64,000 nt of DNA from an uncultured Bacteroidales bacterium (GTDB taxonomy: Bacteria > Bacteroidota > Bacteroidia > Bacteroidales > Bacteroidaceae): the NCBI GenBank assembly GCA_902801485.1, contig CADCIP010000004.1:94525-158524 (forward strand), in the 5' to 3' direction. Positions 1-64,000 of this stretch are shown here, one piece after another. The notes below the pieces were generated by a model. It did no database searches. It saw nothing but the letters and a program-made list of their open reading frames with translations, and was not told the origin of the DNA. Numbering within the stretch: position 1 is the stretch's first letter; every line of letters begins with the position of its first letter. Position numbers and translations under genes: made by a program.

Positions 1-464
1 TCGTTGCGCTTCTTTTCTCCGCCCGAGAAACCTTCGTTCACGCTTCTGCTGGTCAACCGGCTGTCCAACTCCACTATCTTACGCTTCTCACGCATCAGCT
101 TCAGGAAGTCGCCGGCACTTAAAGGTTCCTCACCCTTGTACTGACGCTTGGCATTCAGTGCTGCACGCATAAAGTTGACCATGCTTACACCGGGAATCTC
201 CACAGGTTGCTGGAACGACAGGAAGATACCTTCGTGAGCACGTTCCTCGGGTGCCATCTTCAGCAGATCCTTGCCGTTGAAGATAATCTCGCCTTCTGTC
301 ACCTCATAGGCGGGATGTCCCACAATCACATTGCTCAGCGTACTTTTACCGGCACCGTTCAGTCCCATTATGGCATGCACCTCACCGTCTTTTACGGTCA
401 GGTTGATACCTTTCAGAATCTCCTTGCCATTTATTGTGGCATGTAAATTATTTATCTGTAGCAT
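1..464 (-). CDS. sufC: SufC, Fe-S cluster assembly ATPase (partial)
   Basis: ATP-binding subunit of the SufBCD scaffold, which builds Fe-S clusters in the cytosol. Reading the minus strand from the ATG at 464-462 gives an N-terminus MLQINNLHATINGKEILKG, a Walker A motif GLNGAGKST, a Q-loop FLSFQQP and, at the window edge, the SufC-type signature FSGGEKKRNE. About 154 codons are present; the Walker B half lies outside the window. It follows sufB in the same direction, with about 100 bp between them filled by a palindromic repeat, so the two are probably co-transcribed. The identification is firm because the signature and the partner gene agree. Confidence 0.95.
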   Translation of the reverse strand, partial: MLQINNLHATINGKEILKGINLTVKDGEVHAIMGLNGAGKSTLSNVIVGHPAYEVTEGEIIFNGKDLLKMAPEERAHEGIFLSFQQPVEIPGVSMVNFMRAALNAKRQYKGEEPLSAGDFLKLMREKRKIVELDSRLTSRSVNEGFSGGEKKRN

Positions 465-478
465 AATTATCTCAACTC

Positions 479-568
479 AAGCCCCCTCCCCGCTCCCCCT
501 TTGGGTGAGGGCCTTAATTATTTTACTCTCAATTTATCACTCCCCCTAGGGGGAGATGGAGGGGGCTT
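479..568. repeat. GC-rich palindromic element between sufB and sufC
   Basis: About 90 bp with imperfect inverted ends (AAGCCCCCTCC on the left, GGAGGGGGCTT on the right) and internal CCCCCTAGGGGG-like dyads. It fills the sufB-sufC spacer and its right end abuts the sufB stop codon. It belongs to the same broad family as the copies inside uxaA, the histidine kinase and the permease at 16 kb. It could fold in the sufBC mRNA. Confidence 0.75.
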
Positions 569-2019
569 TACCCTACGCTTCCTTCCAGACTCACGCCTAA
601 CAGCTTCTGTGCTTCTACGGCGAACTCCATGGGCAGTTTGTTAATAACCTCTTTGGCATATCCGTTCACTATCAGGCTCACAGCCTCCTCGGTATTAATA
701 CCGCGCTGATTGCAGTAGAAAAGCTGGTCTTCCGATATCTTGCTGGTCGTAGCCTCATGCTCCACAACCGCCGTATTGTTGTGTACGTCCATATAAGGAA
801 AGGTATGAGCACCGCACTTGCTGCCCAACAACAACGAATCGCAACTGCTGTAGTTGCGGGCATTGTCGGCCGTCTTAGCCACCTTTACCAAACCGCGGTA
901 GGCATTCTGACTCTTTCCGGCGCTGATACCCTTGCTGATAATGGTGCTCTTGGTGTTCTTACCGATATGAATCATCTTGGTACCCGTATCAGCCTGCTGA
1001 TAGTTGTTGGTCACAGCCACGCTGTAGAACTCGGCCTGCGAGCCTTCACCGCTCAACACACAGCTAGGGTATTTCCAGGTGATGGCGCTACCCGTCTCCA
1101 CCTGTGTCCAGGAGAGCCTGCTGTTCCTGCCTCTCAGATGACCGCGCTTCGTTACCAGATTCAGCACGCCGCCCTTACCCTCAGCATCGCCAGGATACCA
1201 GTTCTGGACAGTACTGTACTTCACCTCGGCATTCTCCTTCACCACAATCTCCACAATGGCGGCATGTAACTGGTTCTCGTCGCGCATCGGAGCCGTACAG
1301 CCTTCCAGATAACTCACGTATGCATCATCGTCGCAAACGATAAGGGTGCGTTCAAACTGACCCGTTCCTCTGGCATTGATGCGGAAGTAGGTACTCAACT
1401 CCATTGGACAGCGTACACCCTTGGGGATATACACGAAGGAGCCGTCAGAGAATACTGCCGAATTAAGGGCTGCAAAGAAATTGTCCCTGTACGGCACCAC
1501 GCTGCCCAAGTATTCACGCACCAGCTCGGGATGTTCCTTCACCGCCTCGCTGATGGAACAGAAGATAATACCCTTCTCTTTCAGTTTCTCGCGGAAAGTG
1601 GTCTTCACACTCACCGAATCCATCACAGCATCCACAGCTGTGCCACTCAGTGCCAGACGTTCTTCCAGAGGAATACCCAGCTTGTCAAAGGTCTTCATCA
1701 GTTCAGGGTCAATTTCTCCGGAGTTCCCGGAATTTCCGGAATTTCCGGCCGTGGGATTGGCATAGTAGCTGATATCCTGATAATCTATCTCGGGCATCTT
1801 CAGGTGTCCCCAAGTGGGAGCCTCCAGCGTTTGCCAGTAGCGGAACGCCTTCAGACGGAACTCCAGCAGCCAGTCGGGTTCGCCCTTTTTCTGTGAAATA
1901 AGACGCACCACATCCTCCGAGAGTCCTTTATCTATCACCTCGGTCTGCACATCGGTAGTGAAGCCGTACTGGTACTTCTTCTCCGCTACCTCTCGCACAA
2001 ACTCATTCTTTTCTTCCAT
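568..2019 (-). CDS. sufB: SufB, Fe-S cluster assembly scaffold protein
   Basis: Scaffold subunit of the SUF Fe-S assembly complex, 483 residues, the usual length for the family. The C-terminal two thirds carry the SufB beta-helix core (for example [35 protein letters not shown] and [20 protein letters not shown]). The start at 2019 follows a TAATTTTG box at 2040-2047. Residues 92-101 are a GNS repeat made by a 9-bp tandem repeat, in the variable region before the conserved [14 protein letters not shown] segment. sufC follows in the same direction. In relatives cvpA is, as I recall, directly upstream; here cvpA is 21.5 kb away beyond a block of plus-strand genes. Confidence 0.96.
1716..1749. 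repeat. 9-bp tandem repeat inside sufB
   Basis: About three and a half copies of a TTTCCGGAA-type 9-mer, read on the minus strand as Gly-Asn-Ser triplets (SufB residues 92-101). The unit is a multiple of three, so copy-number change would not shift the frame. Confidence 0.8.
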
Positions 2020-2039
2020 TCATATTTCTATTTGGGCGA

Positions 2040-2047
2040 CAAAATTA
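2040..2047 (-). promoter_or_regulatory. Possible -7 box for sufB
   Basis: CAAAATTA on the plus strand reads TAATTTTG on the minus strand, matching the Bacteroidetes TAnnTTTG box, 21 bp before the sufB start. No clear TTTG at the -33 position was found. Confidence 0.4.
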
Positions 2048-2154
2048 CGATTTTTATTTGGTTTATCTTTGATAAACAACATTTTTTTCTGTTTACATAA
2101 TAAAAAAACACTCATAACAAACGCACAAACATTTGTTTTTTTGCCTCTCTATCC

Positions 2155-2185
2155 TTTGGTATTTGATAAAATAGTATTATCTTTG
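2155..2185 (+). promoter_or_regulatory. Bacteroidetes-type promoter for the L-galactose/L-fucose operon
   Basis: TTTG at 2155-2158, a 19-bp spacer, then TATCTTTG at 2178-2185, which matches the family consensus at both boxes. Transcription would begin a few bases downstream, about 30 bp before the ATG at 2222. This also argues against an upstream start at 1958. Confidence 0.75.
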
Positions 2186-2221
2186 CGGTGTTATAAACAA
2201 AAAAACGACAACTTTAAACTA

Positions 2222-3169
2222 ATGGAATACCGAAAACTTGGAAAAACCGGCTTGCAGGTTTCTGCGCTGAGCTTTGGTGCCTCGTCGCTGGGCGGGGTCT
2301 TTCACACGATAGACGAAGGACGGGCCGTTGAAACCGTCGGCGTAGCCCTCGAAGGGGGCATGAACCTGATTGATGTCTCACCTTACTACGGCCATTATAA
2401 AGCCGAGACGGTGCTGGGAAAAGCCCTGCGCCAACTGCCTCGCGACAAATATATTCTCTCTACCAAAGTGGGACGCTATGGCAAGGACGGCGTGAACACA
2501 TGGGACTACAGCGGCAAACGGGCGCAGGAAAGCGTTTATGAAAGTATGGACCGACTGGGCGTGGAGCACATCGACCTGATTCATGTTCACGACATTGAGT
2601 TTCAGGCTTCACTCCCCGGTGGTTTGCAGAAGGTCGTGGATGAGACACTGCCGGCACTCGTTGAACTAAAGCAGAAGGGCATCGTGAGCCACGTAGGCAT
2701 CACCGACCTGCAAATTCCCAACCTGCGCTGGGTCATCGACCACAGCCCCGAAGGTACCGTTGAGACCGTACTGAACTTCTGTCATTACTGCCTGAACGAT
2801 GATGCATTGGCTGATAATCTGGATTACTTCGAGAGTCACGGCATAGGTCTTATCAATGCCTCACCGCTCAGCATGGGCTTACTCTCCATGCGTGGTGTAC
2901 CCGACTGGCATCCGGCTCCCAAGCCATTGGTAGAGGCCTGCCATCGTGCAGCAGAACATTGTGCCGCCAAGGGCTATCCCATCGAGAAGTTGGCCATGCA
3001 GTTCTCTGTGAGCAATCCCCGCGTTCCTTCCACCCTATTTTCTTCTGCTAATCCCGACAATGTGCGCCGTAACCTGCAATACATCAGCGAGCCCATCGAC
3101 TGGCAGTTAGTCCGTGAGGTGCAAGAAATCATTGGTGACCAAAAGCGCGTAACATGGAAAAACTCTTAA
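2222..3169 (+). CDS. Aldo/keto reductase, probable L-galactose 1-dehydrogenase
   Basis: NAD(P)-dependent oxidoreductase of the aldo/keto reductase superfamily, 315 residues. The sequence closely follows the plant L-galactose dehydrogenase type: FGASSLGGVF, DVSPYYG, STKVGRYG and LIHVHDIEF. Catalytic residues visible are D51, Y56, K82 and H121 or H123. By family it would oxidise L-galactose (or L-fucose) at C1 to the lactone. It is first in a seven-gene operon whose other products complete the route to 2-keto-3-deoxygluconate. The start is set by the promoter at 2155-2185 and by homology; the frame extends upstream to 1958 but that part lies across the promoter. L-fucose dehydrogenase activity is the main alternative. 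Confidence 0.85.
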   Translation: MEYRKLGKTGLQVSALSFGASSLGGVFHTIDEGRAVETVGVALEGGMNLIDVSPYYGHYKAETVLGKALRQLPRDKYILSTKVGRYGKDGVNTWDYSGKRAQESVYESMDRLGVEHIDLIHVHDIEFQASLPGGLQKVVDETLPALVELKQKGIVSHVGITDLQIPNLRWVIDHSPEGTVETVLNFCHYCLNDDALADNLDYFESHGIGLINASPLSMGLLSMRGVPDWHPAPKPLVEACHRAAEHCAAKGYPIEKLAMQFSVSNPRVPSTLFSSANPDNVRRNLQYISEPIDWQLVREVQEIIGDQKRVTWKNS

Positions 3170-3178
3170 CAATTCACA

Positions 3179-4069
3179 ATGATGATTATTGATGCGCATA
3201 GCCATCTGTGGTTGAAACAGGATGCTGTAGTGGATGGATTCCCCATCCGCACACTCCAACCGAATGGCAGCCGGTCGGAATTCTTCGGCGAGGAGCGCCA
3301 GATGCTGCCACCCTTTATGATTGACGGCAAGAATACCGCCGAGGTGTTCCTCTCTAATATGGATTACGCCCAGGTGGGTGCTGCCGTTGTGGTGCAGGAA
3401 GTTATCGACGGCAACCAGAATGCCTATCTCACCGAGGTGCAGGCTAAGTACCCCGACCGCTTCTTCTGCATGGGTATGGCCTGGACGCTGGAGGAAGCTA
3501 AGACGGTACAGGCTGCAGGATTGAAAGGCATTGCCTTCCCAGGGCATCGCATGAAGGAATCGCTGCACACACTTATGCCCGTCTTCAAATTCATGGAGGA
3601 GCAGGACATGGTGCTATCGATGTGCTTAGGCGAAGACCCTCGTCAGATAGCAGAAATGGCTGAAGTAATCCAGGAATGCCCCAAGTTGAAGGTTGCTATC
3701 GGACACTTCGGAATGGTTACCACACCGGCTTTCGAAAGTCAGGTAAAACTGGCATTAGAGGGTCCGAACGTGATGATTGAATCAGGTGGCATCACCTGGC
3801 TCTATAACAGCGAGTTCTACCCCTACCCTTCTGCCGTGCGCAGCATTCGTCAGGCTGCCGACTGGGTCGGCATAGACCGCCTGATGTGGGGTTCCGACTA
3901 TCCCCGCACCATCACAGCCATCACCTATCGCATGAGCTACGACTTTATCATCAAGTCTTCCGAATTAACCGAGGAAGAAAAGAGTCTCTTCTTAGGCCAA
4001 AACGCCCGGCATTTCTATGGTTTCAAAAACTTGCCGGAATTACCTTATATAAAGAATATGAGTGAATAA
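3179..4069 (+). CDS. Amidohydrolase, probable L-galactono/L-fucono-lactonase
   Basis: Metal-dependent hydrolase of the amidohydrolase superfamily, about 296 residues. It shows the N-terminal DAHSHLW metal motif, a mid-protein GHFG histidine and the C-terminal WGSDYP aspartate. Lactonases of this superfamily open sugar-acid lactones, and the gene lies between an L-galactose dehydrogenase-like gene and the genes that would use the open acid, which supports L-galactonolactone hydrolysis. It starts 9 bp after the preceding stop. Two adjacent Met codons are possible starts. Substrate is inferred from context. Confidence 0.8.
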   Translation: MMIIDAHSHLWLKQDAVVDGFPIRTLQPNGSRSEFFGEERQMLPPFMIDGKNTAEVFLSNMDYAQVGAAVVVQEVIDGNQNAYLTEVQAKYPDRFFCMGMAWTLEEAKTVQAAGLKGIAFPGHRMKESLHTLMPVFKFMEEQDMVLSMCLGEDPRQIAEMAEVIQECPKLKVAIGHFGMVTTPAFESQVKLALEGPNVMIESGGITWLYNSEFYPYPSAVRSIRQAADWVGIDRLMWGSDYPRTITAITYRMSYDFIIKSSELTEEEKSLFLGQNARHFYGFKNLPELPYIKNMSE

Positions 4070-4081
4070 AACTACAATATC

Positions 4082-5899
4082 ATGAAATATCCCAAAATCG
4101 GTATTCGTCCGACTATCGACGGTCGCCAGGGTGGCGTCCGTGAGAGTCTCGAAGAGAAAACAATGGCACTGGCTAAGGCTGTTGCCGAGTTGATAACCAA
4201 GAACCTGCGCAACGGCGACGGTTCGCCCGTGGAGTGTGTGATTGCAGATACCACCATCGGTCGTGTTGCCGAGAGTGCTGCCTGCGCCGAAAAATTCGAG
4301 CGTGAGGGTGTGGGCGCTACCATCACCGTCACCTCGTGCTGGTGCTACGGTTCCGAGACAATGGACATGAACCCGCATTACCCCAAAGCTGTTTGGGGCT
4401 TCAACGGCACAGAGCGTCCGGGTGCTGTCTATCTGGCTGCCGTACTTGCCGCACATGCCCAGAAGGGTCTGCCTGCCTTCGGTATCTACGGGCACGATGT
4501 GCAGGACCTCGACGATAATACCATTCCTTCCGATGTGGCAGAGAAAATTCTGCGTTTTGCCCGTGCTGCACAGGCGGTGGCTACCATGAAGGGCAAGAGC
4601 TACCTGTCATTGGGGAACACCTGTATGGGTATTGCCGGATCCATCGTGGATGCCGACTTCCTGCAGCATTATCTGGGAATGCGTACAGAATATGTTTCGC
4701 TGGTGGAGATTCTGCGCCGTGTCGATTTCAATATCTTCGACCCCGAGGAGTTTAAGAAGGCGATGGCTTGGGTCGAGAAATACTGCAAGCCGCAGGAAGG
4801 ACACGACTACAACGAGGACCGTCCTCTCTTCCCCGGCACGCCCATGACTACCTTCAACGGTAAGGGCAAAGGCAAGAACCGCGAGGAGAAGGATGCCGAC
4901 TGGGAGTTTACCGTCAAGACCATGATGATTATACGCGACCTGATGCACGGCAATCCGCGCTTGCTGGAGATGGGTTACAAAGAGGAGGCCCTCGGTCATA
5001 ATGCCCTCTTTGGCGGTGTGCAGGGTCAGCGCCAGTGGACCGATTACAAACCTAACTTCGACTTCCCTGAGTCGATGCTCTGCACCAGCTTCGACTGGAA
5101 CGGCATCCGCGAGGCTGATGTCTTGGCTACGGAGAACGACTTCCTCAACGGCCTGTCGATGCTCTTCGGTCACCTGCTCACCAACCGTGGCGTGATGTTC
5201 TCGGATATCCGTACCTACTGGAGCCCCGAAGCTGTGGAACGTGTGGCAGGCAAGAAACCTGAGGGGCAGGCCGCAGGCGGTTTCATACATCTTATTAATA
5301 GCGGTGCCACTACCCTCGATGCTACGGGTGCTATGACGGCAGCAGACGGAAAGCCCACATTGAAGGAACCTTGGAATATCACCGATGCCGATGTGGAAGC
5401 ATGTCTTAAGGCCACCAGCTGGATGCCTGCCGACCGCGATTATTTCCGTGGCGGCGGTTACAGCTCGCACTTCGTCACCAAGGGCGGAATGCCCATGACC
5501 ATGATGCGCGTAAATCGCGTAGCAAGCCTTGGCCCCGTACTGCAATTAGCTGAAGGGTGGACGGTGGAACTCGACCCGAAGACCCACGACATACTGGATA
5601 AGCGCACCGACCCCACTTGGCCCACCACGTGGTTTGTTCCTCGCCTCGACCCTTCGAAGGACTGCTTCAAGGATGTCTATAGCGTCATGAACTGCTGGGG
5701 AGCCAATCACGGCGCCATCGCTTACGGACATATCGGTGCCGACCTGATTACCCTCTGCAGCATCCTCCGCATCCCCGTATGTATGCATAATGTACCAGAT
5801 GCCAATATCTTCCGTCCCGCCGCATGGAATGCCTTCGGCATGGACAAGGAAGGTGCCGACTATCGTGCCTGCCAGAATTTCGGACCAATCTATAAGTGA
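4082..5899 (+). CDS. fucI: L-fucose isomerase
   Basis: Cytosolic Mn-dependent ketol isomerase converting L-fucose to L-fuculose; the family also accepts D-arabinose and L-galactose-like sugars. At 605 residues it matches E. coli FucI almost end to end, including [59 protein letters not shown] and [10 protein letters not shown]. It is 12 bp after the lactonase gene. No fuculose kinase or aldolase gene is in the window, so its role here may be on the L-galactose route or in a branch completed elsewhere. fucO at 62.5 kb is the only other fucose-pathway gene seen. Confidence 0.95.
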
Positions 5900-5913
5900 T
5901 GTTCAACGAAAAC

Positions 5914-5953
5914 AGCCTCACCCCTAATCCCTAATCCCTAATTCCTAATCCAA
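5914..5953. repeat. CTAATCC tandem repeat in the fucI-fucP spacer
   Basis: About five imperfect copies of CTAATCC fill most of the 60-bp spacer between fucI and fucP. The same word in both orientations is at 9692-9864, next to uxaA. Confidence 0.7.
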
Positions 5954-5959
5954 TTTTCA

Positions 5960-7252
5960 ATGAATAAATCCACTCTTGTTGAGAAGAAATACCTCTTCAC
6001 TTTTATCCTCATCACCTCGCTCTTTGCGCTGTGGGGCTTTGCCAACGACCTGACAAATCCCATGGTAGCAGCTTTCCAGACGGTGATGGAGTTATCTGCC
6101 GCCAAAGCCTCTATGGTGCAGTTTGCTTTTTACGGCGGTTACGCCACCATGGCTGTGCCTGCTGCGCTGTTCATTCGCAAGCATACCTATAAACACGGCG
6201 TGCTGCTGGGATTGGCACTCTATGCCATTGGTGCCTTCTTGTTTATCCCTGCGGCCCAGTACCAGCAGTTCTCGTTTTTCTGCGTCTCGCTGTATATCCT
6301 GACGTTCGGTCTGGCCTTCCTGGAGACAACGGCCAATCCGTTCATTCTCTCACTGGGCGAAAAGGAAACCTCCACACGCCGGTTGAATCTGGCACAGGCC
6401 TTCAACCCCGTAGGTTCCCTGTCGGGAATGGCTGTAGCATCGTTCATCGTATTGCCGCAACTGCTTTCCGACAAGCGCGATGCTGCCGGACAGATTATCT
6501 TCGGTTCGCTCTCCGAGGCCGAAAAGGCAGACATCCGTCTGCACGACCTTGCTGTCATCCGCGATCCCTACGTAGCCATCGGATTAGTTGTGGTGGTGAT
6601 GCTTATCATCATTGCCCTGACAAAGATGCCGCGTTTGGCTGGCGAAGGACAGAAGTTGCACCCCAAGCATACGCTCAACCGCCTTTGGCACAACACCATC
6701 TATCGCGAGGGCGTATTGGCCCAGGTCTTCTATGTAGCCGCACAGATTATGTGCTGGACCTTCATCATCCAGTATGCCGACCGTCTGGGTATCAACAAGG
6801 CTACAGCGCAGGTTTTTAATATTGTGGCTATGTCGCTGAACCTCAGCGGTCGTTTCATCGGCACCTTTATCATGCGCTACGTCAATACCCGCCGTCTGCT
6901 GATGATCTTCGGTATCTGTGCTTCTGTCTGTACCCTCGGAGCCATCTGTATCGACGGACGGTTTGGCCTCTACTCATTGGTATGTATCAGCCTCTTCATG
7001 TCCATCATGTTCCCCACTATCTATGGTGTAGCACTCGAGAATGTCGATGCCGAGGACACCTCTCTCGGTGCCGCCTTCCTCGTGATGGCCATCGTTGGCG
7101 GTGCGCTGATGCCTCCGCTGCAGGGCATGATTATCGACTTAGGCAGCGTGGCCGGTTGGCCTGCCGTGAACGTTTCGTTCTGTCTGCCCCTGATTTGCTT
7201 CATTTTCGTAGCCCTTTACGGCTACCGTACACATAAGGCTTTAATAAAATAA
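5960..7252 (+). CDS. fucP: FucP-type MFS sugar:proton symporter
   Basis: Inner-membrane major facilitator protein, 430 residues, with about 12 predicted hydrophobic helices. The FucP-like start (TSLFALWGFANDLTNPMVAAFQ), the GLAFLETTANPFILSLG segment in helix 4-5 and NLAQAFNPVGSLSG are characteristic of the L-fucose permease group, which in E. coli also carries L-galactose and D-arabinose. The gene sits inside the operon with only 3 bp to the next one, so it most likely imports the sugar that the operon degrades. Confidence 0.9.
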   Translation: MNKSTLVEKKYLFTFILITSLFALWGFANDLTNPMVAAFQTVMELSAAKASMVQFAFYGGYATMAVPAALFIRKHTYKHGVLLGLALYAIGAFLFIPAAQYQQFSFFCVSLYILTFGLAFLETTANPFILSLGEKETSTRRLNLAQAFNPVGSLSGMAVASFIVLPQLLSDKRDAAGQIIFGSLSEAEKADIRLHDLAVIRDPYVAIGLVVVVMLIIIALTKMPRLAGEGQKLHPKHTLNRLWHNTIYREGVLAQVFYVAAQIMCWTFIIQYADRLGINKATAQVFNIVAMSLNLSGRFIGTFIMRYVNTRRLLMIFGICASVCTLGAICIDGRFGLYSLVCISLFMSIMFPTIYGVALENVDAEDTSLGAAFLVMAIVGGALMPPLQGMIIDLGSVAGWPAVNVSFCLPLICFIFVALYGYRTHKALIK

Positions 7253-7255
7253 CAC

Positions 7256-8275
7256 ATGAAAGCATTACAGATTTCTGATACTCATTTGCTGGAAGTCATC
7301 GGACTTCCAACGCCACAGCCCGCTGCCGGCGAGGTGCTGTTGCGCATTAGTTACGTCGGCTTTTGCGGTTCCGACCTCAACACCTTCCGCGGTCGTAACG
7401 CTATGGCCCTGAAGCCCGTCATTCCCGGGCACGAAATCAGCGCCATTATAGAAAAGGTAGGCGAAGGCGTTCCTGCCGGTTTTCAGACGGGCCAGTTGGT
7501 TACCGTCGATCCCTACACAGCCTGTGGCAACTGTCCGAGTTGCCGCCGCCGTCGTTTCAACGCCTGCCAGCACAACGAGACCCTTGGTGTACAGCGTCAC
7601 GGAGCTATGCGCGAGTTCATCTGCGTTCCTTGGCAGAAGGTGATTCCTGCCGAGGGTCTTGCTCCGCAGGACATTGCACTCATCGAGCCCATGAGTGTGG
7701 GCTTCCATGCCGTAGATCGCGGTCAGGTGACAGACAGCGATACCGTCCTGGTTATTGGCTGCGGCATGATTGGTGTGGGTGCCATTGTACGCGCCAGCCT
7801 GCGTGGTGCTACCGTCATTGCAATGGATTTGGATGACGAGAAGCTGGCCCTTGCCCGCGAGCTGGGTGCCTCTGCTACCGTCAACAGCGGAACGGATGAT
7901 GTTCACGCCCGCTTGCAGGAACTGACGGACGGTGCCGGTCCCGATGTGGTCATCGAGGCTGTAGGTGCGGCTCCTACCTATAACTGCGCTATCAACGAGG
8001 TTGCCTTCACGGGTCGGGTTGTCTGCATTGGCTACGCCCCAGGCGATGTCACACTGCCCACACGATTCTTTGTGCAGAAGGAACTCGATATCCGTGGCTC
8101 CCGCAATGCCCTGCCCGATGACTTCCGCGCTGTCATCCGCTACCTGCGTCGTGGCCAGTGCCCCACAGCACGTCTTATCTCGGGCATCGTTAAACCCGAG
8201 GAAGCAGCTCAGGCTATGACCAATTGGGATGCTGCTCCAGGTAAAGTCTTCAGAATACTTGTTAACTTCTCATAA
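7256..8275 (+). CDS. lgoD: Zinc-type alcohol dehydrogenase, probable L-galactonate 5-dehydrogenase
   Basis: Medium-chain zinc dehydrogenase of 339 residues. It has the catalytic zinc Cys in GFCGSD, the PGHE motif, the four structural-zinc cysteines in CGNCPSC..., and a Rossmann GCGMIGVG loop. LgoD of E. coli and the matching Bacteroides enzyme oxidise L-galactonate to D-tagaturonate, the substrate of the uxaB product encoded 12 bp downstream. That pathway logic is the main reason for the call; by sequence alone it is only a threonine/sorbitol-dehydrogenase-like enzyme. Confidence 0.75.
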   Translation: MKALQISDTHLLEVIGLPTPQPAAGEVLLRISYVGFCGSDLNTFRGRNAMALKPVIPGHEISAIIEKVGEGVPAGFQTGQLVTVDPYTACGNCPSCRRRRFNACQHNETLGVQRHGAMREFICVPWQKVIPAEGLAPQDIALIEPMSVGFHAVDRGQVTDSDTVLVIGCGMIGVGAIVRASLRGATVIAMDLDDEKLALARELGASATVNSGTDDVHARLQELTDGAGPDVVIEAVGAAPTYNCAINEVAFTGRVVCIGYAPGDVTLPTRFFVQKELDIRGSRNALPDDFRAVIRYLRRGQCPTARLISGIVKPEEAAQAMTNWDAAPGKVFRILVNFS

Positions 8276-8287
8276 AACCAGCAGAAC

Positions 8288-9712
8288 ATGAAAATTATCC
8301 AATTTGGGGAAGGAAACTTCCTACGTGCCTTCGTTGAGTGGATAGCTCAACAAATGAATTACAGCGTAGCCATCGTTAAGCCCCGGCCTGGCAACACTTT
8401 GGATGCTTTGCGTGCACAAGGGTGCCGTTACCATGTAAACCTGCAAGGCTTACTGAACGGAAAGACCATAGATACAATGGAAGAAATCACCTGTGTCACC
8501 ACAGCCGTAAACCCTTACGAAGACCACGAGGCCTTCCTTGCGCTGGCAGAAGATGCCGAGGCACGCTTCATTGTGTCCAATACCACCGAGGCTGGTATAA
8601 CCTTCGACCCTGTCTGCCGGCTGAACGACACACCGCCTACCTCATACCCTGCCAAACTGACGCAGTTGCTTTACCATCGTTTTCGCACCTTCAACAGCGA
8701 CCCTGCCAAGGGCTTTATCATCCTGCCCTGCGAACTCGTTTTCGGCAATGGTCATCTCTTGGAGCAATGCGTTCATCAATATATTAACCTTTGGGCAACA
8801 GAGATAGGCAGTGATTTCGATGACTTTTCCCATTGGGTACAACAGTCATGCTACTTCTGCACCACCCTTGTGGATCGTATTGTGCCTGGATATCCCAAGA
8901 AGAATGCCGAGTCGCTGCAAGCCCGACTGCCTCAGCATGATCCTCTGCTGGTGCAAGCCGAGCCTTACCACCTTTGGGTCATTGAGGCGGCCAAGAACCT
9001 TTCCCTGGAGCAACTGGAGAAGGAGTTCCCTGCCGACAAAGCCGGACTGCACGTTGTCCTGACCCACGACGAATCACCTTACCACGAGCGTAAGGTAACC
9101 TTGCTGAACGGGCCCCATACGGTGCTCTCGCCTGTTGCCTTCTTAGCAGGCTTGAATATTGTCCGCGATGCCTGTCAGCACGAGGTGATCGGTCCCTTTG
9201 TCCGTCGTGTGATGTTCGACGAGCTGCTGCCCACGCTTAACTTGCCCGAGGATGAGTTGCGCCGTTTCGGAAACGATGTGATGGAACGCTTCTGCAATCC
9301 CTTCGTCGATCATCAGCTTACCAGCATCATGCTCAACAGCTTCCCCAAGTTCCAGACACGCGACCTGCCCGGACTGAAAACCTACCTCTTGCGCAAGGGC
9401 ACATTGCCCAAGGGAATCGTCTTGGGCTTGGCCGCCATCTGTGTCTATTACAAGGGCGGTCAGCGTGCCGACGGCACACCTATTCAGCCCAACGACGACC
9501 CACGCATCATGCAACTGCTCACCGACCTGTGGGCAACAGGCGATGTACATAAGGTAGCGGAGGGAGTTCTGGCAGCCAAAGATCTTATCTGGACAGAACA
9601 CGGCGACCTCAACACCATCCCAGGTCTTACCGATCTCCTCGCCGAAGACATCACCAGCATCTTAGAGAAGGGAATGATGGAAACGGTTAAAGGATTAGAG
9701 ATTAGGGATTAG
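8288..9712 (+). CDS. uxaB: Tagaturonate reductase
   Basis: NADH-dependent reductase turning D-tagaturonate into D-altronate, 474 residues, mannitol-dehydrogenase superfamily. Visible are the N-terminal FGEGNFLRAFVEW nucleotide-binding segment, SNTTEAGI and the catalytic KVTLLNGPHT motif (Lys, Asn and His). The last residues (GLEIRD) are encoded by the start of a TTAGGGATT-type repeat at 9692, so the native C-terminus may have been slightly altered. It lies between the L-galactonate dehydrogenase-like gene and altronate dehydratase. Confidence 0.92.
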   Translation: MKIIQFGEGNFLRAFVEWIAQQMNYSVAIVKPRPGNTLDALRAQGCRYHVNLQGLLNGKTIDTMEEITCVTTAVNPYEDHEAFLALAEDAEARFIVSNTTEAGITFDPVCRLNDTPPTSYPAKLTQLLYHRFRTFNSDPAKGFIILPCELVFGNGHLLEQCVHQYINLWATEIGSDFDDFSHWVQQSCYFCTTLVDRIVPGYPKKNAESLQARLPQHDPLLVQAEPYHLWVIEAAKNLSLEQLEKEFPADKAGLHVVLTHDESPYHERKVTLLNGPHTVLSPVAFLAGLNIVRDACQHEVIGPFVRRVMFDELLPTLNLPEDELRRFGNDVMERFCNPFVDHQLTSIMLNSFPKFQTRDLPGLKTYLLRKGTLPKGIVLGLAAICVYYKGGQRADGTPIQPNDDPRIMQLLTDLWATGDVHKVAEGVLAAKDLIWTEHGDLNTIPGLTDLLAEDITSILEKGMMETVKGLEIRD

Positions 9713-9864
9713 GGATTAGAGATTAGAGGTTAGCGGTTAGAGGTTAGCGGTTAGAGGTTAGCGTTCCCGTTGAAGTTAAGGAAGTTAAAGAAGTTAAAGA
9801 AGTTAAAGGACGAATGTTCCCGTTATCGCCTCAGCGAGACTCTAATCCCTAATCTCTAATCTCT
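9692..9864. repeat. Composite tandem repeat with inverted ends at the uxaB-uxaA junction
   Basis: The left arm (9692-9764) is built from TTAGGGATTAGAGA and TTAGCGGTTAGAGG words; the middle (9769-9809) is a GAAGTTAAA tandem; the right arm (9838-9864) is the inverse of the left arm (CTAATCCCTAATCTC). The arms could pair. The block covers the end of uxaB and the place where the start of uxaA is expected. In the uxaA frame it puts a stop at 9857-9859. Confidence 0.85.
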
Positions 9865-9880
9865 GGTAGCCCTGCAAGAG

Positions 9881-11566
9881 ATGCCCGGCATCCCTGCCGG
9901 CCACAAGTTTGCCCTTCGCGACATTGCCCAGGGCGAGGACGTCATTAAGTACGGATACCCCATTGGGCACGCCACCCGCGCCATCCGCAAAGGTGAGTTG
10001 GTGGACCACCATAACATCGCCACCAACCTAAGCGGCACCATTGATTATAAAAGCCTCACCCCTAACCCCTCTCCCGTGGGCGAGGGGAACTTTATAGATG
10101 AGGGAAACAATTCTCCCCTCCCTCTCGGGGGAGGGGCTGGGGTAGAGGCTTTTTTCCTCGGCTATGTGCGCCCCGACGGTCAGGTAGGTATTCGCAACGA
10201 CATCTGGGTCATCCCCACCGTCGGCTGCGTCAACGGCATCTGCCGCCAAATAGTTGAACAAGCCAAAGAACAGATCAACGAAAACGATAACGTCAACGTC
10301 AACGATAACGAAAACGATAACGAAAACGAAAACGATAACGTCAACGATAACGAAAACGATAACGAAAACGACTCTAAACTCTCAACTCTAAACTCTAAGC
10401 TCTCCACTCTAAACTCTCAACTCTCCACTCTCAACTCTAAACTGACTCTAAACTCTCAACTCTCCACTCTCAACTATTTCCCTCACAACTACGGCTGCTC
10501 CCAGCTCGGCGATGATCATGAGAATACCCGCAAGATACTGCGCGATATGATCCTGCACCCCAACGCAGGCGGCGTGCTGGTCGTTGGCTTAGGTTGCGAG
10601 AACAATCAGCCCAAGGAGTTCGAGAAGATGCTGGGCGACTACGACCGCCAGCGCATCCGCTTCATGGTTTGTCAGGAGGTAGAGGGCGACGAGGTAGAAG
10701 TTGGTGTACGTATCGTCAAGGAACTTTACGCTCAGGCACAGACCTACGAGCGTGTTCCCGTACCCGTCAGCAAACTGCGTGTAGGCCTCAAGTGCGGCGG
10801 TTCCGACGGATTCTCGGGCATCACCGCCAATCCCCTTCTGGGAGCCTTCACCGACTGGCTCTGCAAGGAGCAGGGCGGCACAGCCATCCTTACCGAGGTA
10901 CCCGAGATGTTTGGTGCTGAGACCATCCTCATGCGCCGTGCCGTCTCGGAAGAAGTACTCCAACAGACCAAGGATCTTATCAACAACTTCAAGGAATATT
11001 TCCTCTCTCACGGACAACCCGTAGGCGAGAACCCCTCGCCCGGCAACAAAGCCGGAGGTATCTCCACCCTCGAAGAGAAAGCCCTCGGCTGCACCCAGAA
11101 AGCCGGCACCGCCCCCGTTTGTGGTGTCTTAGAGTACGGCGACAGGTTAGACTCAGCTCCCTCCCACAAAGTTCCCCTCTCCCTCACAGAGTTCCCCTCT
11201 CCTCGGAGAGGGGTTAGGGGTGAGGCTGGCCTCCATTTATTATCCGCTCCCGGCAACGACCTCGTTGCCAGCACCGCCTTGGCTGCTGCCGGCTGTCAGC
11301 TGGTACTCTTCACCACCGGAAGGGGAACACCCTTCTCCACCTTTGTACCCACGCTGAAGGTCAGCACCAATAGCGATTTGGCCCGTCGCAAGCCCCAGTG
11401 GATAGACTTCGATGCCGGAGTCTTATTGGATGGCACAAGCATGGAAGAGCTACTCCAACGCTTCATCGCCTACATCATAGATGTCGCCTCCGGCAAGGAG
11501 CGCACCACAGCCGAAGTACACGGCAATGCCGAATTCGCCATCTTCAAAAACGGCGTAACACTATAA
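9881..11566 (+). CDS. uxaA: Altronate dehydratase with repeat-derived insertions
   Basis: Dehydrates D-altronate to 2-keto-3-deoxy-D-gluconate. Conserved parts are an N-terminal SAF-type domain (IPAGHKFALRDIAQGE), GYVRPDGQVGIRN, PHNYGCSQLGDDHENTR, VGLGCENN, CGGSDGFSGITANP and LLSAPGNDLVASTALAAAG. Three stretches do not belong to the family: residues about 58-90 (palindromic element), 133-198 (two tandem-word repeats) and about 425-449 (palindromic element), all in frame. The codons just before the ATG read LVALQE, which continues the family sequence, but a stop 24 bp upstream lies in a repeat; about 15 N-terminal residues seem lost. It may be a working enzyme with extra loops or a decaying gene kept open by chance. 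Confidence 0.85.
   Translation: MPGIPAGHKFALRDIAQGEDVIKYGYPIGHATRAIRKGELVDHHNIATNLSGTIDYKSLTPNPSPVGEGNFIDEGNNSPLPLGGGAGVEAFFLGYVRPDGQVGIRNDIWVIPTVGCVNGICRQIVEQAKEQINENDNVNVNDNENDNENENDNVNDNENDNENDSKLSTLNSKLSTLNSQLSTLNSKLTLNSQLSTLNYFPHNYGCSQLGDDHENTRKILRDMILHPNAGGVLVVGLGCENNQPKEFEKMLGDYDRQRIRFMVCQEVEGDEVEVGVRIVKELYAQAQTYERVPVPVSKLRVGLKCGGSDGFSGITANPLLGAFTDWLCKEQGGTAILTEVPEMFGAETILMRRAVSEEVLQQTKDLINNFKEYFLSHGQPVGENPSPGNKAGGISTLEEKALGCTQKAGTAPVCGVLEYGDRLDSAPSHKVPLSLTEFPSPRRGVRGEAGLHLLSAPGNDLVASTALAAAGCQLVLFTTGRGTPFSTFVPTLKVSTNSDLARRKPQWIDFDAGVLLDGTSMEELLQRFIAYIIDVASGKERTTAEVHGNAEFAIFKNGVTL
10052..10150. repeat. Palindromic element in frame in uxaA (copy 1)
   Basis: A 99-bp element with inverted ends AGCCTCACCCCTAACCCC and the complementary form ending AGAGGCT, plus internal dyads CCCTCTC/GGGGGAGGG. 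Read in frame it gives SLTPNPSPVGEG..., between the SAF domain and GYVRPDGQVGIRN. Confidence 0.9.
10277..10474. repeat. Two tandem-word repeats in frame in uxaA
   Basis: 10277-10370 is a run of AACGAT, AACGTC and AACGAA hexamers (Asn-Asp-Asn-Val-type peptide). 10371-10474 is a run of CTCTAAACT, CTCAACT and CTCCACT words (Lys-Leu-Ser-Thr-Leu-Asn-type peptide). Together they add 66 codons before the conserved PHNYGCSQLG motif. The same two families, in the same order along the coding strand, are in the tail of the gene at 50219-55486. Confidence 0.92.
11153..11227. repeat. Palindromic element in frame in uxaA (copy 2)
   Basis: Contains the dyad CCCCTCTCCTCGGAGAGGGG and the right end TTAGGGGTGAGGCT of the family; the left end is degenerate. 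It adds about 26 residues between EYGDRL and GLHLLSAPGND. Confidence 0.85.
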
Positions 11567-11923
11567 GAGGGTAAAAGACGTGCAAGAACGCACAAAAGTG
11601 TGCGATTATGCACAAAATGCAGGTAATTGCCGAGGGGAAACACTTTTTCTGAAGTGAAAGTTTGGGGGAAGTGTTTGTTTTGTCATATATTTGCTTCCGG
11701 AAAGGTGAAATATTTAAGTTTCTGGAGTTGTTTCTGGAGTTAAAGGAGTTAGAGGAGTTACCGGGCTTTCGCCCTCCGAAGTTACCGCTTCGCTCCGACG
11801 TTACTTAAGACTTCTTGTCTGCATGTGTATAACTATCGTCCAGCCAGCATGCTGGCTTAACTTCCCCTATAACTTCCATTTTAACTTCCAATTTAACTTC
11901 CGGAAAGGTAAAAACATATTGGT
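11567..11923. other. Intergenic region between uxaA and the response regulator
   Basis: 357 bp without a gene. It holds a small stem-loop (CGCACA-AAAG-TGTGCG, 11589-11604, no T-run), the promoter at 11661-11693, and from about 11718 onward GGAGTTAAA-type and TTAACTTCC-type word repeats, including hairpin-forming text around 11757-11775. Confidence 0.7.
11661..11693 (+). promoter_or_regulatory. Bacteroidetes-type promoter for the two-component genes
   Basis: TTTG at 11661-11664, 21-bp spacer, TATATTTG at 11686-11693. It would give a leader of about 225 bases that contains the GTTAAA/TAACTTCC repeats. Confidence 0.6.
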
Positions 11924-13276
11924 ATGGAAGTAAAGAAGAATGGGAAAATACTTGTCATCGACGATAACGAAGATGTCCTTTTTGCGCTGAACCTTTTACT
12001 GAAGCCATTAGTAGAAGACATCCGCGTGGCGAAGAATCCCGAACAGATTGACAGGTTCTATGATCTGCTGCATCCCGATGTGGTGCTGCTGGATATGAAT
12101 TTCACACGCGATGCCATCAGCGGAGAGGAGGGCTTCGAGTGGTTGGAGCACATCTTGCACCGCGATGCACAGGCTGTCGTCATCCTCATGACTGCCTACG
12201 CCGATGCTGATAAAGCAGTACGGGCTTTGAAGAGCGGTGCCACAGACTTCATCACCAAGCCCTGGGATAACTCCAAGCTTCTGGCGACACTCTTTGCAGG
12301 GGTAGAACTGAGCCAAGAACGGCATAAGAACCGTCTGCTGGAACAGCGCATGGAGGTAGCAGCCGCTACAGAAGCTCCCACCCTCATAGGCGAGAGTCCC
12401 GTTATGCAACGTGTCATGCAGACGGTAGAACAAGTGGCACCGACGGATGCCAATGTGCTGATTCTCGGCGAGAACGGAACAGGAAAGGATGTCATAGCCC
12501 GACAGCTTTGCGCCCTTTCCCACCGTGCTGCAAAGCCTTTTGTCAGCATCGACTTAGGCAGCGTGCCTGAACAGCTCTTCGAGAGTGAACTTTTCGGTTA
12601 CGAGAAGGGTGCGTTCACCGATGCCCGTAAGGCGAAGGCAGGTCGCATGGAAACTGCCAGCGGAGGCACACTCTTCCTTGACGAGATAGGCAACCTTCCC
12701 CTACCCTTGCAAGCAAAATTGCTGGCAGCATTGGAGCGTCGGGAAATCTCGCGCATCGGCAGCACGCAGGTTACACCCATTGACGTGCGCCTGCTCTGCG
12801 CCACAAATGCAGACATCCATACCGAAGTGGCAGAAGGACGCTTTCGCGAAGACCTCCTCTACCGTATCAACACCATAGAGATTACCATACCGCCGCTGCG
12901 TGAGCGTGGCGAAGACATTATCCTGCTGGCCGAACACTTCCTGGCTACCTACGCACATAAATATAATAAGGTGGTGAAGGAACTCAACCGCGATGCGCGT
13001 CAACGGCTGCTGCGTCACACATGGCCGGGCAATGTGCGCGAACTGATGCATGCTGTCGAACGTGCTGTGCTCCTGGCAAAAGGGTCAAGTCTCTGTGCGC
13101 AGGACTTTGTACTGAAGGACTCCTCTCGCCGGACATCCCAGACACAGACGCTGAATCTGGAACGTTTGGAGCAGGAAGCCATCGAGCGTGCCATGAACAT
13201 TGCCGGGGGTAACGTCACGAAGGCTGCGGAACTCCTCGGCATCACACGCTTCGCATTATACAGAAAGTTGAAATAG
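11924..13276 (+). CDS. NtrC-family sigma-54-dependent response regulator
   Basis: Transcription activator of 450 residues: receiver domain (about 8-125) with the phospho-acceptor D57 and a TKPW switch region; AAA+ domain with Walker A GENGTGKD (182-189), a GAFTDA sigma-54 contact loop (229-234) and Walker B GGTLFLDEIG (248-257); C-terminal Fis-like helix-turn-helix (GGNVTKAAELLGITRFALYRKLK region). The Asp in place of Gly in GAFTGA is, as I recall, common in Bacteroidetes. It precedes its likely kinase by 63 bp. The near-consensus sigma-54 promoter at 14918-14932 and the dyad array at 14671-14752, both just past the kinase, are its obvious candidate targets. Confidence 0.95.
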   Translation: MEVKKNGKILVIDDNEDVLFALNLLLKPLVEDIRVAKNPEQIDRFYDLLHPDVVLLDMNFTRDAISGEEGFEWLEHILHRDAQAVVILMTAYADADKAVRALKSGATDFITKPWDNSKLLATLFAGVELSQERHKNRLLEQRMEVAAATEAPTLIGESPVMQRVMQTVEQVAPTDANVLILGENGTGKDVIARQLCALSHRAAKPFVSIDLGSVPEQLFESELFGYEKGAFTDARKAKAGRMETASGGTLFLDEIGNLPLPLQAKLLAALERREISRIGSTQVTPIDVRLLCATNADIHTEVAEGRFREDLLYRINTIEITIPPLRERGEDIILLAEHFLATYAHKYNKVVKELNRDARQRLLRHTWPGNVRELMHAVERAVLLAKGSSLCAQDFVLKDSSRRTSQTQTLNLERLEQEAIERAMNIAGGNVTKAAELLGITRFALYRKLK

Positions 13277-13316
13277 GACCCTCTCCCAGCCCCTCCCTTT
13301 AGGGCGGGGAGTAATT
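13276..13316. repeat. GC-rich palindromic repeat, regulator-kinase spacer
   Basis: A short copy (ACCCTCTCCCAGCCCCTCCC, then AGGGCGGGGAGT) of the GC-rich family between the regulator and kinase genes. Confidence 0.6.
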
Positions 13317-13339
13317 ACCTTTTATGAAATCATTCCGTT

Positions 13340-14632
13340 ATGAAGATGTTTTGGTTATATCTAATTGCTCTCGTGTTGGCCGCCCTCATCTGCGCTTTTT
13401 GCCTCCACGTTAGTCACTACTTTTCCGCTGTGACGATGGCGCTCGTCGTACTCGGCGTTGCCGTCAGCATCTACGGCCGCATCAGCCGCCTACGATACGC
13501 TTACCATGAAACGGAAAAGGAGAATCAGAAGTTGCATGTGAAGCTTGCAGAGGCAGAGCGACAGTTGCAGTACTTGCGACAGTTGACAGAGAATGTGGAT
13601 ACGGCTCTCTTTGTCTGCTCCACAGACGGACGCATCGACTGGATGAACCATGTGGCGACCCAATACTCCTCCCCCTCGGGGGAGGTTGGGAGGGGGCTTC
13701 TGCCTCCCCGTATCCTCTCGGCCATTGCCGAACATAAAGAGATGGTGGACGGCTGTGCGCTCTCTACGGTTCTGTTGCGAATCGACGGACAACGCAAACT
13801 TGTGGTAGCCCTGAAGGATGTATCTATGCTGATGCAGCGGCAGGAGATGGAGGCCTGGCAACAACTCATCCGCGTGCTTACCCACGAAATCATGAACTCC
13901 CTGACACCCATCATCTCCATCAGCGAGACATTGGCAGGTTCTCTCCCCCAAGGGGGAGGACAGGAGGGGGCTGCCGTCATCAACCGTCGTTGCCACTCCC
14001 TACTCGACTTTGTGGAGAGCTACCGACAACTGACGCGCATCAAGACACCCGAGAAAACGACCTTCCCCGTCTCCGAATTATTTGAACACCTAAAAGCGCT
14101 GTTCAGCCTCACCCCCAGCCCCTCTCCGGGGAGAGGGGAGAAAAATACCCCGCAATTAACGTTTTCCCCTCTCCCTGGAGAGGGGTTAGAGGTGAGGCTG
14201 TTGGCCGACCGCGCTCAAATAGAGCAAGTCCTCATCAACCTCATCAAGAATGCCTACGAAAGCGACGCCACAGAGGTTGAACTCTCAGCACAACAACTCC
14301 CCTCTCCCCGGAGCGACTGGGGTTTTAGAGGAGCCACTGAATGTGGCTCCGGCCCCACAAAGGGGAGCGAATTACCATTCGCGACGGGGTTCAGGGGCGG
14401 GGGTGAGGCTGTCGGGAGAGGGTCTGCTGGGGTTACTCTTCTGGTCCGCGACAACGGATGTGGTATGCCAGCCGACGTACTGGAACATGCCTTTATCCCC
14501 TTCTACACCACCAAACCCACTGGTACTGGCATCGGTCTTAGCCTCTGTCGGCAGATTATCCTCAAACATGGCGGCACCATCCATATCGAAAGCGAGGAGA
14601 AAAAGGGTACTACGATAGAAATAAAGATATGA
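13340..14632 (+). CDS. Membrane sensor histidine kinase with several palindromic insertions
   Basis: Inner-membrane kinase of 430 residues: two N-terminal membrane helices (about 5-27 and 29-46), a coiled coil (55-85), a PAS-like region (88-170), the HisKA motif LTHEIMN with phospho-acceptor H182, and an ATPase domain with N-box NLIKNAYES, DNGCGMP and TGIGLSL. It probably phosphorylates the regulator encoded just upstream. Four in-frame segments look repeat-derived: about residues 110-120, 201-212, 256-287 and 320-363. They avoid the catalytic motifs and fall in linkers. The kinase has almost no periplasmic domain, so it may sense a membrane state. Confidence 0.93.
   Translation: MKMFWLYLIALVLAALICAFCLHVSHYFSAVTMALVVLGVAVSIYGRISRLRYAYHETEKENQKLHVKLAEAERQLQYLRQLTENVDTALFVCSTDGRIDWMNHVATQYSSPSGEVGRGLLPPRILSAIAEHKEMVDGCALSTVLLRIDGQRKLVVALKDVSMLMQRQEMEAWQQLIRVLTHEIMNSLTPIISISETLAGSLPQGGGQEGAAVINRRCHSLLDFVESYRQLTRIKTPEKTTFPVSELFEHLKALFSLTPSPSPGRGEKNTPQLTFSPLPGEGLEVRLLADRAQIEQVLINLIKNAYESDATEVELSAQQLPSPRSDWGFRGATECGSGPTKGSELPFATGFRGGGEAVGRGSAGVTLLVRDNGCGMPADVLEHAFIPFYTTKPTGTGIGLSLCRQIILKHGGTIHIESEEKKGTTIEIKI
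13667..13698. repeat. Palindromic repeat in kinase gene (copy 1)
   Basis: Short form CTCCCCCTCGGGGGAGG followed by GGGAGGGGGCT, close to the right half of the element at 479-568. Read in frame as SSPSGEVGRGLLP. Confidence 0.8.
13941..13972. repeat. Palindromic repeat in kinase gene (copy 2)
   Basis: CTCCCCCAAGGGGGAG dyad followed by CAGGAGGGGGCT, in frame just after the HisKA helix (SLPQGGGQEGAA). Confidence 0.8.
14105..14199. repeat. Palindromic element in kinase gene (copy 3, full length)
   Basis: A 95-bp element with both ends complete: AGCCTCACCCCCAGCCCC on the left and its inverse ending GGTGAGGCT on the right, with two inner dyads CTCTCCGGGGAGAG and CTCTCCCTGGAGAG. Read as SLTPSPSPGRGEK..., between the dimerisation and ATPase domains. 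Confidence 0.92.
14297..14428. repeat. Composite palindromic insertion in kinase gene (copy 4)
   Basis: Begins CTCCCCTCTCCCCGGAG and ends GGGGGTGAGGCT, but carries extra inner dyads (GAGCCACTGAATGTGGCTC and CGAATTACCATTCG). It adds about 44 residues just before the LLVRDNGCGMP motif, so it looks like a nested or chimeric element. Confidence 0.8.
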
Positions 14633-14670
14633 TCAATGATATAAAACTATTTTATCCTGCATATAAAACT

Positions 14671-14752
14671 ATTTTCAAGCTTTGAAAATTTATAACCAAG
14701 CCTTGAAAATAAATAACCAAGTCTTGAAAATATATTTTCACGCCTTGAAAAT
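14671..14752. promoter_or_regulatory. Array of four 21-bp-spaced dyads, candidate upstream activator sites
   Basis: Four copies of a 19-bp dyad close to ATTTTCAAGNCTTGAAAAT, centred at 14680, 14701, 14722 and 14743, i.e. exactly 21 bp apart (two helical turns). Copies 1 and 4 have both arms; copies 2 and 3 have the left arm ATAACCA. They end about 165 bp upstream of the -24 element, a usual distance for NtrC-type activators. Binding by the regulator at 11924-13276 is inferred. Confidence 0.7.
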
Positions 14753-14917
14753 AATTTTAGACAAAGAAAAAAGATGTTTTTTCACGACTTAAAAAGAAAA
14801 ATGCACAACGTATTGATACCTTTTCCTGTGCACTTCCGCACAATGATGAGCGATGACGCACACAAACCCACAAGAACAGATTTCTTTAATTCACTAAGAA
14901 TCAGCCATTTACCATTT

Positions 14918-14932
14918 TGGCACGGTTCTTGC
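14918..14932 (+). promoter_or_regulatory. Sigma-54 (-24/-12) promoter
   Basis: TTGGCACGGTTCTTGCT (14917-14933) matches the -24/-12 consensus almost perfectly, with GG at 14919-14920 and GC at 14931-14932, 10 bp between them. Transcription would start near 14944, about 25 bp before the permease ATG. It follows an NtrC-type regulator gene. Confidence 0.88.
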
Positions 14933-14968
14933 TATATATAAGGTAAAGTAAGCTCATAAATTCACAAC

Positions 14969-17413
14969 ATGAAACAAGCATTTCGAATTATTTCCCGCAT
15001 GAAGGGCTACACAGCCCTTTCGCTCCTGGGCCTTATCATCTCCCTCAGCGGAACTATCATCATCGCCCGCTACCTCTATCAGGAATGGACCATCGACCAT
15101 TGGATGCCGGACTACGACAGGACGTTCATCTTGTGCCAACGCTACGTCAATGGCATTTTGGCGGATGAGCCAACGCCTGGTTTGGCTTGGAATCCCAACA
15201 ATACAAAGGGCTTCGTGTCGCCTACTTTGGGGCAGAGCGACGTGGAAGCCTTCTCAGATGTTCATCTGCTGCAGAATGGCTCCTACATCATATTGGATAA
15301 TGACGAGACCATAACCGCCTCCACTATCAGCGTTGACAGCAGTTTCGTTGATGTCTTTCCACTACAGGCTATGGAGGGCACATTGGTGCTGCGTACAGAG
15401 GGGCAGGCCATCGTGAGCGATGACTTCGCTCGTCGCCACTTCCCGGGCGAGAGTGCTGTGGGGAAGACCATGAAAATGGGCGACGAGAACATATTGCATA
15501 CCATTGTGGGCGTGTTCCGTCGGCCATCGGGCAAGAGCACAATCCACTTCGATGTTGCCAACTATGCACGTAGGGACTGGTGGGTTGGCAATGCCCTTAA
15601 CTTTACGATGATAAAGCTGGCGAAGGGCGCGAGCATGGAGGCATATAACGAGCGGCAGCCCAGGAATTCATGGGGAAGCCCGAATCCTGAGTTCTATTTT
15701 ATGCTTGTACCCTATACGGGAAACTTGAGAAGGCTGGTTGAGAGATATGGACAGGAATTCCGAACCATTCCTTCGCTGAGTCCGTGTAGCAGTCTGCAGT
15801 ACCTGTGGATGCTATTCGGTGTGGCAGTTCTGCTCTTCCTCGTCGGCATCTTCAACTTCCTGAACTTGTATGCTGTGATGCGCAGCCACCGCAGCCACGA
15901 GCTGGAGGTGCGCCGCATCTTCGGAGCCTCGCGTTGGGACATCTTCTGTCAGCTCTATGCCGAGACGTTCCTGCTCGCTTTGCTCACGATGATAGGCGTA
16001 TGGACCGTCGTGGAGCTTATGGAGCCGCTGCTCACCACCTATTATAATATAGAGGTCTTGCCGCAACGGACGTTCGACGTGGGGCTGACTGTAGCGATAG
16101 TCTTTGGATTGCCCTTTATATCCAGCCTCACCCCCAACCCCTCTCCGAGGAGAGGGGAGTCTCTCGCGACAGGAAGCCCCTCTCCTCGGAGAGGGGTTGG
16201 GGTGAGGCTCGAGGGGCTGGGGGTTGGCTTCCAATACTTCATCTCCATCACCCTCATCACCGTCAGCATCTACATGATGCGTCAGCTGCACCTGATGATG
16301 GAAGGCGACCCAGGCTACAGGACGGAGGGCATCCTCCACATCGTCCCCAAGCCCAGGGAAGACTACAACCGCATCAGGAAGGATGACAACGGGAATAGAT
16401 ACATCGTCGATAACAGCAGCGGAGAAAAGGCTATGGCTGTCTTGAAGAAGCTGAGGGAATGCCCCTACATCCAAAGCATCATCAAGGACCCTGACATGAT
16501 AAGTGCCGGTGAACTGATGGAAATAGAGGGGCATAAGCTGGTATGCAAGGAAATGTGCCACAAAACGATGGAGATGTTCGGGCTGGAATTGCTGGAAGGA
16601 AGAGAATTAAACGACACGCTGGATGACTACTCGTACAACTGCCTGCTCAATGAAACAGCAGTTCGACGCTTGGGACTGAAGGACTGGCGAAGCGCGAAGG
16701 TGCAGCTACCGGAACGATGGTGGACGTCAGCCAATGAGGATTGCTCAGAGAATCCGCCCTACAACGTAGTGGGCATCGTGAAAGACTTCCATCCCGGTCG
16801 CCTCTCAGAGCCACAACCTCCCATCATCTTCTTCCCAACCCTGAACTGGGACAGTCAGACGATGGACTTCCTGCCCGATGACTTGCTACTGAGCATTGCT
16901 CCGGGCAACGAGGAGGATGCAATAAAGTACCTGAAGCAGATGAACAAGGAGGTATGGGGAACAGAAGACCTGGAATACCAATGGCTCTCCGACCAAAAGG
17001 ATGAACTCTACCGCGAGGACCGTCGCACAGCCCGTATCTTCTTCACCTTCTCGTTCCTGGCGATTGCCGTCACTTGTCTGGGCGTGCTGGGCCTGATGAT
17101 GTTCGATGTGCGCCGCCGCTACCGCGAGATAGCACTCCGTAAGGTCAATGGCGCCACGTTCCTCGACATTGCCTTGCTGCTCTCACGCCGCTACCTTATT
17201 ATATTGGCTGTAGCTGCCGCTGTCAGCATCCCCGTCTCACTCATCGGCCTGCATCAGCTGATAACGCGCTACTATACCATCCATGCCACCATCGCCTGGT
17301 GGATTCCCCTCGTGAGCATCGCCATCGTCCTGCTGCTTTGCGCCCTGACGCTCTGGCAACAAGTATGGAAGGCAACAAGAATAAAACCATATGAAGTATT
17401 AAAGGAAAACTAA
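14969..17413 (+). CDS. ABC transporter permease, FtsX/MacB-like (first copy, with insertion)
   Basis: Inner-membrane protein of 814 residues in the MacB/FtsX style: an N-terminal helix (about 15-37), a large periplasmic domain, helices near 275-300, 325-345 and 365-380, a second periplasmic part, and three C-terminal helices with the FtsX core (FDVRRRYREIALRKVNGA). The first 48 codons and about the last 130 are nearly identical to the next gene, while the middle is diverged. Between LPFIS and FQYFISITLIT sits a palindromic insertion (about residues 386-418) that the next gene lacks. With the ATPase, TolC-like and HlyD-like genes downstream it should form an envelope efflux or export complex. 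Controlled by the sigma-54 promoter just upstream. Confidence 0.9.
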   Translation: MKQAFRIISRMKGYTALSLLGLIISLSGTIIIARYLYQEWTIDHWMPDYDRTFILCQRYVNGILADEPTPGLAWNPNNTKGFVSPTLGQSDVEAFSDVHLLQNGSYIILDNDETITASTISVDSSFVDVFPLQAMEGTLVLRTEGQAIVSDDFARRHFPGESAVGKTMKMGDENILHTIVGVFRRPSGKSTIHFDVANYARRDWWVGNALNFTMIKLAKGASMEAYNERQPRNSWGSPNPEFYFMLVPYTGNLRRLVERYGQEFRTIPSLSPCSSLQYLWMLFGVAVLLFLVGIFNFLNLYAVMRSHRSHELEVRRIFGASRWDIFCQLYAETFLLALLTMIGVWTVVELMEPLLTTYYNIEVLPQRTFDVGLTVAIVFGLPFISSLTPNPSPRRGESLATGSPSPRRGVGVRLEGLGVGFQYFISITLITVSIYMMRQLHLMMEGDPGYRTEGILHIVPKPREDYNRIRKDDNGNRYIVDNSSGEKAMAVLKKLRECPYIQSIIKDPDMISAGELMEIEGHKLVCKEMCHKTMEMFGLELLEGRELNDTLDDYSYNCLLNETAVRRLGLKDWRSAKVQLPERWWTSANEDCSENPPYNVVGIVKDFHPGRLSEPQPPIIFFPTLNWDSQTMDFLPDDLLLSIAPGNEEDAIKYLKQMNKEVWGTEDLEYQWLSDQKDELYREDRRTARIFFTFSFLAIAVTCLGVLGLMMFDVRRRYREIALRKVNGATFLDIALLLSRRYLIILAVAAAVSIPVSLIGLHQLITRYYTIHATIAWWIPLVSIAIVLLLCALTLWQQVWKATRIKPYEVLKEN
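16124..16209. repeat. Palindromic element in frame in the first permease
   Basis: An 86-bp element, AGCCTCACCCCCAACCCC to GGGGTGAGGCT, with inner dyads CCTCTCCGAGGAGAGG and CCTCTCCTCGGAGAGG. Read as SLTPNPSPRRGES.... The paralogous gene at 17472 has unrelated sequence of about 15 residues at this place. Confidence 0.92.
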
Positions 17414-17450
17414 AGCCTCACCCCCGACCCCTCTCCGAGGAGAGGGGAGT
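17414..17450. repeat. Palindromic half-element between the two permease genes
   Basis: AGCCTCACCCCCGACCCC followed by CTCTCCGAGGAGAGGGGAGT: the left half of the family, starting right at the stop codon of the first permease gene. Confidence 0.85.
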
Positions 17451-17471
17451 CAACTTGTCAACTAAAACAAC

Positions 17472-19847
17472 ATGAAACAAGCATTTCGAATTATTTCCCG
17501 CATGAAGGGCTACACAGCCCTTTCGCTCCTGGGCCTTATCATTTCCCTCAGCGGAACTATCATCATCGCACGCTACCTCTATCAGGAATGGACCATCGAC
17601 CATTGGATGCCGGACCTTGAAAGGATATGCTTCGCCCTAAGGGAGGAGTACGAGAGCGACGATCCTAATGCATACCGAAGCGCTATGACCGCAATGAAGA
17701 TGCCAAATGATGGGCAGTCCATCACAGAGATGGAGGGCGTGGAGGCCGCAACCAGTGTATGGCTGCGCAGCCTGTTCTCGGTGAAACTGGAGGGCGAGAA
17801 GACCTTCACCGTCTGCACCATCAGTGCCGACAGCGACTTTGTCAAGGTCTTTCCCCTGAAAGCCGTCGAAGGCACGCTGGATTTGCGCGTCACGGGAAAC
17901 TGCATCATCAGCGAGACGCTGGCCAAGAAGATGTTCCCAGGCGGGAGCGCCGTCGGACAGACATTCATGGCGGATAACAGTCTGCACACCGTGACGGGCA
18001 TCTTCCGCGAGCCTGCCACGAAGTCCACCCTGCACTATGAGATGGTGACGAACGCAGACAACGCGGGATCGTTCAATAACACCTTACACTTCACCTTCGC
18101 CAAGCTGAAGGAGGGCTTGACCCGCGAACAGTTCAACGCACGGCAGGTCAAGCAGAAAGGTGTCACAGCATTCAGTTATGGGAATGACAACAAGGAAGTC
18201 CTCTGGAATTACAAGCTGGAGCCGTACGATTATTTCCTGGGCTACACGAACCATGAGAACTGGCCGTCGGTGAACAAACCCAGTTCGAAGGAGCACCTGT
18301 GGATGTTGCTGGCCGTCGGCATACTGCTCTTTTTCGTTGGCATTTTCAACTTCCTCAACCTCTATGCTGTTATGCGGCATGCACGCAATCATGAGATGAC
18401 GGTGCGTCGCATCTTCGGAGCCTCGCGCCTGGACATCTTCACGATGCTCTACATGGAGAACCTGCTCATCAGCTCTCTGGCCATGGTTGGCGTGTGGATG
18501 GTCGTCGAACTGATAACGCCCCACATGAAGGAGTGGTTCAACATGGAGCAGATGACGATGCCCGTCTTCGACACCGTCCTGTCGCTTTGCATCGTGTTCT
18601 TTTTGCCGCTGACCTGCGCAGCCGGCAAGGTAAAAAGAAGCGGCGGCGGCTCTGCCCTCTTCCTATTCCTCCAGTACTTTATTTCCATTTCCCTCATCAC
18701 CGTAAGCTTCTACCTAATGCGGCAGCTATATGTGATGATGACAGCAGACCCGGGGTTCAATACCGAGAACGTCATCTCCTGCCTGCCATATACCTCTGAT
18801 ATGTACGCACTCACGGAAATGAGCAAGGAGGCAAACGACCGCCAGCTCTTCAAGGAGCGCATGTGCGAGAGTCCCTTCGTGCGCGACCTATGCGAAGATC
18901 AGGGTTTCATGGCTGAGAAATACGAGATTCAGGGCGCTAACGGGACGAGTATGTACTGGATGAAGATGAACGAACACATGCAGAATGTCCTAGGCCTGAA
19001 AATCCTGGAAGGGCGCGGACTATGCGATTCGCTCGACAGCCACAGCAACACTTACCACTGCGTCATCAACGAGACGGCCCTGAAACGCCTGGGGCTGAAG
19101 AACTGGCGCACGGAGGGTATCCCCCTCTCTTATTATCTACACGTTACGAGTGACACAGACCCCACAAAGAGCCCCACTTATCAGGTGGTAGGCATTGTGA
19201 AGGATTTTCACCCCCTGAAGCAGTCGGAGCCACAGCCGCCCCTCTTCTTTACCTATGAACAGGACAAATACGACCGGCAATATACCGTCTATTACGTGGG
19301 TAGCTCGGAGAAGCGCACGCTGGTGAGCATCGAGCCGGGCCACGAAGCGGAAGCCGTGACTTACTTGAAGAAGGTGGAGAAGGAGGTCTTCGGCAAGAAC
19401 GACCTGGACTACCATTGGCTCAGCGATGAGGTAAAGGCCATGTATGAGGAGGACCGTCGAACAGCCCGCATCTTCTTCACCTTCTCATTCCTGGCGATTG
19501 CTGTCACTTGTTTGGGAGTCCTCGGCCTGATGATGTTCGACGTGCGACGTCGCTACCGCGAAATAGCACTCCGTAAGGTCAATGGCGCCACCTTCCTCGA
19601 CATTGCCTTGCTGCTCTCACGCCGCTACCTTATTATATTGGCTGTTGCCGCTACCGTCAGCATTCCCGTCTCACTCATCGGCCTGCATCAGTTGATAACG
19701 CGCTACTATACCATCCACGCCACCATCGCCTGGTGGATTCCGCTCGTGAGCATTGCCATCGTGCTGCTGCTTTGCGCCCTGACGCTCTGGCAACAAGTAT
19801 GGAAGGCAACAAGAATCAAACCCTATGAAGTGTTGAAAGAACAATAG
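17472..19847 (+). CDS. ABC transporter permease, FtsX/MacB-like (second copy)
   Basis: Inner-membrane permease of 791 residues with the same plan as its neighbour: N-terminal helix, periplasmic domain, central helices, C-terminal FtsX core. It carries no palindromic insertion; the corresponding loop reads AAGKVKRSGGGSALF. The first 140 or so bases differ from the preceding gene at only a couple of positions, and the last 380 are about 90 percent identical, while the middle is much less alike. Two different permeases may pair as a heterodimer around the single ATPase encoded 95 bp downstream. Confidence 0.9.
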   Translation: MKQAFRIISRMKGYTALSLLGLIISLSGTIIIARYLYQEWTIDHWMPDLERICFALREEYESDDPNAYRSAMTAMKMPNDGQSITEMEGVEAATSVWLRSLFSVKLEGEKTFTVCTISADSDFVKVFPLKAVEGTLDLRVTGNCIISETLAKKMFPGGSAVGQTFMADNSLHTVTGIFREPATKSTLHYEMVTNADNAGSFNNTLHFTFAKLKEGLTREQFNARQVKQKGVTAFSYGNDNKEVLWNYKLEPYDYFLGYTNHENWPSVNKPSSKEHLWMLLAVGILLFFVGIFNFLNLYAVMRHARNHEMTVRRIFGASRLDIFTMLYMENLLISSLAMVGVWMVVELITPHMKEWFNMEQMTMPVFDTVLSLCIVFFLPLTCAAGKVKRSGGGSALFLFLQYFISISLITVSFYLMRQLYVMMTADPGFNTENVISCLPYTSDMYALTEMSKEANDRQLFKERMCESPFVRDLCEDQGFMAEKYEIQGANGTSMYWMKMNEHMQNVLGLKILEGRGLCDSLDSHSNTYHCVINETALKRLGLKNWRTEGIPLSYYLHVTSDTDPTKSPTYQVVGIVKDFHPLKQSEPQPPLFFTYEQDKYDRQYTVYYVGSSEKRTLVSIEPGHEAEAVTYLKKVEKEVFGKNDLDYHWLSDEVKAMYEEDRRTARIFFTFSFLAIAVTCLGVLGLMMFDVRRRYREIALRKVNGATFLDIALLLSRRYLIILAVAATVSIPVSLIGLHQLITRYYTIHATIAWWIPLVSIAIVLLLCALTLWQQVWKATRIKPYEVLKEQ

Positions 19848-19856
19848 GAAACCGGA

Positions 19857-19955
19857 CCCTCTCGGCCTCTCCCCTAACCCCTCTCCCGTGGGAGAAGGGA
19901 AATAAATGATAGATAAAAAATGATTAAATGGTAAATAATTAAATGGTAAATGAAA
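19857..19955. repeat. Palindromic and TTAAATGGTAAAT repeats before the ATPase gene
   Basis: 19857-19903 is a copy of the GC-rich family (CCCCTAACCCCTCTCCCGTGGGAGAAGG). 19909-19955 is a tandem of ATTAAATGGTAAAT-like words running up to the start codons. Confidence 0.75.
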
Positions 19956-19957
19956 AG

Positions 19958-20632
19958 ATGATTAAGACAACAAATCTCCAGCGCGCATTTACTACAGAAG
20001 AGGTGCGCACTATTGCCCTGAACGGCGTGAACCTTGAAATCAACGAAGGCGAGTTCGTCGCCATCATGGGCCCCAGCGGCTGCGGTAAATCAACATTGCT
20101 GAACATCCTCGGACTCCTGGATGCCCCTACAGGCGGACAATATCTGCTCGGCGGACAGGATGTGACACCACTCAGCGAACCCGAACGCGACAAGCTGCGC
20201 AAAGGACTCATCGGCTTTGTCTTCCAAAGTTTCAACCTCATCGATGACCTCAGCGTTGAGGAGAACATCGAACTGCCGCTGCTCTACATGCGACTGCCGA
20301 AGGCTGAGCGACGTAAGCGGGTAGAGGAAGCAATGCGCCGTATGGACATCAGCCATCGCGCCAAGCATTTTCCTCGTCAGCTAAGCGGCGGTCAGCAGCA
20401 GCGTGTGGCAATCGCACGTGCCGTAGTTTCGCGTCCCAAGCTCATCCTTGCCGACGAGCCCACAGGTAACCTCGACTCCAAGAACGGCCGCGAGGTAATG
20501 GATCTGCTGAGCCAGCTTCACGACGAAGGTGCTACCATCGTAATGGTGACTCACTCGCAGCGTGATGCCTCATACGCCCAGCGTATCATCAACCTATCCG
20601 ACGGACAGATTGTACAGGAAGTAGAGATGTAA
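19958..20632 (+). CDS. ABC transporter ATPase, LolD/MacB type
   Basis: Cytosolic ATPase of about 224 residues driving the two permeases upstream. It has Walker A GPSGCGKST, Q-loop FVFQSFNL, signature LSGGQQQR, Walker B LILADEP and the H-loop VTHS. Start chosen at MIKTTNLQ; a start 15 bp earlier is possible but lies in a TAAATGGTAAAT repeat. Single-domain ATPases of this type act with FtsX/MacB-like permeases on lipoproteins, peptides or drugs; which is moved here cannot be told. Confidence 0.93.
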   Translation: MIKTTNLQRAFTTEEVRTIALNGVNLEINEGEFVAIMGPSGCGKSTLLNILGLLDAPTGGQYLLGGQDVTPLSEPERDKLRKGLIGFVFQSFNLIDDLSVEENIELPLLYMRLPKAERRKRVEEAMRRMDISHRAKHFPRQLSGGQQQRVAIARAVVSRPKLILADEPTGNLDSKNGREVMDLLSQLHDEGATIVMVTHSQRDASYAQRIINLSDGQIVQEVEM

Positions 20633-20633
20633 A

Positions 20634-20705
20634 AAGCCTCACCGCCCCCCTCTTTTACAATTGAAAATTGAGAATTGAGAATTGAGAATTGAACATTGAG
20701 AATTT
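20634..20705. repeat. Palindromic half-element and AATTGAGA tandem before the TolC-like gene
   Basis: 20634-20656 begins AAGCCTCACCGCCCCCC (left end of the GC-rich family); 20657-20705 is a tandem of AATTGAGA and AACATTGAG words. They fill the whole spacer between the ATPase and TolC-like genes. Confidence 0.8.
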
Positions 20706-20710
20706 AACGA

Positions 20711-22183
20711 ATGAAAAGACTACTTTTCCTACTTTTGTTCCTTATTGAAGGGCCAATGTTCAAGGGTCAATGTTCTTCCCGTTGGTCAGGTGCAGACGGA
20801 ACAATGGCTTACGGACAAGACACGCTTTGCCTGTCCCTGGACAAATGTATTGCCTTGGCACAACAACAGTCGGCAGACGCACTGGCGGCAAAGCATCAGT
20901 TGGAGGCGGCAGAATGGAACTACCGCTACTATCAGGCGAACTACTTGCCGTCGGTATCGCTCTCGTCATCGCCTTCGCTGAACCGTCAGGTCAGTAGCAT
21001 CACGCAACCCGATGGTACCAATGTTTTTGTGCGGCAGAACCAGTTGAGCACCGACCTTTCGCTAAGCATCAAGCAGAATATAGCATTGACGGGCGGCACG
21101 CTCTTCGTGAGCAGTAGCCTCTACCGTCAGGACGAGTTTGAGCAACACACACACGGCTACAGCACAGTGCCCTTCTCTATCGGCTATCAGCAAAGCCTTT
21201 TGGGGCACAACAGCCTAAAGTGGGCAAAACGCACAGAACCATTGCGGGTACGTATGGCCAGGAAACAGTACAACGAGACAATGGAACTGGTGGCCTCACG
21301 AGCCAGCAGCTACTTCTTCATGCTGGCTTCGGCTCAGACCGACCTGGACATCGCCCGACAGAACTATGCGGTAAGCGATACCCTGCACCGATATGCACGC
21401 AGCCGCTATGAACGAGGAAGTATCACAGAAAATGAGATGCTGCAACTGGAGGTGAACCGACTGACCGAGGAAACCAACCAGCTTAATGCTGAGGCAGAAG
21501 TGGAGGAGTCGATGCTGACGCTGAAGTCGTACTTGGGAATAAAGGATCCTGTGACGCTGAAGGTGGTACCCGATACGCTGATTCACGACACAATGTATGA
21601 TGCAGAGGAAGCCTTGGCGCTGGCTTTAGAGAACAACCCCGACCCCGACCAGTTCCGTCTTAACATCATAGAGAGCCAGAGCTCGCTCGCTGCAGCCAAG
21701 GCTAATCGCGGCCTGAAAGCTGACCTGTACGTGAAGTTCGGTCTTTCTCAAACGGGAACAACACTGGGAGAAGCTTATTCGAAACCATTGAACCAGCAGT
21801 ATGGCAGCCTAACATTGTCGCTACCGCTCTTGGACTGGGGACGGGGAAAGGGACAAGTGCGCGTGGCAAAGTCGAGGCTGGAACTGACACAGACGCAAAG
21901 CGATCAGGCTATGGAGGACTTTCGGCTGAACGTACTGAAAATGGTACGTCAATACAACTTGCAAGGCTATCGCGTACGCATTGCCTACAAGACAAGAGAG
22001 ACAGCCCTTCGCCGCTACGAAGTAGCACGCTGGCTGTATGTGCAAGGGCGCACGACGCTACTGGAGTTCAATACCAGCATCAGCGAGAAGGACAAGGCAC
22101 AACGGGCCTTCATCGGTTCCCTGCAAACCTATTGGAGCTTATACTATGGACTGAGGAGCCTGACGCTGAAGAATGAAGAGTGA
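20711..22183 (+). CDS. TolC-family outer-membrane efflux channel
   Basis: Outer-membrane/periplasmic tunnel protein of 490 residues. It has the duplicated TolC-type helices (LSLDKCIALAQQQSADALAAKHQLEAAEWNYRYYQANYLP start; LPLLDWGRGKGQVRVAKSRLE in the second half). It should link the inner-membrane ABC complex to the outside. The leader is odd: after a normal hydrophobic start the region EGPMFKGQCSSRWSG is encoded by a 14-bp duplication (20750-20777), which may have lengthened the signal peptide. Its last codons overlap the start of a GAAGAGTGAAG-type repeat. Confidence 0.92.
   Translation: MKRLLFLLLFLIEGPMFKGQCSSRWSGADGTMAYGQDTLCLSLDKCIALAQQQSADALAAKHQLEAAEWNYRYYQANYLPSVSLSSSPSLNRQVSSITQPDGTNVFVRQNQLSTDLSLSIKQNIALTGGTLFVSSSLYRQDEFEQHTHGYSTVPFSIGYQQSLLGHNSLKWAKRTEPLRVRMARKQYNETMELVASRASSYFFMLASAQTDLDIARQNYAVSDTLHRYARSRYERGSITENEMLQLEVNRLTEETNQLNAEAEVEESMLTLKSYLGIKDPVTLKVVPDTLIHDTMYDAEEALALALENNPDPDQFRLNIIESQSSLAAAKANRGLKADLYVKFGLSQTGTTLGEAYSKPLNQQYGSLTLSLPLLDWGRGKGQVRVAKSRLELTQTQSDQAMEDFRLNVLKMVRQYNLQGYRVRIAYKTRETALRRYEVARWLYVQGRTTLLEFNTSISEKDKAQRAFIGSLQTYWSLYYGLRSLTLKNEE
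20750..20777. repeat. 14-bp direct duplication in the TolC-like leader
   Basis: GGGCCAATGTTCAA is followed directly by GGGTCAATGTTCTT. It lies just after the hydrophobic core of the signal peptide. Confidence 0.75.
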
Positions 22184-22260
22184 AGAAGGCTGAAGTAGGA
22201 AGTCTGAAGTCTGATGGAAGATGGAAGAGGTAAATCGTAAATCATTAAATAGAAAATAAC
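22169..22260. repeat. GAAGAGTGAAG and TAAATC word repeats in the tolC-hlyD spacer
   Basis: A run of GAATGAAGAGTGAAG, AGTCTGAAG and GATGGAAGA words followed by TAAATCGTAAATCATTAAAT. The 21 bases 22169-22189 recur exactly, in inverse orientation, at 48096-48116 inside the CotH-like gene. Confidence 0.8.
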
Positions 22261-22264
22261 AGAA

Positions 22265-23530
22265 GTGGATATAAAGTTACCTAAAAAGCCATGGTACGTA
22301 AGGTACCTGAGATACATTATCGGTGGGATGGTGCTCGCCGGGCTGATTGTCTATGCCCTTGTGCTGCAACTGGGGCCGCGAACGCTGAAAGTGAAGATTG
22401 CCGAAGAGCAGATAGCCACAGTTAGCGAGGGCGATTTTCTGGAGTACATCGATGTGAACGGTGTGGTATGTCCTGCCACCAGTATGCGAGTGAATGCCAA
22501 AGAAGGTGGAACGGTGGAGCGTATCTGTTGCCATAACGGTGATATACTGAAACGCGGTGATACCATTCTCATTCTATCCAACCCAAAAGTGTTGGAGGAA
22601 ATGGCTGCGGAGCGACAGAGTTACGAGCTGCAACAGATGCAGCATCGTCAGCAACTCATCGAGATGCAGCAGAAAAGCATCACCCTGCGCAGCCAGGCGT
22701 TACAGGCCAACTTCGAGTTGAAGAAAATAAGCAAGGACTTCGAGCTGGCAGAAGAAGAGGCGCGTATGGGTGTCAGAAGTAAAGCACAGTTGGAGGTAGC
22801 AAGTGACGAATACGAGTACAACCGTCGTCGTACCCTGCTAAACATCGAGAGCTTACATCAGGATTCCGTGCTGAACGTAATTAACCGTCAGCTTATCCAG
22901 CAACAGATGGCTATCGAGGCGCAAAAGCTGGAGAACAGCAACAAACGCCGTGATGCCCTTGTCGTTCTTGCTCCTACCGACGGACAGATAGGTAACCTGA
23001 ATGCAACCATCGGGGCACAAGTCTCGGCAGGTGAGCAAATAGGCGAAATAGGTGTGCTGACCGACTACAAGGTTACCGCCCGACTGAACGAATACTACAT
23101 AGACCGCATCCAGACAGGACTCCCAGCAACAGCTATCCTGAAAGGTCATAAGTACGCCTTTGAGGTCAGCCATACCACGCCGCAGGTGCAAGATCACAGC
23201 TTTGCCATAGAACTCAGAAGGCCCTTGAGTCCCATGAGACCTATAGGAGAGGAGGAGAACTGGCGCATAGGACAAACATTAAGACTGCAAATAGAATTGG
23301 GAAAACCGGAACGTCGTCTTATCATCCCTCGTGGCAACTTCTATACACAGACAAGCGGACAATGGGTCATGAAGGTGGATGAGAAAGGTCATAGTGCCCG
23401 ACGCACCCCCATCAAGTTGGGCCGACAGAATGCCGAGCATTACGAAATCGTCAGCGGTCTGAACCCCGGAGACAGAATCCTTATCAATGGCTATGAAGCC
23501 TTTGGTGACGCAGAAATCATAAAGTGGTAA
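22265..23530 (+). CDS. HlyD/MacA-family periplasmic adaptor
   Basis: Membrane-fusion protein of 421 residues joining the ABC permeases to the TolC-like channel. It shows one N-terminal helix (YIIGGMVLAGLIVYALVL), a split lipoyl-like domain (GTVERICCHNGDILKRGDTILILSNP and TDGQIGNLNATIGAQVSAGEQIGEI), a coiled-coil hairpin (about 110-215) and a C-terminal barrel region. The start is GTG at 22265; the next in-frame ATG would cut into the membrane helix. Last gene of the sigma-54 operon; a terminator follows. Confidence 0.9.
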   Translation: MDIKLPKKPWYVRYLRYIIGGMVLAGLIVYALVLQLGPRTLKVKIAEEQIATVSEGDFLEYIDVNGVVCPATSMRVNAKEGGTVERICCHNGDILKRGDTILILSNPKVLEEMAAERQSYELQQMQHRQQLIEMQQKSITLRSQALQANFELKKISKDFELAEEEARMGVRSKAQLEVASDEYEYNRRRTLLNIESLHQDSVLNVINRQLIQQQMAIEAQKLENSNKRRDALVVLAPTDGQIGNLNATIGAQVSAGEQIGEIGVLTDYKVTARLNEYYIDRIQTGLPATAILKGHKYAFEVSHTTPQVQDHSFAIELRRPLSPMRPIGEEENWRIGQTLRLQIELGKPERRLIIPRGNFYTQTSGQWVMKVDEKGHSARRTPIKLGRQNAEHYEIVSGLNPGDRILINGYEAFGDAEIIKW

Positions 23531-23538
23531 ATAACAGA

Positions 23539-23570
23539 AAAAGGCACCCATTTCCGGATGCCTTTCTCTC
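23539..23570. terminator. Bidirectional terminator between the adaptor gene and cvpA
   Basis: AAAGGCA at 23540-23546 pairs with TGCCTTT at 23559-23565, flanked by A-rich and T/C-rich runs, between two convergent genes. Confidence 0.75.
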
Positions 23571-23591
23571 TTTCTATAGTAAAACCAATCT

Positions 23592-24020
23592 TTATTTTAT
23601 CTGATTAATCAACCCTAATACTTGTTCCTTTAGCGAATCAATACCGTTTATTAAAGTCGGCACATATTGCTTCAGCGGTTCCAGCTTTTCGAGGACGAGC
23701 AGGATGAAACCTGCAATTAAGCCCCATTTGATACATCCCAAGACAGCACCCAGGAGGTGGTTGATAAAACCGGCAAAAGGAATCTTGTCTAATATCTTGG
23801 TGAGGATGGTGGCAAGCAGACCTAAGGCAAAGGGCGTACCCAGCGTAATGAAGATAAACACCCACATATTGCAACCTACGGTCTTAAAGTAGATGTAAGC
23901 AATGCCAAGGCCTATCAGAAAGCCACCGGCCGAAACCAGTTCCTCGAAAAGACCGTTTATCCATCCCTTTATCAGCCCGTACAGAAGAGCACAGACACAA
24001 GCTATCTCGATCCAAATCAT
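23592..24020 (-). CDS. cvpA: CvpA family membrane protein
   Basis: Inner-membrane protein of 142 residues with four hydrophobic helices (about 2-20, 28-47, 58-82 and 95-115). The family, named from colicin V production, has no well-settled biochemical role. Its ATG overlaps the infB stop by 4 bp (ATGA), so it is translationally coupled to infB. It ends the rimP-nusA-infB-cvpA operon here; in other Bacteroidales, as I recall, sufB follows directly, but here the next gene is convergent. Confidence 0.85.
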
Positions 24021-26890
24021 AACTTAGCCTTTATCTCTATCTCCTGGAAGGTCTCTAAGATATCACCCTCGCGAAGGTCGTTGTAGTTGACCAAAGAGAT
24101 ACCGCACTCGAAGTTGGTGGTTACCTCCTTAACATCGTCCTTGAATCGTTTCAGCGCAAGGATGGAACCGGTGTGGATAACAATACCGTCGCGAATGACG
24201 CGAGCCTTGTTGGTGCGGTTGACCTTACCCTCTATTACATAAGCTCCGGCTACGACACCTACCTTGCTGATATGATATACCTGACGAACCTCTACCTGAG
24301 CGGTTACCTCTTCCTTGATTTCAGGACTGAGCATACCCTCCATAGCATCGGTTACCTCCTCGATGGCATCGTAGATGACGCTGTACAGACGGATATCTAC
24401 CCCCATCTGTTCGGCCAGCTTACGGGCAGCAGCACTGGGACGTACCTGGAAACCGACAATGAAACAGTTCTCGGCTGCGGCGGCCATATTGACATCGCTC
24501 TCGCTGATCTGACCCACAGCCTTGTAGATGACGTTCACCTGGATCTTCTCGGTAGAGAGCTTGATGAGTGAATCGCTCAGGGCCTCGATAGAACCGTCCA
24601 CGTCGCCCTTGACAATAAGGTTGAGTTCCTTGAAGTCGCCCAGGGCAATACGACGGCCCAGCTCTGTGAGGTCGAAACGCTTCATGGTACGCAATCCCTG
24701 CTCACGAGCCAGCTGTTCGCGCTTGGTGGCTATCTCGCGTGCCTCCTGGTCGGAATCCATCACATGGAAGGTATCACCGGCCTGAGGAGCACCGTTCAAG
24801 CCCAAGATAGTAGCTGCCTGGGCAGGACCGATCTTCTCGACACGACGGCCACGTTCGTCCAACATGGCCTTTACACGGCCGTAGTTGGTACCTGCCAATA
24901 CAATATCGCCTACGTGCAGGGTTCCGTTGCTAAGAAGCACGGTGGCAACGTAGCCGCGGCCCTTATCCAGACTGGATTCGATGATGCTACCCGTAGCCTT
25001 GCGGTTGGGGTTGGCTTTGAGGTCGAGCATCTCGGCTTCGAGAAGCACCTTCTCCAAAAGTTCCTCAACACCAATACCCTTCTTGGCACTGATGTCCTGG
25101 CTCTGGTACTTACCGCCCCATTCCTCAACGAGGAAGTTCATATTTGCAAGTCCTTCCTTAATCTTGTCGGGATTGGCTCCGGGCTTATCTATTTTGTTGA
25201 TTGCAAAGACAATGGGTACATTAGCTGCTGTGGCATGAGCAATAGCCTCCTTGGTCTGAGGCATGATGTCGTCGTCGGCAGCCACAATGATGATGGCAAT
25301 ATCCGTTACCTGAGCACCACGGGCACGCATAGCAGTAAAGGCTTCGTGACCAGGAGTATCCAGGAAGGTTACATGACGGCCATCGGGCAGCGTTACGTTG
25401 TATGCACCGATATGCTGGGTAATACCTCCGGCCTCACCGGCAATAACATTGGTCTTGCGGATATAGTCGAGCAGAGAGGTCTTACCGTGGTCAACATGTC
25501 CCATGACAGTAACGATGGGAGCGCGTGGAACCAAATCTTCCTCGGCATCCTCCACTTCGTTTACTGCCTCGCTAACCTCGGCACTTACATATTCGGTGGT
25601 AAAGCCGAACTCCTCGGCCACGAGGTTGATGGTCTCGGCATCCATACGCTGGTTGATGCTGACCATGATACCGATCTGCATACAGGTACCGATAACCTGT
25701 GTGACGGGCACATTCATCATGGTAGCCAACTCGTTGGCCGTCACGAATTCGGTCAGCTTCAGCACCTTGCTTTCTGCTGCCTGGTTCTCGAGCTGCTCCT
25801 CCATTCCCTGACGGATGGCATCGCGCTTCTCACGACGGTACTTGGCGCCCTTGCCCATCTTGTTGTTCTTGTTGGTAAGGCGGGCCAGTGTCTCGCGCAC
25901 CTGCTTTGCTACCTCTTCTTCGCTTACCTCGGGTTGCAGGAAGGCTTGCTGCTTCTGCTTATTCTTCTTCTTGCCACCACCATTCTGCTGTCCCTGGTTG
26001 TTATTGTTCTTGTTCTTCTGGAAGTTCTGAGGCTGATTGGCCACATCGTTGACATCCACACGCTCCTTGCTGGTGCGCAGACGCTTCTTGCGCTCGCCCT
26101 GAGCCTGTTGGTGCTGAGCCTGTTGCTGGGCACGCTTCTCATCACGTTCACGGCGTTTCTCCTCCTTGGTCTTCTTCTTTGGACGAGTACTCTGGTTCAG
26201 GCTGTCAAGGTCAATCTTTCCCTTAACGGTAAGACCGGGGCCGGGCTGTGGAGCGGGAGCCAGACGGAATACACCGTTCTCCTCGATTCCTATTTCCTTC
26301 TTCTCTTTCTTCTTTCGGGCAGGCTTCTCCGGCTCTTCCTCGACATCGTTTTTTTCCGGAGCTATGGGTGTTTCGGGTTCTGCCGGTGTTTCCTGAACCT
26401 CTGGAACCTCTGGAGCTTCCGGAGCCTCTGGAACTTCTGGAACCTCTGGAACCTCTGGAACTTCTGGAGCCTCTGGAACTTCTGGAGCCTCTGGAACTTC
26501 TGGAGCCTCTGGAGTTTTCTCTTCAGGGGTCAGCTGAGGTTTTGGCTCTTCTACGGGCTTTGGCTGAGGCTTTTTTCCTCCCAGGTCGATCTGCCCCAGA
26601 ATCTTGGGACCCTGAATACGAGGTTTCTCCTCGACATACTCCTCCACAACGGGAGCAGGCTTCTTGCGCTCCTTGGTCTGTCCCTGACGCTGCTGAATAA
26701 GCACCTTAGCTTCGGTGCGCAGGCTCTTGTCTGTACTGAACTCCTGCTGCAAGAGGGTAAACTGCTCGTCGGATATCTTATAGTTGGGGTTAGCCTCCAC
26801 CTCGGAGAAACCCTTTTTCTGCAGAAACTCTACAACTGTCTGCAGACCTATATTGAATTCTTTTGTTACCTTATTTAATCTTACGCTCAT
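24017..26890 (-). CDS. infB: Translation initiation factor IF-2
   Basis: GTPase that brings initiator tRNA to the 30S subunit, 957 residues. N-terminal IF2_N domain (1-50), a long charged linker, then the G domain with GHVDHGKT (about residue 465), DTPGHEAF and NKIDKP, followed by domains II-IV. The linker at about 128-172 is a run of PEAPEVP units made by an 18-bp/9-bp tandem repeat (26392-26514), and the following stretch is rich in Lys, Gln and Asn. Second to last gene of the operon. A 704-codon open frame on the opposite strand is a by-product of this repeat-rich, biased sequence. Confidence 0.98.
26392..26514. repeat. 9/18-bp tandem repeat in the infB linker
   Basis: About 13 copies of a GGAACCTCT/GGAGCTTCT-like 9-mer, read on the minus strand as alternating PEV and PEA tripeptides. 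Likely variable in length between strains. Confidence 0.9.
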
Positions 26891-26953
26891 TCGTTTATGT
26901 TTTTGAGTTTGTAAGTTTTCTTTTTGGTTATCGTTGACGTTAACGTTCCCGTT

Positions 26954-28210
26954 TTATTCAAACTCTGCCGCCAGGATGTTAAGCACCTCGTCGATGGTCT
27001 CTTCCTCGAGGTCGGTACGCTGAATGAGTGTTTCACGACTCTCTGCTAATACATCGCGTGCAGTAGCGTAACCTATCTTCTTAAACTCTTCGATAATCCA
27101 GGGCTCGATATCATCAGTAAACTCATCCAGGCTTACGTCATCGTCATCAGCGCTGTCAAGCTCGCGGAACACATCGATGGTGTAGCCAGTGAGCATACTT
27201 GCCAACTTGATGTTAAGACCGCCCTTACCGATAGCCAGAGAAACCTGATCGGGATCCAGATAGACCTCGGCCTTGTGTTCCTCCTCGTTCAGTACCACAC
27301 TGTTTACACGGGCAGGACCCAAAGCGCGGATGATAAGAATCTGCGTATTAGCCGACCAAGTTACTACATCGATATTCTCACCGTGCAACTCGCGAACGAT
27401 ACCGTGAACACGGCTACCTTTCACACCTACACAAGCACCTACAGGGTCGATACGGTCGTCGTAGCTTTCCACGGCAATTTTGGCACGCTCACCAGGAATA
27501 CGGGCTACCTTATGGATAGTGATAAGACCGTCCTGAATCTCTGGCACCTCAGCCTCCAGCATACGCTGTACAAACATTGGGTCTGTTCGGCTCAAGATGA
27601 TACGGGGATTGCCATTGGGATTCTCAACACGTGAGATAACGGCACGTGCATTCTCACCCTTACGGAAGAAGTCGCTGGGAATCTGCTCAGAACGGGGCAG
27701 CAAGAGTTCGTTACCCTCATCATCCAGAAGAAGAGTCTCTTTCTTCCAAGTCTGATAAACCTCGGCTGTAATGACTTCGCCTATACGGTCCTTGTATTGG
27801 TTGTACAGAGAATCGTGTTCCAGCTCCAGAATACGGCTGGCCAGTGTCTGACGCAGGGTAAGGATGGCACGACGGCCAAAGTCGGAGAACTTAACCAACT
27901 GGCTCACTTCCTCACCTACCTCGTAGTCATCCTCAACCTGACGGGCCTCAGAGAGGCTGATTTCCAGGTTGGAATCCTTTACCTCGCCGTCGGGAACAAC
28001 GGTACGGTTGCGGTAGATTTCAAAGTCACCCTTGTCGGGGTTCACAATAATGTCGTAATTCTCGTCGCTGCCGTAGGTCTTGATGATGACACTACGGAAG
28101 CATTCCTCCAGCACGCTCATGAGCGTAGCGCGGTCGATGTTCTTGGTCTCTTTGAACTCTGCAAAGGACTCAATCAGGTTTACTGATTCTGATTTCTTTG
28201 TTGTTGCCAT
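26954..28210 (-). CDS. nusA: Transcription termination/antitermination factor NusA
   Basis: RNA polymerase-binding factor, 418 residues: N-terminal polymerase-binding domain (1-130), S1 domain (about 135-200), KH domains including GACVGVKGSRVHGIVRELHGENIDVV and LAIGKGGLNIKLASMLTGYTIDV, and a short acidic C-terminus with a helix-hairpin-helix-like end. Lies 8 bp after rimP and 63 bp before infB; that spacer holds ATCGTTGACGTTAACGTT, one of the word-repeat families. Confidence 0.98.
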   Translation of the reverse strand: MATTKKSESVNLIESFAEFKETKNIDRATLMSVLEECFRSVIIKTYGSDENYDIIVNPDKGDFEIYRNRTVVPDGEVKDSNLEISLSEARQVEDDYEVGEEVSQLVKFSDFGRRAILTLRQTLASRILELEHDSLYNQYKDRIGEVITAEVYQTWKKETLLLDDEGNELLLPRSEQIPSDFFRKGENARAVISRVENPNGNPRIILSRTDPMFVQRMLEAEVPEIQDGLITIHKVARIPGERAKIAVESYDDRIDPVGACVGVKGSRVHGIVRELHGENIDVVTWSANTQILIIRALGPARVNSVVLNEEEHKAEVYLDPDQVSLAIGKGGLNIKLASMLTGYTIDVFRELDSADDDDVSLDEFTDDIEPWIIEEFKKIGYATARDVLAESRETLIQRTDLEEETIDEVLNILAAEFE

Positions 28211-28217
28211 TTATGTT

Positions 28218-28685
28218 TTATTTTATCTTTATCAGGTATTTGGTATAGGCTACCTCGTCGAAAGAAAAACGGATGGTAACCTCCTTATTAACCGGACGCT
28301 TCTTGCCCTCCTCTTTTACCTTCTGCATCTCGCCCAGCTCGAAGCCTTCCTTATCTACAGACAACAAGGTTCCACGATGTTTCTTCCCGTCCTTTGTCTG
28401 GGTCTCGACCTGCTTGCCGACATGAATCTCGTATTGGTGAAGAATCTTAAAGGGCTGACCCAATCCGGCACTGCCCACCTCCAGTTCGTAGTCTTCCTCT
28501 TCACGACTTACGCGAGCCTCAATGAAGCGGCTCAGGTCGGCGCAGTCTTCAATCCATACACCGTCTGCATGGTCTATCTCTACTACGATTCTATCGTCAG
28601 CACTGATGTTGATGTCTACCAGAAAATAGTCTTTTCCCTGCAGCCATTCTTCTACGGCCTGCTGTACTGTTGTTTTGTTAATCAT
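28218..28685 (-). CDS. rimP: Ribosome maturation factor RimP
   Basis: Cytosolic 30S assembly factor of 155 residues, with the N-terminal alpha/beta domain (DINISADDRIVVEIDHADGVWIEDCADLSRFIEA) and the SM-like C-terminal domain (VGKQVETQTKDGKKHRGTLLSVDKEGFEL). It opens the rimP-nusA-infB-cvpA operon and has a TACCTTTG promoter box about 85 bp upstream. Confidence 0.95.
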   Translation of the reverse strand: MINKTTVQQAVEEWLQGKDYFLVDINISADDRIVVEIDHADGVWIEDCADLSRFIEARVSREEEDYELEVGSAGLGQPFKILHQYEIHVGKQVETQTKDGKKHRGTLLSVDKEGFELGEMQKVKEEGKKRPVNKEVTIRFSFDEVAYTKYLIKIK

Positions 28686-28766
28686 GAACCTTTAGTTGTT
28701 TTTAGTAAAGTGTATATAACGAAAAGTGAGGAACTCTCAAGCCCCTCACATTCATCTTTTCGCCGG

Positions 28767-28774
28767 CAAAGGTA
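28767..28774 (-). promoter_or_regulatory. -7 box for the rimP operon
   Basis: CAAAGGTA on the plus strand is TACCTTTG on the coding strand, matching TAnnTTTG. The leader of about 75 bases has no recognisable riboswitch. Upstream lies a GTGAAAA word repeat (28780-28812). Confidence 0.6.
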
Positions 28775-28857
28775 CAATTAAAAGTGAAAAGTGAAAAATG
28801 AAAAGAGAAAAAATTTGCTTTTTCTGTCATAATTTGCACTTATGCACCTGAAAATTA

Positions 28858-28971
28858 TCACTTTAGGCACCAAAAGCAGAATAGTCCGACCACCATAATG
28901 ACTACAATGGCCATTGCCATAACTCCAAACATGAAGTTTCTGTTGGCTTTACGTATGTCTCTTCTTCTCAT
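28858..28971 (-). CDS. Small membrane ORF coupled to the S41 protease gene
   Basis: 37 codons: a basic N-terminus (MRRRDIRKANRN) followed by one hydrophobic helix (about residues 13-33) and a Cys/Trp-rich end. Its ATG overlaps the protease stop codon (ATGA, 28968-28971), the usual arrangement for translational coupling. Not recognised as a known family. It may be a real small inner-membrane protein made together with the protease, or a chance frame. Confidence 0.45.
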   Translation of the reverse strand: MRRRDIRKANRNFMFGVMAMAIVVIMVVGLFCFWCLK

Positions 28972-30608
28972 TTCCCAAGTATTTTGTTAAACTCATCGGT
29001 ATTGGAGAACAAATCCTTTACACGCTCTATGCAGGGATCGTCCGACAACTGTTGCCTGATGCCTCCCCGTTCAAAGTAATAACGGTGTGCCAATTCGTCG
29101 GCTATATAGATTTCTATATCTTTGCGGAAGCGCAGCAAGTCGGTAGAGAGGTTGGGAGAGAGTTTGGCCTGCAGGGCCTCGAGTTCCTGCTCGGCCTGCT
29201 CCAGATAACCCTCGCGTTTAGCAACATCGCGCAACACCTTCAGCACCTCTTCGCTACGGCGATTGTACTTAAAGCCGGAATCGGTGATGAATTGGACAAA
29301 CTGGCTGTACTCTTCGTCTGTCAGTTTTATCTCGCCTGCCGGAGCTATCTGATTGTGACGGCTGCAATAATCCGTTGCCCAATCCAGGAACTCATCGCTA
29401 CCAACCAAGTCGTAAATCAGGGTGGGCAAGCTGTCAGGCTTCACCTCTACATCGGGCTTTATGCCTCCTCCATCGCGCACCTCACGCCCTCCTGCTGTAT
29501 GGAAGACTTTGGTCAGGCTGTCGGGAACGGTACCTGCCGACCCGTCGGCATTCAGATGACGGTAGTCGTACGCCTGAATGCAACGCCCCGAAGGGATATA
29601 ATACCGACCTGTTGTTATCTTCAAGTGACCGTCGTACGGTACATCACGCACCATCTGCACCAATCCCTTCCCATAGGAACGGATACCCATAATAACTGCA
29701 TGGTCCATATCCTGCAGACTGCCGGCAACTATTTCGCTGGCCGAAGCAGAAGCGCCGTCTATCAGCACCACAAGGGGCATTAGTGTATCTACGGGCTCAT
29801 AAGCCGTAAGGTAATCGCGATTGGTGTACTTCATTTTCCCTCTGGTATAAACCACCTTGCGTCCCTTGGGAACAAAGAGATTTACAATATCCACCGCCTC
29901 GTTAACGGAACCGCCCAGATTGCCTCTGAGGTCGAGCACCATCTTGTCGGCTCCCTGTTGCTTTAGCTCCAGCAGTGCCTGACGGACATCCTTACAAGCT
30001 CCGTCGGTGAACCCGGTAAGACAAATGTACCCGATTCCTTTATCTATAAATCCGTAATAGGGAACATCTGGCGTCTGTATGGTCTGACGGGTAATATGCA
30101 TGGTCTTTTCTTCCCCTCCACGACGTATCACCAACTCGAAAGTAGTTCCTGCCTCACCTCTGAGCAAACCGGTTACCTTGTTGGTTCCCCAGCCTTTTAC
30201 ATCCTTTCCATCGATGCGCATAATCACATCGCCGGCCTTCAATCCGGCACGATGACTGGGAGAGTTCTCAAACGGCTCGGTAATAACACACCGGTTCTCT
30301 TTCTTGTGATAGCGTATGGCACTGCCTATTCCCGCATATTTTCCTGTTGTCATCTGTCGCAATTCCTCATCCTCCTGCGGATAATAATCGGTAAAGGGAT
30401 CAACTTGTCTGAGCAACGAACGTATGCCCCACCCTATCACCGTATCTGCATCCAGCGTATCAACATAAAAGATATCCAGCTGTTTGTATATGTCGTTCAG
30501 AATCTCCAGGTTCCGACTAATGGCAGCATTATGTCCCGACTGCTTCTGTGCATCGGCTCCCCAAACGCACGAAAACATCAAAAAGAACGCATAAATCAGT
30601 TTCTTCAT
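28968..30608 (-). CDS. S41 family C-terminal processing protease
   Basis: Exported serine protease, 546 residues from the chosen start. Signal peptide MKKLIYAFFLMFSCVWGADA; N-terminal helical region; PDZ domain around HRAGLKAGDVIMRIDGKDV; protease core with GYICLTGF, VLDLRGNLGG, the Ser motif DGASASASEIVAG and the Lys motif GIRSYGKGLVQ; then a helical C-terminal extension. The frame opens 18 bp further upstream, but a TACTTTTG box at 30632-30639 would place that ATG almost at the transcript start, so 30608 is preferred. The family trims or degrades periplasmic proteins with exposed C-termini. Confidence 0.93.
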   Translation of the reverse strand: MKKLIYAFFLMFSCVWGADAQKQSGHNAAISRNLEILNDIYKQLDIFYVDTLDADTVIGWGIRSLLRQVDPFTDYYPQEDEELRQMTTGKYAGIGSAIRYHKKENRCVITEPFENSPSHRAGLKAGDVIMRIDGKDVKGWGTNKVTGLLRGEAGTTFELVIRRGGEEKTMHITRQTIQTPDVPYYGFIDKGIGYICLTGFTDGACKDVRQALLELKQQGADKMVLDLRGNLGGSVNEAVDIVNLFVPKGRKVVYTRGKMKYTNRDYLTAYEPVDTLMPLVVLIDGASASASEIVAGSLQDMDHAVIMGIRSYGKGLVQMVRDVPYDGHLKITTGRYYIPSGRCIQAYDYRHLNADGSAGTVPDSLTKVFHTAGGREVRDGGGIKPDVEVKPDSLPTLIYDLVGSDEFLDWATDYCSRHNQIAPAGEIKLTDEEYSQFVQFITDSGFKYNRRSEEVLKVLRDVAKREGYLEQAEQELEALQAKLSPNLSTDLLRFRKDIEIYIADELAHRYYFERGGIRQQLSDDPCIERVKDLFSNTDEFNKILGK

Positions 30609-30631
30609 ATTCAATTTCACTTTCAAGGGGG

Positions 30632-30639
30632 CAAAAGTA
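30632..30639 (-). promoter_or_regulatory. -7 box for the S41 protease gene
   Basis: CAAAAGTA on the plus strand reads TACTTTTG on the coding strand. It decides the start codon choice at 30608. Confidence 0.55.
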
Positions 30640-30699
30640 CAAAAAAAACCAGTACTATGGAAATAAGCACGGGATTTTTTCGTTTTCGTTTTGGTTTTC

Positions 30700-31794
30700 T
30701 CACATTGTTATCTTCAGTTCTGCCGGAGCAGCCATGCAAGGATCCTGCATCTGTTGAAGGGTCTTGCGGAAAGTATCAGTACTGGGTTTAATACGATTAT
30801 TGAATAGAGTTCTGCCCTGATATACAACCTTTACCTTGCCCTTGAGCGGGAGTAGTTCGGGGGACAGGCGAAGAGTGAGGCTGGTATAGTCACAACGAAG
30901 TATCTCTATGGTATTACCCTTTACAAGAAGTTCTACCCGCTTGCCACGTTCCATCTCGTTCTCTGGAACACTTACCCAGTAGAAGTGCGGCTTCAGTACC
31001 GGTTCCTGTTGCCACACCAGCTTCTTTGGCCACGGATTTCTGCGGTACTGTGCCATCCAGGGAACGGCAGCACGGTCTTCACGGTCCATCCAATGCTCCT
31101 TATCAGCCAGAATATGCGTCTCGTGGATATACCCCTCCGGGTCATGGGTCTGCAGGGAATCCATCTCAGCACCTCGTTTGGCTACCTCAATGTTACGGTT
31201 GTAGGCTGCATCTTTTCCGCCAACCCAGATGGAAAACGGAAGGTTACGCACATTCACCAGACTTACATCGCCGGGATGCCCTGCCATCATGGAAGCTGCT
31301 GCCCAATGGTCGGCCATTCGGGGTGCCAGTCGCCAAATACCATCTCCTCCTGCCGAATAGCCAAGGATGTACACCTTGTCGGGATTAACATTATAATGGC
31401 TGACCATAGCCCGTATAAGTTGCAGGTACATGCTGTCTATGGGTTCCTGAAACCACATATCCCACGCATCCCAGGGGGCTCGGGGTGCCACATACACACC
31501 CTCTTCTGGGGTATAGAGGAACTTTTGGTTCTGCCACTGACCATCGTTCACCTGCTTGGGCGTACCGCCACCGCCGTGAAGGGAAATCCACATACTACGA
31601 CCATCTGTCGGTTCCTTGCCGTAGATAGTCCAGAAAAGGGGCATCCTGTTTTCGCCCTGGACAACAATCTTTCCACCAATTACGGCATCAGTAGCCTTGC
31701 GGACAGAGTCGCGCCACTGCTGAATAACTTCATCGTACTGTGCCATACAGCCCAGCGATGCAGTCAGGAAAAGAGATAAAACCAACTTTCTCAT
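30700..31794 (-). CDS. Exported alpha/beta-hydrolase (esterase-like)
   Basis: Secreted or periplasmic hydrolase of 364 residues with signal peptide (MRKLVLSLFLTASLGCMA). The fold is the esterase/PHB-depolymerase-like alpha/beta hydrolase: SLHGGGGTPKQVN (oxyanion region), YILGYSAGGDGIW (nucleophile elbow GYSAG), an acid in VGGKDAAYN and a His in DKEHWM. A C-terminal beta-rich domain of about 90 residues follows. Substrate unknown; carbohydrate acetyl or feruloyl esters would fit the genomic setting. Confidence 0.8.
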   Translation of the reverse strand: MRKLVLSLFLTASLGCMAQYDEVIQQWRDSVRKATDAVIGGKIVVQGENRMPLFWTIYGKEPTDGRSMWISLHGGGGTPKQVNDGQWQNQKFLYTPEEGVYVAPRAPWDAWDMWFQEPIDSMYLQLIRAMVSHYNVNPDKVYILGYSAGGDGIWRLAPRMADHWAAASMMAGHPGDVSLVNVRNLPFSIWVGGKDAAYNRNIEVAKRGAEMDSLQTHDPEGYIHETHILADKEHWMDREDRAAVPWMAQYRRNPWPKKLVWQQEPVLKPHFYWVSVPENEMERGKRVELLVKGNTIEILRCDYTSLTLRLSPELLPLKGKVKVVYQGRTLFNNRIKPSTDTFRKTLQQMQDPCMAAPAELKITM

Positions 31795-31912
31795 ATCTTC
31801 TGTTTTGTGTAATTCACATCTTATTCGGGTGCGAAGGTACGATTAAGTGAGCGAAAAAACAAAAGAAAAGCGTTTTTCTTTTCCGAACGGGAGTAATTTC
31901 AAGGCGCCAGCC

Positions 31913-32308
31913 TTATCGCTCCCATTTATGTCCGCAGTCGTTACAGACAAACTTCTCCGTATTGCAAATGCCTAAGGGAACAAACATCAGCAAAGCCGCC
32001 AAAAACCGTGGAAGTTGTCGGGCTGAGGATTTCTGCCGAGCAGTAACATTCTCGCTACCGCATTTAGGGCACCAAGGCAAAAGAGACGGCTGATCAGCCA
32101 GGAATGTCTGATATAGCTTCCGGGCTTTCTCGTAATTCTCTTCTTTCACGAGTACATCGACGGCCTGGTCAAGGACGGCCCGAGCCACTTTGCTGTTCGT
32201 TTCATCATACACAACACTCTCTATCCCTGCTTCCTGTAAAAAGGAGCGGAATCCCTCAGCCTCGATGATATTATTACACGAAATACCTTTCATTCCATCC
32301 GGTTTCAT
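31913..32308 (-). CDS. Zinc-ribbon protein (DUF2007-like)
   Basis: About 131 residues. The N-terminal part (IIEAEGFRSFLQEAGIESVVYDE) resembles the DUF2007 'putative signal transducing protein' fold; the C-terminal half has CPKCGSEN and CNDCGHKW cysteine pairs, a zinc ribbon, around a short hydrophobic stretch (FLAALLMFVPLGI). The frame is open 72 bp further upstream, but a TATATTTG box at 32327-32334 falls inside that part, so the start at 32308 is chosen. Function unknown. Confidence 0.7.
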   Translation of the reverse strand: MKPDGMKGISCNNIIEAEGFRSFLQEAGIESVVYDETNSKVARAVLDQAVDVLVKEENYEKARKLYQTFLADQPSLLPWCPKCGSENVTARQKSSARQLPRFLAALLMFVPLGICNTEKFVCNDCGHKWER

Positions 32309-32326
32309 AAATCCTTCGTTTTTTTG

Positions 32327-32334
32327 CAAATATA
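32327..32334 (-). promoter_or_regulatory. -7 box for the zinc-ribbon gene
   Basis: CAAATATA on the plus strand reads TATATTTG on the coding strand, about 20 bp before the ATG at 32308. Confidence 0.5.
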
Positions 32335-32427
32335 CGACTTTTTGAGGTTCTTCTGCAATTTTGTTGAAAAAAAACGCCAAAACTCATTTACTATTTAATC
32401 TTGTGTTGCCATAACTGATTGCTTATC

Positions 32428-32516
32428 CTAGCCAATATAGCCCATCTAGCCAGGCTAGAAGGACTATAAGGGCTAGACAAGAACTAGCCCGGCTAGGCTA
32501 TCTAGCCCGGCTAGCG
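32428..32516. repeat. CTAGCC/GGCTAG palindrome cluster
   Basis: Three 13-bp palindromes CTAGCCNGGCTAG (32446-32458, 32484-32496, 32502-32514) with further half sites (near 32428 and 32471). The last palindrome and the stop codon are part of the 3' end of the four-helix-bundle gene. Confidence 0.85.
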
Positions 32517-33148
32517 GCCAACTTGGCTTCCAGTTCTGCGATTCTTCGATTGGCTGCATCCAGCTCTTGCTTTAGCCTTGCTATCTCTTCACGCTGGTTG
32601 GTGCGGTAGCCCAAACGAGCTGCAGTCATACGTTCCTTTATGCCGCCTTCCTTTATAAATGTTTCTTCCTGCTGTTTCTGATAGGTGGTCATCATCCTGT
32701 CCACCATGTGACATAGAGTAAGGGCAATGTTTGCCATCTCCTCATCTGTCCACTTCTCAAAGAAGGGTTCGTAGTCTTCCAGTTTGTTATGGGTACGGCA
32801 GAATTTCAGCATTGCATCATAACGGGTATTCTTTGGCGACCATCGTGTCAGATGGCGGGATACAATATAATCTTCATAATCCTCCTTCAACTCCTTGATG
32901 CTGCTTCTGGCTACATTCAGGAGTTTAAGTTCCATCTCCATAGAAGCCACCCCGTCTGCTGAGCCTTCCACAATATTCTGCTTGCCAGAGCGTGCTGCCT
33001 GTATCATCTGATCTATGGTGCGGTCTCCTCTTATAAGGAATCGTTTGGTAAAAACGAAAGTCAACTGATACAGAACATTTGATTTCTGATAGAAATACAA
33101 GCCTTCCCAATTAGGCTGTTTGCGTAGCACATCTTTTTCCTTATCCAT
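32498..33148 (-). CDS. Four-helix-bundle protein (23S rRNA intervening-sequence protein type)
   Basis: 216 residues. The first 130 match the four-helix-bundle/IVP fold (LTFVFTKRFLIRGDRTIDQMIQAARSGKQNIVEGSADG); the C-terminus is a predicted coiled coil (REEIARLKQELDAANRRIAELEAKLAA). Relatives occur in rRNA intervening sequences and, as Avd, beside diversity-generating retroelements, but neither context is present here. The last codons (SRAR and the stop) are encoded by one of the CTAG palindromes just downstream. Start supported by a TATCTTTG box at 33171-33178. Function unknown. Confidence 0.75.
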   Translation of the reverse strand: MDKEKDVLRKQPNWEGLYFYQKSNVLYQLTFVFTKRFLIRGDRTIDQMIQAARSGKQNIVEGSADGVASMEMELKLLNVARSSIKELKEDYEDYIVSRHLTRWSPKNTRYDAMLKFCRTHNKLEDYEPFFEKWTDEEMANIALTLCHMVDRMMTTYQKQQEETFIKEGGIKERMTAARLGYRTNQREEIARLKQELDAANRRIAELEAKLAASRAR

Positions 33149-33170
33149 CTTATTTTTTATAAATGAAATG

Positions 33171-33178
33171 CAAAGATA
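33171..33178 (-). promoter_or_regulatory. -7 box for the four-helix-bundle gene
   Basis: CAAAGATA on the plus strand reads TATCTTTG on the coding strand, 23 bp before the start codon. Confidence 0.5.
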
Positions 33179-33250
33179 GTACTTTTTTAAATTTCTCGTC
33201 TAAGAACAACCCACAAAATGTCAAAGAGCGCCGTTAGTTTATTTCTTTTT

Positions 33251-33720
33251 TTATTCCATTGGGCGAATCATAGATTCTATAAACGCTATTTCCTCTGGAG
33301 TCACCAGCTGCATTTCTTATATAGCACCTCGTCTGTCCAAAGATGAGAGAAGTCTTGGAGGGGGACGAATTGATAAACATCACGAGAAGCATCCTGAGTT
33401 TTTTTCTTAATAGACACCATATATCGGAAGAAGCAGGTCTTTATATACGCGATTATATTCTCGCATTCTTGTTTTGAGAAGTTATGTTTCTATGGATCAT
33501 ATCCTAAACAAAGATAAGTATATGAACAAACACTATTTGGCTCTCCATAGAAAGGGCGTCCTAAAACGTCAGGGTCGGTACCAGAACCTCCAGCTTTAGG
33601 TATAAAAACTTTATTAAGAGGAAGAGCTTGTTTTCCTTTGGGTATATCTGATTCTTTTATCCACACAAGTATTTTAGGGACGAAGATCTCAAGAATACGA
33701 TTAAATGAGTTAAGTTAGGG
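33251..33720 (-). pseudogene. Decayed C-terminal fragment of a DNA methyltransferase/restriction gene
   Basis: The minus strand reads WIKESDIPKGKQALPLNKV, then FIPKAGGSGTDPDVLGRPFYGEPNSVC, an in-frame TAG at about 33490, then ECENIIAYIKTCFFRYMV, QDASRDVYQFVPLQDFSHLWTDE and, after a frameshift near 33305, TPEEIAFIESMIRPME and a stop. From memory this matches the C-terminal end of Eco57I-like restriction-modification proteins. One stop, one frameshift and the missing front make it non-functional. The lost front would lie where the 21-bp dyad array now is. Confidence 0.65.
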
Positions 33721-33777
33721 GTATGTATAGGTTTCAGACCATGAGGAAAAAGTTGCCCTCTTACGCAATATCTTTCA

Positions 33778-33857
33778 TTTCAAAGCTTGAAACGTACATT
33801 CCAAAGTTTGGTATGTACATTCCAAAGTTTGCAACATACATTCCAAAGTTTGCAACG
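33778..33857. repeat. Second array of four 21-bp-spaced dyads
   Basis: Dyads centred at 33785, 33806, 33827 and 33848, exactly 21 bp apart. The first is TTTCAAAGCTTGAAA, close to the core of the array at 14671-14752; the others read CATTCCAAAGTTTG. The repeat also opens a 75-codon frame with a 7-residue period (TYIPKFA), which I take as a by-product. No sigma-54 promoter was found downstream. Confidence 0.8.
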
Positions 33858-33943
33858 GAAAATTCCTGTGGAGTAAAAAACTTTTTTCAGGAGGGAGAAA
33901 TAAAAATCTCTGTAGCACTCAAAAACAATTGTTCGAAACAACT

Positions 33944-34018
33944 ATGCTAAGGTTCCTGACAGCAATTGCCACCTGCTTAAGCGTCACCAGCTGCATGGGA
34001 TATCCTAAAATTCTTTAA
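33944..34018 (+). pseudogene. Truncated lipoprotein leader ORF
   Basis: 24 codons, MLRFLTAIATCLSVTSCMGY then four residues and a stop. It has the n, h and lipobox regions of a lipoprotein signal (VTSC), but nothing after it. Probably the 5' remnant of a lost lipoprotein gene; a very small lipopeptide cannot be excluded. Confidence 0.45.
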
Positions 34019-34057
34019 TTGTTGGAAAGATTTAATACGAGATTCGTGGAATTGTAG

Positions 34058-34065
34058 TATATTTG
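34058..34065 (+). promoter_or_regulatory. -7 box for the TlpA-like gene
   Basis: TATATTTG, 45 bp before the start codon. A clear -33 TTTG is missing. Confidence 0.45.
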
Positions 34066-34109
34066 TTGCCGGCAATAGATTTTTCAAACAAAAATACACA
34101 CTAAAAAAA

Positions 34110-36506
34110 ATGAAGAAAACATTATTTGTCGCTTTGCTGCTACTTACTGCCTTAGCAGGTCAGGCAAAAGAGAAAACAGTGGTATGGGAACAGCCTTGCA
34201 CCGAAGTGAACACAAAGATTGAAGGATTCTTCAGCCCCCTGCTGGAAATCAGACGAGTGGAATTCGCCAAGGACGAGACGCGTGTCTTTATGCACATCGC
34301 CAGCCGTCCGGAAAATTGGGTAAGAATCAGTTCGCAGTCGTACCTTCGTGCCGACGGCAAGAAGTACGCCCTCAAGAGCCTGGACGGAATGGGAACGGAC
34401 AAGGAAACTTATCTGACCGACCACGGATATGTGGATGCCGTGTTCCACTTTGAGCCAATGCCTATGAACACGCAACGCTTCGACTTTACGGAAGGTGACG
34501 AAAATGGTGCCTGGCAACTGCTGGGCGTAGAGCAGCCCTCTACCAGAGCCGGCAAGTTGTTCCCCTCTAACTGGCGCAACACCGAGACGGGCGACTGGGA
34601 CATCAGCTTCTATGACGAATGCGCCATTTACGACTGCCAGTTCTGGAACTACAAAGAGAAGGAGCAGACGGGAGACAAATACACCATCGTGCTGGAAAAC
34701 GGCGGCAAGGAGATAACCGTGAGTGTTGACAAGAACAAGGGCGGCAAGCGCAATATCACCATCGACGGTAAGACGGGCCAGTACGATCTGATCAGCAGCA
34801 TCACCCTGCCCGACTATCCCCAGAAGGACACAAGAACAGACTTCAAGGATACCCATTACCAGACGGATACCGTAACCTTCGTAGGATGGCTAAAGGATAT
34901 GCCGGAGGGGATGAAGAAGGAGGGCAATGAGTACAGTATATCGGTTTACGACGATATCTTCATGGAACATTCCAATTCGAAGAAAAGCTACGCCAAGATG
35001 GATTCACTGGGACGCTTCGTGATGAAGATTCCCATGTTGAACAGCACCGATGTGTACTACGACTGGGACCGTACCTATATCCGAACCCTCTTTGAGCCGG
35101 GCGAGACCTACCTGATGCTGTACGACTTCAAGGGCGGACACAAGCTATTCATGGGCAAGAACTGCCGCCTGCAGAACGAGACGCTGGCTAATCCCATCCA
35201 ATGGGGTTTCCGCTATGCCCGTGAAGAAAATATGGAGAAAGACCAAGCACTGGCCTTCATGCAGGGCCTGAAGGACGACAAAGCAGATGCTCTGCACGAA
35301 CTGGAGAAGGTGGTTGCAGCACGCCCCAACATCTCTGACCGCTACATCAATTACCTGAAGGGACATTACGATGCGGACATGTTCTGCAATCTTATGCAGG
35401 GTCGTTACCACATGAAAAACCGTCAGGTTCCTGCTGAAGTCATGGACTATGCCAATCAGTACTGGCAGCAACTCCCCCAACCTTACACGCTTTATCGCGA
35501 GCTCAATACATTCTGGATAGACTATATCTTTCAACTTGTGTCAGATCGCTTCTATATCAGGTTAGGCCATGGCTATACTCATGCGGACAGCAAATTATAT
35601 CCGATTATCCTCAGGAAATACAGAGAAGCAGGAAAGGTGAAGATTACTGACGAGGAACTGGACATTGTCGAGCGCTATGGCGATGGATTCGCCAAATATT
35701 CCGGTTACATGGATGGAGACGAGGAAGCAAAGAAAGCCCATGAAAAGTTCTTTGCATCTGACCTGCCCAAACAATTCAATGCCATATATGAGCGCGAAGA
35801 TATCGGACAGGCTCTTACGGAGGAATACCCGCTGTTTGACACCTATCGTGCCCTCAGCGTTCTGGATTCCATTGGCTGCGACCAAGACATGCGTGATATC
35901 ATCGTTGTCAACAAGTTATCCCTTATCCTTGAACAAATTCGCGAGCCTCTGACAGAACATGTGATGCAATTTGTGGAGGAAAACGTGAAGATGCCGGCAG
36001 CCAAGGCATTCCTGAAAGCGCAGAACGAGAAGTATCTGGCTATTCAGCGCAGAGATATCTCCAAGTCGCAAAGTATAAAATCTGCTGAAGATGTAGCTAA
36101 CATGAGCGATGGTGAGCAGATACTGCGCAAACTGACTGAGCCCTACAGGGGCAAAATCATCCTGATGGATATCTGGGGAACATGGTGCGGCCCCTGCAAA
36201 GCTGCCTTGAAGAATAGCCAAGAAGAATACAAAAGCCTGAAGGACTATGACTTGGTTTATCTGTATCTGGCCAACAACAGCCCCGATGATACCTGGAAGA
36301 ACATCATAAAGGAATACGAAGTATTAGGCGACAACGTGGTTCATTACAATCTGCCCAAAGCCCAGCAGAGCGCCATAGAGCATTTCATTGGGGTAACAGC
36401 CTTTCCCACCTATAAACTTATCGACCGCGAAGGAAATGTGTTGGATGTAAATGCTGACCCTCGCGACCTATTTGCCCTGAAAAAGCTGTTGGACAAGTTG
36501 AAGTGA
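34110..36506 (+). CDS. Exported TlpA-like thioredoxin-fold protein
   Basis: 798 residues with signal peptide (MKKTLFVALLLLTALAGQAK). The first 670 or so are not a family I recognise: beta-rich at first, then helical, like the long N-terminal extensions of Bacteroidetes AhpC/TlpA proteins. The C-terminal domain is thioredoxin-like with DIWGTWCGPCKAAL (WCGPC near residue 691) and a cis-proline segment VTAFPTYKLI. It probably reduces or oxidises disulfides of exported proteins in the periplasm. Followed 88 bp later by the tandem esterase gene. Confidence 0.88.
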   Translation: MKKTLFVALLLLTALAGQAKEKTVVWEQPCTEVNTKIEGFFSPLLEIRRVEFAKDETRVFMHIASRPENWVRISSQSYLRADGKKYALKSLDGMGTDKETYLTDHGYVDAVFHFEPMPMNTQRFDFTEGDENGAWQLLGVEQPSTRAGKLFPSNWRNTETGDWDISFYDECAIYDCQFWNYKEKEQTGDKYTIVLENGGKEITVSVDKNKGGKRNITIDGKTGQYDLISSITLPDYPQKDTRTDFKDTHYQTDTVTFVGWLKDMPEGMKKEGNEYSISVYDDIFMEHSNSKKSYAKMDSLGRFVMKIPMLNSTDVYYDWDRTYIRTLFEPGETYLMLYDFKGGHKLFMGKNCRLQNETLANPIQWGFRYAREENMEKDQALAFMQGLKDDKADALHELEKVVAARPNISDRYINYLKGHYDADMFCNLMQGRYHMKNRQVPAEVMDYANQYWQQLPQPYTLYRELNTFWIDYIFQLVSDRFYIRLGHGYTHADSKLYPIILRKYREAGKVKITDEELDIVERYGDGFAKYSGYMDGDEEAKKAHEKFFASDLPKQFNAIYEREDIGQALTEEYPLFDTYRALSVLDSIGCDQDMRDIIVVNKLSLILEQIREPLTEHVMQFVEENVKMPAAKAFLKAQNEKYLAIQRRDISKSQSIKSAEDVANMSDGEQILRKLTEPYRGKIILMDIWGTWCGPCKAALKNSQEEYKSLKDYDLVYLYLANNSPDDTWKNIIKEYEVLGDNVVHYNLPKAQQSAIEHFIGVTAFPTYKLIDREGNVLDVNADPRDLFALKKLLDKLK

Positions 36507-36524
36507 AGCGGCAAACGATAACTT

Positions 36525-36575
36525 TAATCGGTTAGCGGTTAGCGTTATAAATGGTAAATGAAACAACTTATAAAC
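36525..36575. repeat. GGTTAGC and TAAATGG word repeat
   Basis: A short run ATCGGTTAGCGGTTAGCG followed by ATAAATGGTAAATGAAAC in the spacer before the tandem esterase. The same words are at 9692-9764, 19909-19955 and 57925-57966. Confidence 0.65.
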
Positions 36576-36594
36576 TAAATAAAAACAAATAACG

Positions 36595-38316
36595 ATGAGA
36601 AAGTTTATTCTTCTATTAGCCCTTTTCTGTTCCCTGACGGGATTTGCATGGGAACGACAGAGTGTATGGCCCAAGGGCAAGATGCCTGATGCGCAGGAAC
36701 ATCAGATTGCGGCAATGACAAACGAAACGGGAGCCGAAGGCTTCAAACCCGAGAAGTTCAGGACAGCTTATCTGGAGTGGTTCGAGAAGCCCGAGAAGCC
36801 CAACGGATGCTGCATGATTCTTATCTCGGGCGGCGGATATTATAACTGCTGCGACGTGGGTCTTATCAAGCAATGGCACGAGCGCTTTACAGCCCTTGGC
36901 TACCAGTGTGTGAACTTTGTATATCGCACACCAAGGCCCGTTGGCTTACCTATCTACCAGACAGCTTGGGAAGACGGACAGCGTGCCGTCCGCATGGTGC
37001 GCAGTCAGGCCAAGAAGCGCGGCTTCGACCCCGAGCACATAGGAACCATCTCTATGTCTGCCGGCTCTCATCTGGCCGTTCTCCTTGCTACCAGTTCCCA
37101 GACTCCCGCCTATGAGCCTGTTGACAAACTGGATACCGTTCCCTGCCACATCAACTGGGCCATTGCCGATGCACCCGCCTATGTGACTACCGACGGCGAA
37201 CTGGGCACACCTGCCACCCAGCAGGGTTACGGCCCTGACATCAAGTTAAGTACTTGTTTTAAGTTCGACGAGAAGACTTGTCCCATGAGTCTGCATCATG
37301 GCGGCATGGACGAATATACGCCCAATGGCTCCACCCTTATCTATAGAGAGTTGCGCAAGCGTAAGATTCCTGCCGAACTTCACCTCTACCCCAACAAGCG
37401 GCACGGTGCTTTCGGTTTGGACCGGGCCATTGAGTTCCTGACTCAGTTGGGAATCCCCGGCCCTGTTGCTCCCGAAGAGGATTTGATGAAGCGCTATCCC
37501 AGCGACGATGCCCGTAAGGAGAAGGTTACGCAGGATGTTTGGCCCGAGGGCAAGATGCCCCTGGCACAAGACCATCAGTGCAAACCTTATATAGAATGGA
37601 ACTTCCCGAAGGAGCTGAAAACGAAGGCCATACAGATTATCTACTCTGGCGGAAGCTATGAGGGCAACAACCCCGACGGATTCGAGGTGGCTCCTGCACG
37701 CCGTTACCTGAACGAATTGGGTATGACGGTTGTGACGATGAAGTATCGCACGCCTCGTCCCAAGGGAATGCCCAAGCACATTACTGCCTGGCAAGACTTG
37801 CAGAGAGCCATCAAGTTGGTGCGCAGTCAGGCAGAGAAATACGGCCTCGACCCTAATAATATAGGTATTATGGGAAGCTCGGCAGGCGGTCATCTTACGC
37901 TGATGGGTGTTACATCCTCGCAGCAGCAGTCGTACTTGCCTATAGACAATGTAGATAAGCAACCCTGTAATGTTCAGTGGGGAATCGGCATCTATCCGGC
38001 CTACGCGCTTACGGATGGTGGCGAAGTTCACAATACGACAGGCGGCAACGACGACAGCGCCATTCTGGTTCCTGAGTTCAACTTCGACCTAAAGACCGCT
38101 CCCATGCTCTTTATTCATGGTGATGCCGATGTATGGGCCGCCATGAATTCGGTTAAGACTTGGGAAAAGATGCGAGCCATGGGCATACAGAGCGAGTTGC
38201 ATACGTTGGCCCTGCGTCCGCATTGCTTCCAGCGTAACGCTTCTCCCGGCACAGGAAGTTACACCTGGCTGGAACGCATCAGTGAGTTCCTGAAAGAAAA
38301 GGGAATCCTTAAGTAG
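36595..38316 (+). CDS. Exported protein with two tandem alpha/beta-hydrolase domains
   Basis: 573 residues, signal peptide MRKFILLLALFCSLTGFAW. Two related hydrolase domains (about 20-290 and 310-573) both begin with VWPxGKMPxAQxHQ. Each has the ISGGGYYNC/IYSGGSYEG oxyanion region, YRTPRPxGxP, a nucleophile elbow and a C-terminal Asp/His. In domain 2 the elbow is GSSAGGHL, as in acetyl-xylan-esterase-like BD-FAE proteins; in domain 1 it is SMSAGSHL, with Ser in place of the first Gly. Probably deacetylates plant or host glycans. A 74-bp piece nearly identical to its 3' end lies at 46501-46574. Confidence 0.85.
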   Translation: MRKFILLLALFCSLTGFAWERQSVWPKGKMPDAQEHQIAAMTNETGAEGFKPEKFRTAYLEWFEKPEKPNGCCMILISGGGYYNCCDVGLIKQWHERFTALGYQCVNFVYRTPRPVGLPIYQTAWEDGQRAVRMVRSQAKKRGFDPEHIGTISMSAGSHLAVLLATSSQTPAYEPVDKLDTVPCHINWAIADAPAYVTTDGELGTPATQQGYGPDIKLSTCFKFDEKTCPMSLHHGGMDEYTPNGSTLIYRELRKRKIPAELHLYPNKRHGAFGLDRAIEFLTQLGIPGPVAPEEDLMKRYPSDDARKEKVTQDVWPEGKMPLAQDHQCKPYIEWNFPKELKTKAIQIIYSGGSYEGNNPDGFEVAPARRYLNELGMTVVTMKYRTPRPKGMPKHITAWQDLQRAIKLVRSQAEKYGLDPNNIGIMGSSAGGHLTLMGVTSSQQQSYLPIDNVDKQPCNVQWGIGIYPAYALTDGGEVHNTTGGNDDSAILVPEFNFDLKTAPMLFIHGDADVWAAMNSVKTWEKMRAMGIQSELHTLALRPHCFQRNASPGTGSYTWLERISEFLKEKGILK

Positions 38317-38330
38317 TCGGCTTTTACCGT

Positions 38331-39692
38331 TTACCGCCTGTTGGCCTTGTACCAATCACAAACTTTCTTTGCTAATTTGCGGGCAAGACGTGGATTCTGA
38401 CTGACTAAGTTGGTGGTTTCATTACGGTCTGCTTCGAGGTTGTAAAGTTCCATGTCGGTGCAGTTGTCATTGCAAAGAAGTTTCCACTTGCCTCGGCGTA
38501 TGGCCAAATGGGGACTTTTGTTTTCCTTCCTTCCCGGGAAGTTGAAACTTTTGTTACGGCCGAAGTCCCACATCAAGTCCTTGCTGCGACTCTTGGTATT
38601 CTTCCCCAAGAGTTGGCGTGACATATCTTCGCCTCTGCTTTCATAACCTTTTTCGACGGGAATGCCAGCCATCTTGCAGAGTGAAGGATAGAGATCCATA
38701 GCGCTGAGAATTGTTGTATTATTGCGTTCGCCGGCCTTTATCTTGGCAGGATACCGAATAATGAACGGCATGTTGATGCCACCTTCATAGAGGCTGTTCT
38801 TCGCACCTCGCATCCCTAAGGTTCGGCGTTGCATAAAGCTGGGTGCGGGTCCGTTGTCGCTGGTAAAGATGACGATGGTATTGTCTGTAAGCCCCAGCCT
38901 GTCTAATTCGTCAAGGAAACGTCCCAATTGAATGTCCATCTCCTTCAGTACAGGCTCGAAGGCATCTTCTTTTTCCCACCTTTCTCGCATCTCGGCAAAT
39001 GCCTCCGGAACCCAGGGCGTATGCATGTCATCCGGCCATAGGTTCAGGAAGAAGGGCTTGCCATTCTGCCGACGGATGAACTCGAGGCTCTTATCTACAA
39101 AATATGCTGTTCTGTTCCAACGCTTTACACTATCAGAGGCAGCCCATATCCAATTTGTGGAGGTGATGATTGGGTCAGGGTCTGGACTCTCGTAAGTGGA
39201 AACGTGTTCGTCGTATCCATAGTTTTCGAAGCCAGGAGCATCCGTCACGTCCCTACCACCACCAAGATGCCATTTTCCAATGTGAGCAGTAGCATAGCCA
39301 GCCTGTTGGAAAGCCCTTGCTATGCTGGGAGCAGAAGGATTAAGATAGTCGAGTTGCTCCACCCTTCTGTTGGCAGCTCTGGTGTCCATAAAGGTGTTTA
39401 TCCCATGCTCCACCGGGAACTGGCCTGTAATGAGTCCGCATCTCGAAGGTGAACTGACTGGTGCGGCAGAATAGTATTGCGTGAAGCTGAGTCCCTGCTG
39501 CGCCAGACGGTCGATATGGGGAGTCGGGGTATAGGAACCTCCGAAACAGCTGACGTCGCCGATGCCCATATCATCGATGTACATGATAATGACATTAGGC
39601 TGTTTGTCCTGAGCGCAGAGTGTTACAGGCAGGATGGCAAGTCCCGTCAGCATTTCCGAATAACGGGATAATGAAGTAAATCTCCTTTTCAT
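38331..39692 (-). CDS. Serine-type sulfatase (first)
   Basis: Exported S1-family sulfatase of 453 residues. N-terminal signal; YIDDMGIGD calcium site; activation motif S80-S-P-S-R-CGLITG, with Ser (not Cys) as the formylglycine precursor, which needs an anaerobic radical-SAM maturase not seen in this window; HIGKWHLGG; FTSDNGPAP. The ATG overlaps the stop of the sulfatase gene upstream by 4 bp, so the pair is translationally coupled. Substrate unknown; mucin, glycosaminoglycan or algal sulfates are possible. Confidence 0.93.
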   Translation of the reverse strand: MKRRFTSLSRYSEMLTGLAILPVTLCAQDKQPNVIIMYIDDMGIGDVSCFGGSYTPTPHIDRLAQQGLSFTQYYSAAPVSSPSRCGLITGQFPVEHGINTFMDTRAANRRVEQLDYLNPSAPSIARAFQQAGYATAHIGKWHLGGGRDVTDAPGFENYGYDEHVSTYESPDPDPIITSTNWIWAASDSVKRWNRTAYFVDKSLEFIRRQNGKPFFLNLWPDDMHTPWVPEAFAEMRERWEKEDAFEPVLKEMDIQLGRFLDELDRLGLTDNTIVIFTSDNGPAPSFMQRRTLGMRGAKNSLYEGGINMPFIIRYPAKIKAGERNNTTILSAMDLYPSLCKMAGIPVEKGYESRGEDMSRQLLGKNTKSRSKDLMWDFGRNKSFNFPGRKENKSPHLAIRRGKWKLLCNDNCTDMELYNLEADRNETTNLVSQNPRLARKLAKKVCDWYKANRR

Positions 39693-42670
39693 CTTTTAAT
39701 AATCTTTTTGGCTGATCCGTCGCTCATACGGATGATATTAATGCCGGGCAGGAAATCCTTGATTCTGCGTCCCAGCAAGTCGTAAACTCCCTCTAGATTA
39801 TCCATGGGGGAGAGAAGGGGTTTGGACAGCCCTGTGATAATATCGCTTGCCACAGCGTCGAGTGTCCAAAAAGATCGGTGATTGGTTCCTGCTGTTGCAG
39901 CATAGGTCTGAACAAGACAATCTGCCTGATTGCTCTCGGCACGCAAATTAAGACCGATAGTGCCGGATGAGAAGTCATTAGGCTTTACAGAGGTGCAGGC
40001 AAATCCATATCGCCCGCCCTCCGAAGCCTGTGCCGCCACTCTATACTCTACACCTTCAGAGCCCATGCAGATAATTGTGCCGGATGTTTTTTCATAACCC
40101 TGAATATAACGTCCGGTCTGTACGTTGCGGATATGATAACAATGAGTATTGGTTGTGGGCTCGAAGGTCCAGTAGGCAGCATCGCCAACCTTTCCTTCAC
40201 AGGAAATTCGATTATCATTCTCCATATTATCCACCATGTAAGCAGGTGTGCCGGAGAAGTTGCGAATGGTGTAGGCATGATCCTTCAATGGCCAGTCCCC
40301 CGCAGGTGGGTTATCATCTCCTTTGGGTAAATAAGGTGATGGGTCGAATGTGTTATCTCGTATTTGCCGTATCTCGTCGGCGGAAAGGACACCTTTAAAG
40401 AACCATGCATCATCTATGTAGCCTTTGAAGTAATCCTTTCCCGCCTTGTGTCCTCCTATACGGAAACCACCTGTGCATGGTTCAAAGGAACCTACAGAAA
40501 TGGTGCAGTCGCGTTCGCCATTAATATAATAGGTAATACTTTGTTCCACAGGATCGCATACGATAGCTACGTGCTGCCAGGTGCCTGGCTTGAGCGAACC
40601 GGCTGTTGCACGATGTTGGTTACCTCCGAGAAAGTTGTTGTACAGAAAGGTTGGCGTGCCGCCGCCCGTTGGTGCCTCTGCACGTGCGTAGAGATAGATA
40701 CGACCTGTGCCTGCATTGTCTTTCTGTGCCAGTATAATCTCGTCGCGGAAATAGACACCGTTGTCGCTCTGACTGCCTGCACCTGGAGCAGTGGTGTTCT
40801 CGTCATAAACCCAAGCGCAGAAGGTGCTCTGAGTGATACGTGTGTCGAAGATGCCTGTGGTGTTGAGGTCCACATACTGGGCATTGCCGTTCAGATGCAG
40901 GGCATTCCCTAATTTTCCTGTACCATAGGTGATGCCGTTGGTACTTGGTGTGAGAACATACTTAGAAGGTGATGCGTCGTCCAGATTCCCGTCGAACGGA
41001 TAGTGGAATATAAGTTCGGTCTTTGTCTCTGGAATGTCATCGGGAACGTTAAGGCCGACACTCTTTGCCCATGTGTTCCAAAGGGTTTTCATCTCACGGA
41101 CTTTCTGGGGATATTCAGCAGCAAGATTATTAGTCTCTGACAGGTCGTGTTCCAAGTCAAACAACTGCCATCCGCCATTGGCGAGAGCCGTCAGGCGCCA
41201 GTTGCCCTTGCGGACAGCCTTGCCGTTCTCATGCTCCCAATACATGGTGCGCTCATTTTCCCATTTGTCTTTTTCCTGAAGCAAAGGCACAAAGCTTCGA
41301 GCCTCTTCGCAGAGCGGCTTGATGCTATTGCCACCATAAAAGGATGGATAAGATGCCTCGGCCAGCTCCAGACAGGTAGGCATAACATCCAGGAAGGTAC
41401 AGGGCTGGTTCATGATGGTACCCTCCTTTTCCTTGGCCATACCTGCGGGCCAATGAACGATGGTGGGCGCTGCCGTTCCTCCGTGGAATTGTGTTGTCTT
41501 CCAGTAGCGATAAGGTGTGTTGACTGCTCCCGCCCAACCGGTATGCAGATAATTATAAGTAAGTTGTCCGCCCGGGGTGGGTGAGTTGTGTACTACCATC
41601 TGGCCGCTACGGGTGCGGTCGTGACGGTCAAAGTCTCCAATGTTGTAGTTCTCGCTCGAAGCTCCGTTGTCAGAGGTAAATATTATGATGGTATTATCAT
41701 ATATACCCCTCCGCTTCAATTCGTCAATGATACGGCCTATATTCTGATCCACACAATCTATCATGGCAGCATGAACCTCCATATTGGCAGATTGGAAGGT
41801 TTTGTTCGTCTCGTCTTCCCATTTGCGACCGGAGGCATTAGCGGCCACAGGCATCTCTTCGGCGGAAATAAGGCCTAGTTCCTGCATCTTCTTGTAGCGA
41901 CGTTCACGCATAGCGTCCCATCCGTCATCATACTTGCCCTTGTATTTAGCAATGTCCTGAGGTTTGGCTTGAACGGGCCAGTGCGGTTCCTGGAAGGCTA
42001 CATACATAAAGAAGGGTTTGCCGTCGGCAGTCATCTCGTCCATCATGTCGATGGCCTTATCTGCCACAAAGTCCGCATAGTAGAAATCCTTAGGGATGCT
42101 ATCGGTAAAGATGGCTTCCTCGTTATGTACCATCGAGAAGGGATCAAAGTGGTCCGTAACACCCCAAATGGTGCCCCAATGTTGTTCAAAGCCTCGGTTA
42201 CATGGATAGGTTTCAATAGGAGCAAAGGGACGGTTGTTGAAATAATTCTGATGTGAGAGCCATGCCATCTGATCTGCATTGTTACCTATGCCTTTGGTAA
42301 GCGAGAGATGCCACTTGCCGCTCATACCTGTATGATAGCCGGCATCTTTCAGCACTTCTGGAATGGTAACGCAGTCGCGTGTCAGACTCTGTCCCATACC
42401 CGTAATACCCACAGTTTGGGCATAGCGGCCCGTAAGGAGTTGGGCTCTGGAAGGACAACTACGACCAGAGTTGTAGAACTGTGTGAAGCGCATACCTGAG
42501 GCTGCAAGTGCATTCAGGTTGGGGCTCTCTACTTCCCCGCCGAAACACTGAAGGTCAGAATACCCCATATCATCAACTACGATGAGCATGATGTTGGGTC
42601 TGTCTGACTGTGCTGCACAAATAGCGGGCAATAGAGCAGCAGAAGAGAACAGAAGCTTCTTAGTTTTCAT
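39689..42670 (-). CDS. Serine-type sulfatase with LamG-like and lectin-like C-terminal modules
   Basis: 993 residues. Signal peptide; sulfatase domain to about 525 with VVDDMGYSD, S71-C-P-S-R-AQLLTG (Ser-type), GKWHLS and FTSDNGASS; a LamG/jelly-roll domain (about 543-735, HYPFDGNLDDAS ... YFKGYIDDAWFFKGVLSADEI); a module at about 790-935 ending AGTNHRSFW that is shared with the next gene upstream; and a short tail VYDLLGRRIKDFLPGINI. The extra domains probably bind the glycan. Part of a minus-strand unit with the small ORF at 42696 and the gene at 42892. Confidence 0.92.
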   Translation of the reverse strand: MKTKKLLFSSAALLPAICAAQSDRPNIMLIVVDDMGYSDLQCFGGEVESPNLNALAASGMRFTQFYNSGRSCPSRAQLLTGRYAQTVGITGMGQSLTRDCVTIPEVLKDAGYHTGMSGKWHLSLTKGIGNNADQMAWLSHQNYFNNRPFAPIETYPCNRGFEQHWGTIWGVTDHFDPFSMVHNEEAIFTDSIPKDFYYADFVADKAIDMMDEMTADGKPFFMYVAFQEPHWPVQAKPQDIAKYKGKYDDGWDAMRERRYKKMQELGLISAEEMPVAANASGRKWEDETNKTFQSANMEVHAAMIDCVDQNIGRIIDELKRRGIYDNTIIIFTSDNGASSENYNIGDFDRHDRTRSGQMVVHNSPTPGGQLTYNYLHTGWAGAVNTPYRYWKTTQFHGGTAAPTIVHWPAGMAKEKEGTIMNQPCTFLDVMPTCLELAEASYPSFYGGNSIKPLCEEARSFVPLLQEKDKWENERTMYWEHENGKAVRKGNWRLTALANGGWQLFDLEHDLSETNNLAAEYPQKVREMKTLWNTWAKSVGLNVPDDIPETKTELIFHYPFDGNLDDASPSKYVLTPSTNGITYGTGKLGNALHLNGNAQYVDLNTTGIFDTRITQSTFCAWVYDENTTAPGAGSQSDNGVYFRDEIILAQKDNAGTGRIYLYARAEAPTGGGTPTFLYNNFLGGNQHRATAGSLKPGTWQHVAIVCDPVEQSITYYINGERDCTISVGSFEPCTGGFRIGGHKAGKDYFKGYIDDAWFFKGVLSADEIRQIRDNTFDPSPYLPKGDDNPPAGDWPLKDHAYTIRNFSGTPAYMVDNMENDNRISCEGKVGDAAYWTFEPTTNTHCYHIRNVQTGRYIQGYEKTSGTIICMGSEGVEYRVAAQASEGGRYGFACTSVKPNDFSSGTIGLNLRAESNQADCLVQTYAATAGTNHRSFWTLDAVASDIITGLSKPLLSPMDNLEGVYDLLGRRIKDFLPGINIIRMSDGSAKKIIKR

Positions 42671-42695
42671 ATGCGTTTGTGGTTGTAATCTTTAT

Positions 42696-42866
42696 TTATT
42701 CTTCGGGGGTGCTTTCATCACTCCAAATGTCCCATTCTGCTTTCTTCGTTAGGGCATCACCACCGTCCACTGTGGTGTCATTGTTGATTACAAGGCTCTC
42801 TGCCAGCATGCTGATAACATCAGCCGATTCTTCCCGAAGTACTGGAACAATATATTTTTTCATCAT
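42696..42866 (-). CDS. Small conserved peptide (56 residues)
   Basis: Starts MMKKYIVPVLREESADV, then MLAESLVINNDTTVDGGDA and an acidic end with WDIWSD. The start at 42866 or 42863 is chosen because the upstream part of the frame overlaps the preceding gene. A clear paralogue is at the right window edge (63886-64000). Such 50-60-residue peptides with a MKKYI.P start and an acidic tail are, as I recall, frequent in Prevotella; function unknown. Lies between two secreted-protein genes of the same operon. Confidence 0.7.
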   Translation of the reverse strand: MMKKYIVPVLREESADVISMLAESLVINNDTTVDGGDALTKKAEWDIWSDESTPEE

Positions 42867-42891
42867 GTTATTATGAATCTTAAATTTCGAA

Positions 42892-44325
42892 TTAAAATAG
42901 AATTTTTTTACCATCCACGATGTTGATACCTTTCTGTAGCTTATTAATGCGCTGTCCGGAAAGATTGTAGATGATTGTCCCTTCTTCTGTTTTTACAAGG
43001 GGAGAGGCGATACCTGTTGTGCCATTCTCTGTAAAATAGAAGGCCTTTACACCAGCCTCACTCTTGATGTAGGCTTTGCCTGCAGCTATGGTGGTACCAG
43101 ACTGGGCCAGATAGAATGCTACGGCTCCTTCTTTCTGTGCCAAAATATATTGGGTGCCGTCAGCTGAAATACCATCAGAGGCTTTCAGGTCATTACCACT
43201 CATGTCGCTTTGGGCTGTTGTTGCAACGGTTGCAAAGAGGCTACCCTTAAGAATTACTGCCGATCCTGCTGGAACGTCATTGACTTCAGTCAGTTTTACG
43301 TAGGAATCTGCAACAGTACCTTTATAGGTTTGGGCACCCAAGATCATTACGTCCTCGCTTGCACAGTATGTTGCATATCCTGCCGTTGTGATTTTCTGGG
43401 GTTCCAATTCAGAAAACTTCCAGAAAGAGCGATGATTGGTTCCGGCTGCTGCTGCAAATGTTTGTACAATATTGTCATTTCGCCAGTTCCATCCGATGCA
43501 ACCGCTTGTGAACTCTGTGTTTGCTTGGTCTGCAGAGGTAACACCAAAGCAATCATTACCTTCCTGGCCGCTACAGTTCACTACAACGTATGCCACGGGG
43601 GTATTGCCCATCTTGATGGTTACCTGGGTATTGGCATCGCATGCCTGAGCATAGCGACCTGTTTTTACATTCTTGATATAGAACTGACCGTTTCCGGCAT
43701 CCTCAAACTGCCATAGGCTGGCATTGTCCAGGCCACCCATTGCCAGTTCTTCGCCACCATTGTCCTTAACATAAACATTATTGTCGTTTCGGTTGGATAT
43801 GGTATATACCTTATTCGTTTTAATCTCCATTGCCAAGGTTACCAATGTCAGTTTCCAGAAGGAACGGTGGTTAGTTCCTTCAACGGCGGCAAAGGTCTGC
43901 ACCGTGTTGTCGTTCTTCCAGTTCCATCCGATGCAGCCGGCAGTAAACTCATAGTTGCTCTCGTTGGTAGAAGTAAATCCAAACATATCATTACCTTCTG
44001 CTGAGCATTCCTTTATGCGATATTCGGCAGGATCGTTTCCCATGGTAACGTTGACCTCTGTTTCTGTGCTGCACAACTGGGCGTAGCGGCCGGTCTTCTT
44101 GTTCTTTACATAATAACAACCGGTATTTCCCGTTGCGATAAACTGCCAATAGCATGCATCGTCGAGTGCTCCCATCTGAATAATGTCAGCGTCTGCATCC
44201 TTGACAAAGAGATTCACGTCATTACGATTGGAAATGGTGTAGTACTTTCCCTCCTCAATGCTGAGGGCAAGCATAGTCTGGGCAATACAGATAGCTGTAC
44301 AGAACAGTAGTAGAAATCTTTTCAT
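42892..44325 (-). CDS. Secreted protein with two copies of a lectin-like module
   Basis: 477 residues with signal peptide. Two tandem modules of about 135 residues (about 23-158 and 165-300), each starting YYTISNRND / VYTISNRND and ending EGTNHRSFWK / AGTNHRSFWK, resemble ricin-type lectin units in their VKNKKTGRYAQ and WQF patterns, but I do not recognise the family. A beta-rich region (about 305-445) and a tail IYNLSGQRINKLQKGINIVD follow. The same module is found once in the adjacent sulfatase, so both proteins probably bind the same glycan. Confidence 0.8.
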   Translation of the reverse strand: MKRFLLLFCTAICIAQTMLALSIEEGKYYTISNRNDVNLFVKDADADIIQMGALDDACYWQFIATGNTGCYYVKNKKTGRYAQLCSTETEVNVTMGNDPAEYRIKECSAEGNDMFGFTSTNESNYEFTAGCIGWNWKNDNTVQTFAAVEGTNHRSFWKLTLVTLAMEIKTNKVYTISNRNDNNVYVKDNGGEELAMGGLDNASLWQFEDAGNGQFYIKNVKTGRYAQACDANTQVTIKMGNTPVAYVVVNCSGQEGNDCFGVTSADQANTEFTSGCIGWNWRNDNIVQTFAAAAGTNHRSFWKFSELEPQKITTAGYATYCASEDVMILGAQTYKGTVADSYVKLTEVNDVPAGSAVILKGSLFATVATTAQSDMSGNDLKASDGISADGTQYILAQKEGAVAFYLAQSGTTIAAGKAYIKSEAGVKAFYFTENGTTGIASPLVKTEEGTIIYNLSGQRINKLQKGINIVDGKKILF

Positions 44326-44370
44326 GTGATTAATTTAATTAGTTGTATTATTCTTGTTAGTTTTCTGCTG

Positions 44371-44378
44371 CAAAGTTA
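44371..44378 (-). promoter_or_regulatory. -7 box for the lectin-sulfatase unit
   Basis: CAAAGTTA on the plus strand reads TAACTTTG on the coding strand, 45 bp before the start at 44325. It would serve the module protein, the small peptide and the two sulfatases. Confidence 0.55.
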
Positions 44379-44547
44379 CGCCTAAAATTTAACACAAGAC
44401 GGTGCTATAAAAAATATATATGCAGAATATAACAAGAATTATTTGTATGTTGCCATATATCAGCAATATACAAATTAAGTTGCGGGTGTATTATATTGGA
44501 TTTATATATAGAAAATATAGGCTTTTATGTAGCCTTTCCTATATACT

Positions 44548-46227
44548 TTACAGTCCTATTTTCATTACATCCTGTTCGAATGTGTCAGGATTGAGGGCCA
44601 TAGCGCGCAGTCGCACCCTGTAATTCAGTATAGTATTATATGAATAGTCCAGTACCCTTGCTATCTGCTGGTTGTTGGTAATTCCCAGTCGTATCAGTGC
44701 GTAAATTCGCATGGTTGGGGTAAGAAGGGCTTCACCCTCTTGCTTTCTGTGCTCAGGCTGCAACAAGGCATTAAAGTCGGTAATGAATGTGGGGAACATA
44801 GACATGAACAGTTCATCGAATCTGTCAAGTTGCTCTTTCTTGCTGAAGTTCTTCTGTAGTTCTCTGATAGACTTCTGCACCTGGTCATACTGTTCCTTCT
44901 TCAGTTTCTGTTCAACCTTTACGGCAAACTCCTCAAACATATTCGTCAGTTCGCTGTTCGACTCTAGCAGTTTACCTATATATGAATCTTTCAGCCTGTT
45001 AGAGTCGCGTAACAGCATGCCGGTTCGTGTCAGGCTTTCGTTTTCTTCCTTCAGAAGGCAGTTTTCATCCTTCACCTTCTTATCCAAGGAATGAAAGCCC
45101 TTCAGTAGCTTCCTGTTCCTCTCGTAGCGTAATACAATATGCGCAATGTATGTTAGGAATACAAGTAATAAAGCCACAAAGAATAATGTAAGAATGCGGT
45201 TCTTCCTTGATTTCTCTTTTGTTATATCCGGTATTATCTTGTCTAAGTGTGTTATCTGTGATCGCATGCCATAGTACTCGCCGCTCTCAATGGCGATGTT
45301 CACATATTTGGTTACATTATATTTAAGATGGTATTGCCTGAACATGTGTTCCGTCAGGTCTATAATGGCTATGGAAGAATTCTGCGCGTTCAGGATATCG
45401 TTCTTCGTGGCCTCCATGTAATAACGGGTAGCGGCCTCATGGATACCCTGATGCTTGAAGCATTTGCCCAGCGAGGCGTTTGCCAGAGTGTATAGGATAT
45501 TATTCTCTTTGGGGATGTACTTCAGCGCTTCCTCAAAGTATTTCTGCGCCACATCGAATTTCCCTTGTCTGCCATAGATTCTTCCCAGGGCAAAGTTGTT
45601 CATTCCCTCATCTTTTGAATAATCCAGGCTCTTCCTGAACATCTCTTGACCGATGTTGTTGTATTTGTTTCCATTGACGGAATCGTTCACATAAACGGCC
45701 AGTCGCTGGTAGACTATACCATAATAGAAATAATATAGGGCCTGGATACTGTCACTCAGTTCGGGGAAATCCAAATCCACCGACTTTAAGGTGTCCAAAG
45801 CCTCGACAAACAGACAGGCTTGTGCCAAATTAAAGCTGGACAGGATACGTGATTCCGCCATCAGATTTTTGTCGCCAATATTGTCGGACAGCAGTATCAT
45901 TTTACGAGAAAACTGGCTGGCATAGTCATACGAGAACATCTGAGCCTTCTGCAGCATACGCCTGTTAGTATAGTACCTGAATAAGTCGCTGTAATCCGTA
46001 TTCTTGTGAAGTTGCAGCATGACAGAGTCCATCTGATGTTTTAAGCTGTCGTTATAGAATTGTTTTTTTTCTATAAGACTGTTCAGAATGGCCAATTCGC
46101 GACGATTGTAATCATTCATCTCTTTTGAATGCTCTTCCCTGTTAAGAAAGAAATATGCTCCAATCAGGATGCAGATGATTATAATTATGCCTATATATCG
46201 TTTTTCTCCGTGCAATGAAATTTTCAT
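44548..46227 (-). CDS. Membrane-bound TPR regulator (DUF6377-like)
   Basis: 559 residues: N-terminal membrane helix (about 11-28), a TPR-like helical sensor (to about 335) with FDVAQKYFEEALKYIP, a second membrane helix (about 344-362), a coiled coil and a C-terminal helix-turn-helix (MRIYALIRLGITNNQQIARVLDYSYNTILNYRVRLR). This matches the Bacteroidetes DUF6377 family as I recall it: a periplasmic sensor and cytosolic DNA-binding end in one chain. It lies just upstream of the lectin-sulfatase unit, in the same direction, and is the likely regulator of it. Confidence 0.8.
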   Translation of the reverse strand: MKISLHGEKRYIGIIIIICILIGAYFFLNREEHSKEMNDYNRRELAILNSLIEKKQFYNDSLKHQMDSVMLQLHKNTDYSDLFRYYTNRRMLQKAQMFSYDYASQFSRKMILLSDNIGDKNLMAESRILSSFNLAQACLFVEALDTLKSVDLDFPELSDSIQALYYFYYGIVYQRLAVYVNDSVNGNKYNNIGQEMFRKSLDYSKDEGMNNFALGRIYGRQGKFDVAQKYFEEALKYIPKENNILYTLANASLGKCFKHQGIHEAATRYYMEATKNDILNAQNSSIAIIDLTEHMFRQYHLKYNVTKYVNIAIESGEYYGMRSQITHLDKIIPDITKEKSRKNRILTLFFVALLLVFLTYIAHIVLRYERNRKLLKGFHSLDKKVKDENCLLKEENESLTRTGMLLRDSNRLKDSYIGKLLESNSELTNMFEEFAVKVEQKLKKEQYDQVQKSIRELQKNFSKKEQLDRFDELFMSMFPTFITDFNALLQPEHRKQEGEALLTPTMRIYALIRLGITNNQQIARVLDYSYNTILNYRVRLRAMALNPDTFEQDVMKIGL

Positions 46228-46273
46228 TCTGGATTACATTAATAGTGACAGTAATTTATTCCGTTAACGTTCG

Positions 46274-46304
46274 CAAAGTTATACTTTTTTGGTACGTCTT
46301 CAAA
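46274..46304 (-). promoter_or_regulatory. Bacteroidetes-type promoter for the DUF6377-like gene
   Basis: On the coding strand TTTG (46301-46304), 19-bp spacer, TAACTTTG (46274-46281): both boxes and the spacing match the consensus. Confidence 0.75.
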
Positions 46305-46500
46305 CATTGACAGGTAAAAAGTTTCCTTTTTGTCCCAGGTACGTACGTTTAACCATTGTTTTTGAACCCAGAGGAAACCCAGCGGTACCCCTTGGGTGCT
46401 TCTGCTCTCTATCTGCGGTATTGCCGTGAGCTAAGTATCGTAGTAATGAAGAATAAACATCATACTTACGACAGCAAAGTATTAACCATAACGGTAAAAT

Positions 46501-46574
46501 CTCCCGGCACAGGCAGTTACACCTGGATGGAACGCATCAGCGAGTTCCTGAAAGAAAAGGGAATACTGAAGTAG
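46501..46574 (+). pseudogene. 3' remnant of a duplicate of the tandem-esterase gene
   Basis: These bases encode SPGTGSYTWMERISEFLKEK and the stop, and differ from the end of the gene at 36595-38316 at only about five or six positions. Nothing upstream matches that gene, so this is a leftover of a duplication or a recombination junction, not a coding gene. Confidence 0.85.
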
Positions 46575-46576
46575 AG

Positions 46577-46672
46577 ACCCTTCTCTGCCCCGTCCTTTAG
46601 TAGAGTTCAGAAGCAAAAAGGGACGTATTCGTCATCCCCCCCTTTCCCTTCGGGAGGGGTTGGGGGTGAGTT
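46577..46672. repeat. GC-rich repeat of the palindromic family
   Basis: Left part ACCCTTCTCTGCCCCGTCC, right part CCCTTTCCCTTCGGGAGGGG then TTGGGGGTGAGTTC. The ends resemble the family with a diverged middle. Confidence 0.6.
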
Positions 46673-46746
46673 CTTGATTTCCAACTTCTCAGGGCAATTT
46701 GTGTGATTTTTTATTTCAACTGGCTTATAATCTCATAATTATTATA

Positions 46747-46754
46747 TACATTTG
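46747..46754 (+). promoter_or_regulatory. -7 box for the TPR-like gene
   Basis: TACATTTG, 54 bp before the ATG at 46808; no good -33 box. Confidence 0.45.
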
Positions 46755-46807
46755 CATCGTAAATGCGTAATTTCGGGTATTTTATAACAATAATAAATGC
46801 AAATAAT

Positions 46808-47875
46808 ATGAAAAGGTTGCTTACGGCCGCAGTTGCCTTAATCTGTATGACTTTGAATGTCCCTGCACAACAGGGGACAAGTACTCTCAAACAAAAGGGC
46901 GAAAAACTGGCAAAGGCCGCCGATGCCGACCCGCAGAACTGGCGCAAACAGTTCGATGCTGCTGAGTTTTTCCTCACTATAGAGGATACGACTCAAAGCG
47001 AGAAGTTCGCAAAACGTGCCCTGGAAATCGCAGAGAAGATGGAGGTCAAGAAAGACACCATATTGCCCAAGTCATTGGAATTGATGGCAGGCTATTATAC
47101 GGTAAAAAAGGATTATGGGCAGGCGCTCCCTGCCTTCGACAGGGCCATTCGTGCTTACATCGATGAGTTTGGTTACCAGAACAAACTCATTCCTCCCCAT
47201 ATCGCCAATATAGGTTGTTGGAATCTTTTGATGTACTTATTCCAAATGAGTCCTTATGGCGACGTTGAATGCTTAAGGATCCTTCGCGAAGCAACCATGC
47301 TGAACAATCAACTGCCAGAGGGACAGCGCGCTACGGGTTTAGAGGAGACGGAAACCATTTATGCCTTGTCCCAGGAAATGCTGCTGATGGAACATCGGGA
47401 AAAAATGAAGGATAAAGTGTGGCAGTGGTATAACCCTGAAGACGGAAAGTTATATACGGTTCTGGCTTTCGACAACTGGACACTGGAACAGCCCGAAGGC
47501 TTCATCGCAGCAATGTTTTCGCATGAAGAAAAAAAGGAAGAAGATATGAAGCATGGACTGATAATTATGGACGAACAAGGCAAAGTCAGGGAAATGATAC
47601 ATGGAGAATTTTCATGGAACATTTGGTGGAATTGCAAAAATGACATATTCTCCCTTAGTGATAAAAGCTCCATTCGTCTTGCCACTGTCACTCCAGAACG
47701 CCGTCAGGAACTGATAGAAGCCCTAAACGGACGCCGTCAGCAAATCATTGATGACTTCAAGAAGAGGATAGACATAAATAAACTTGACTCACCAATGAAA
47801 ATCAATCCCGATGCAATAAAATTCAAGAAACCGACCCCCCCAGGAGTCATCTTCCAACGCCGCGTCGGCAAGTAA
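46808..47875 (+). CDS. Exported TPR-like protein
   Basis: 355 residues from the start MKRLLTAAVALICMTLNVPAQQ, a typical signal peptide; the frame is open a little further upstream but without a leader. The middle has TPR-like helices (AAEFFLTIEDTTQSEKFAKRALEIAEKM and GYYTVKKDYGQALPAFDRAIRAYIDEFG). The C-terminal part is not recognised. No function can be assigned. It converges on the CotH-like gene across a strong stem-loop. Confidence 0.7.
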   Translation: MKRLLTAAVALICMTLNVPAQQGTSTLKQKGEKLAKAADADPQNWRKQFDAAEFFLTIEDTTQSEKFAKRALEIAEKMEVKKDTILPKSLELMAGYYTVKKDYGQALPAFDRAIRAYIDEFGYQNKLIPPHIANIGCWNLLMYLFQMSPYGDVECLRILREATMLNNQLPEGQRATGLEETETIYALSQEMLLMEHREKMKDKVWQWYNPEDGKLYTVLAFDNWTLEQPEGFIAAMFSHEEKKEEDMKHGLIIMDEQGKVREMIHGEFSWNIWWNCKNDIFSLSDKSSIRLATVTPERRQELIEALNGRRQQIIDDFKKRIDINKLDSPMKINPDAIKFKKPTPPGVIFQRRVGK

Positions 47876-47932
47876 TGTAACAGGAATTGGAGACCGTTAT
47901 ATTAGTATAAATAGGAGCCATTAGGAAGTCAG

Positions 47933-47965
47933 AGAAAGGAGATCCGGTTAGCGAATCTCCTTTCT
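47933..47965. terminator. Convergent terminator overlapping the CotH-like stop codon
   Basis: AGAAAGGAGAT (47933-47943) pairs perfectly with ATCTCCTTTCT (47955-47965), with an 11-base loop that contains the stop codon of the minus-strand gene (47948-47950). It could end transcripts from both sides. Confidence 0.75.
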
Positions 47966-50152
47966 TCCATTTATAATATAAACACCCTTCTTTAATTGAG
48001 AATTGAAAATTGAGAATTGAGAATTAACCTTGCGGCCAGCGAGGTCGTAGACAGCATCTGCAAATTGACTTTTCCCTTCGGTCCGTCGATCTGAACCTTC
48101 TTCACTCTTCATTCTTAAATCTTCATTAATTCCGTCTGTCTGCTCATCTACCACAAACACACGACGTGAGATGGTGGCACTCCAGTTAGAACCGTTCTTA
48201 CTAATAGCGCGCAAGGTTGCCGCTCCTGGAGCAAGAAGCGGAGCAATATTCTCCTTGCTATACAAAGTGGCATCCGGAGTTGCCTCGCCCAAAGAATTAC
48301 CGGACCACGAAACTGGGTAACTGCCATCTGTGGTGTACATGATATATGAGTCCGGCGACAAGGTAAGCTCGTCGGTAACCCGTATGGTATCACCTTCCGA
48401 AACAGGTTTCCCGTTCACCATAAAGGCAGGAGCATCCACGCTGGCATACCAACCTTTTTTCTTGAGTTGCGAGATAAGGGTGGCAGTGCGATGGGGAAAG
48501 AACTGTTCGCGGAGAAGGCGGTTCTCGGCAACATAATGCACATCGGCCCGATACAACTCACCACGCGAGGTGTAAGGATGAACATCCTTGCGGTAGTCGC
48601 CCCAACGGGCCGACTCAGCATAGACGGCCAGCGAGATAATACCCTGCAGGCTGTCCCAAAGTTCCTGTGTAGCTTCGGGGCGTAACACACCTCCCTCGTC
48701 CTCCAGATGCTTGTAGGCACGGTCGATAAAGCGGTGCTTGAAGGCTGCATTCTTCATCAGATTCTGGAAGAGATAGGTGGGACAGTCGGTATTCTTGGTG
48801 TCAAGCACATTGCTTGAGGGACCATGAAGCGTCTGTTCCGAATCCCAACAGATAAAACGGAAACCTTCGGAAGGGTCTTCCCGATTGGTAACGGCAATCC
48901 AGTTGTGCTGGTCCCAGTCGGCATTCCCGCCATATTGGTTGATGAGCATGTAGTCTATAAAATTATCCACACAGAGGAAAACCTCGGGTTCTCCCCCCGG
49001 AGTCTGTGCTTCCTGTCCGGTGATGATGCGGTATGTCCGCCCCAAGGAAGCCTTCTCCGAGAGGCGCATCAACTGATTCCATTTGTCCAAAGAGCCTTCC
49101 GATGCCTCCAGATAGTCTTCACGCTTCACAACATCGTAGTCGGTCTTGCTGCCTCCGAAGTGGTACTTGCAGTAATCATCGTCGATACGCTCCGACAGAT
49201 TGTATAGCCCCCAATAGAGTCCGTTAATAAAGACATTCACATACAGGCCGTCCGATGTGTCGTAGCCCATTCTCTTCTGCATCTTACGGTTCCATAGGTC
49301 TCGTCCGTACTGAGCACGGCTGCGCTGGGTTGCATCAGAATGCGTCCAGGAATAATTGTAAAAGGTTCGTACGATAAGGGAGTTGAAACGCGCCACATTC
49401 TCCTCGCCATAGATTGGGTATTTAAGGGTTTTCTTTCCATATTCATCCTTAAAGGTGAGACGGAAAGAGTGCTTGGGATTTTTCTCAGCCAAGCGTCCCA
49501 TGCCGCCATGTATCTTCAGGGCACAATTCACAGACAAGTCGTGCCCGTTGCCCATCAGTTCCACCGAAGCAGCACGTTCCCATCCGCGCCCTTCGCTCTC
49601 CGACGAGCCGGTATAGATATATATGCCGCCTGTCTGTTCGTTCTTCTCCTTATTGAAAAGATTCCCCCTTTCCGTAACAATGGAGAGAGCCGGGATGGAG
49701 TAGAACGCATCCGTAATACGTTTGGCATAAGTACGGTCCGAAGTCAACTCTGGGTCCATCTCGTAGTCGGCTTGTGCGGTTCCGCTGATGGTGCTATATT
49801 TCCCCCAGGTGGAGGGATAACCCTCAGGCGCAGCGGGTTGGGCAAGCACCGTTGCGGGGAAAATATAAGAGGCAGTAGCAACATCGGAACACCTGACACC
49901 ATCCCGGAATTCGGCAGCACGCAGGATGGTGGTACTACTGACATACATATTGGTGGTAAACAGGGAACTTGCCGTCGTCGGCTCGCTACCGTCCAGAGTA
50001 TATCTGATTTCAGTCCCTGCCTCGCTGCCGTATATCTTAAGCAAGAAAGGCGATTTGCAGATGCCGTGCTGGCGGTTGTATGTAGGCTGGGCCAGCACGC
50101 CAGGTAATACAAAAAAGACTGAAACAGTAAATAAAAGTGCCTGCTTGAACAT
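47948..50152 (-). CDS. Secreted CotH-kinase-like protein
   Basis: 734 residues from the chosen start (MFKQALLFTVSVFFVLPGVLAQ signal); 24 bp upstream is another ATG. Domains: chitobiase-C-terminal-like Ig fold (about 25-105, TEIRYTLDGSEPTTASS), CotH-like domain (about 150-520, including LKIHGG, RFNSLIVRTFYN, GLYWGLYNLSERIDDDY, FICWDSEQTLHG), a second Ig-like fold and a tail VYDLAGRK...KKGVYIINGRK. In the tail two repeat words are read in frame (47993-48026 and 48096-48116). Exported CotH proteins may phosphorylate or bind surface proteins; the role here is unknown. Confidence 0.82.
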   Translation of the reverse strand: MFKQALLFTVSVFFVLPGVLAQPTYNRQHGICKSPFLLKIYGSEAGTEIRYTLDGSEPTTASSLFTTNMYVSSTTILRAAEFRDGVRCSDVATASYIFPATVLAQPAAPEGYPSTWGKYSTISGTAQADYEMDPELTSDRTYAKRITDAFYSIPALSIVTERGNLFNKEKNEQTGGIYIYTGSSESEGRGWERAASVELMGNGHDLSVNCALKIHGGMGRLAEKNPKHSFRLTFKDEYGKKTLKYPIYGEENVARFNSLIVRTFYNYSWTHSDATQRSRAQYGRDLWNRKMQKRMGYDTSDGLYVNVFINGLYWGLYNLSERIDDDYCKYHFGGSKTDYDVVKREDYLEASEGSLDKWNQLMRLSEKASLGRTYRIITGQEAQTPGGEPEVFLCVDNFIDYMLINQYGGNADWDQHNWIAVTNREDPSEGFRFICWDSEQTLHGPSSNVLDTKNTDCPTYLFQNLMKNAAFKHRFIDRAYKHLEDEGGVLRPEATQELWDSLQGIISLAVYAESARWGDYRKDVHPYTSRGELYRADVHYVAENRLLREQFFPHRTATLISQLKKKGWYASVDAPAFMVNGKPVSEGDTIRVTDELTLSPDSYIMYTTDGSYPVSWSGNSLGEATPDATLYSKENIAPLLAPGAATLRAISKNGSNWSATISRRVFVVDEQTDGINEDLRMKSEEGSDRRTEGKSQFADAVYDLAGRKVNSQFSIFNSQLKKGVYIINGRKEIR
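47993..48026. repeat. AATTGAGA tandem in the CotH-like tail
   Basis: AATTGAGAATTGAAAATTG-type words read on the minus strand as NSQFSIFNSQL, between GRKV and KKGVYIINGRK. The same word fills the spacer at 20657-20705. Confidence 0.85.
48096..48116. repeat. 21-base word shared with the tolC-hlyD spacer
   Basis: The inverse complement of this stretch is identical to 22169-22189 over all 21 bases. Here it is coding (RMKSEEGS region of the CotH-like protein); there it ends one gene and starts a spacer. Confidence 0.85.
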
Positions 50153-50167
50153 CTTGTTGATTAAGAA

Positions 50168-50201
50168 AAGGAGCAAGAGACCTCTCTGTCTCCTGCTCCT
50201 T
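50168..50201 (-). terminator. Stem-loop between the GLUG-like gene and the CotH-like gene
   Basis: AAGGAGCA (50168-50175) pairs with TGCTCCTT (50194-50201) and inner AGAGA/TCTCT pairs extend it; on the minus strand it is followed by TTCTT. It lies 18 bp after the stop of the upstream gene and just before the next start. Confidence 0.65.
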
Positions 50202-50218
50202 CATGAGGAAAATTTACT

Positions 50219-53200
50219 TTAGAACAACACTTTCTTTCCGTTTACAATATAGATACCCTTTCTGAGTTGAGAGTTGAGAGTTGAGGGGTGAGAGTTAATT
50301 CTGCGACCACTCAAGTCGTAGATAGCTCCATCGTTAGCGTTATCGTTAACGTTAAGGTTAGCAATGCCATCCTCATCGTCAATAGGAGCAACGAACGGAA
50401 CAGGATAATTATCGGTCTGCGTCCAATGTGCTGTCTCCTGACCGGCATTCAGCAACTCGCAAACTTCACCATTCTTAAGCTGTTCCTCGGTAACCTGGGC
50501 AGAGCCCTCGTTGATATCACCTACCAAGTTCAGGAAGTAGCAGTTGGTACACTTGGCATTCCCCGGGTTACGTGCCAGTGCATAGTGGGTACCGTTAGCA
50601 TAGAGGGTGATATCCACCTCGCCCACAGAGAGCGTGTTAGTGATATAGGTTACATTACCGCACCAACCTACGATAGGAATACAGTTCCATGCCGTTTCGC
50701 TCTTGAGGGAACCACTGAACAGACAGTTGTTGATAACACTGTTATCGCCACTTCCTCGGGCAACAATACCACCTGTGAGCGCATCGCCGCTAAAGGTAGA
50801 TATAATCTCAACAGCACTCTCGCAGTTCTCTATTGTACCACCGTAGATTTCGCAAACGATTCCTCCTACTCTCTTGGCAGATGTGTTAATGGTACCTGCA
50901 GTACGCAAATTCCTTACTGTACCACTCAAGGCACGGAACATGCCAAAGCCCTCGGCCTCGTTAACCTTATTAATAGTAACAGTGTGGCACTGGCCGTCGA
51001 ATATGCCCTCGTACTTCTTGTCTGTGGTACCAATCATGGGGAATTCGTTCATCACTTCTGTCAGATCGATATTGGCAATCAGCTGAGCATTATCCTTGGT
51101 ATCGCCGTAGTTGACCTTCTTGGCAAACCATACCAGCTGCTCGGCTGAACCAATCTGCCAGAAGCCGTCAACAAGCGTAGCCATAGTCAGATCGGGAGCG
51201 CCACACTCAGTACAGAAACCGTTCTCGAAGTGGTGATCCTCGATAGTGCTACCCTCGGTATTGCTATAGGTAACCGTTGTTCCGTCAACAGGTGTTTTGC
51301 CGTCGCACTTGAGCGCTCCGTTAGCATACACAACACCACGGGTGGGGAAGGGAACGGGATAACTGTCCTCGGGCAGGTTCTGTGTCCACTGGATATCCTT
51401 CTGGTCGCCATTCAGCAGGAAGGCAACCTTACCACTGGCAATCTCCTCGGCAGTAACCTCGGTAGAACCTGAATTAGGAGTACCAAAGCCATTCATATAG
51501 TAGCAGTTGATAACTGTAGAGACACTGGGGTTACGAGAGATGGTGTACGATGGGTTGTCGGTACCCTTGGGGTCACCGATGATGGTGCCCATGAACAGAC
51601 AGTTGCTGACTGTAGAACTGCAGTCGCTGCCTGTGAAGCCCAGAATACCAGCCATATTGAAGGCATAAGGAGCGTTTATGGTACCGGTATAGATACAATC
51701 CTTAACGACACATCCTGCGGCGCTTCCACGGAAGGCGATACCTGCATAGGCAGCGTCGTCGTTGAAGTCGGACTCAATATTTACAGAAGACAGACAGTTC
51801 TGGATAGTTCCACCAAAGATTTCAGCTACAATACCGCCGGCCTTCTTGTAAGAAGTATAAATGGTACCTGCCACGCAAAGGTTCTTGATTGTTCCGGTAA
51901 GAGCGCGGAAGAGGCCTACAATCTCCTGGTTGGCATTCATCGTATAAGTAATGGTGTGCCCCTGACCGTCGAATGTTCCGGCATATTTATTGTCGAGCGT
52001 CGAGATCATGGTCATCTCCACTGCAGAAACGTCGATATCGTCAGTAAGAACGGCATCGGCATCTGTTTCTCCGGCATTTACCAGACTGCCAAAGAGCATC
52101 AGTTCGACGGGTGTACCCAAACAGTACATACCATCCAACTTCTTAGGCATGAATGAAAGGCCGGACAGATGGTCCTTGCAGGCTTCCTCGGTAGTAGCCG
52201 CGCCATCGTAGTAGCCCCATAGTTGTTCCATCAGCGTATTTATTTCGTTTGCCTGTTCGTCTGTGAACAAAGCCTGCAAATCGTCTGCCATAGCCTGCAG
52301 TTTGTCGTACTCGCGAACAACATTGATATAGCCCTGTTTGCAGCGGATTGTCTCTTCGAAGAGGTCAGAGAACTGCTGGATAAGAGCCAGTTTGGCCTCG
52401 CCATCGGAAACTGTTGCAACAGCATCCACAGCAGCCTGCAGCTTCTGCTTGATCTCGTTAGAGAAGTTGGGGTAAACGGCATAGTCTGATCCGAAGTCTG
52501 CCTCGTAGTGATTCAATATAGTATTGGCACGGGCAGCCTGAGACTCCAGCACATTGTCGAGACCGGCTCCGGCCTGATCCAGTGTTCCGTGATAGAAAAG
52601 TCTGACGTTACCAAAGCCAAAGGCATCATTCTCGAAACCAGAGCCAACCTCGCGAATACCAATCTTCAGCGTACCGTCTGTTACATTGGCAAGGATGGCA
52701 TTCTCGTAGCGACCGCTCTCAAATGCTCTGCAGTAACCTACCAATCCACGGGGAACATATCCGTCAACTCCGTTGAAATCGGTAACTTCATAATCGGGAT
52801 ACTCACCGGTAAGGTTACAGTTATAGCCGTCAACTGCTTCGCTCATAGGAATAGCATCCTCAACGGGAACCTGGAAGTAATTGGTCATACCGTTGGCTGT
52901 AAGCGTAGCCATATAGTTGGTGTTGTACAAATCAACATCTCCGGGATAAGGACGGTAAACACCGTTTATGCGTACTTCATAGATACCGTTTGCCAAACCT
53001 GATATGGTCTGATACATATCCATGGTTGAGTTCCACGACTCGGCAGCATGCATTTCTGAACCGTCAGCACCGCTGTGTCCTGTTCCCACTTTGCCTTCCC
53101 ATCCTTCGAAACCGTTTGTGAAGGTGGGGTTGGCAATCAACATGGTCATATCTGTACCCGCAGCAGGCTCCTCAGTGATAGCAGCCTCCAACATGGCAGC

Positions 53201-55486
53201 AATCTTCTTGGTCTCTGTCTTTATTTCCTCTTCGGAGAGTTCGCATTCGTCAAGGATATAAAGGGCTGTTCCCTTGGGATAGAGAGCGCTGGGCTCCTGA
53301 CTGGTACGCAGGTATTCCTCCAGCTCGTCGCGTTTCTTACCGGCAAAGTCATCGTGCTCCTCCAAATACTTATCTGTCTCCTCAACTTTCTGCTTGTAAG
53401 CAGCGTATGCATCGGCACAAGACCTTACACTATTGCGTAAGTCCTGAATACTGTTCCATGCAGCCATGAACTCATCAATGTTCTTACACTGCTCAACGCC
53501 TTGCAGTGCAGCCTGGTAGCTCTCTATCAGGCTCTTCTGTGCCTGCGTGTTCTCGCAGAAATCGGTTTCGGCACCGATGACTTTATTGGCGAAAGCCGTA
53601 AAGGTGGTGTTGTCGTAAGCATTTCCGCATACATCTCCTGCCTTGTATATACGTTCGTGAGTGGGGAAGGGGAAGGGATGTTCATCTTCCTCGAGTGTCT
53701 GGTTCCAGACGATGTCCGACTGGTCGCCATTCAGCAGGTAGCAGAGCATACCGTTTGTCACATCCTCGGCATTAACCTGAGTGGTGTTAGGCTGATGAGA
53801 GCCGAACTCGTTCACGAAGTAGCAGTTATTACAGGTTACTACGTCGGGGTTACGGGCAAAGGTATAGGCGTTACCCTGACTGGTATCGATGTCTATTATA
53901 CCTGTGAAGACACAGTTGTTCAGTGTAGAACTTGATCCTGACCATCCGATGAAGGCAGCACAGTTATAACCCGTACCCGAAATACTTCCGGCAAAGATAC
54001 AGTTCTCGATGAGGGAACCGTCGGCACTGCCACGGCCAATGAGTCCTGAAATAGCAGCATCACCCTCGAAAGAGCTGGTCACATTTACATCGCAAACTAC
54101 ATTCAGCACCTTGCCGCCGAAGATTTCACCTACCAAGGGACCTACCTTGTTATAAGGTGCAATGAGGCTACCGGTGATGTAGAGATTCAGTATAGTACCG
54201 TCGAGGTAACGGAAGAGGCCCCAACTGCTTTCTGTAGCCACCAGATCTATGTTCAGTGTCTTGTAATTACCATCGAAGATTCCCTTGTAGTGGTTTCCGC
54301 TTGTACCGATAACAGTAAATTCTGTACTGGAGAGGTCGATATCATCCAGCAGTTTTGCATTGGCTGTGTTGTTACCCTGATTTACCAGATTGGCAAACCA
54401 TACGAACTGGTCGGCCGTCTCTATCTGATAGAAGCCGTCAACCAAAGAGGCCATGCTGGGATCTACCTTGCCGCAGTTGATACAGATGCCATCCTTATAC
54501 TGGTGGGGAGGAATATCCTGCGTCTTGGTATTAGAATAGGTAAGGGGTGAACCGTCGGCACTCTGTCCGTTACAACTCAAGTTACCTGCCGCATATACCT
54601 GCTTGCTGTTTGAGAATGGAACGGGAACCATGTCGCTGCCCAGTGTCTGCCACCACGAGATGGTTTCCTGTGTACCGTTCAGCATGTAACAGAGTTCACC
54701 GCTTGTAAGTTGCTCTTCGGTTACTTGCTCGCAACCGTCGTTGGGAGTTGCCCATTCGTTCAGATAGAAGCAGTTGTTTACTGCTACCAGATCAGGGCGA
54801 CGGGATATTGTATAACTGGGATTGTTGCCAGTTTCCGCATCGGCGTTGATGGCTCCTGCAAAGATGCAGTTGGTGATTGTGGCATTGCAGCCGTCGCCTG
54901 CCCAACCCAGCATACTGGCGATACTGTATGCTTCTGGTGCATCGATAGTACCGTCGTAAACGCAGTTGGTTATCTTCACGCCGGAAGCACTCGAACGGGC
55001 ACAGATACCGGCATAGCAGGCATCCAAGTTGGCCGTTCCGATAATATCTACCGAGGAATAGCAGTTCTCGATGGTACCGCCAAAGCATTCGCCTACAATA
55101 CCGGCAACTTTGTTGATGCCGGTGGTGATAGAACCGTCAACCTTCAGGTTCTTAACGGTACCGGAAACACCGCCGAAAAGTCCGAAGCTGGCGCTTTCTA
55201 CTGTAACACTGTAGTTTATACAGTGGAACTGTCCGTCGAAGGTACCCGCGTACTTGTGGTCGCCCGTATCTCCGATTTTAACAAATTCGGCAAAGTCAAT
55301 GTCTTCTTTCAACACCGCATTGAGTTCGGTGTTTCCAGCATTGACAGCCAAAGCAAAATTCCTCAAATCCTCCGCTGTAGAGATTTGAACAATGCCATCC
55401 TCGATTACAAGGTCGTCCAGACCCTCTGCCTTAGATGTCAGGCCGAGTGCGAGAAGCATTGCAAAGAAAAGAGTAAACTTCTTCAT
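50219..55486 (-). CDS. Very large secreted GLUG-repeat-like protein
   Basis: 1755 residues with signal peptide (MKKFTLFFAMLLALGLTSKAEG). Four units of about 290-310 residues (about 25-340, 350-650, 1125-1430, 1440-1715) share YAGTFDGQFHCINY-like starts, GLFxxxxGTVKNL, GGIVGExxGGTIENC and TITNCIF patterns, as in GLUG-motif or beta-helix surface proteins. Two units are led by C-x-x-C-G knuckles (INCGKVDPS and TECGAPDLT). The middle (about 650-1120) is helical and then has a carbohydrate-binding-like beta domain (NPTFTNGFEGWEGKVGTG). The tail IYDLSGRR...KGIYIVNGKK contains two in-frame repeat words. Probably surface-exposed adhesin or glycan binder. Confidence 0.8.
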   Translation of the reverse strand: MKKFTLFFAMLLALGLTSKAEGLDDLVIEDGIVQISTAEDLRNFALAVNAGNTELNAVLKEDIDFAEFVKIGDTGDHKYAGTFDGQFHCINYSVTVESASFGLFGGVSGTVKNLKVDGSITTGINKVAGIVGECFGGTIENCYSSVDIIGTANLDACYAGICARSSASGVKITNCVYDGTIDAPEAYSIASMLGWAGDGCNATITNCIFAGAINADAETGNNPSYTISRRPDLVAVNNCFYLNEWATPNDGCEQVTEEQLTSGELCYMLNGTQETISWWQTLGSDMVPVPFSNSKQVYAAGNLSCNGQSADGSPLTYSNTKTQDIPPHQYKDGICINCGKVDPSMASLVDGFYQIETADQFVWFANLVNQGNNTANAKLLDDIDLSSTEFTVIGTSGNHYKGIFDGNYKTLNIDLVATESSWGLFRYLDGTILNLYITGSLIAPYNKVGPLVGEIFGGKVLNVVCDVNVTSSFEGDAAISGLIGRGSADGSLIENCIFAGSISGTGYNCAAFIGWSGSSSTLNNCVFTGIIDIDTSQGNAYTFARNPDVVTCNNCYFVNEFGSHQPNTTQVNAEDVTNGMLCYLLNGDQSDIVWNQTLEEDEHPFPFPTHERIYKAGDVCGNAYDNTTFTAFANKVIGAETDFCENTQAQKSLIESYQAALQGVEQCKNIDEFMAAWNSIQDLRNSVRSCADAYAAYKQKVEETDKYLEEHDDFAGKKRDELEEYLRTSQEPSALYPKGTALYILDECELSEEEIKTETKKIAAMLEAAITEEPAAGTDMTMLIANPTFTNGFEGWEGKVGTGHSGADGSEMHAAESWNSTMDMYQTISGLANGIYEVRINGVYRPYPGDVDLYNTNYMATLTANGMTNYFQVPVEDAIPMSEAVDGYNCNLTGEYPDYEVTDFNGVDGYVPRGLVGYCRAFESGRYENAILANVTDGTLKIGIREVGSGFENDAFGFGNVRLFYHGTLDQAGAGLDNVLESQAARANTILNHYEADFGSDYAVYPNFSNEIKQKLQAAVDAVATVSDGEAKLALIQQFSDLFEETIRCKQGYINVVREYDKLQAMADDLQALFTDEQANEINTLMEQLWGYYDGAATTEEACKDHLSGLSFMPKKLDGMYCLGTPVELMLFGSLVNAGETDADAVLTDDIDVSAVEMTMISTLDNKYAGTFDGQGHTITYTMNANQEIVGLFRALTGTIKNLCVAGTIYTSYKKAGGIVAEIFGGTIQNCLSSVNIESDFNDDAAYAGIAFRGSAAGCVVKDCIYTGTINAPYAFNMAGILGFTGSDCSSTVSNCLFMGTIIGDPKGTDNPSYTISRNPSVSTVINCYYMNGFGTPNSGSTEVTAEEIASGKVAFLLNGDQKDIQWTQNLPEDSYPVPFPTRGVVYANGALKCDGKTPVDGTTVTYSNTEGSTIEDHHFENGFCTECGAPDLTMATLVDGFWQIGSAEQLVWFAKKVNYGDTKDNAQLIANIDLTEVMNEFPMIGTTDKKYEGIFDGQCHTVTINKVNEAEGFGMFRALSGTVRNLRTAGTINTSAKRVGGIVCEIYGGTIENCESAVEIISTFSGDALTGGIVARGSGDNSVINNCLFSGSLKSETAWNCIPIVGWCGNVTYITNTLSVGEVDITLYANGTHYALARNPGNAKCTNCYFLNLVGDINEGSAQVTEEQLKNGEVCELLNAGQETAHWTQTDNYPVPFVAPIDDEDGIANLNVNDNANDGAIYDLSGRRINSHPSTLNSQLRKGIYIVNGKKVLF
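50263..50362. repeat. Two word repeats in the tail of the GLUG-like gene
   Basis: 50263-50300 is a GAGTTGAGAGTTGAG tandem (read as PSTLNSQL); 50331-50362 is a CGTTAGCGTTATCGTTAACG tandem (read as NVNDNAND). Both families also make up the insertion at 10277-10474 in uxaA. Confidence 0.85.
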
Positions 55487-55547
55487 GATGTTGCAAATTG
55501 GTTAATAATTATTCGGTTATTTTGGTCAAAATTGTATCATTCTGCGG

Positions 55548-55578
55548 CAAAAGTAGCAAATATTTGTCTTACTGCAAA
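55548..55578 (-). promoter_or_regulatory. Bacteroidetes-type promoter for the GLUG-like gene
   Basis: On the coding strand TTTG (55575-55578), 19-bp spacer, TACTTTTG (55548-55555): full match. Leader of about 55 bases. Confidence 0.75.
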
Positions 55579-55682
55579 CAATATCTGCAAAAAAAAATAT
55601 TATTGCCATAAAAAAATTCTTCCCTACATAAATATGATAAGGGGGACGTCCCTTTTGCGCTGAACCTTTTGCCAAGGGAGTA

Positions 55683-57914
55683 CTACTTCTTCTCGCTCAT
55701 CTGGAACTGGAGTGTTCCGCCAGCCATAATCTGACTGTGAGTAAGTGTCCAGTCGGTTATCTTCTGACCGTTCAGCTTTACGCCCTTCACATAGATGGCT
55801 TTGTCGCTCTTGCGAGGTGCCAGGATAGTGAATTCCTTTCCGCCTGCCAGATGCAGCGTTGCCTTCTGGAAGAGAGGTGTACCAATGGTGTATTCGGCAC
55901 TTCCGGCATTGAAGGGATAGAAGCCGAGGGCTGAGAAGATGTACCAGGCCGACATCTGTCCGCAGTCGTCGTTACCGGCATAGCCGCAGGGTGTCTCGTT
56001 ATAGAATGTACTGCGCACCTGATTCACCAACTCCTGAGTGCGCCAGGGCTGACCGGCAAAGTTATAAAGATAGACGGTATGATGACTGGGCTCGTTACCG
56101 TGGGCATACTGACCGATAAATCCGCTGGCATTGCCATTCACCTCACCGCTGGTAGCAGTAAGGGTAAAGTTCTCGTCGAGCTTCTGGATGAAGCCCTTCT
56201 CACCACCTAAGAGTTCTATCAGCCCCTTCGGATTCTGAGGCACGAACCACATATACTGCCAGGCATTTCCCTCGATGAAGCATGGTTCTTCGTAGCTCAG
56301 AGGATCGAACTTCCCGATAAAGTTACCCTTGCTGTCCTTGGGACGGAAGAAGCCTGTCTCCTTGTCCCACAGATTGCGGTAGAACTCGCTACGACGCAGG
56401 AAACGCTCGTAGTCGGCCTGCTTGCCCAACTTCTTGGCTACGGCAGCTACGCACCAGTCGTCGAAGGCCTGCTCCAGGGTGATGCTTACGCTGGTACCCT
56501 GCAAATCCTGAGGCATATAGCCGTACTTCTCCCAAGCTTCGAAGGGACTGTTGGTATGCGTGCGGGTGCTACTCTCGTACATTGCCTTATAAGCTTTCTC
56601 GGCATCTACGCCGGGGATTTCTGCCAATATAGCATCGGCTAAGACAGGAATGGCGTGATTACCAATCATGCAGTAGTTGTCCTGTCCCCAAAGGTCCCAG
56701 ATGGGCAGATAGCCGTAGGTCTCGTGATGGAGAATCATATCGCGTACAAACTGAGCGGCCACATCGGGGCAGAGCAATGTGTATAGGGGATGAGCGGCAC
56801 GGAAAGTGTCCCAAAGACTGAAGGTGCTGTGGTAAGACTGACCGGCAGGCATCTGCTTAATCTCGAAGTTGGTGTCCATATACCTTCCGTCCACATCGCT
56901 GATGGTATTGGGTTGCATCAGCACATGATAAAGACCTGTATAGAAGATGGTCTTCTGGGCATCCGTACCTTCTATATCTATGCGGGAAAGTTCCTTCTCC
57001 CAGGCATCGTGGGCAGCCTTCGCATAGTAACCGAAATCCCAGCTCTGTGCCTCGGCCTTCATATTCTTACGGGCACCGTCGTTATCGACGGCAGAGATAG
57101 CAACCTTAACCATCAGGTCCTGACTGTCCTGACTGTTGAACTCGAGGGCAGCACGCAGGGTACGGCCGTTCATCACATCGCTCTCGCCAACAGAGCGTCC
57201 GCCGTCCATCATCAGGCGGCCCTGGATGGGCTTGCTGAACTCGGCACGGAAATAAACCTTGCGCAACTTGGCCCAACCGGTCAGCACACGGAAGCCCTCG
57301 ATGGTATGGTCGTCAACCACGCGCATCTGACTCTGGATAATCTGATAAGCCCTGCGACCGGCATAGTAGGCATCGCCGCGCCACGTCATACGGTCCAGAT
57401 CGAGAATCACCGTCTGCTGTGCGCCCTTGGGGAAGGTATATTTATGAATTCCGGCATGAACGGTAGCCGACAGGTTGACGAGGATATTCTCGTTCTGCAA
57501 CTTCACCATATAGAAGCCGGGAGCAGCAGATTCCTCGCTGTGCTTGTATGTCTGTGCAAAGATACCCTTCTTCAGTTCGGCAGGAGTCACCTTTTTAATG
57601 GTGGGCATCAGGGAAATATCTATCAGGTCGGTACAACCCGTTCCGCTCAGATGCGTATGGGTAAATCCGAAGATGCTGTCCTTATTGAAATCGTAGCCGC
57701 AGCAAGGGTCCCAGGTTACATACTGCTCCGTCTCGGGACATAGCTGCACCATTCCCTGCGGCATTGTAGGGCCGGGGAAAGTACTTCCGCTCAGGGCACC
57801 CGTCTCGTCGGTCTGGGTTCCGATAAAGGGATTTACAAACTTTGTGTAGTCAATGGCCTGCAACTGAAAGGTTGCTGCTACCATAACAATCAGAGATAAA
57901 AATGTCTTTTTCAT
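55683..57914 (-). CDS. GH92 family alpha-mannosidase
   Basis: Exported glycosidase of 743 residues, the usual length for GH92, a calcium-dependent exo-alpha-mannosidase family. Signal peptide; YTKFVNPFIGT start; FGFTHTHLSGTG; NAWQYMWFVPQNPKGL; GNEPSHHTVYLYNFAGQPW; NDDCGQMSAWYIFSALGFYP. It trims alpha-mannose from host or yeast glycans, linkage not predictable. Its upstream neighbour on the same strand is an esterase gene; the 85-bp gap is filled by TTAGCGG words. Confidence 0.95.
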   Translation of the reverse strand: MKKTFLSLIVMVAATFQLQAIDYTKFVNPFIGTQTDETGALSGSTFPGPTMPQGMVQLCPETEQYVTWDPCCGYDFNKDSIFGFTHTHLSGTGCTDLIDISLMPTIKKVTPAELKKGIFAQTYKHSEESAAPGFYMVKLQNENILVNLSATVHAGIHKYTFPKGAQQTVILDLDRMTWRGDAYYAGRRAYQIIQSQMRVVDDHTIEGFRVLTGWAKLRKVYFRAEFSKPIQGRLMMDGGRSVGESDVMNGRTLRAALEFNSQDSQDLMVKVAISAVDNDGARKNMKAEAQSWDFGYYAKAAHDAWEKELSRIDIEGTDAQKTIFYTGLYHVLMQPNTISDVDGRYMDTNFEIKQMPAGQSYHSTFSLWDTFRAAHPLYTLLCPDVAAQFVRDMILHHETYGYLPIWDLWGQDNYCMIGNHAIPVLADAILAEIPGVDAEKAYKAMYESSTRTHTNSPFEAWEKYGYMPQDLQGTSVSITLEQAFDDWCVAAVAKKLGKQADYERFLRRSEFYRNLWDKETGFFRPKDSKGNFIGKFDPLSYEEPCFIEGNAWQYMWFVPQNPKGLIELLGGEKGFIQKLDENFTLTATSGEVNGNASGFIGQYAHGNEPSHHTVYLYNFAGQPWRTQELVNQVRSTFYNETPCGYAGNDDCGQMSAWYIFSALGFYPFNAGSAEYTIGTPLFQKATLHLAGGKEFTILAPRKSDKAIYVKGVKLNGQKITDWTLTHSQIMAGGTLQFQMSEKK

Positions 57915-57924
57915 TTATTTAAAT

Positions 57925-57966
57925 TAAAATCGATTAGCGATTAGCGGTTAGAGGTTAGCGGTTAGC
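57925..57966. repeat. GGTTAGCG/GATTAGCG word repeat
   Basis: ATCGATTAGCGATTAGCGG, then GGTTAGAGGTTAGCGG copies, in the spacer between the esterase and mannosidase genes. Same word as at 9692-9764. Confidence 0.75.
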
Positions 57967-57999
57967 GAGCTCAGCGGCAGCAAATTCTTCACTCTTCAC

Positions 58000-58809
58000 T
58001 CACTCCATATACTCCTCTTCCTTTCCGTCACTCTTGAGGTCACGCAGGTCCTCGTATGCTTTGCTCAGCATTTCGGGTGTAACCTTGAAGTCGCGGCAGA
58101 CCTCGCGTCCGGGGTCTTTGGTAGAATGACTGAAGAGCCAGTCGTACGTCTGTGTCATATAGAAGAGTCGTGCAGGCCGTCCGTGATCTACTCCCTTCAG
58201 CGGTGTAAAGATAAGGCGGTCCGTTCCTGTTTTCTCCATCGCATCCACCACCTTCTGCGAGGCACTGAAAGGCACAGCGCGGTCGGCAGTTCCGTGCAGA
58301 ATCCACATAGGAACCTTTGAGAGGCCCTCTACATTCTTCACTGTAGCACCGCCACAGGCAGCCATGCCGGCAGCGATACGGTCGGGATAAGTGGCACAGA
58401 GGTCGATGGTTCCGTATCCGCCCATACTCATGCCGTAAACATAGATGCGTGTGGTATCGACGGCAAAGTTCTTAATAGCCCAATCCACAATCTTCATTAC
58501 CTTCTCGGGGCTCCATCCGTTATTGGTCTGCGGAGCCAGAATATAGCTGTCGATGCTAAGCCCCTTGGCCACGGCACTGATGGGCCCATAGCGTTTTACC
58601 CGCTCCAGATTATGACCGCTAAGACTTTTGCCGTGCAAGAAGATAAGCAGGGGAAAGTGCGCCTTGGGGTCCTTATGCGAACCGCCCTCGGGGTCGTGGA
58701 ACCAGAAGTTATAGCTACCGGGCACAGTACCCCGATATGCCTTGAAGTCCTGAGCGCCTGCCGAAGTGTAAAAAAGCATCACAAGGAGCCAAAGAACGAG
58801 TCTTTTCAT
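58000..58809 (-). CDS. Exported esterase-like alpha/beta-hydrolase
   Basis: 269 residues from MKRLVLWLLVMLFYTSAGAQ, a signal peptide. The core has LLIFLHGKSLSG (oxyanion region), YVYGMSMGGYGT (nucleophile elbow GMSMG), LHGTADRAVP (acid) and DHGRP (His). Similar to feruloyl or acetyl-xylan esterase-like proteins. Upstream ATGs at 58839 and 58821 are too close to the TACTTTTG box at 58844-58851 to be preferred. It probably forms one unit with the mannosidase gene downstream. Confidence 0.82.
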   Translation of the reverse strand: MKRLVLWLLVMLFYTSAGAQDFKAYRGTVPGSYNFWFHDPEGGSHKDPKAHFPLLIFLHGKSLSGHNLERVKRYGPISAVAKGLSIDSYILAPQTNNGWSPEKVMKIVDWAIKNFAVDTTRIYVYGMSMGGYGTIDLCATYPDRIAAGMAACGGATVKNVEGLSKVPMWILHGTADRAVPFSASQKVVDAMEKTGTDRLIFTPLKGVDHGRPARLFYMTQTYDWLFSHSTKDPGREVCRDFKVTPEMLSKAYEDLRDLKSDGKEEEYME

Positions 58810-58843
58810 GCAAAATCTCATCTTATTTTTGTGTTTCAAGTCA

Positions 58844-58851
58844 CAAAAGTA
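58844..58851 (-). promoter_or_regulatory. -7 box for the esterase-mannosidase unit
   Basis: CAAAAGTA on the plus strand reads TACTTTTG on the coding strand. It is divergent from the promoter at 58873-58902, the two lying within 60 bp. Confidence 0.55.
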
Positions 58852-58872
58852 ATAAAAATATGCACATCACCC

Positions 58873-58902
58873 TTTGTTTCTTGCATTTAATTTGTACTTT
58901 TG
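58873..58902 (+). promoter_or_regulatory. Bacteroidetes-type promoter for the small exported protein
   Basis: TTTG (58873-58876), 18-bp spacer, TACTTTTG (58895-58902), 22 bp before the ATG at 58925. It rules out the upstream ATG at 58874. Confidence 0.65.
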
Positions 58903-58924
58903 TGAACATTTAACAAAGAAAAGA

Positions 58925-59326
58925 ATGATAAACGTCCTTTTTACAGCCCTTATGCTGACGGCTCTGCCCGATGACACCATTCCGCCAACCCACGAGCCGA
59001 CAGACACGCTAAAAGAAGTGCAGGTAGTAGCACCGAGTTCTATGGCAGGTCTTCAGGATGCCATACGCCAGAGTATGGAAAGAATGGGAGTTCCCCGCAC
59101 CCCGAATATGGGTGAAGTGATAGATAAGATTTCCCCGGGACTGACAGACAAGATTCTACATCCCTTCGCCTTTAAGGACAGGAAGAAGGCCCGCAAGCAC
59201 CAGCGCGACAAGAAAATCCTTGAAGAATTCGACAAGGTTAAAAGTTTTGACGACTTGGTACGCGAAGCCTTGGAACGCGAAGGTATTGTCCTTCCTGAAC
59301 GAAAGGAAAACACTGACAGCAAATAA
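58925..59326 (+). CDS. Small exported protein of unknown function
   Basis: 133 residues. A short hydrophobic start (MINVLFTALMLTA) may act as signal or anchor; then a Pro/Thr-rich stretch, a conserved-looking LKEVQVVAPSSMAGLQDAIRQSMERMG segment and a highly basic region (FKDRKKARKHQRDKK) before an acidic helical end. The LKEVxV pattern resembles sequences just after the signal of TonB-linked proteins, but no such domain follows. Not recognised. Converges on the rhamnosidase-like gene with only 13 bp between stops. Confidence 0.65.
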   Translation: MINVLFTALMLTALPDDTIPPTHEPTDTLKEVQVVAPSSMAGLQDAIRQSMERMGVPRTPNMGEVIDKISPGLTDKILHPFAFKDRKKARKHQRDKKILEEFDKVKSFDDLVREALEREGIVLPERKENTDSK

Positions 59327-59339
59327 TCCCCCCCTTAAC

Positions 59340-62300
59340 TTAATATTGTATCAGGCGCACAGGACCCATGAGACCGGATTCCTGAAGCCCTGAGTTGGCA
59401 TCGTAAGGATTTACGGTGGCGTAAGTCTTGCGTTCCGATTCGGGCAGACGGGCATCACCGACAAGGCGGTTGCGCCAGTTGTTGACAACCTCTATACGGA
59501 TTGTGTTCTGCCCCTGCTTCAAGAGTCCTGTTACGGGAACCCGATAAGGGAAGGTCCACGCACCTCCTGCATACCGGTCGTTTACAAAGACGCGTGCCAT
59601 TACCATAACGCGGCCCAGGTCGAGATAAACGGCTCCCTGAGGCTGACTGCCAAGGTACATCGTATTTGTATATGAAGCCATTCCGGCATAATACCTGATA
59701 GCATCATCCTGATTCTTGCTCCAATCCGTAAGCTCGTCGAACGTCTGGGGTTCGGAGGGGCCTCGCATATCGGACTGAAAAATAACGGTCCAAGGCATAT
59801 CTGTCTTGGCAAGCACTGTGGGATCGGGATAGTTTGGTGTCTGAGAAGCAGGACGCTCGGAGGCAGGAGTGTCAAATACCACAAACAGGCTTTGGTTAGG
59901 CTCCAGATGCATAGGCACGGTGGTCTGTCCGTCCTGCTGCCAGAACTGAGGCAGCTGACGCTTCTCACCCGTAACAGGGTCCCATGTATCAGGGGATTTT
60001 CCCTGGATGCGGAAAATGGCATCGAAGGTCTGAGGCTGCTCGCTCTGATTGCTTATAAAATAGATATCCGAGCCTTTCTGCTGACGATGGATAAAGGAGT
60101 ACGGAACGGTCTGCCGGGCAAAGCAGTCGGGCCTAACACCTAGTGCATCAAGCACCTTCTGAAGCTCAGTGCCGTCAGGCCATACACGTCCCTTCCCGTA
60201 CGCTCCCGCCTGCCACATCTTACCGGCCAACAGGCGAACCTGCTCATCGCATTGGGGATAGTTCTGCATGCTGGGCGAAGCAACAGGTTGGGGGCCAAGG
60301 ATATTGAGGCCCTGTTTTACAAGGCTTTCAATGACTTTCAGCACCTCAGGTCTCATCGTCTTTTGTTGTGGAAGGACGAGCACACGGTACTGCATGCCGC
60401 CGGGCAGAGAGAGACAGCCATCCTTTACGGTGCACCGTTTGAGTACCTCGGCATTGATGTAATCGAAGCTATAGCCCCGTGGTAATTCCGGCTTGCACTC
60501 GCCCGTCATTTTCGGTGTGTCCTCACCGATGAAATAAGCCACATCGGCAATATAGCGTCCCTGCTGAAGCATCAGGTTGCAACGGCGAAGATAGTCGGTA
60601 AAAAGGTCCATCTGCTGGAACCAGATGTTCTTACGGTTGAACTCATTACCGTAGGGAGCACTGATACCAGGGAAGGTGGTGTTGTCGGGTTGCTGAATAT
60701 AGAGGTGCAGCAGCGTTGCATTGATACCCTCGCAGAAGAAACGGTCGGTGCGCTGCTTCATGACGTATGGATAACGGTTAAAAGGAGGCCCGCCAGCGGT
60801 GCAGCTCTCAGCCCATACTTTCTGCTTGCCATAGATGTGTGCACAGCTGCTGGCTGCACGGTTCTCAATATCACCCAGAGAGCCTTCGCTCCAGAACTCG
60901 CCAGCCACCTCGTCGCTCTGTCCGCCATACATCAGGAACTCGCCCGGGAATCCCCAATGTCCGTAGCATTCGAGCCAGGTAGTAAGCCCGTTCCTGTTGC
61001 TGACCTTACGCAACCCGCCCACATAGTCGTATGCCACACGGTCGGCCACCAGTCGGCGCAAATCCCACAGGAAACGTTCGCTCTGGTCCTGAGAGCCTAT
61101 TACCTGACCATACATAACAGGAAGCCAGGGGACGGGGTCGTAGCCGTATGTCCGACGGAAGACAGGTATCATATCGTCTGTCCAGTTCTGCCCGCCCATC
61201 TCGTAGCTGTCTTCAACGGTAGCAATCAGGCTCTTTCGGTCTTTGGCGGGAATGCGTCGGAGTATCTCACCCATAAAGGCATCAAAGTGGTCTGCCACAT
61301 GTTTCCGGCTCATCTTGTCCACCTCCAGACCGGTAGCCTCGGGCGAGGCTGGTCCGTTGGTGACACCTGTAGTGAGCATAGCCGTTCGGTATATTGTCCA
61401 TTCGCCTGCCGGCACCTCCCATTCCAGTTTTCCGTTATCCTGCATCTTTTCCGTCAGGTCGATAACTTTCCCGGGTTGTGCTATCAGTCCTGTCTGCAGC
61501 GGTTCGGGCTGTGTGGGCCACATATACCAGTCCCACATAGGCAGCGGGCTCTGGAACATCTTGCCCAACGTCTTCTCTTCGTAGCGTTCCACCAAGGGCT
61601 GTTCGCTCAGTGTTACCGTCAGTTTGGTGGGCTGACCGCCACCGTTCAGTGTCAGACGGAAATCCTGAGCCTTCACATCGGGAATACTCAGGCTGATTGG
61701 CGCCAAGGGATGAAAACCTACGTTAGGATTATGGTTGGTTCGGTCCAAGTGCTCCGTACGCAAGACTTTGTATTCCCCATTAACCTTAGCCTCCAGCGTA
61801 GCATCCACGAGCAAGTAGGCAGGTGTTTCAAAAAGAACACTGCGCAGTGTCATAGGTTCGTCCAGATGAATATCCTTCGATTCCCTGACTCCCGGCTCTT
61901 TGTCCACCTCGCATACAAATGACTTATGGGGAACGTCGGGCACAGCAACTACACAGACATCTTGAGCATCCTTACCCACAACGGGCAGTGTCAGGCTTTG
62001 TATCATACCGTTCCCCTTCACCCTGACATGTTGCTGCGCCAGATAGCGCATACTCTGCTGCGGCTTAATCCACGGACCACCACTCTGACTCCATCCCGGG
62101 CAGTTAAAAAGACCTATCTGGATATCCAGCTCTGTAGCTTTCTTCAGGGCAGCATGCAGCACCTCCCACCATCCGGGCGAAAGGACCTTTATGCCTCCGG
62201 GCCTTACACTTCCTTCCCAGATGTTTCCGATGAAGGCACGGTCTATGCCAGCCTTCTTCATCGCTTCCAGATCTCGCTCCACACCTTCTACAGAGATGTT

Positions 62301-62459
62301 GTCCGAAATCCAATACCAGTAAACGGCCACACGCTGGTCGCATTTGGCAGTCTGAAACTGAGTGTATAAAGGTTGCGCCTTTTTCGCGCAGACAACGGGC
62401 ATATTACCGCCCATCATCCCTATACAAGGGAGGATAAGAGTCAAGAAAAGCCTTCTCAT
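59340..62459 (-). CDS. GH106-like alpha-L-rhamnosidase
   Basis: Exported glycosidase of 1039 residues from MRRLFLTLILPCIGMMGG, a signal peptide. N-terminal TIM-barrel segments VAVYWYWISDNISVEGVERDLEAMKKAGIDRAFIG, NCPGWSQSGGPWI and a long middle (DSYEMGGQNWTDDM, TWLECYGHWGFPGEFLMYGGQSDEVAGEFW) match GH106-type enzymes; the C-terminus is a galactose-binding-like beta-sandwich (YLDLGRVMVMARVFVNDRYAGGAWTFPYRV). GH106 enzymes release L-rhamnose from pectin or plant glycosides. A GH2-like relative is the alternative. It follows fucO on the same strand, 79 bp away. Confidence 0.8.
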   Translation of the reverse strand: MRRLFLTLILPCIGMMGGNMPVVCAKKAQPLYTQFQTAKCDQRVAVYWYWISDNISVEGVERDLEAMKKAGIDRAFIGNIWEGSVRPGGIKVLSPGWWEVLHAALKKATELDIQIGLFNCPGWSQSGGPWIKPQQSMRYLAQQHVRVKGNGMIQSLTLPVVGKDAQDVCVVAVPDVPHKSFVCEVDKEPGVRESKDIHLDEPMTLRSVLFETPAYLLVDATLEAKVNGEYKVLRTEHLDRTNHNPNVGFHPLAPISLSIPDVKAQDFRLTLNGGGQPTKLTVTLSEQPLVERYEEKTLGKMFQSPLPMWDWYMWPTQPEPLQTGLIAQPGKVIDLTEKMQDNGKLEWEVPAGEWTIYRTAMLTTGVTNGPASPEATGLEVDKMSRKHVADHFDAFMGEILRRIPAKDRKSLIATVEDSYEMGGQNWTDDMIPVFRRTYGYDPVPWLPVMYGQVIGSQDQSERFLWDLRRLVADRVAYDYVGGLRKVSNRNGLTTWLECYGHWGFPGEFLMYGGQSDEVAGEFWSEGSLGDIENRAASSCAHIYGKQKVWAESCTAGGPPFNRYPYVMKQRTDRFFCEGINATLLHLYIQQPDNTTFPGISAPYGNEFNRKNIWFQQMDLFTDYLRRCNLMLQQGRYIADVAYFIGEDTPKMTGECKPELPRGYSFDYINAEVLKRCTVKDGCLSLPGGMQYRVLVLPQQKTMRPEVLKVIESLVKQGLNILGPQPVASPSMQNYPQCDEQVRLLAGKMWQAGAYGKGRVWPDGTELQKVLDALGVRPDCFARQTVPYSFIHRQQKGSDIYFISNQSEQPQTFDAIFRIQGKSPDTWDPVTGEKRQLPQFWQQDGQTTVPMHLEPNQSLFVVFDTPASERPASQTPNYPDPTVLAKTDMPWTVIFQSDMRGPSEPQTFDELTDWSKNQDDAIRYYAGMASYTNTMYLGSQPQGAVYLDLGRVMVMARVFVNDRYAGGAWTFPYRVPVTGLLKQGQNTIRIEVVNNWRNRLVGDARLPESERKTYATVNPYDANSGLQESGLMGPVRLIQY

Positions 62460-62485
62460 TAATCCAAAAGAATTTAGAGCATTGA

Positions 62486-62530
62486 ACATTGAAACCTGAA
62501 ACCTGAAACTCTATTAAGCTATTAAGCTAC
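62486..62530. repeat. CCTGAAA and TATTAAGC word repeat
   Basis: GAAACCTGAAACCTGAAA followed by TATTAAGCTATTAAGCTAC in the spacer between fucO and the rhamnosidase-like gene. Confidence 0.65.
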
Positions 62531-62538
62531 TAACCAAT

Positions 62539-63693
62539 CTACAGAATCTGGTGATACAAGTCTATGATATCCTGTTTGGTCACAGAACGGGGATTACCAG
62601 GTGTGCAGACATCATTGATAGCCTGCTCAGCCAGCGCAGAAATGTCGGATTCCTTTATACCCAAGTCGGTAAGACGCTTGTTTGTGCCTACCTTGGCACT
62701 CAGTTCCTCGATAGCCTTGCAAGCAGCCTCGGCAGCCTCGTCTGTGCTCATACCTATTTCATATACGCCGCAAGCCTTGGCAATCTCTACATACTTCTCT
62801 TTGGCAGCAGGCATATTAAAGCGCATCACTGTAGGCAATAGCATAGCGCAAGCAACACCGTGGGGCACATCGAACAAGGCTGAAAGCGGATGAGCCATTC
62901 CATGATCTACACCCAAGCCGACGTTAGAGAATGCCATACCGGCCACATACTGAGCAACTGCCATTCCGTCACGACCAACGGGATTCCTGGGGTCTTCTAC
63001 AGCGATAGGCAGATTACGGTATATCATCTCTATGGCCTTTATTTCGAACATATCAGACAGCTCCCAGGCACCTTTCGTTATAAGTCCCTCTATGGCATGC
63101 GTCATAGCATCCATACCTGTTGCAGCTGTAAGTGACTTAGGCAAAGAGTACATCAACTCGGCATCCACAATAGCCACACAGGGAATATCGTTGGGGTCAA
63201 CGCACACCATCTTGGCCTGACGTTTTTCGTCGATGATAACGTAGTTGATAGTTGTCTCGGCAGCCGTACCTGCTGTAGTAGGCAGGGCGATGATGGGCAA
63301 AGACTTCTTCTTGGTATCTGCCACACCCTCCAGCGAAACGATATCGGCAAACTCCGGATTATTAATCACAATGCCGATGCCCTTGGCTGTATCCATACTC
63401 GAACCGCCTCCGATAGCTAAGATGAAATCGGCTCCGGCCTTCTTACAAGCCTCTATGCCGTCCTTAACATTTGTTACGGTGGGGTTAGGTTTCACATCAT
63501 CGAAGATTTCATACTGAATGCCAGCCTGATCCATAACATCCAATACCATCTTGGCAACACCAAACTGCATCAAGCCCTTGTCTGTTACTACCAACGCCTT
63601 CTTGAAGCCGAGGCGGGCCACTACTCCTGGCAACTCCTTGCGAGCACCGGGACCGAAGTATGACACTTCGTTAAGGATAAATCTATTAACCAT
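62539..63693 (-). CDS. fucO: Lactaldehyde reductase (1,2-propanediol oxidoreductase)
   Basis: Iron-dependent group III alcohol dehydrogenase, 384 residues, very close to E. coli FucO throughout. NAD loop GGGSSMDTAKG; iron ligands by alignment D195, H199, H264 and H278. It reduces L-lactaldehyde from L-fucose or L-rhamnose breakdown to 1,2-propanediol in the cytosol. The start at 63693 fits a TATATTTG box at 63722-63729; the frame runs further upstream through the promoter. The rhamnosidase-like gene downstream suggests a rhamnose connection. Confidence 0.93.
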   Translation of the reverse strand: MVNRFILNEVSYFGPGARKELPGVVARLGFKKALVVTDKGLMQFGVAKMVLDVMDQAGIQYEIFDDVKPNPTVTNVKDGIEACKKAGADFILAIGGGSSMDTAKGIGIVINNPEFADIVSLEGVADTKKKSLPIIALPTTAGTAAETTINYVIIDEKRQAKMVCVDPNDIPCVAIVDAELMYSLPKSLTAATGMDAMTHAIEGLITKGAWELSDMFEIKAIEMIYRNLPIAVEDPRNPVGRDGMAVAQYVAGMAFSNVGLGVDHGMAHPLSALFDVPHGVACAMLLPTVMRFNMPAAKEKYVEIAKACGVYEIGMSTDEAAEAACKAIEELSAKVGTNKRLTDLGIKESDISALAEQAINDVCTPGNPRSVTKQDIIDLYHQIL

Positions 63694-63721
63694 AATGTTG
63701 TTTTTTAAAAAAAGGACAATG

Positions 63722-63729
63722 CAAATATA
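63722..63729 (-). promoter_or_regulatory. -7 box for fucO
   Basis: CAAATATA on the plus strand reads TATATTTG on the coding strand, about 29 bp before the fucO ATG. Confidence 0.55.
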
Positions 63730-63825
63730 CGGTTTTCTTCTATTTCCGTACTTAAATAAATGATATTTTAACTGCATAAATTGATATTACCCTGCAAGAC
63801 CTTCTTATTTGGCATATTAAAAGAA

Positions 63826-63862
63826 AAACAAAGGCCAACGCTTTATGCGTAAGCCTTTGTTT
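63826..63862 (-). terminator. Terminator after the small peptide gene
   Basis: AAACAAAGGC (63826-63835) pairs with GCCTTTGTTT (63853-63862); on the minus strand the stem is followed by TTCTTTT. It lies 24 bp after the peptide stop codon and separates it from fucO. Confidence 0.75.
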
Positions 63863-63885
63863 ACCATAGAAATTGAGATATTATA

Positions 63886-64000
63886 TCAGTCCTTGTCGTC
63901 GGACCAGATTTCCCAACTCTTGTCTTCTTTGCTCAATGCATCACCACCATCTACTGTGGTTTTGCCATCAATTACCAGGCTCTCTGCCAACATGTTGACA
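63886..64000 (-). CDS. Small conserved peptide, second copy (partial)
   Basis: The minus strand, cut by the window edge, reads VNMLAESLVIDGKTTVDGG followed by DALSKEDKSWEIWSDDKD and a stop. It is clearly related to the peptide at 42696-42866 (MLAESLVINNDTTVDGGDA, WDIWSD). A strong terminator follows. The N-terminus is outside the window. Function unknown. Confidence 0.65.
   Translation of the reverse strand, partial: VNMLAESLVIDGKTTVDGGDALSKEDKSWEIWSDDKD

What the first reader, a model, noticed from the sequence alone, without database searches (positions are those of the whole stretch)
10052..16209. GC-rich palindromic elements inserted in frame in three conserved genes and read as the same peptide
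Elements of about 86-99 bp with inverted AGCCTCACCCC ends sit inside uxaA, the histidine kinase and an ABC permease, and each starts as the peptide SLTP(N/S)PSP. Shorter forms occur elsewhere in uxaA and the kinase. All keep the frame and avoid catalytic motifs. This is analogous to the palindromic elements known inside Rickettsia genes; I know of no described counterpart in Bacteroidales. It could be a small non-autonomous mobile family adapted to tolerate translation.
Basis: partly seen in the sequence, partly recalled or inferred. Interest (0 to 1): 0.85.

Follow-up and report, generated by a model that had tools for sequence, protein, structure and literature searches.

The report
In-frame palindromic elements with nuclease parents
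Small GC-rich palindromes sit in frame inside many ordinary genes of rumen and other Bacteroidota, are read as one recurring peptide, and share their arms with elements that carry a homing-endonuclease-like gene, which makes that nuclease a likely engine behind them.

Summary
Confirmed and enlarged. Elements of 99, 95 and 86 bp with AGCCTCACCCC ends lie in frame in uxaA, the kinase and the permease. Single and paired arms recur in the genus and in other Bacteroidota. Inside genes one register dominates: sense arms 55, other registers 1 and 7. Pairs in genes are mostly 3n long (34 of 47), others not (8 of 23); the register bias is not fully explained. Orthologues show gain, loss and turnover in variable loops, with loop residues replaced and no target duplication seen. 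New: arms of this kind flank DUF559 (Vsr/EDxHD-like) endonuclease genes: 18 of 21 genus loci, 7 of 300 control positions; AGCCTCACC-type arms on both sides of 6 of 9 strong hits in arm-rich loci. DUF559 presence tracks arm presence (23/29 versus 8/32); the REP transposase family does not. DUF559 also lies in frame inside LeuRS and an epimerase. Best reading: nuclease-less derivatives of a homing-type element that spreads by break repair and lives translated, without splicing. Cleavage, mobility and translation are inferred.

The parts
9881..11566 (+). uxaA (altronate dehydratase), host of one paired element, one antisense arm and tandem-repeat insertions
   Evidence: Pfam GD_AH_C, GD_AH_second, SAF
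10052..10150 (+). paired palindromic element, 99 bp, second arm diverged, read SLTPNPSPVGEG...GGGAGVEA
11193..11227 (-). single antisense arm read FPSPRRGVRGEA
13340..14632 (+). sensor histidine kinase, host of one full element and shorter forms
   Evidence: Pfam HATPase_c; HisKA below its curated cut-off
13671..13699 (+). short GC-rich palindrome inside the kinase
   Evidence: loop variable in orthologues
14105..14199 (+). paired palindromic element, 95 bp, read SLTPSPSPGRGE...LPGEGLEVRL; site empty in G003 and G018, occupied by a tandem array in G013
14300..14410 (.). degenerate element in the kinase with an intact antisense end
   Evidence: exact end match at 14400-14410
14969..17413 (+). 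FtsX/MacB-type permease, host of one full element
   Evidence: Pfam FtsX, MacB_PCD
16124..16209 (+). paired palindromic element, 86 bp, read SLTPNPSPRRGE...PSPRRGVGVRL; loop strongly different in orthologues 89-93% identical over the protein
17414..17451 (+). single arm directly after the TAA stop codon of the permease
19864..19901 (+). single arm downstream of the second permease gene

Best explanation
The palindromes are nuclease-less derivatives of a small mobile element. The parent is a DUF559 (PD-(D/E)XK, Vsr/EDxHD-like) endonuclease gene of about 130-150 codons between two inverted REP-like arms of about 40-45 bp (head AGCCTCACCCC, then a CCCCTCTCC-loop-GGAGAGGGG stem). Inferred steps: the nuclease cuts a target; the break is repaired by copying an element into it, which replaces a few target codons instead of leaving a duplication; loss of the nuclease leaves arm pairs or single arms that can still spread when a nuclease is present. 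Copies survive in genes only where they land in a variable loop or at a gene end, stay stop-free and keep the frame. The element is then translated as a P/G/S-rich linker, and nuclease-bearing copies as a domain of the host protein. Shown: anatomy, shared arms, in-frame state, register bias, orthologue differences, DUF559 association. Not shown: cleavage, movement, translation.
For: Element and chance. Pairs with outward heads: of neighbouring arms less than 300 bp apart, 50 are convergent, 2 divergent, 2 in the same direction; preferred lengths 120, 129, 90 and 117 bp. Register: sense arms in genes, registers 0/1/2: 28/1/2 in the own genome, 55/1/7 in ten species, 33/0/5 in named records, 47/2/14 after collapsing to gene clusters under a looser rule (p 2.5e-11 against one third). 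Length 3n in 34 of 47 pairs lying in one frame, 8 of 23 others. Hosts include core enzymes: AsnB, CTP synthase, glutamate synthase large and small subunits, carbamoyl-phosphate synthase; the G018 CTP synthase with the element is the only one found there. Orthologues with empty or different loops. Nuclease link: four of eleven convergent arm pairs 250-3500 bp apart enclose a DUF559 ORF; inverted arms at 18 of 21 genus DUF559 loci, controls 7 of 300; arms on both sides of 6 of 9 strong DUF559 hits in 1.75 Mb (two of the ten hits are members of the model used, and one of these two counts among the six); co-occurrence p 3e-5 over 61 genomes and 0.005 within the genus, Y1_Tnp 0.20 and 1.0; 7 of 12 loci from other phyla. 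DUF559 in frame in LeuRS (two families), an epimerase, the guanylate kinase N-terminus and a phosphoglycerate mutase C-terminus; the only over-cutoff leuS in two genomes estimated 99% complete carries it without a stop. The nuclease resembles a mobile intron protein, 3r3p, E 0.0013, and the PADLOC homing endonuclease model, 2.4e-6.
Against: G018 has 42 arms and no DUF559 found (80% complete draft). Two of nine strong DUF559 hits in the arm-rich loci have no AGCCTCACC-type arm within 400 bp, and only 3 of 9 loci from other families passed the inverted-arm threshold. Five of 12 plasmid loci did not exceed the shuffles. Most arms in G000 have no second arm at the stringency used (7 pairs among 64 arms). 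At one GltB pair the sequence between the arms is host sequence, and in L179/L194 it holds a start codon and signal peptide; a simple unit-insertion model does not explain these. In G029 the epimerase frame is closed just upstream of the insertion, and the G020 nuclease has an internal stop. The genomes are related, so co-occurrence overstates independence. The register bias exceeds what stops predict.
Confidence: 0.65

Rival explanations
1. The palindromes are REP-like or MITE-like repeats moved by something else, and the DUF559 nuclease is a passenger that homes into, or is kept beside, pre-existing palindromes.
For: Arms are far more numerous than nucleases (64 versus 4 in G000). G018 has arms but no DUF559 found. 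Single arms dominate in G000.
Against: Many nucleases have their own arm variant on both sides at short distances, also in other phyla. Among eleven convergent arm pairs 250-3500 bp apart I recognised no transposase by eye in the longest ORF, while four enclose DUF559; no family scan was run on the others.
Confidence: 0.2
2. REPIN/BIME system moved by a RAYT (TnpA-REP, Y1 transposase).
For: Hairpin arms with a conserved head, in inverted pairs, look like REPINs. Two Y1_Tnp genes exist in the own genome.
Against: Y1_Tnp presence does not follow arm presence (12/29 versus 19/32) and none was found in G018, G016, G020, G029, G002, which carry 15-42 arms. L001 shows different inverted ends around its transposase, read by eye.
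Confidence: 0.06
3. The palindromes are transcribed but skipped by the ribosome (byp-like), not translated.
For: Bypassed palindromes are described in Magnusiomyces mitochondria (passage in PMC6649704); the elements form very stable hairpins.
Against: Skipped elements need no open frame, yet sense arms in genes keep one register and pairs in one frame are 3n long in 34 of 47 cases.
Confidence: 0.05
4. Low-complexity drift: GC-rich loops arose by slippage or convergent composition and are not mobile.
For: Loops hold other repeats, such as the heptamer and NDNENDN stretches in uxaA.
Against: Exact 23-mers in many genera, preferred lengths and arm pairing, copies between genes.
Confidence: 0.03

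Closest known systems
Rickettsia palindromic elements (RPE)
   Same: Palindromic elements of similar size, inserted in frame in unrelated genes, encoding a conserved peptide; about half reported outside genes (PMC10969869 passages).
   Different: Different phylum; here single arms are also common, the range is wide, and a nuclease-bearing form shares the arms. RPE sequences were not compared.
REP/BIME/REPIN with RAYT
   Same: Short hairpins with a conserved head, outward-facing inverted pairs; intragenic REPs with listed amino acids were reported in other species (PMC3733652 passages).
   Different: To a large part inside genes here, no Y1 transposase association, head is AGCCTCACC.
EDxHD/Vsr-type homing endonucleases (I-Bth0305I) and DUF559 proteins
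   Same: DUF559 domain, weak sequence match to the mobile intron protein 3r3p; one paper places a DUF559 gene, named with inteins, in the EDxHD family (PMC9403480 passage).
   Different: No intron or intein found here: no Rfam match in six loci, no splicing domain reported by Pfam; the nuclease sits between palindromic arms.
Bacterial MITEs
   Same: Small, non-coding for a transposase, inverted ends, derived from larger elements in the proposed model.
   Different: No target-site duplication seen; loop residues replaced; the proposed parent is a nuclease, not a transposase.

Membership tests
REP/REPIN moved by RAYT | Short palindromic hairpin units, often inverted pairs, many copies | tested here: met
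REP/REPIN moved by RAYT | Cognate Y1 (RAYT) transposase in the genome, flanked by the same repeats | tested here: not met
   no association over 61 genomes; ends around the transposase in L001 differ, read by eye
REP/REPIN moved by RAYT | Mainly extragenic location | tested here: not met
   39 of 64 arms in called genes in the own genome, two kinase arms missed by the caller; 47 of 70 pairs within one open frame; under the strict filter 99 of 228 arms, the rest unassigned rather than shown extragenic
Protein-coding palindromic elements (RPE-like) | In-frame palindromic insertions in unrelated genes, one recurring peptide | tested here: met
Protein-coding palindromic elements (RPE-like) | Sequence relation to the Rickettsia families | not tested
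   no RPE sequence was compared
Protein-coding palindromic elements (RPE-like) | Translated in the cell | not testable with these tools
   no proteomics held
MITE | Target-site duplication | tested here: inconclusive
   no duplication in the loops aligned, but loops are diverged
Homing endonuclease element (EDxHD/DUF559) | Endonuclease gene of a homing family within the element | tested here: met
   DUF559 between the arms; weak 3r3p match; PADLOC homing endonuclease model
Homing endonuclease element (EDxHD/DUF559) | Same nuclease at the same site in different species | tested here: met
   guanylate kinase pair 79% and epimerase pair 75% identical, nearest neighbours in the tree, although one member of each pair is disturbed; the LeuRS pair is not nearest
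Homing endonuclease element (EDxHD/DUF559) | Cleavage of the empty allele and gene conversion | not testable with these tools
   needs biochemistry
Intein or self-splicing intron | Splicing domain or ribozyme | tested here: not met
   no splicing domain listed by Pfam in the LeuRS, epimerase and other fusions; no Rfam match in six loci at gathering scores

The most novel reading that the evidence does not exclude
A class of spliceless homing elements: a DUF559 endonuclease gene between hairpin arms that inserts in frame into protein genes and is tolerated because its arms are translated as a neutral linker in one preferred register, with swarms of nuclease-less derivatives. It would occur across Bacteroidota, Pseudomonadota, Cyanobacteriota and Deinococcota and account for much loop insertion in their proteins.
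Probability: 0.4. Interest if true: 0.93.

Novelty: new variant of a known kind. Interest (0 to 1): 0.85.

Why it matters
It would give protein-coding palindromes a candidate engine, which as far as I recall the Rickettsia elements lack. It would give a role to DUF559, a widespread nuclease family of mostly unknown function, and show that a homing-type element can live inside essential genes such as leuS without splicing. It also warns that many species-specific loops in predicted bacterial proteins may be recent mobile DNA. The claim is directly testable with a purified nuclease and natural alleles.

Tried and rejected
RAYT as the mover: rejected on co-occurrence. Intrinsic adaptation of the element to translation: not supported by the lengths of pairs outside one frame; note that this class is defined by lacking an open frame, so its closed frames are partly by definition, its lengths are not. 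Stop codons as the only cause of the register bias: rejected, since of 55 sense arms open in all three registers 40 use register 0, 4 register 1 and 11 register 2. Target-site duplications: looked for in orthologous loops, none clear. Derivation of the 129-bp class by internal deletion of a nuclease element: suggestive only (GSIYDRRMKD in G001 against GSIYQ**MED in G018), not proven. One search gave only 2 of 16 genus loci at score 15 or more (controls 0 of 150; 7 loci without motif); its positions came from a loose motif and missed known arms (L469 scored 9 there and 36), so, placed on the family match, replaces it. In one search the L458 stretch cut the arm short and is not used. Papers, passages only: PMC10969869, PMC3733652, PMC6649704, PMC12907096, PMC9403480, PMC3943268, PMC6006769; the original RPE papers were not read. 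That the DUF559-palindrome link is not in print rests on the listings of searches in an open-licence library that lacks most subscription papers.

Full report
WHAT IS THERE. The three elements lie at 10052-10150, 14105-14199 and 16124-16209, in uxaA, a histidine kinase and an FtsX/MacB permease, all starting at codon position 1. The end sequence AGCCTCACCCC (up to 1 mismatch) occurs 10 times against 1.09 expected. Each element is two inverted arms with outward heads and folds into one long hairpin. The window belongs to a 3.6-Mb draft genome of 85 contigs. That genome has 64 arm matches with up to 2 mismatches, against 20 for the reversed pattern.

DISTRIBUTION. Of 61 genomes searched, 29 have at least one arm match; counts in the genus range from 0 to 64. 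The 80 rows shown are mostly rumen or other Prevotellaceae and Bacteroidaceae MAGs, with Prevotella veroralis, P. vespertina, Hoylesella shahii, Bacteroides fluxus, Flavobacterium sp. AG291, a Chitinophagaceae MAG and one Polyangium.

REGISTER BIAS. With a home-made codon-usage gene caller, sense arms inside genes of the own genome fall in register 0 (SLTP.PSP) 28 times, register 1 once and register 2 twice; antisense arms in register 1 six times and register 0 twice; 25 of 64 arms were outside called genes, among them the two kinase arms, which the caller missed. Some of these genes are paralogues. In ten species (228 arms in the stretches fetched, 129 failing the strict filter) sense arms are 55/1/7 and antisense arms 7/28/1 for registers 0/1/2. 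In the named records (184 arms, 118 unassigned) they are 33/0/5 and 10/18/0; some of these records are the same as, or near, the ten genomes. A looser ORF-length rule collapsed to gene clusters gives sense 47/2/14 and antisense 7/30/2. Among 55 sense arms open in all three registers, 40 use register 0, 4 register 1 and 11 register 2. The second class is defined by the lack of such a frame, so its closed frames are partly definitional, its lengths are not. I read open frame and 3n length as survival of tolerated copies. The preference for register 0 over register 2 goes beyond stop codons; I attribute it to tolerance of the peptide, which is inference.

ORTHOLOGUES. UxaA orthologues lack the three extra segments or carry other inserts there; G016 and G019 have a different palindrome (PPALPxREG...GRAGGE) at the same linker. 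In the kinase, G003 and G018 are empty at the site and G013 has an array of eight units. At the permease loop, orthologues 89-93% identical over the protein hold diverged palindromes; G077 keeps recognisable ends. Glutamate synthase large subunit of G000 carries six arms; in 18 of the 31 other genomes with a match, which I aligned, the same loops are empty, replaced or hit by other elements. Loop codons are replaced, and no target duplication was seen. Against solved structures the AsnB insertion adds 17 residues in one place and the CTP synthase insertion lies between two conserved blocks. That CTP synthase is the only one found in the G018 draft.

THE NUCLEASE LINK. Of eleven convergent arm pairs 250-3500 bp apart in the loci examined, four enclose an ORF of the DUF559 family: L106, L193, L311 and L265. 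A DUF559 search in the same 61 genomes matched 31; loci of 30 of them, one per genome, were fetched. Inverted arms with score 14 or more flank 18 of 21 genus loci and 3 of 9 others; 7 of 300 control positions reach 14, drawn from stretches themselves rich in elements. Arm variants differ between nucleases: G003 has the AGCCTCACC arm, G019 a variant like the one in its uxaA. In 1.75 Mb of arm-selected loci a model built from 15 of these proteins hits 10 times, 9 strongly; two of the ten are members of the model. Six of the nine have AGCCTCACC-type arms (up to 3 mismatches) on both sides, outer ends 4-86 bp from the match, and one has an arm on one side. DUF559 occurs in 23 of 29 arm-bearing and 8 of 32 arm-free genomes (p 3e-5; genus 19/25 and 3/12, p 0.005). 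Y1_Tnp occurs in 12 of 29 and 19 of 32 (p 0.20). The genomes are related, so these p-values are optimistic. G018, with 42 arms and no DUF559 found, is the main exception.

NUCLEASE IN FRAME. DUF559 lies in frame inside LeuRS in G055 and G038 (two families), inside an NAD epimerase in G024, at the N-terminus of guanylate kinase in G013 and at the C-terminus of a phosphoglycerate mutase in G016. G029 has the epimerase insertion too, but its epimerase frame is closed just upstream, and the G020 nuclease beside guanylate kinase has an internal stop. Both LeuRS copies are the only over-cutoff leuS in genomes estimated 99% complete and have no stop inside. Pfam lists no splicing domain and Rfam no match at gathering scores in six loci. 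The guanylate kinase and epimerase nucleases of different species are nearest neighbours (79 and 75% identity); the LeuRS pair is not. The nuclease matches an endonuclease-like structure (3hrl, 6.8e-20) and, weakly, a mobile intron protein (3r3p, 0.0013; I recall it as I-Bth0305I). In plasmids of other phyla, 7 of 12 examined DUF559 flanks exceed all 60 shuffles and 5 do not; 47 plasmid records matched in all.

MECHANISM AND LIMITS. I commit to a homing-type element: nuclease cut, copying of the element during repair with loss of a few target codons, and later loss of the nuclease. Cleavage, mobility and translation are not shown. Not explained: pairs whose interior is host sequence (GltB; the signal-peptide gene in L179/L194), the many single arms of G000, and the strength of the register bias.

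KNOWN OR NEW. In-frame palindromes are known from Rickettsia (passages, PMC10969869), intragenic REPs from several species (passages, PMC3733652), and DUF559 as a Vsr-like or EDxHD nuclease (passages, PMC12907096, PMC9403480). The link of DUF559 with such palindromes, and spliceless in-frame nuclease insertions in LeuRS, did not turn up in the listings of searches.

Noticed in passing
window 10253-10478: uxaA also holds long hexamer and heptamer repeats read as NDNENDN and STLNSQL; similar heptamer peptides match in open frames of G018.
   Followed up: no
L064 (G013 kinase orthologue): At the kinase site G013 carries eight tandem copies of a unit read as SRQPAKVTFSPSPTGEG.
   Followed up: partly
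L159, L166: 129-bp elements between two genes carry a stop for the upstream gene and an ATG for the downstream gene, in the same register.
   Followed up: partly
L179, L194: Arms flank a start codon and signal peptide of a host gene, so the interior looks like host sequence.
   Followed up: partly
L094, L096, L097, L102, L118: Copies sit near the C-terminus before an IYDLxGRKV-like segment that I recall as a secretion-signal domain; paralogous sites, not independent.
   Followed up: no
L103:4363-7356: Carbamoyl-phosphate synthase small and large subunit sequences lie in one open frame with two arms.
   Followed up: no
L332: An exact arm in a Polyangium genome, far outside Bacteroidota, in register 0 of a frame of about 350 codons.
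   Followed up: no
L001 1085-1955: The Y1 transposase gene of the own genome lies between different inverted ends, GGGACGGGT...CCTGTTTCA, read by eye.
   Followed up: no
L497: A Pseudanabaena plasmid has DUF559 inside a 4.9-kb annotated coding sequence, flanked by long inverted arms.
   Followed up: no
window 479-510 and 46638-46674: Further GC-rich palindromes related to the arms.
   Followed up: no
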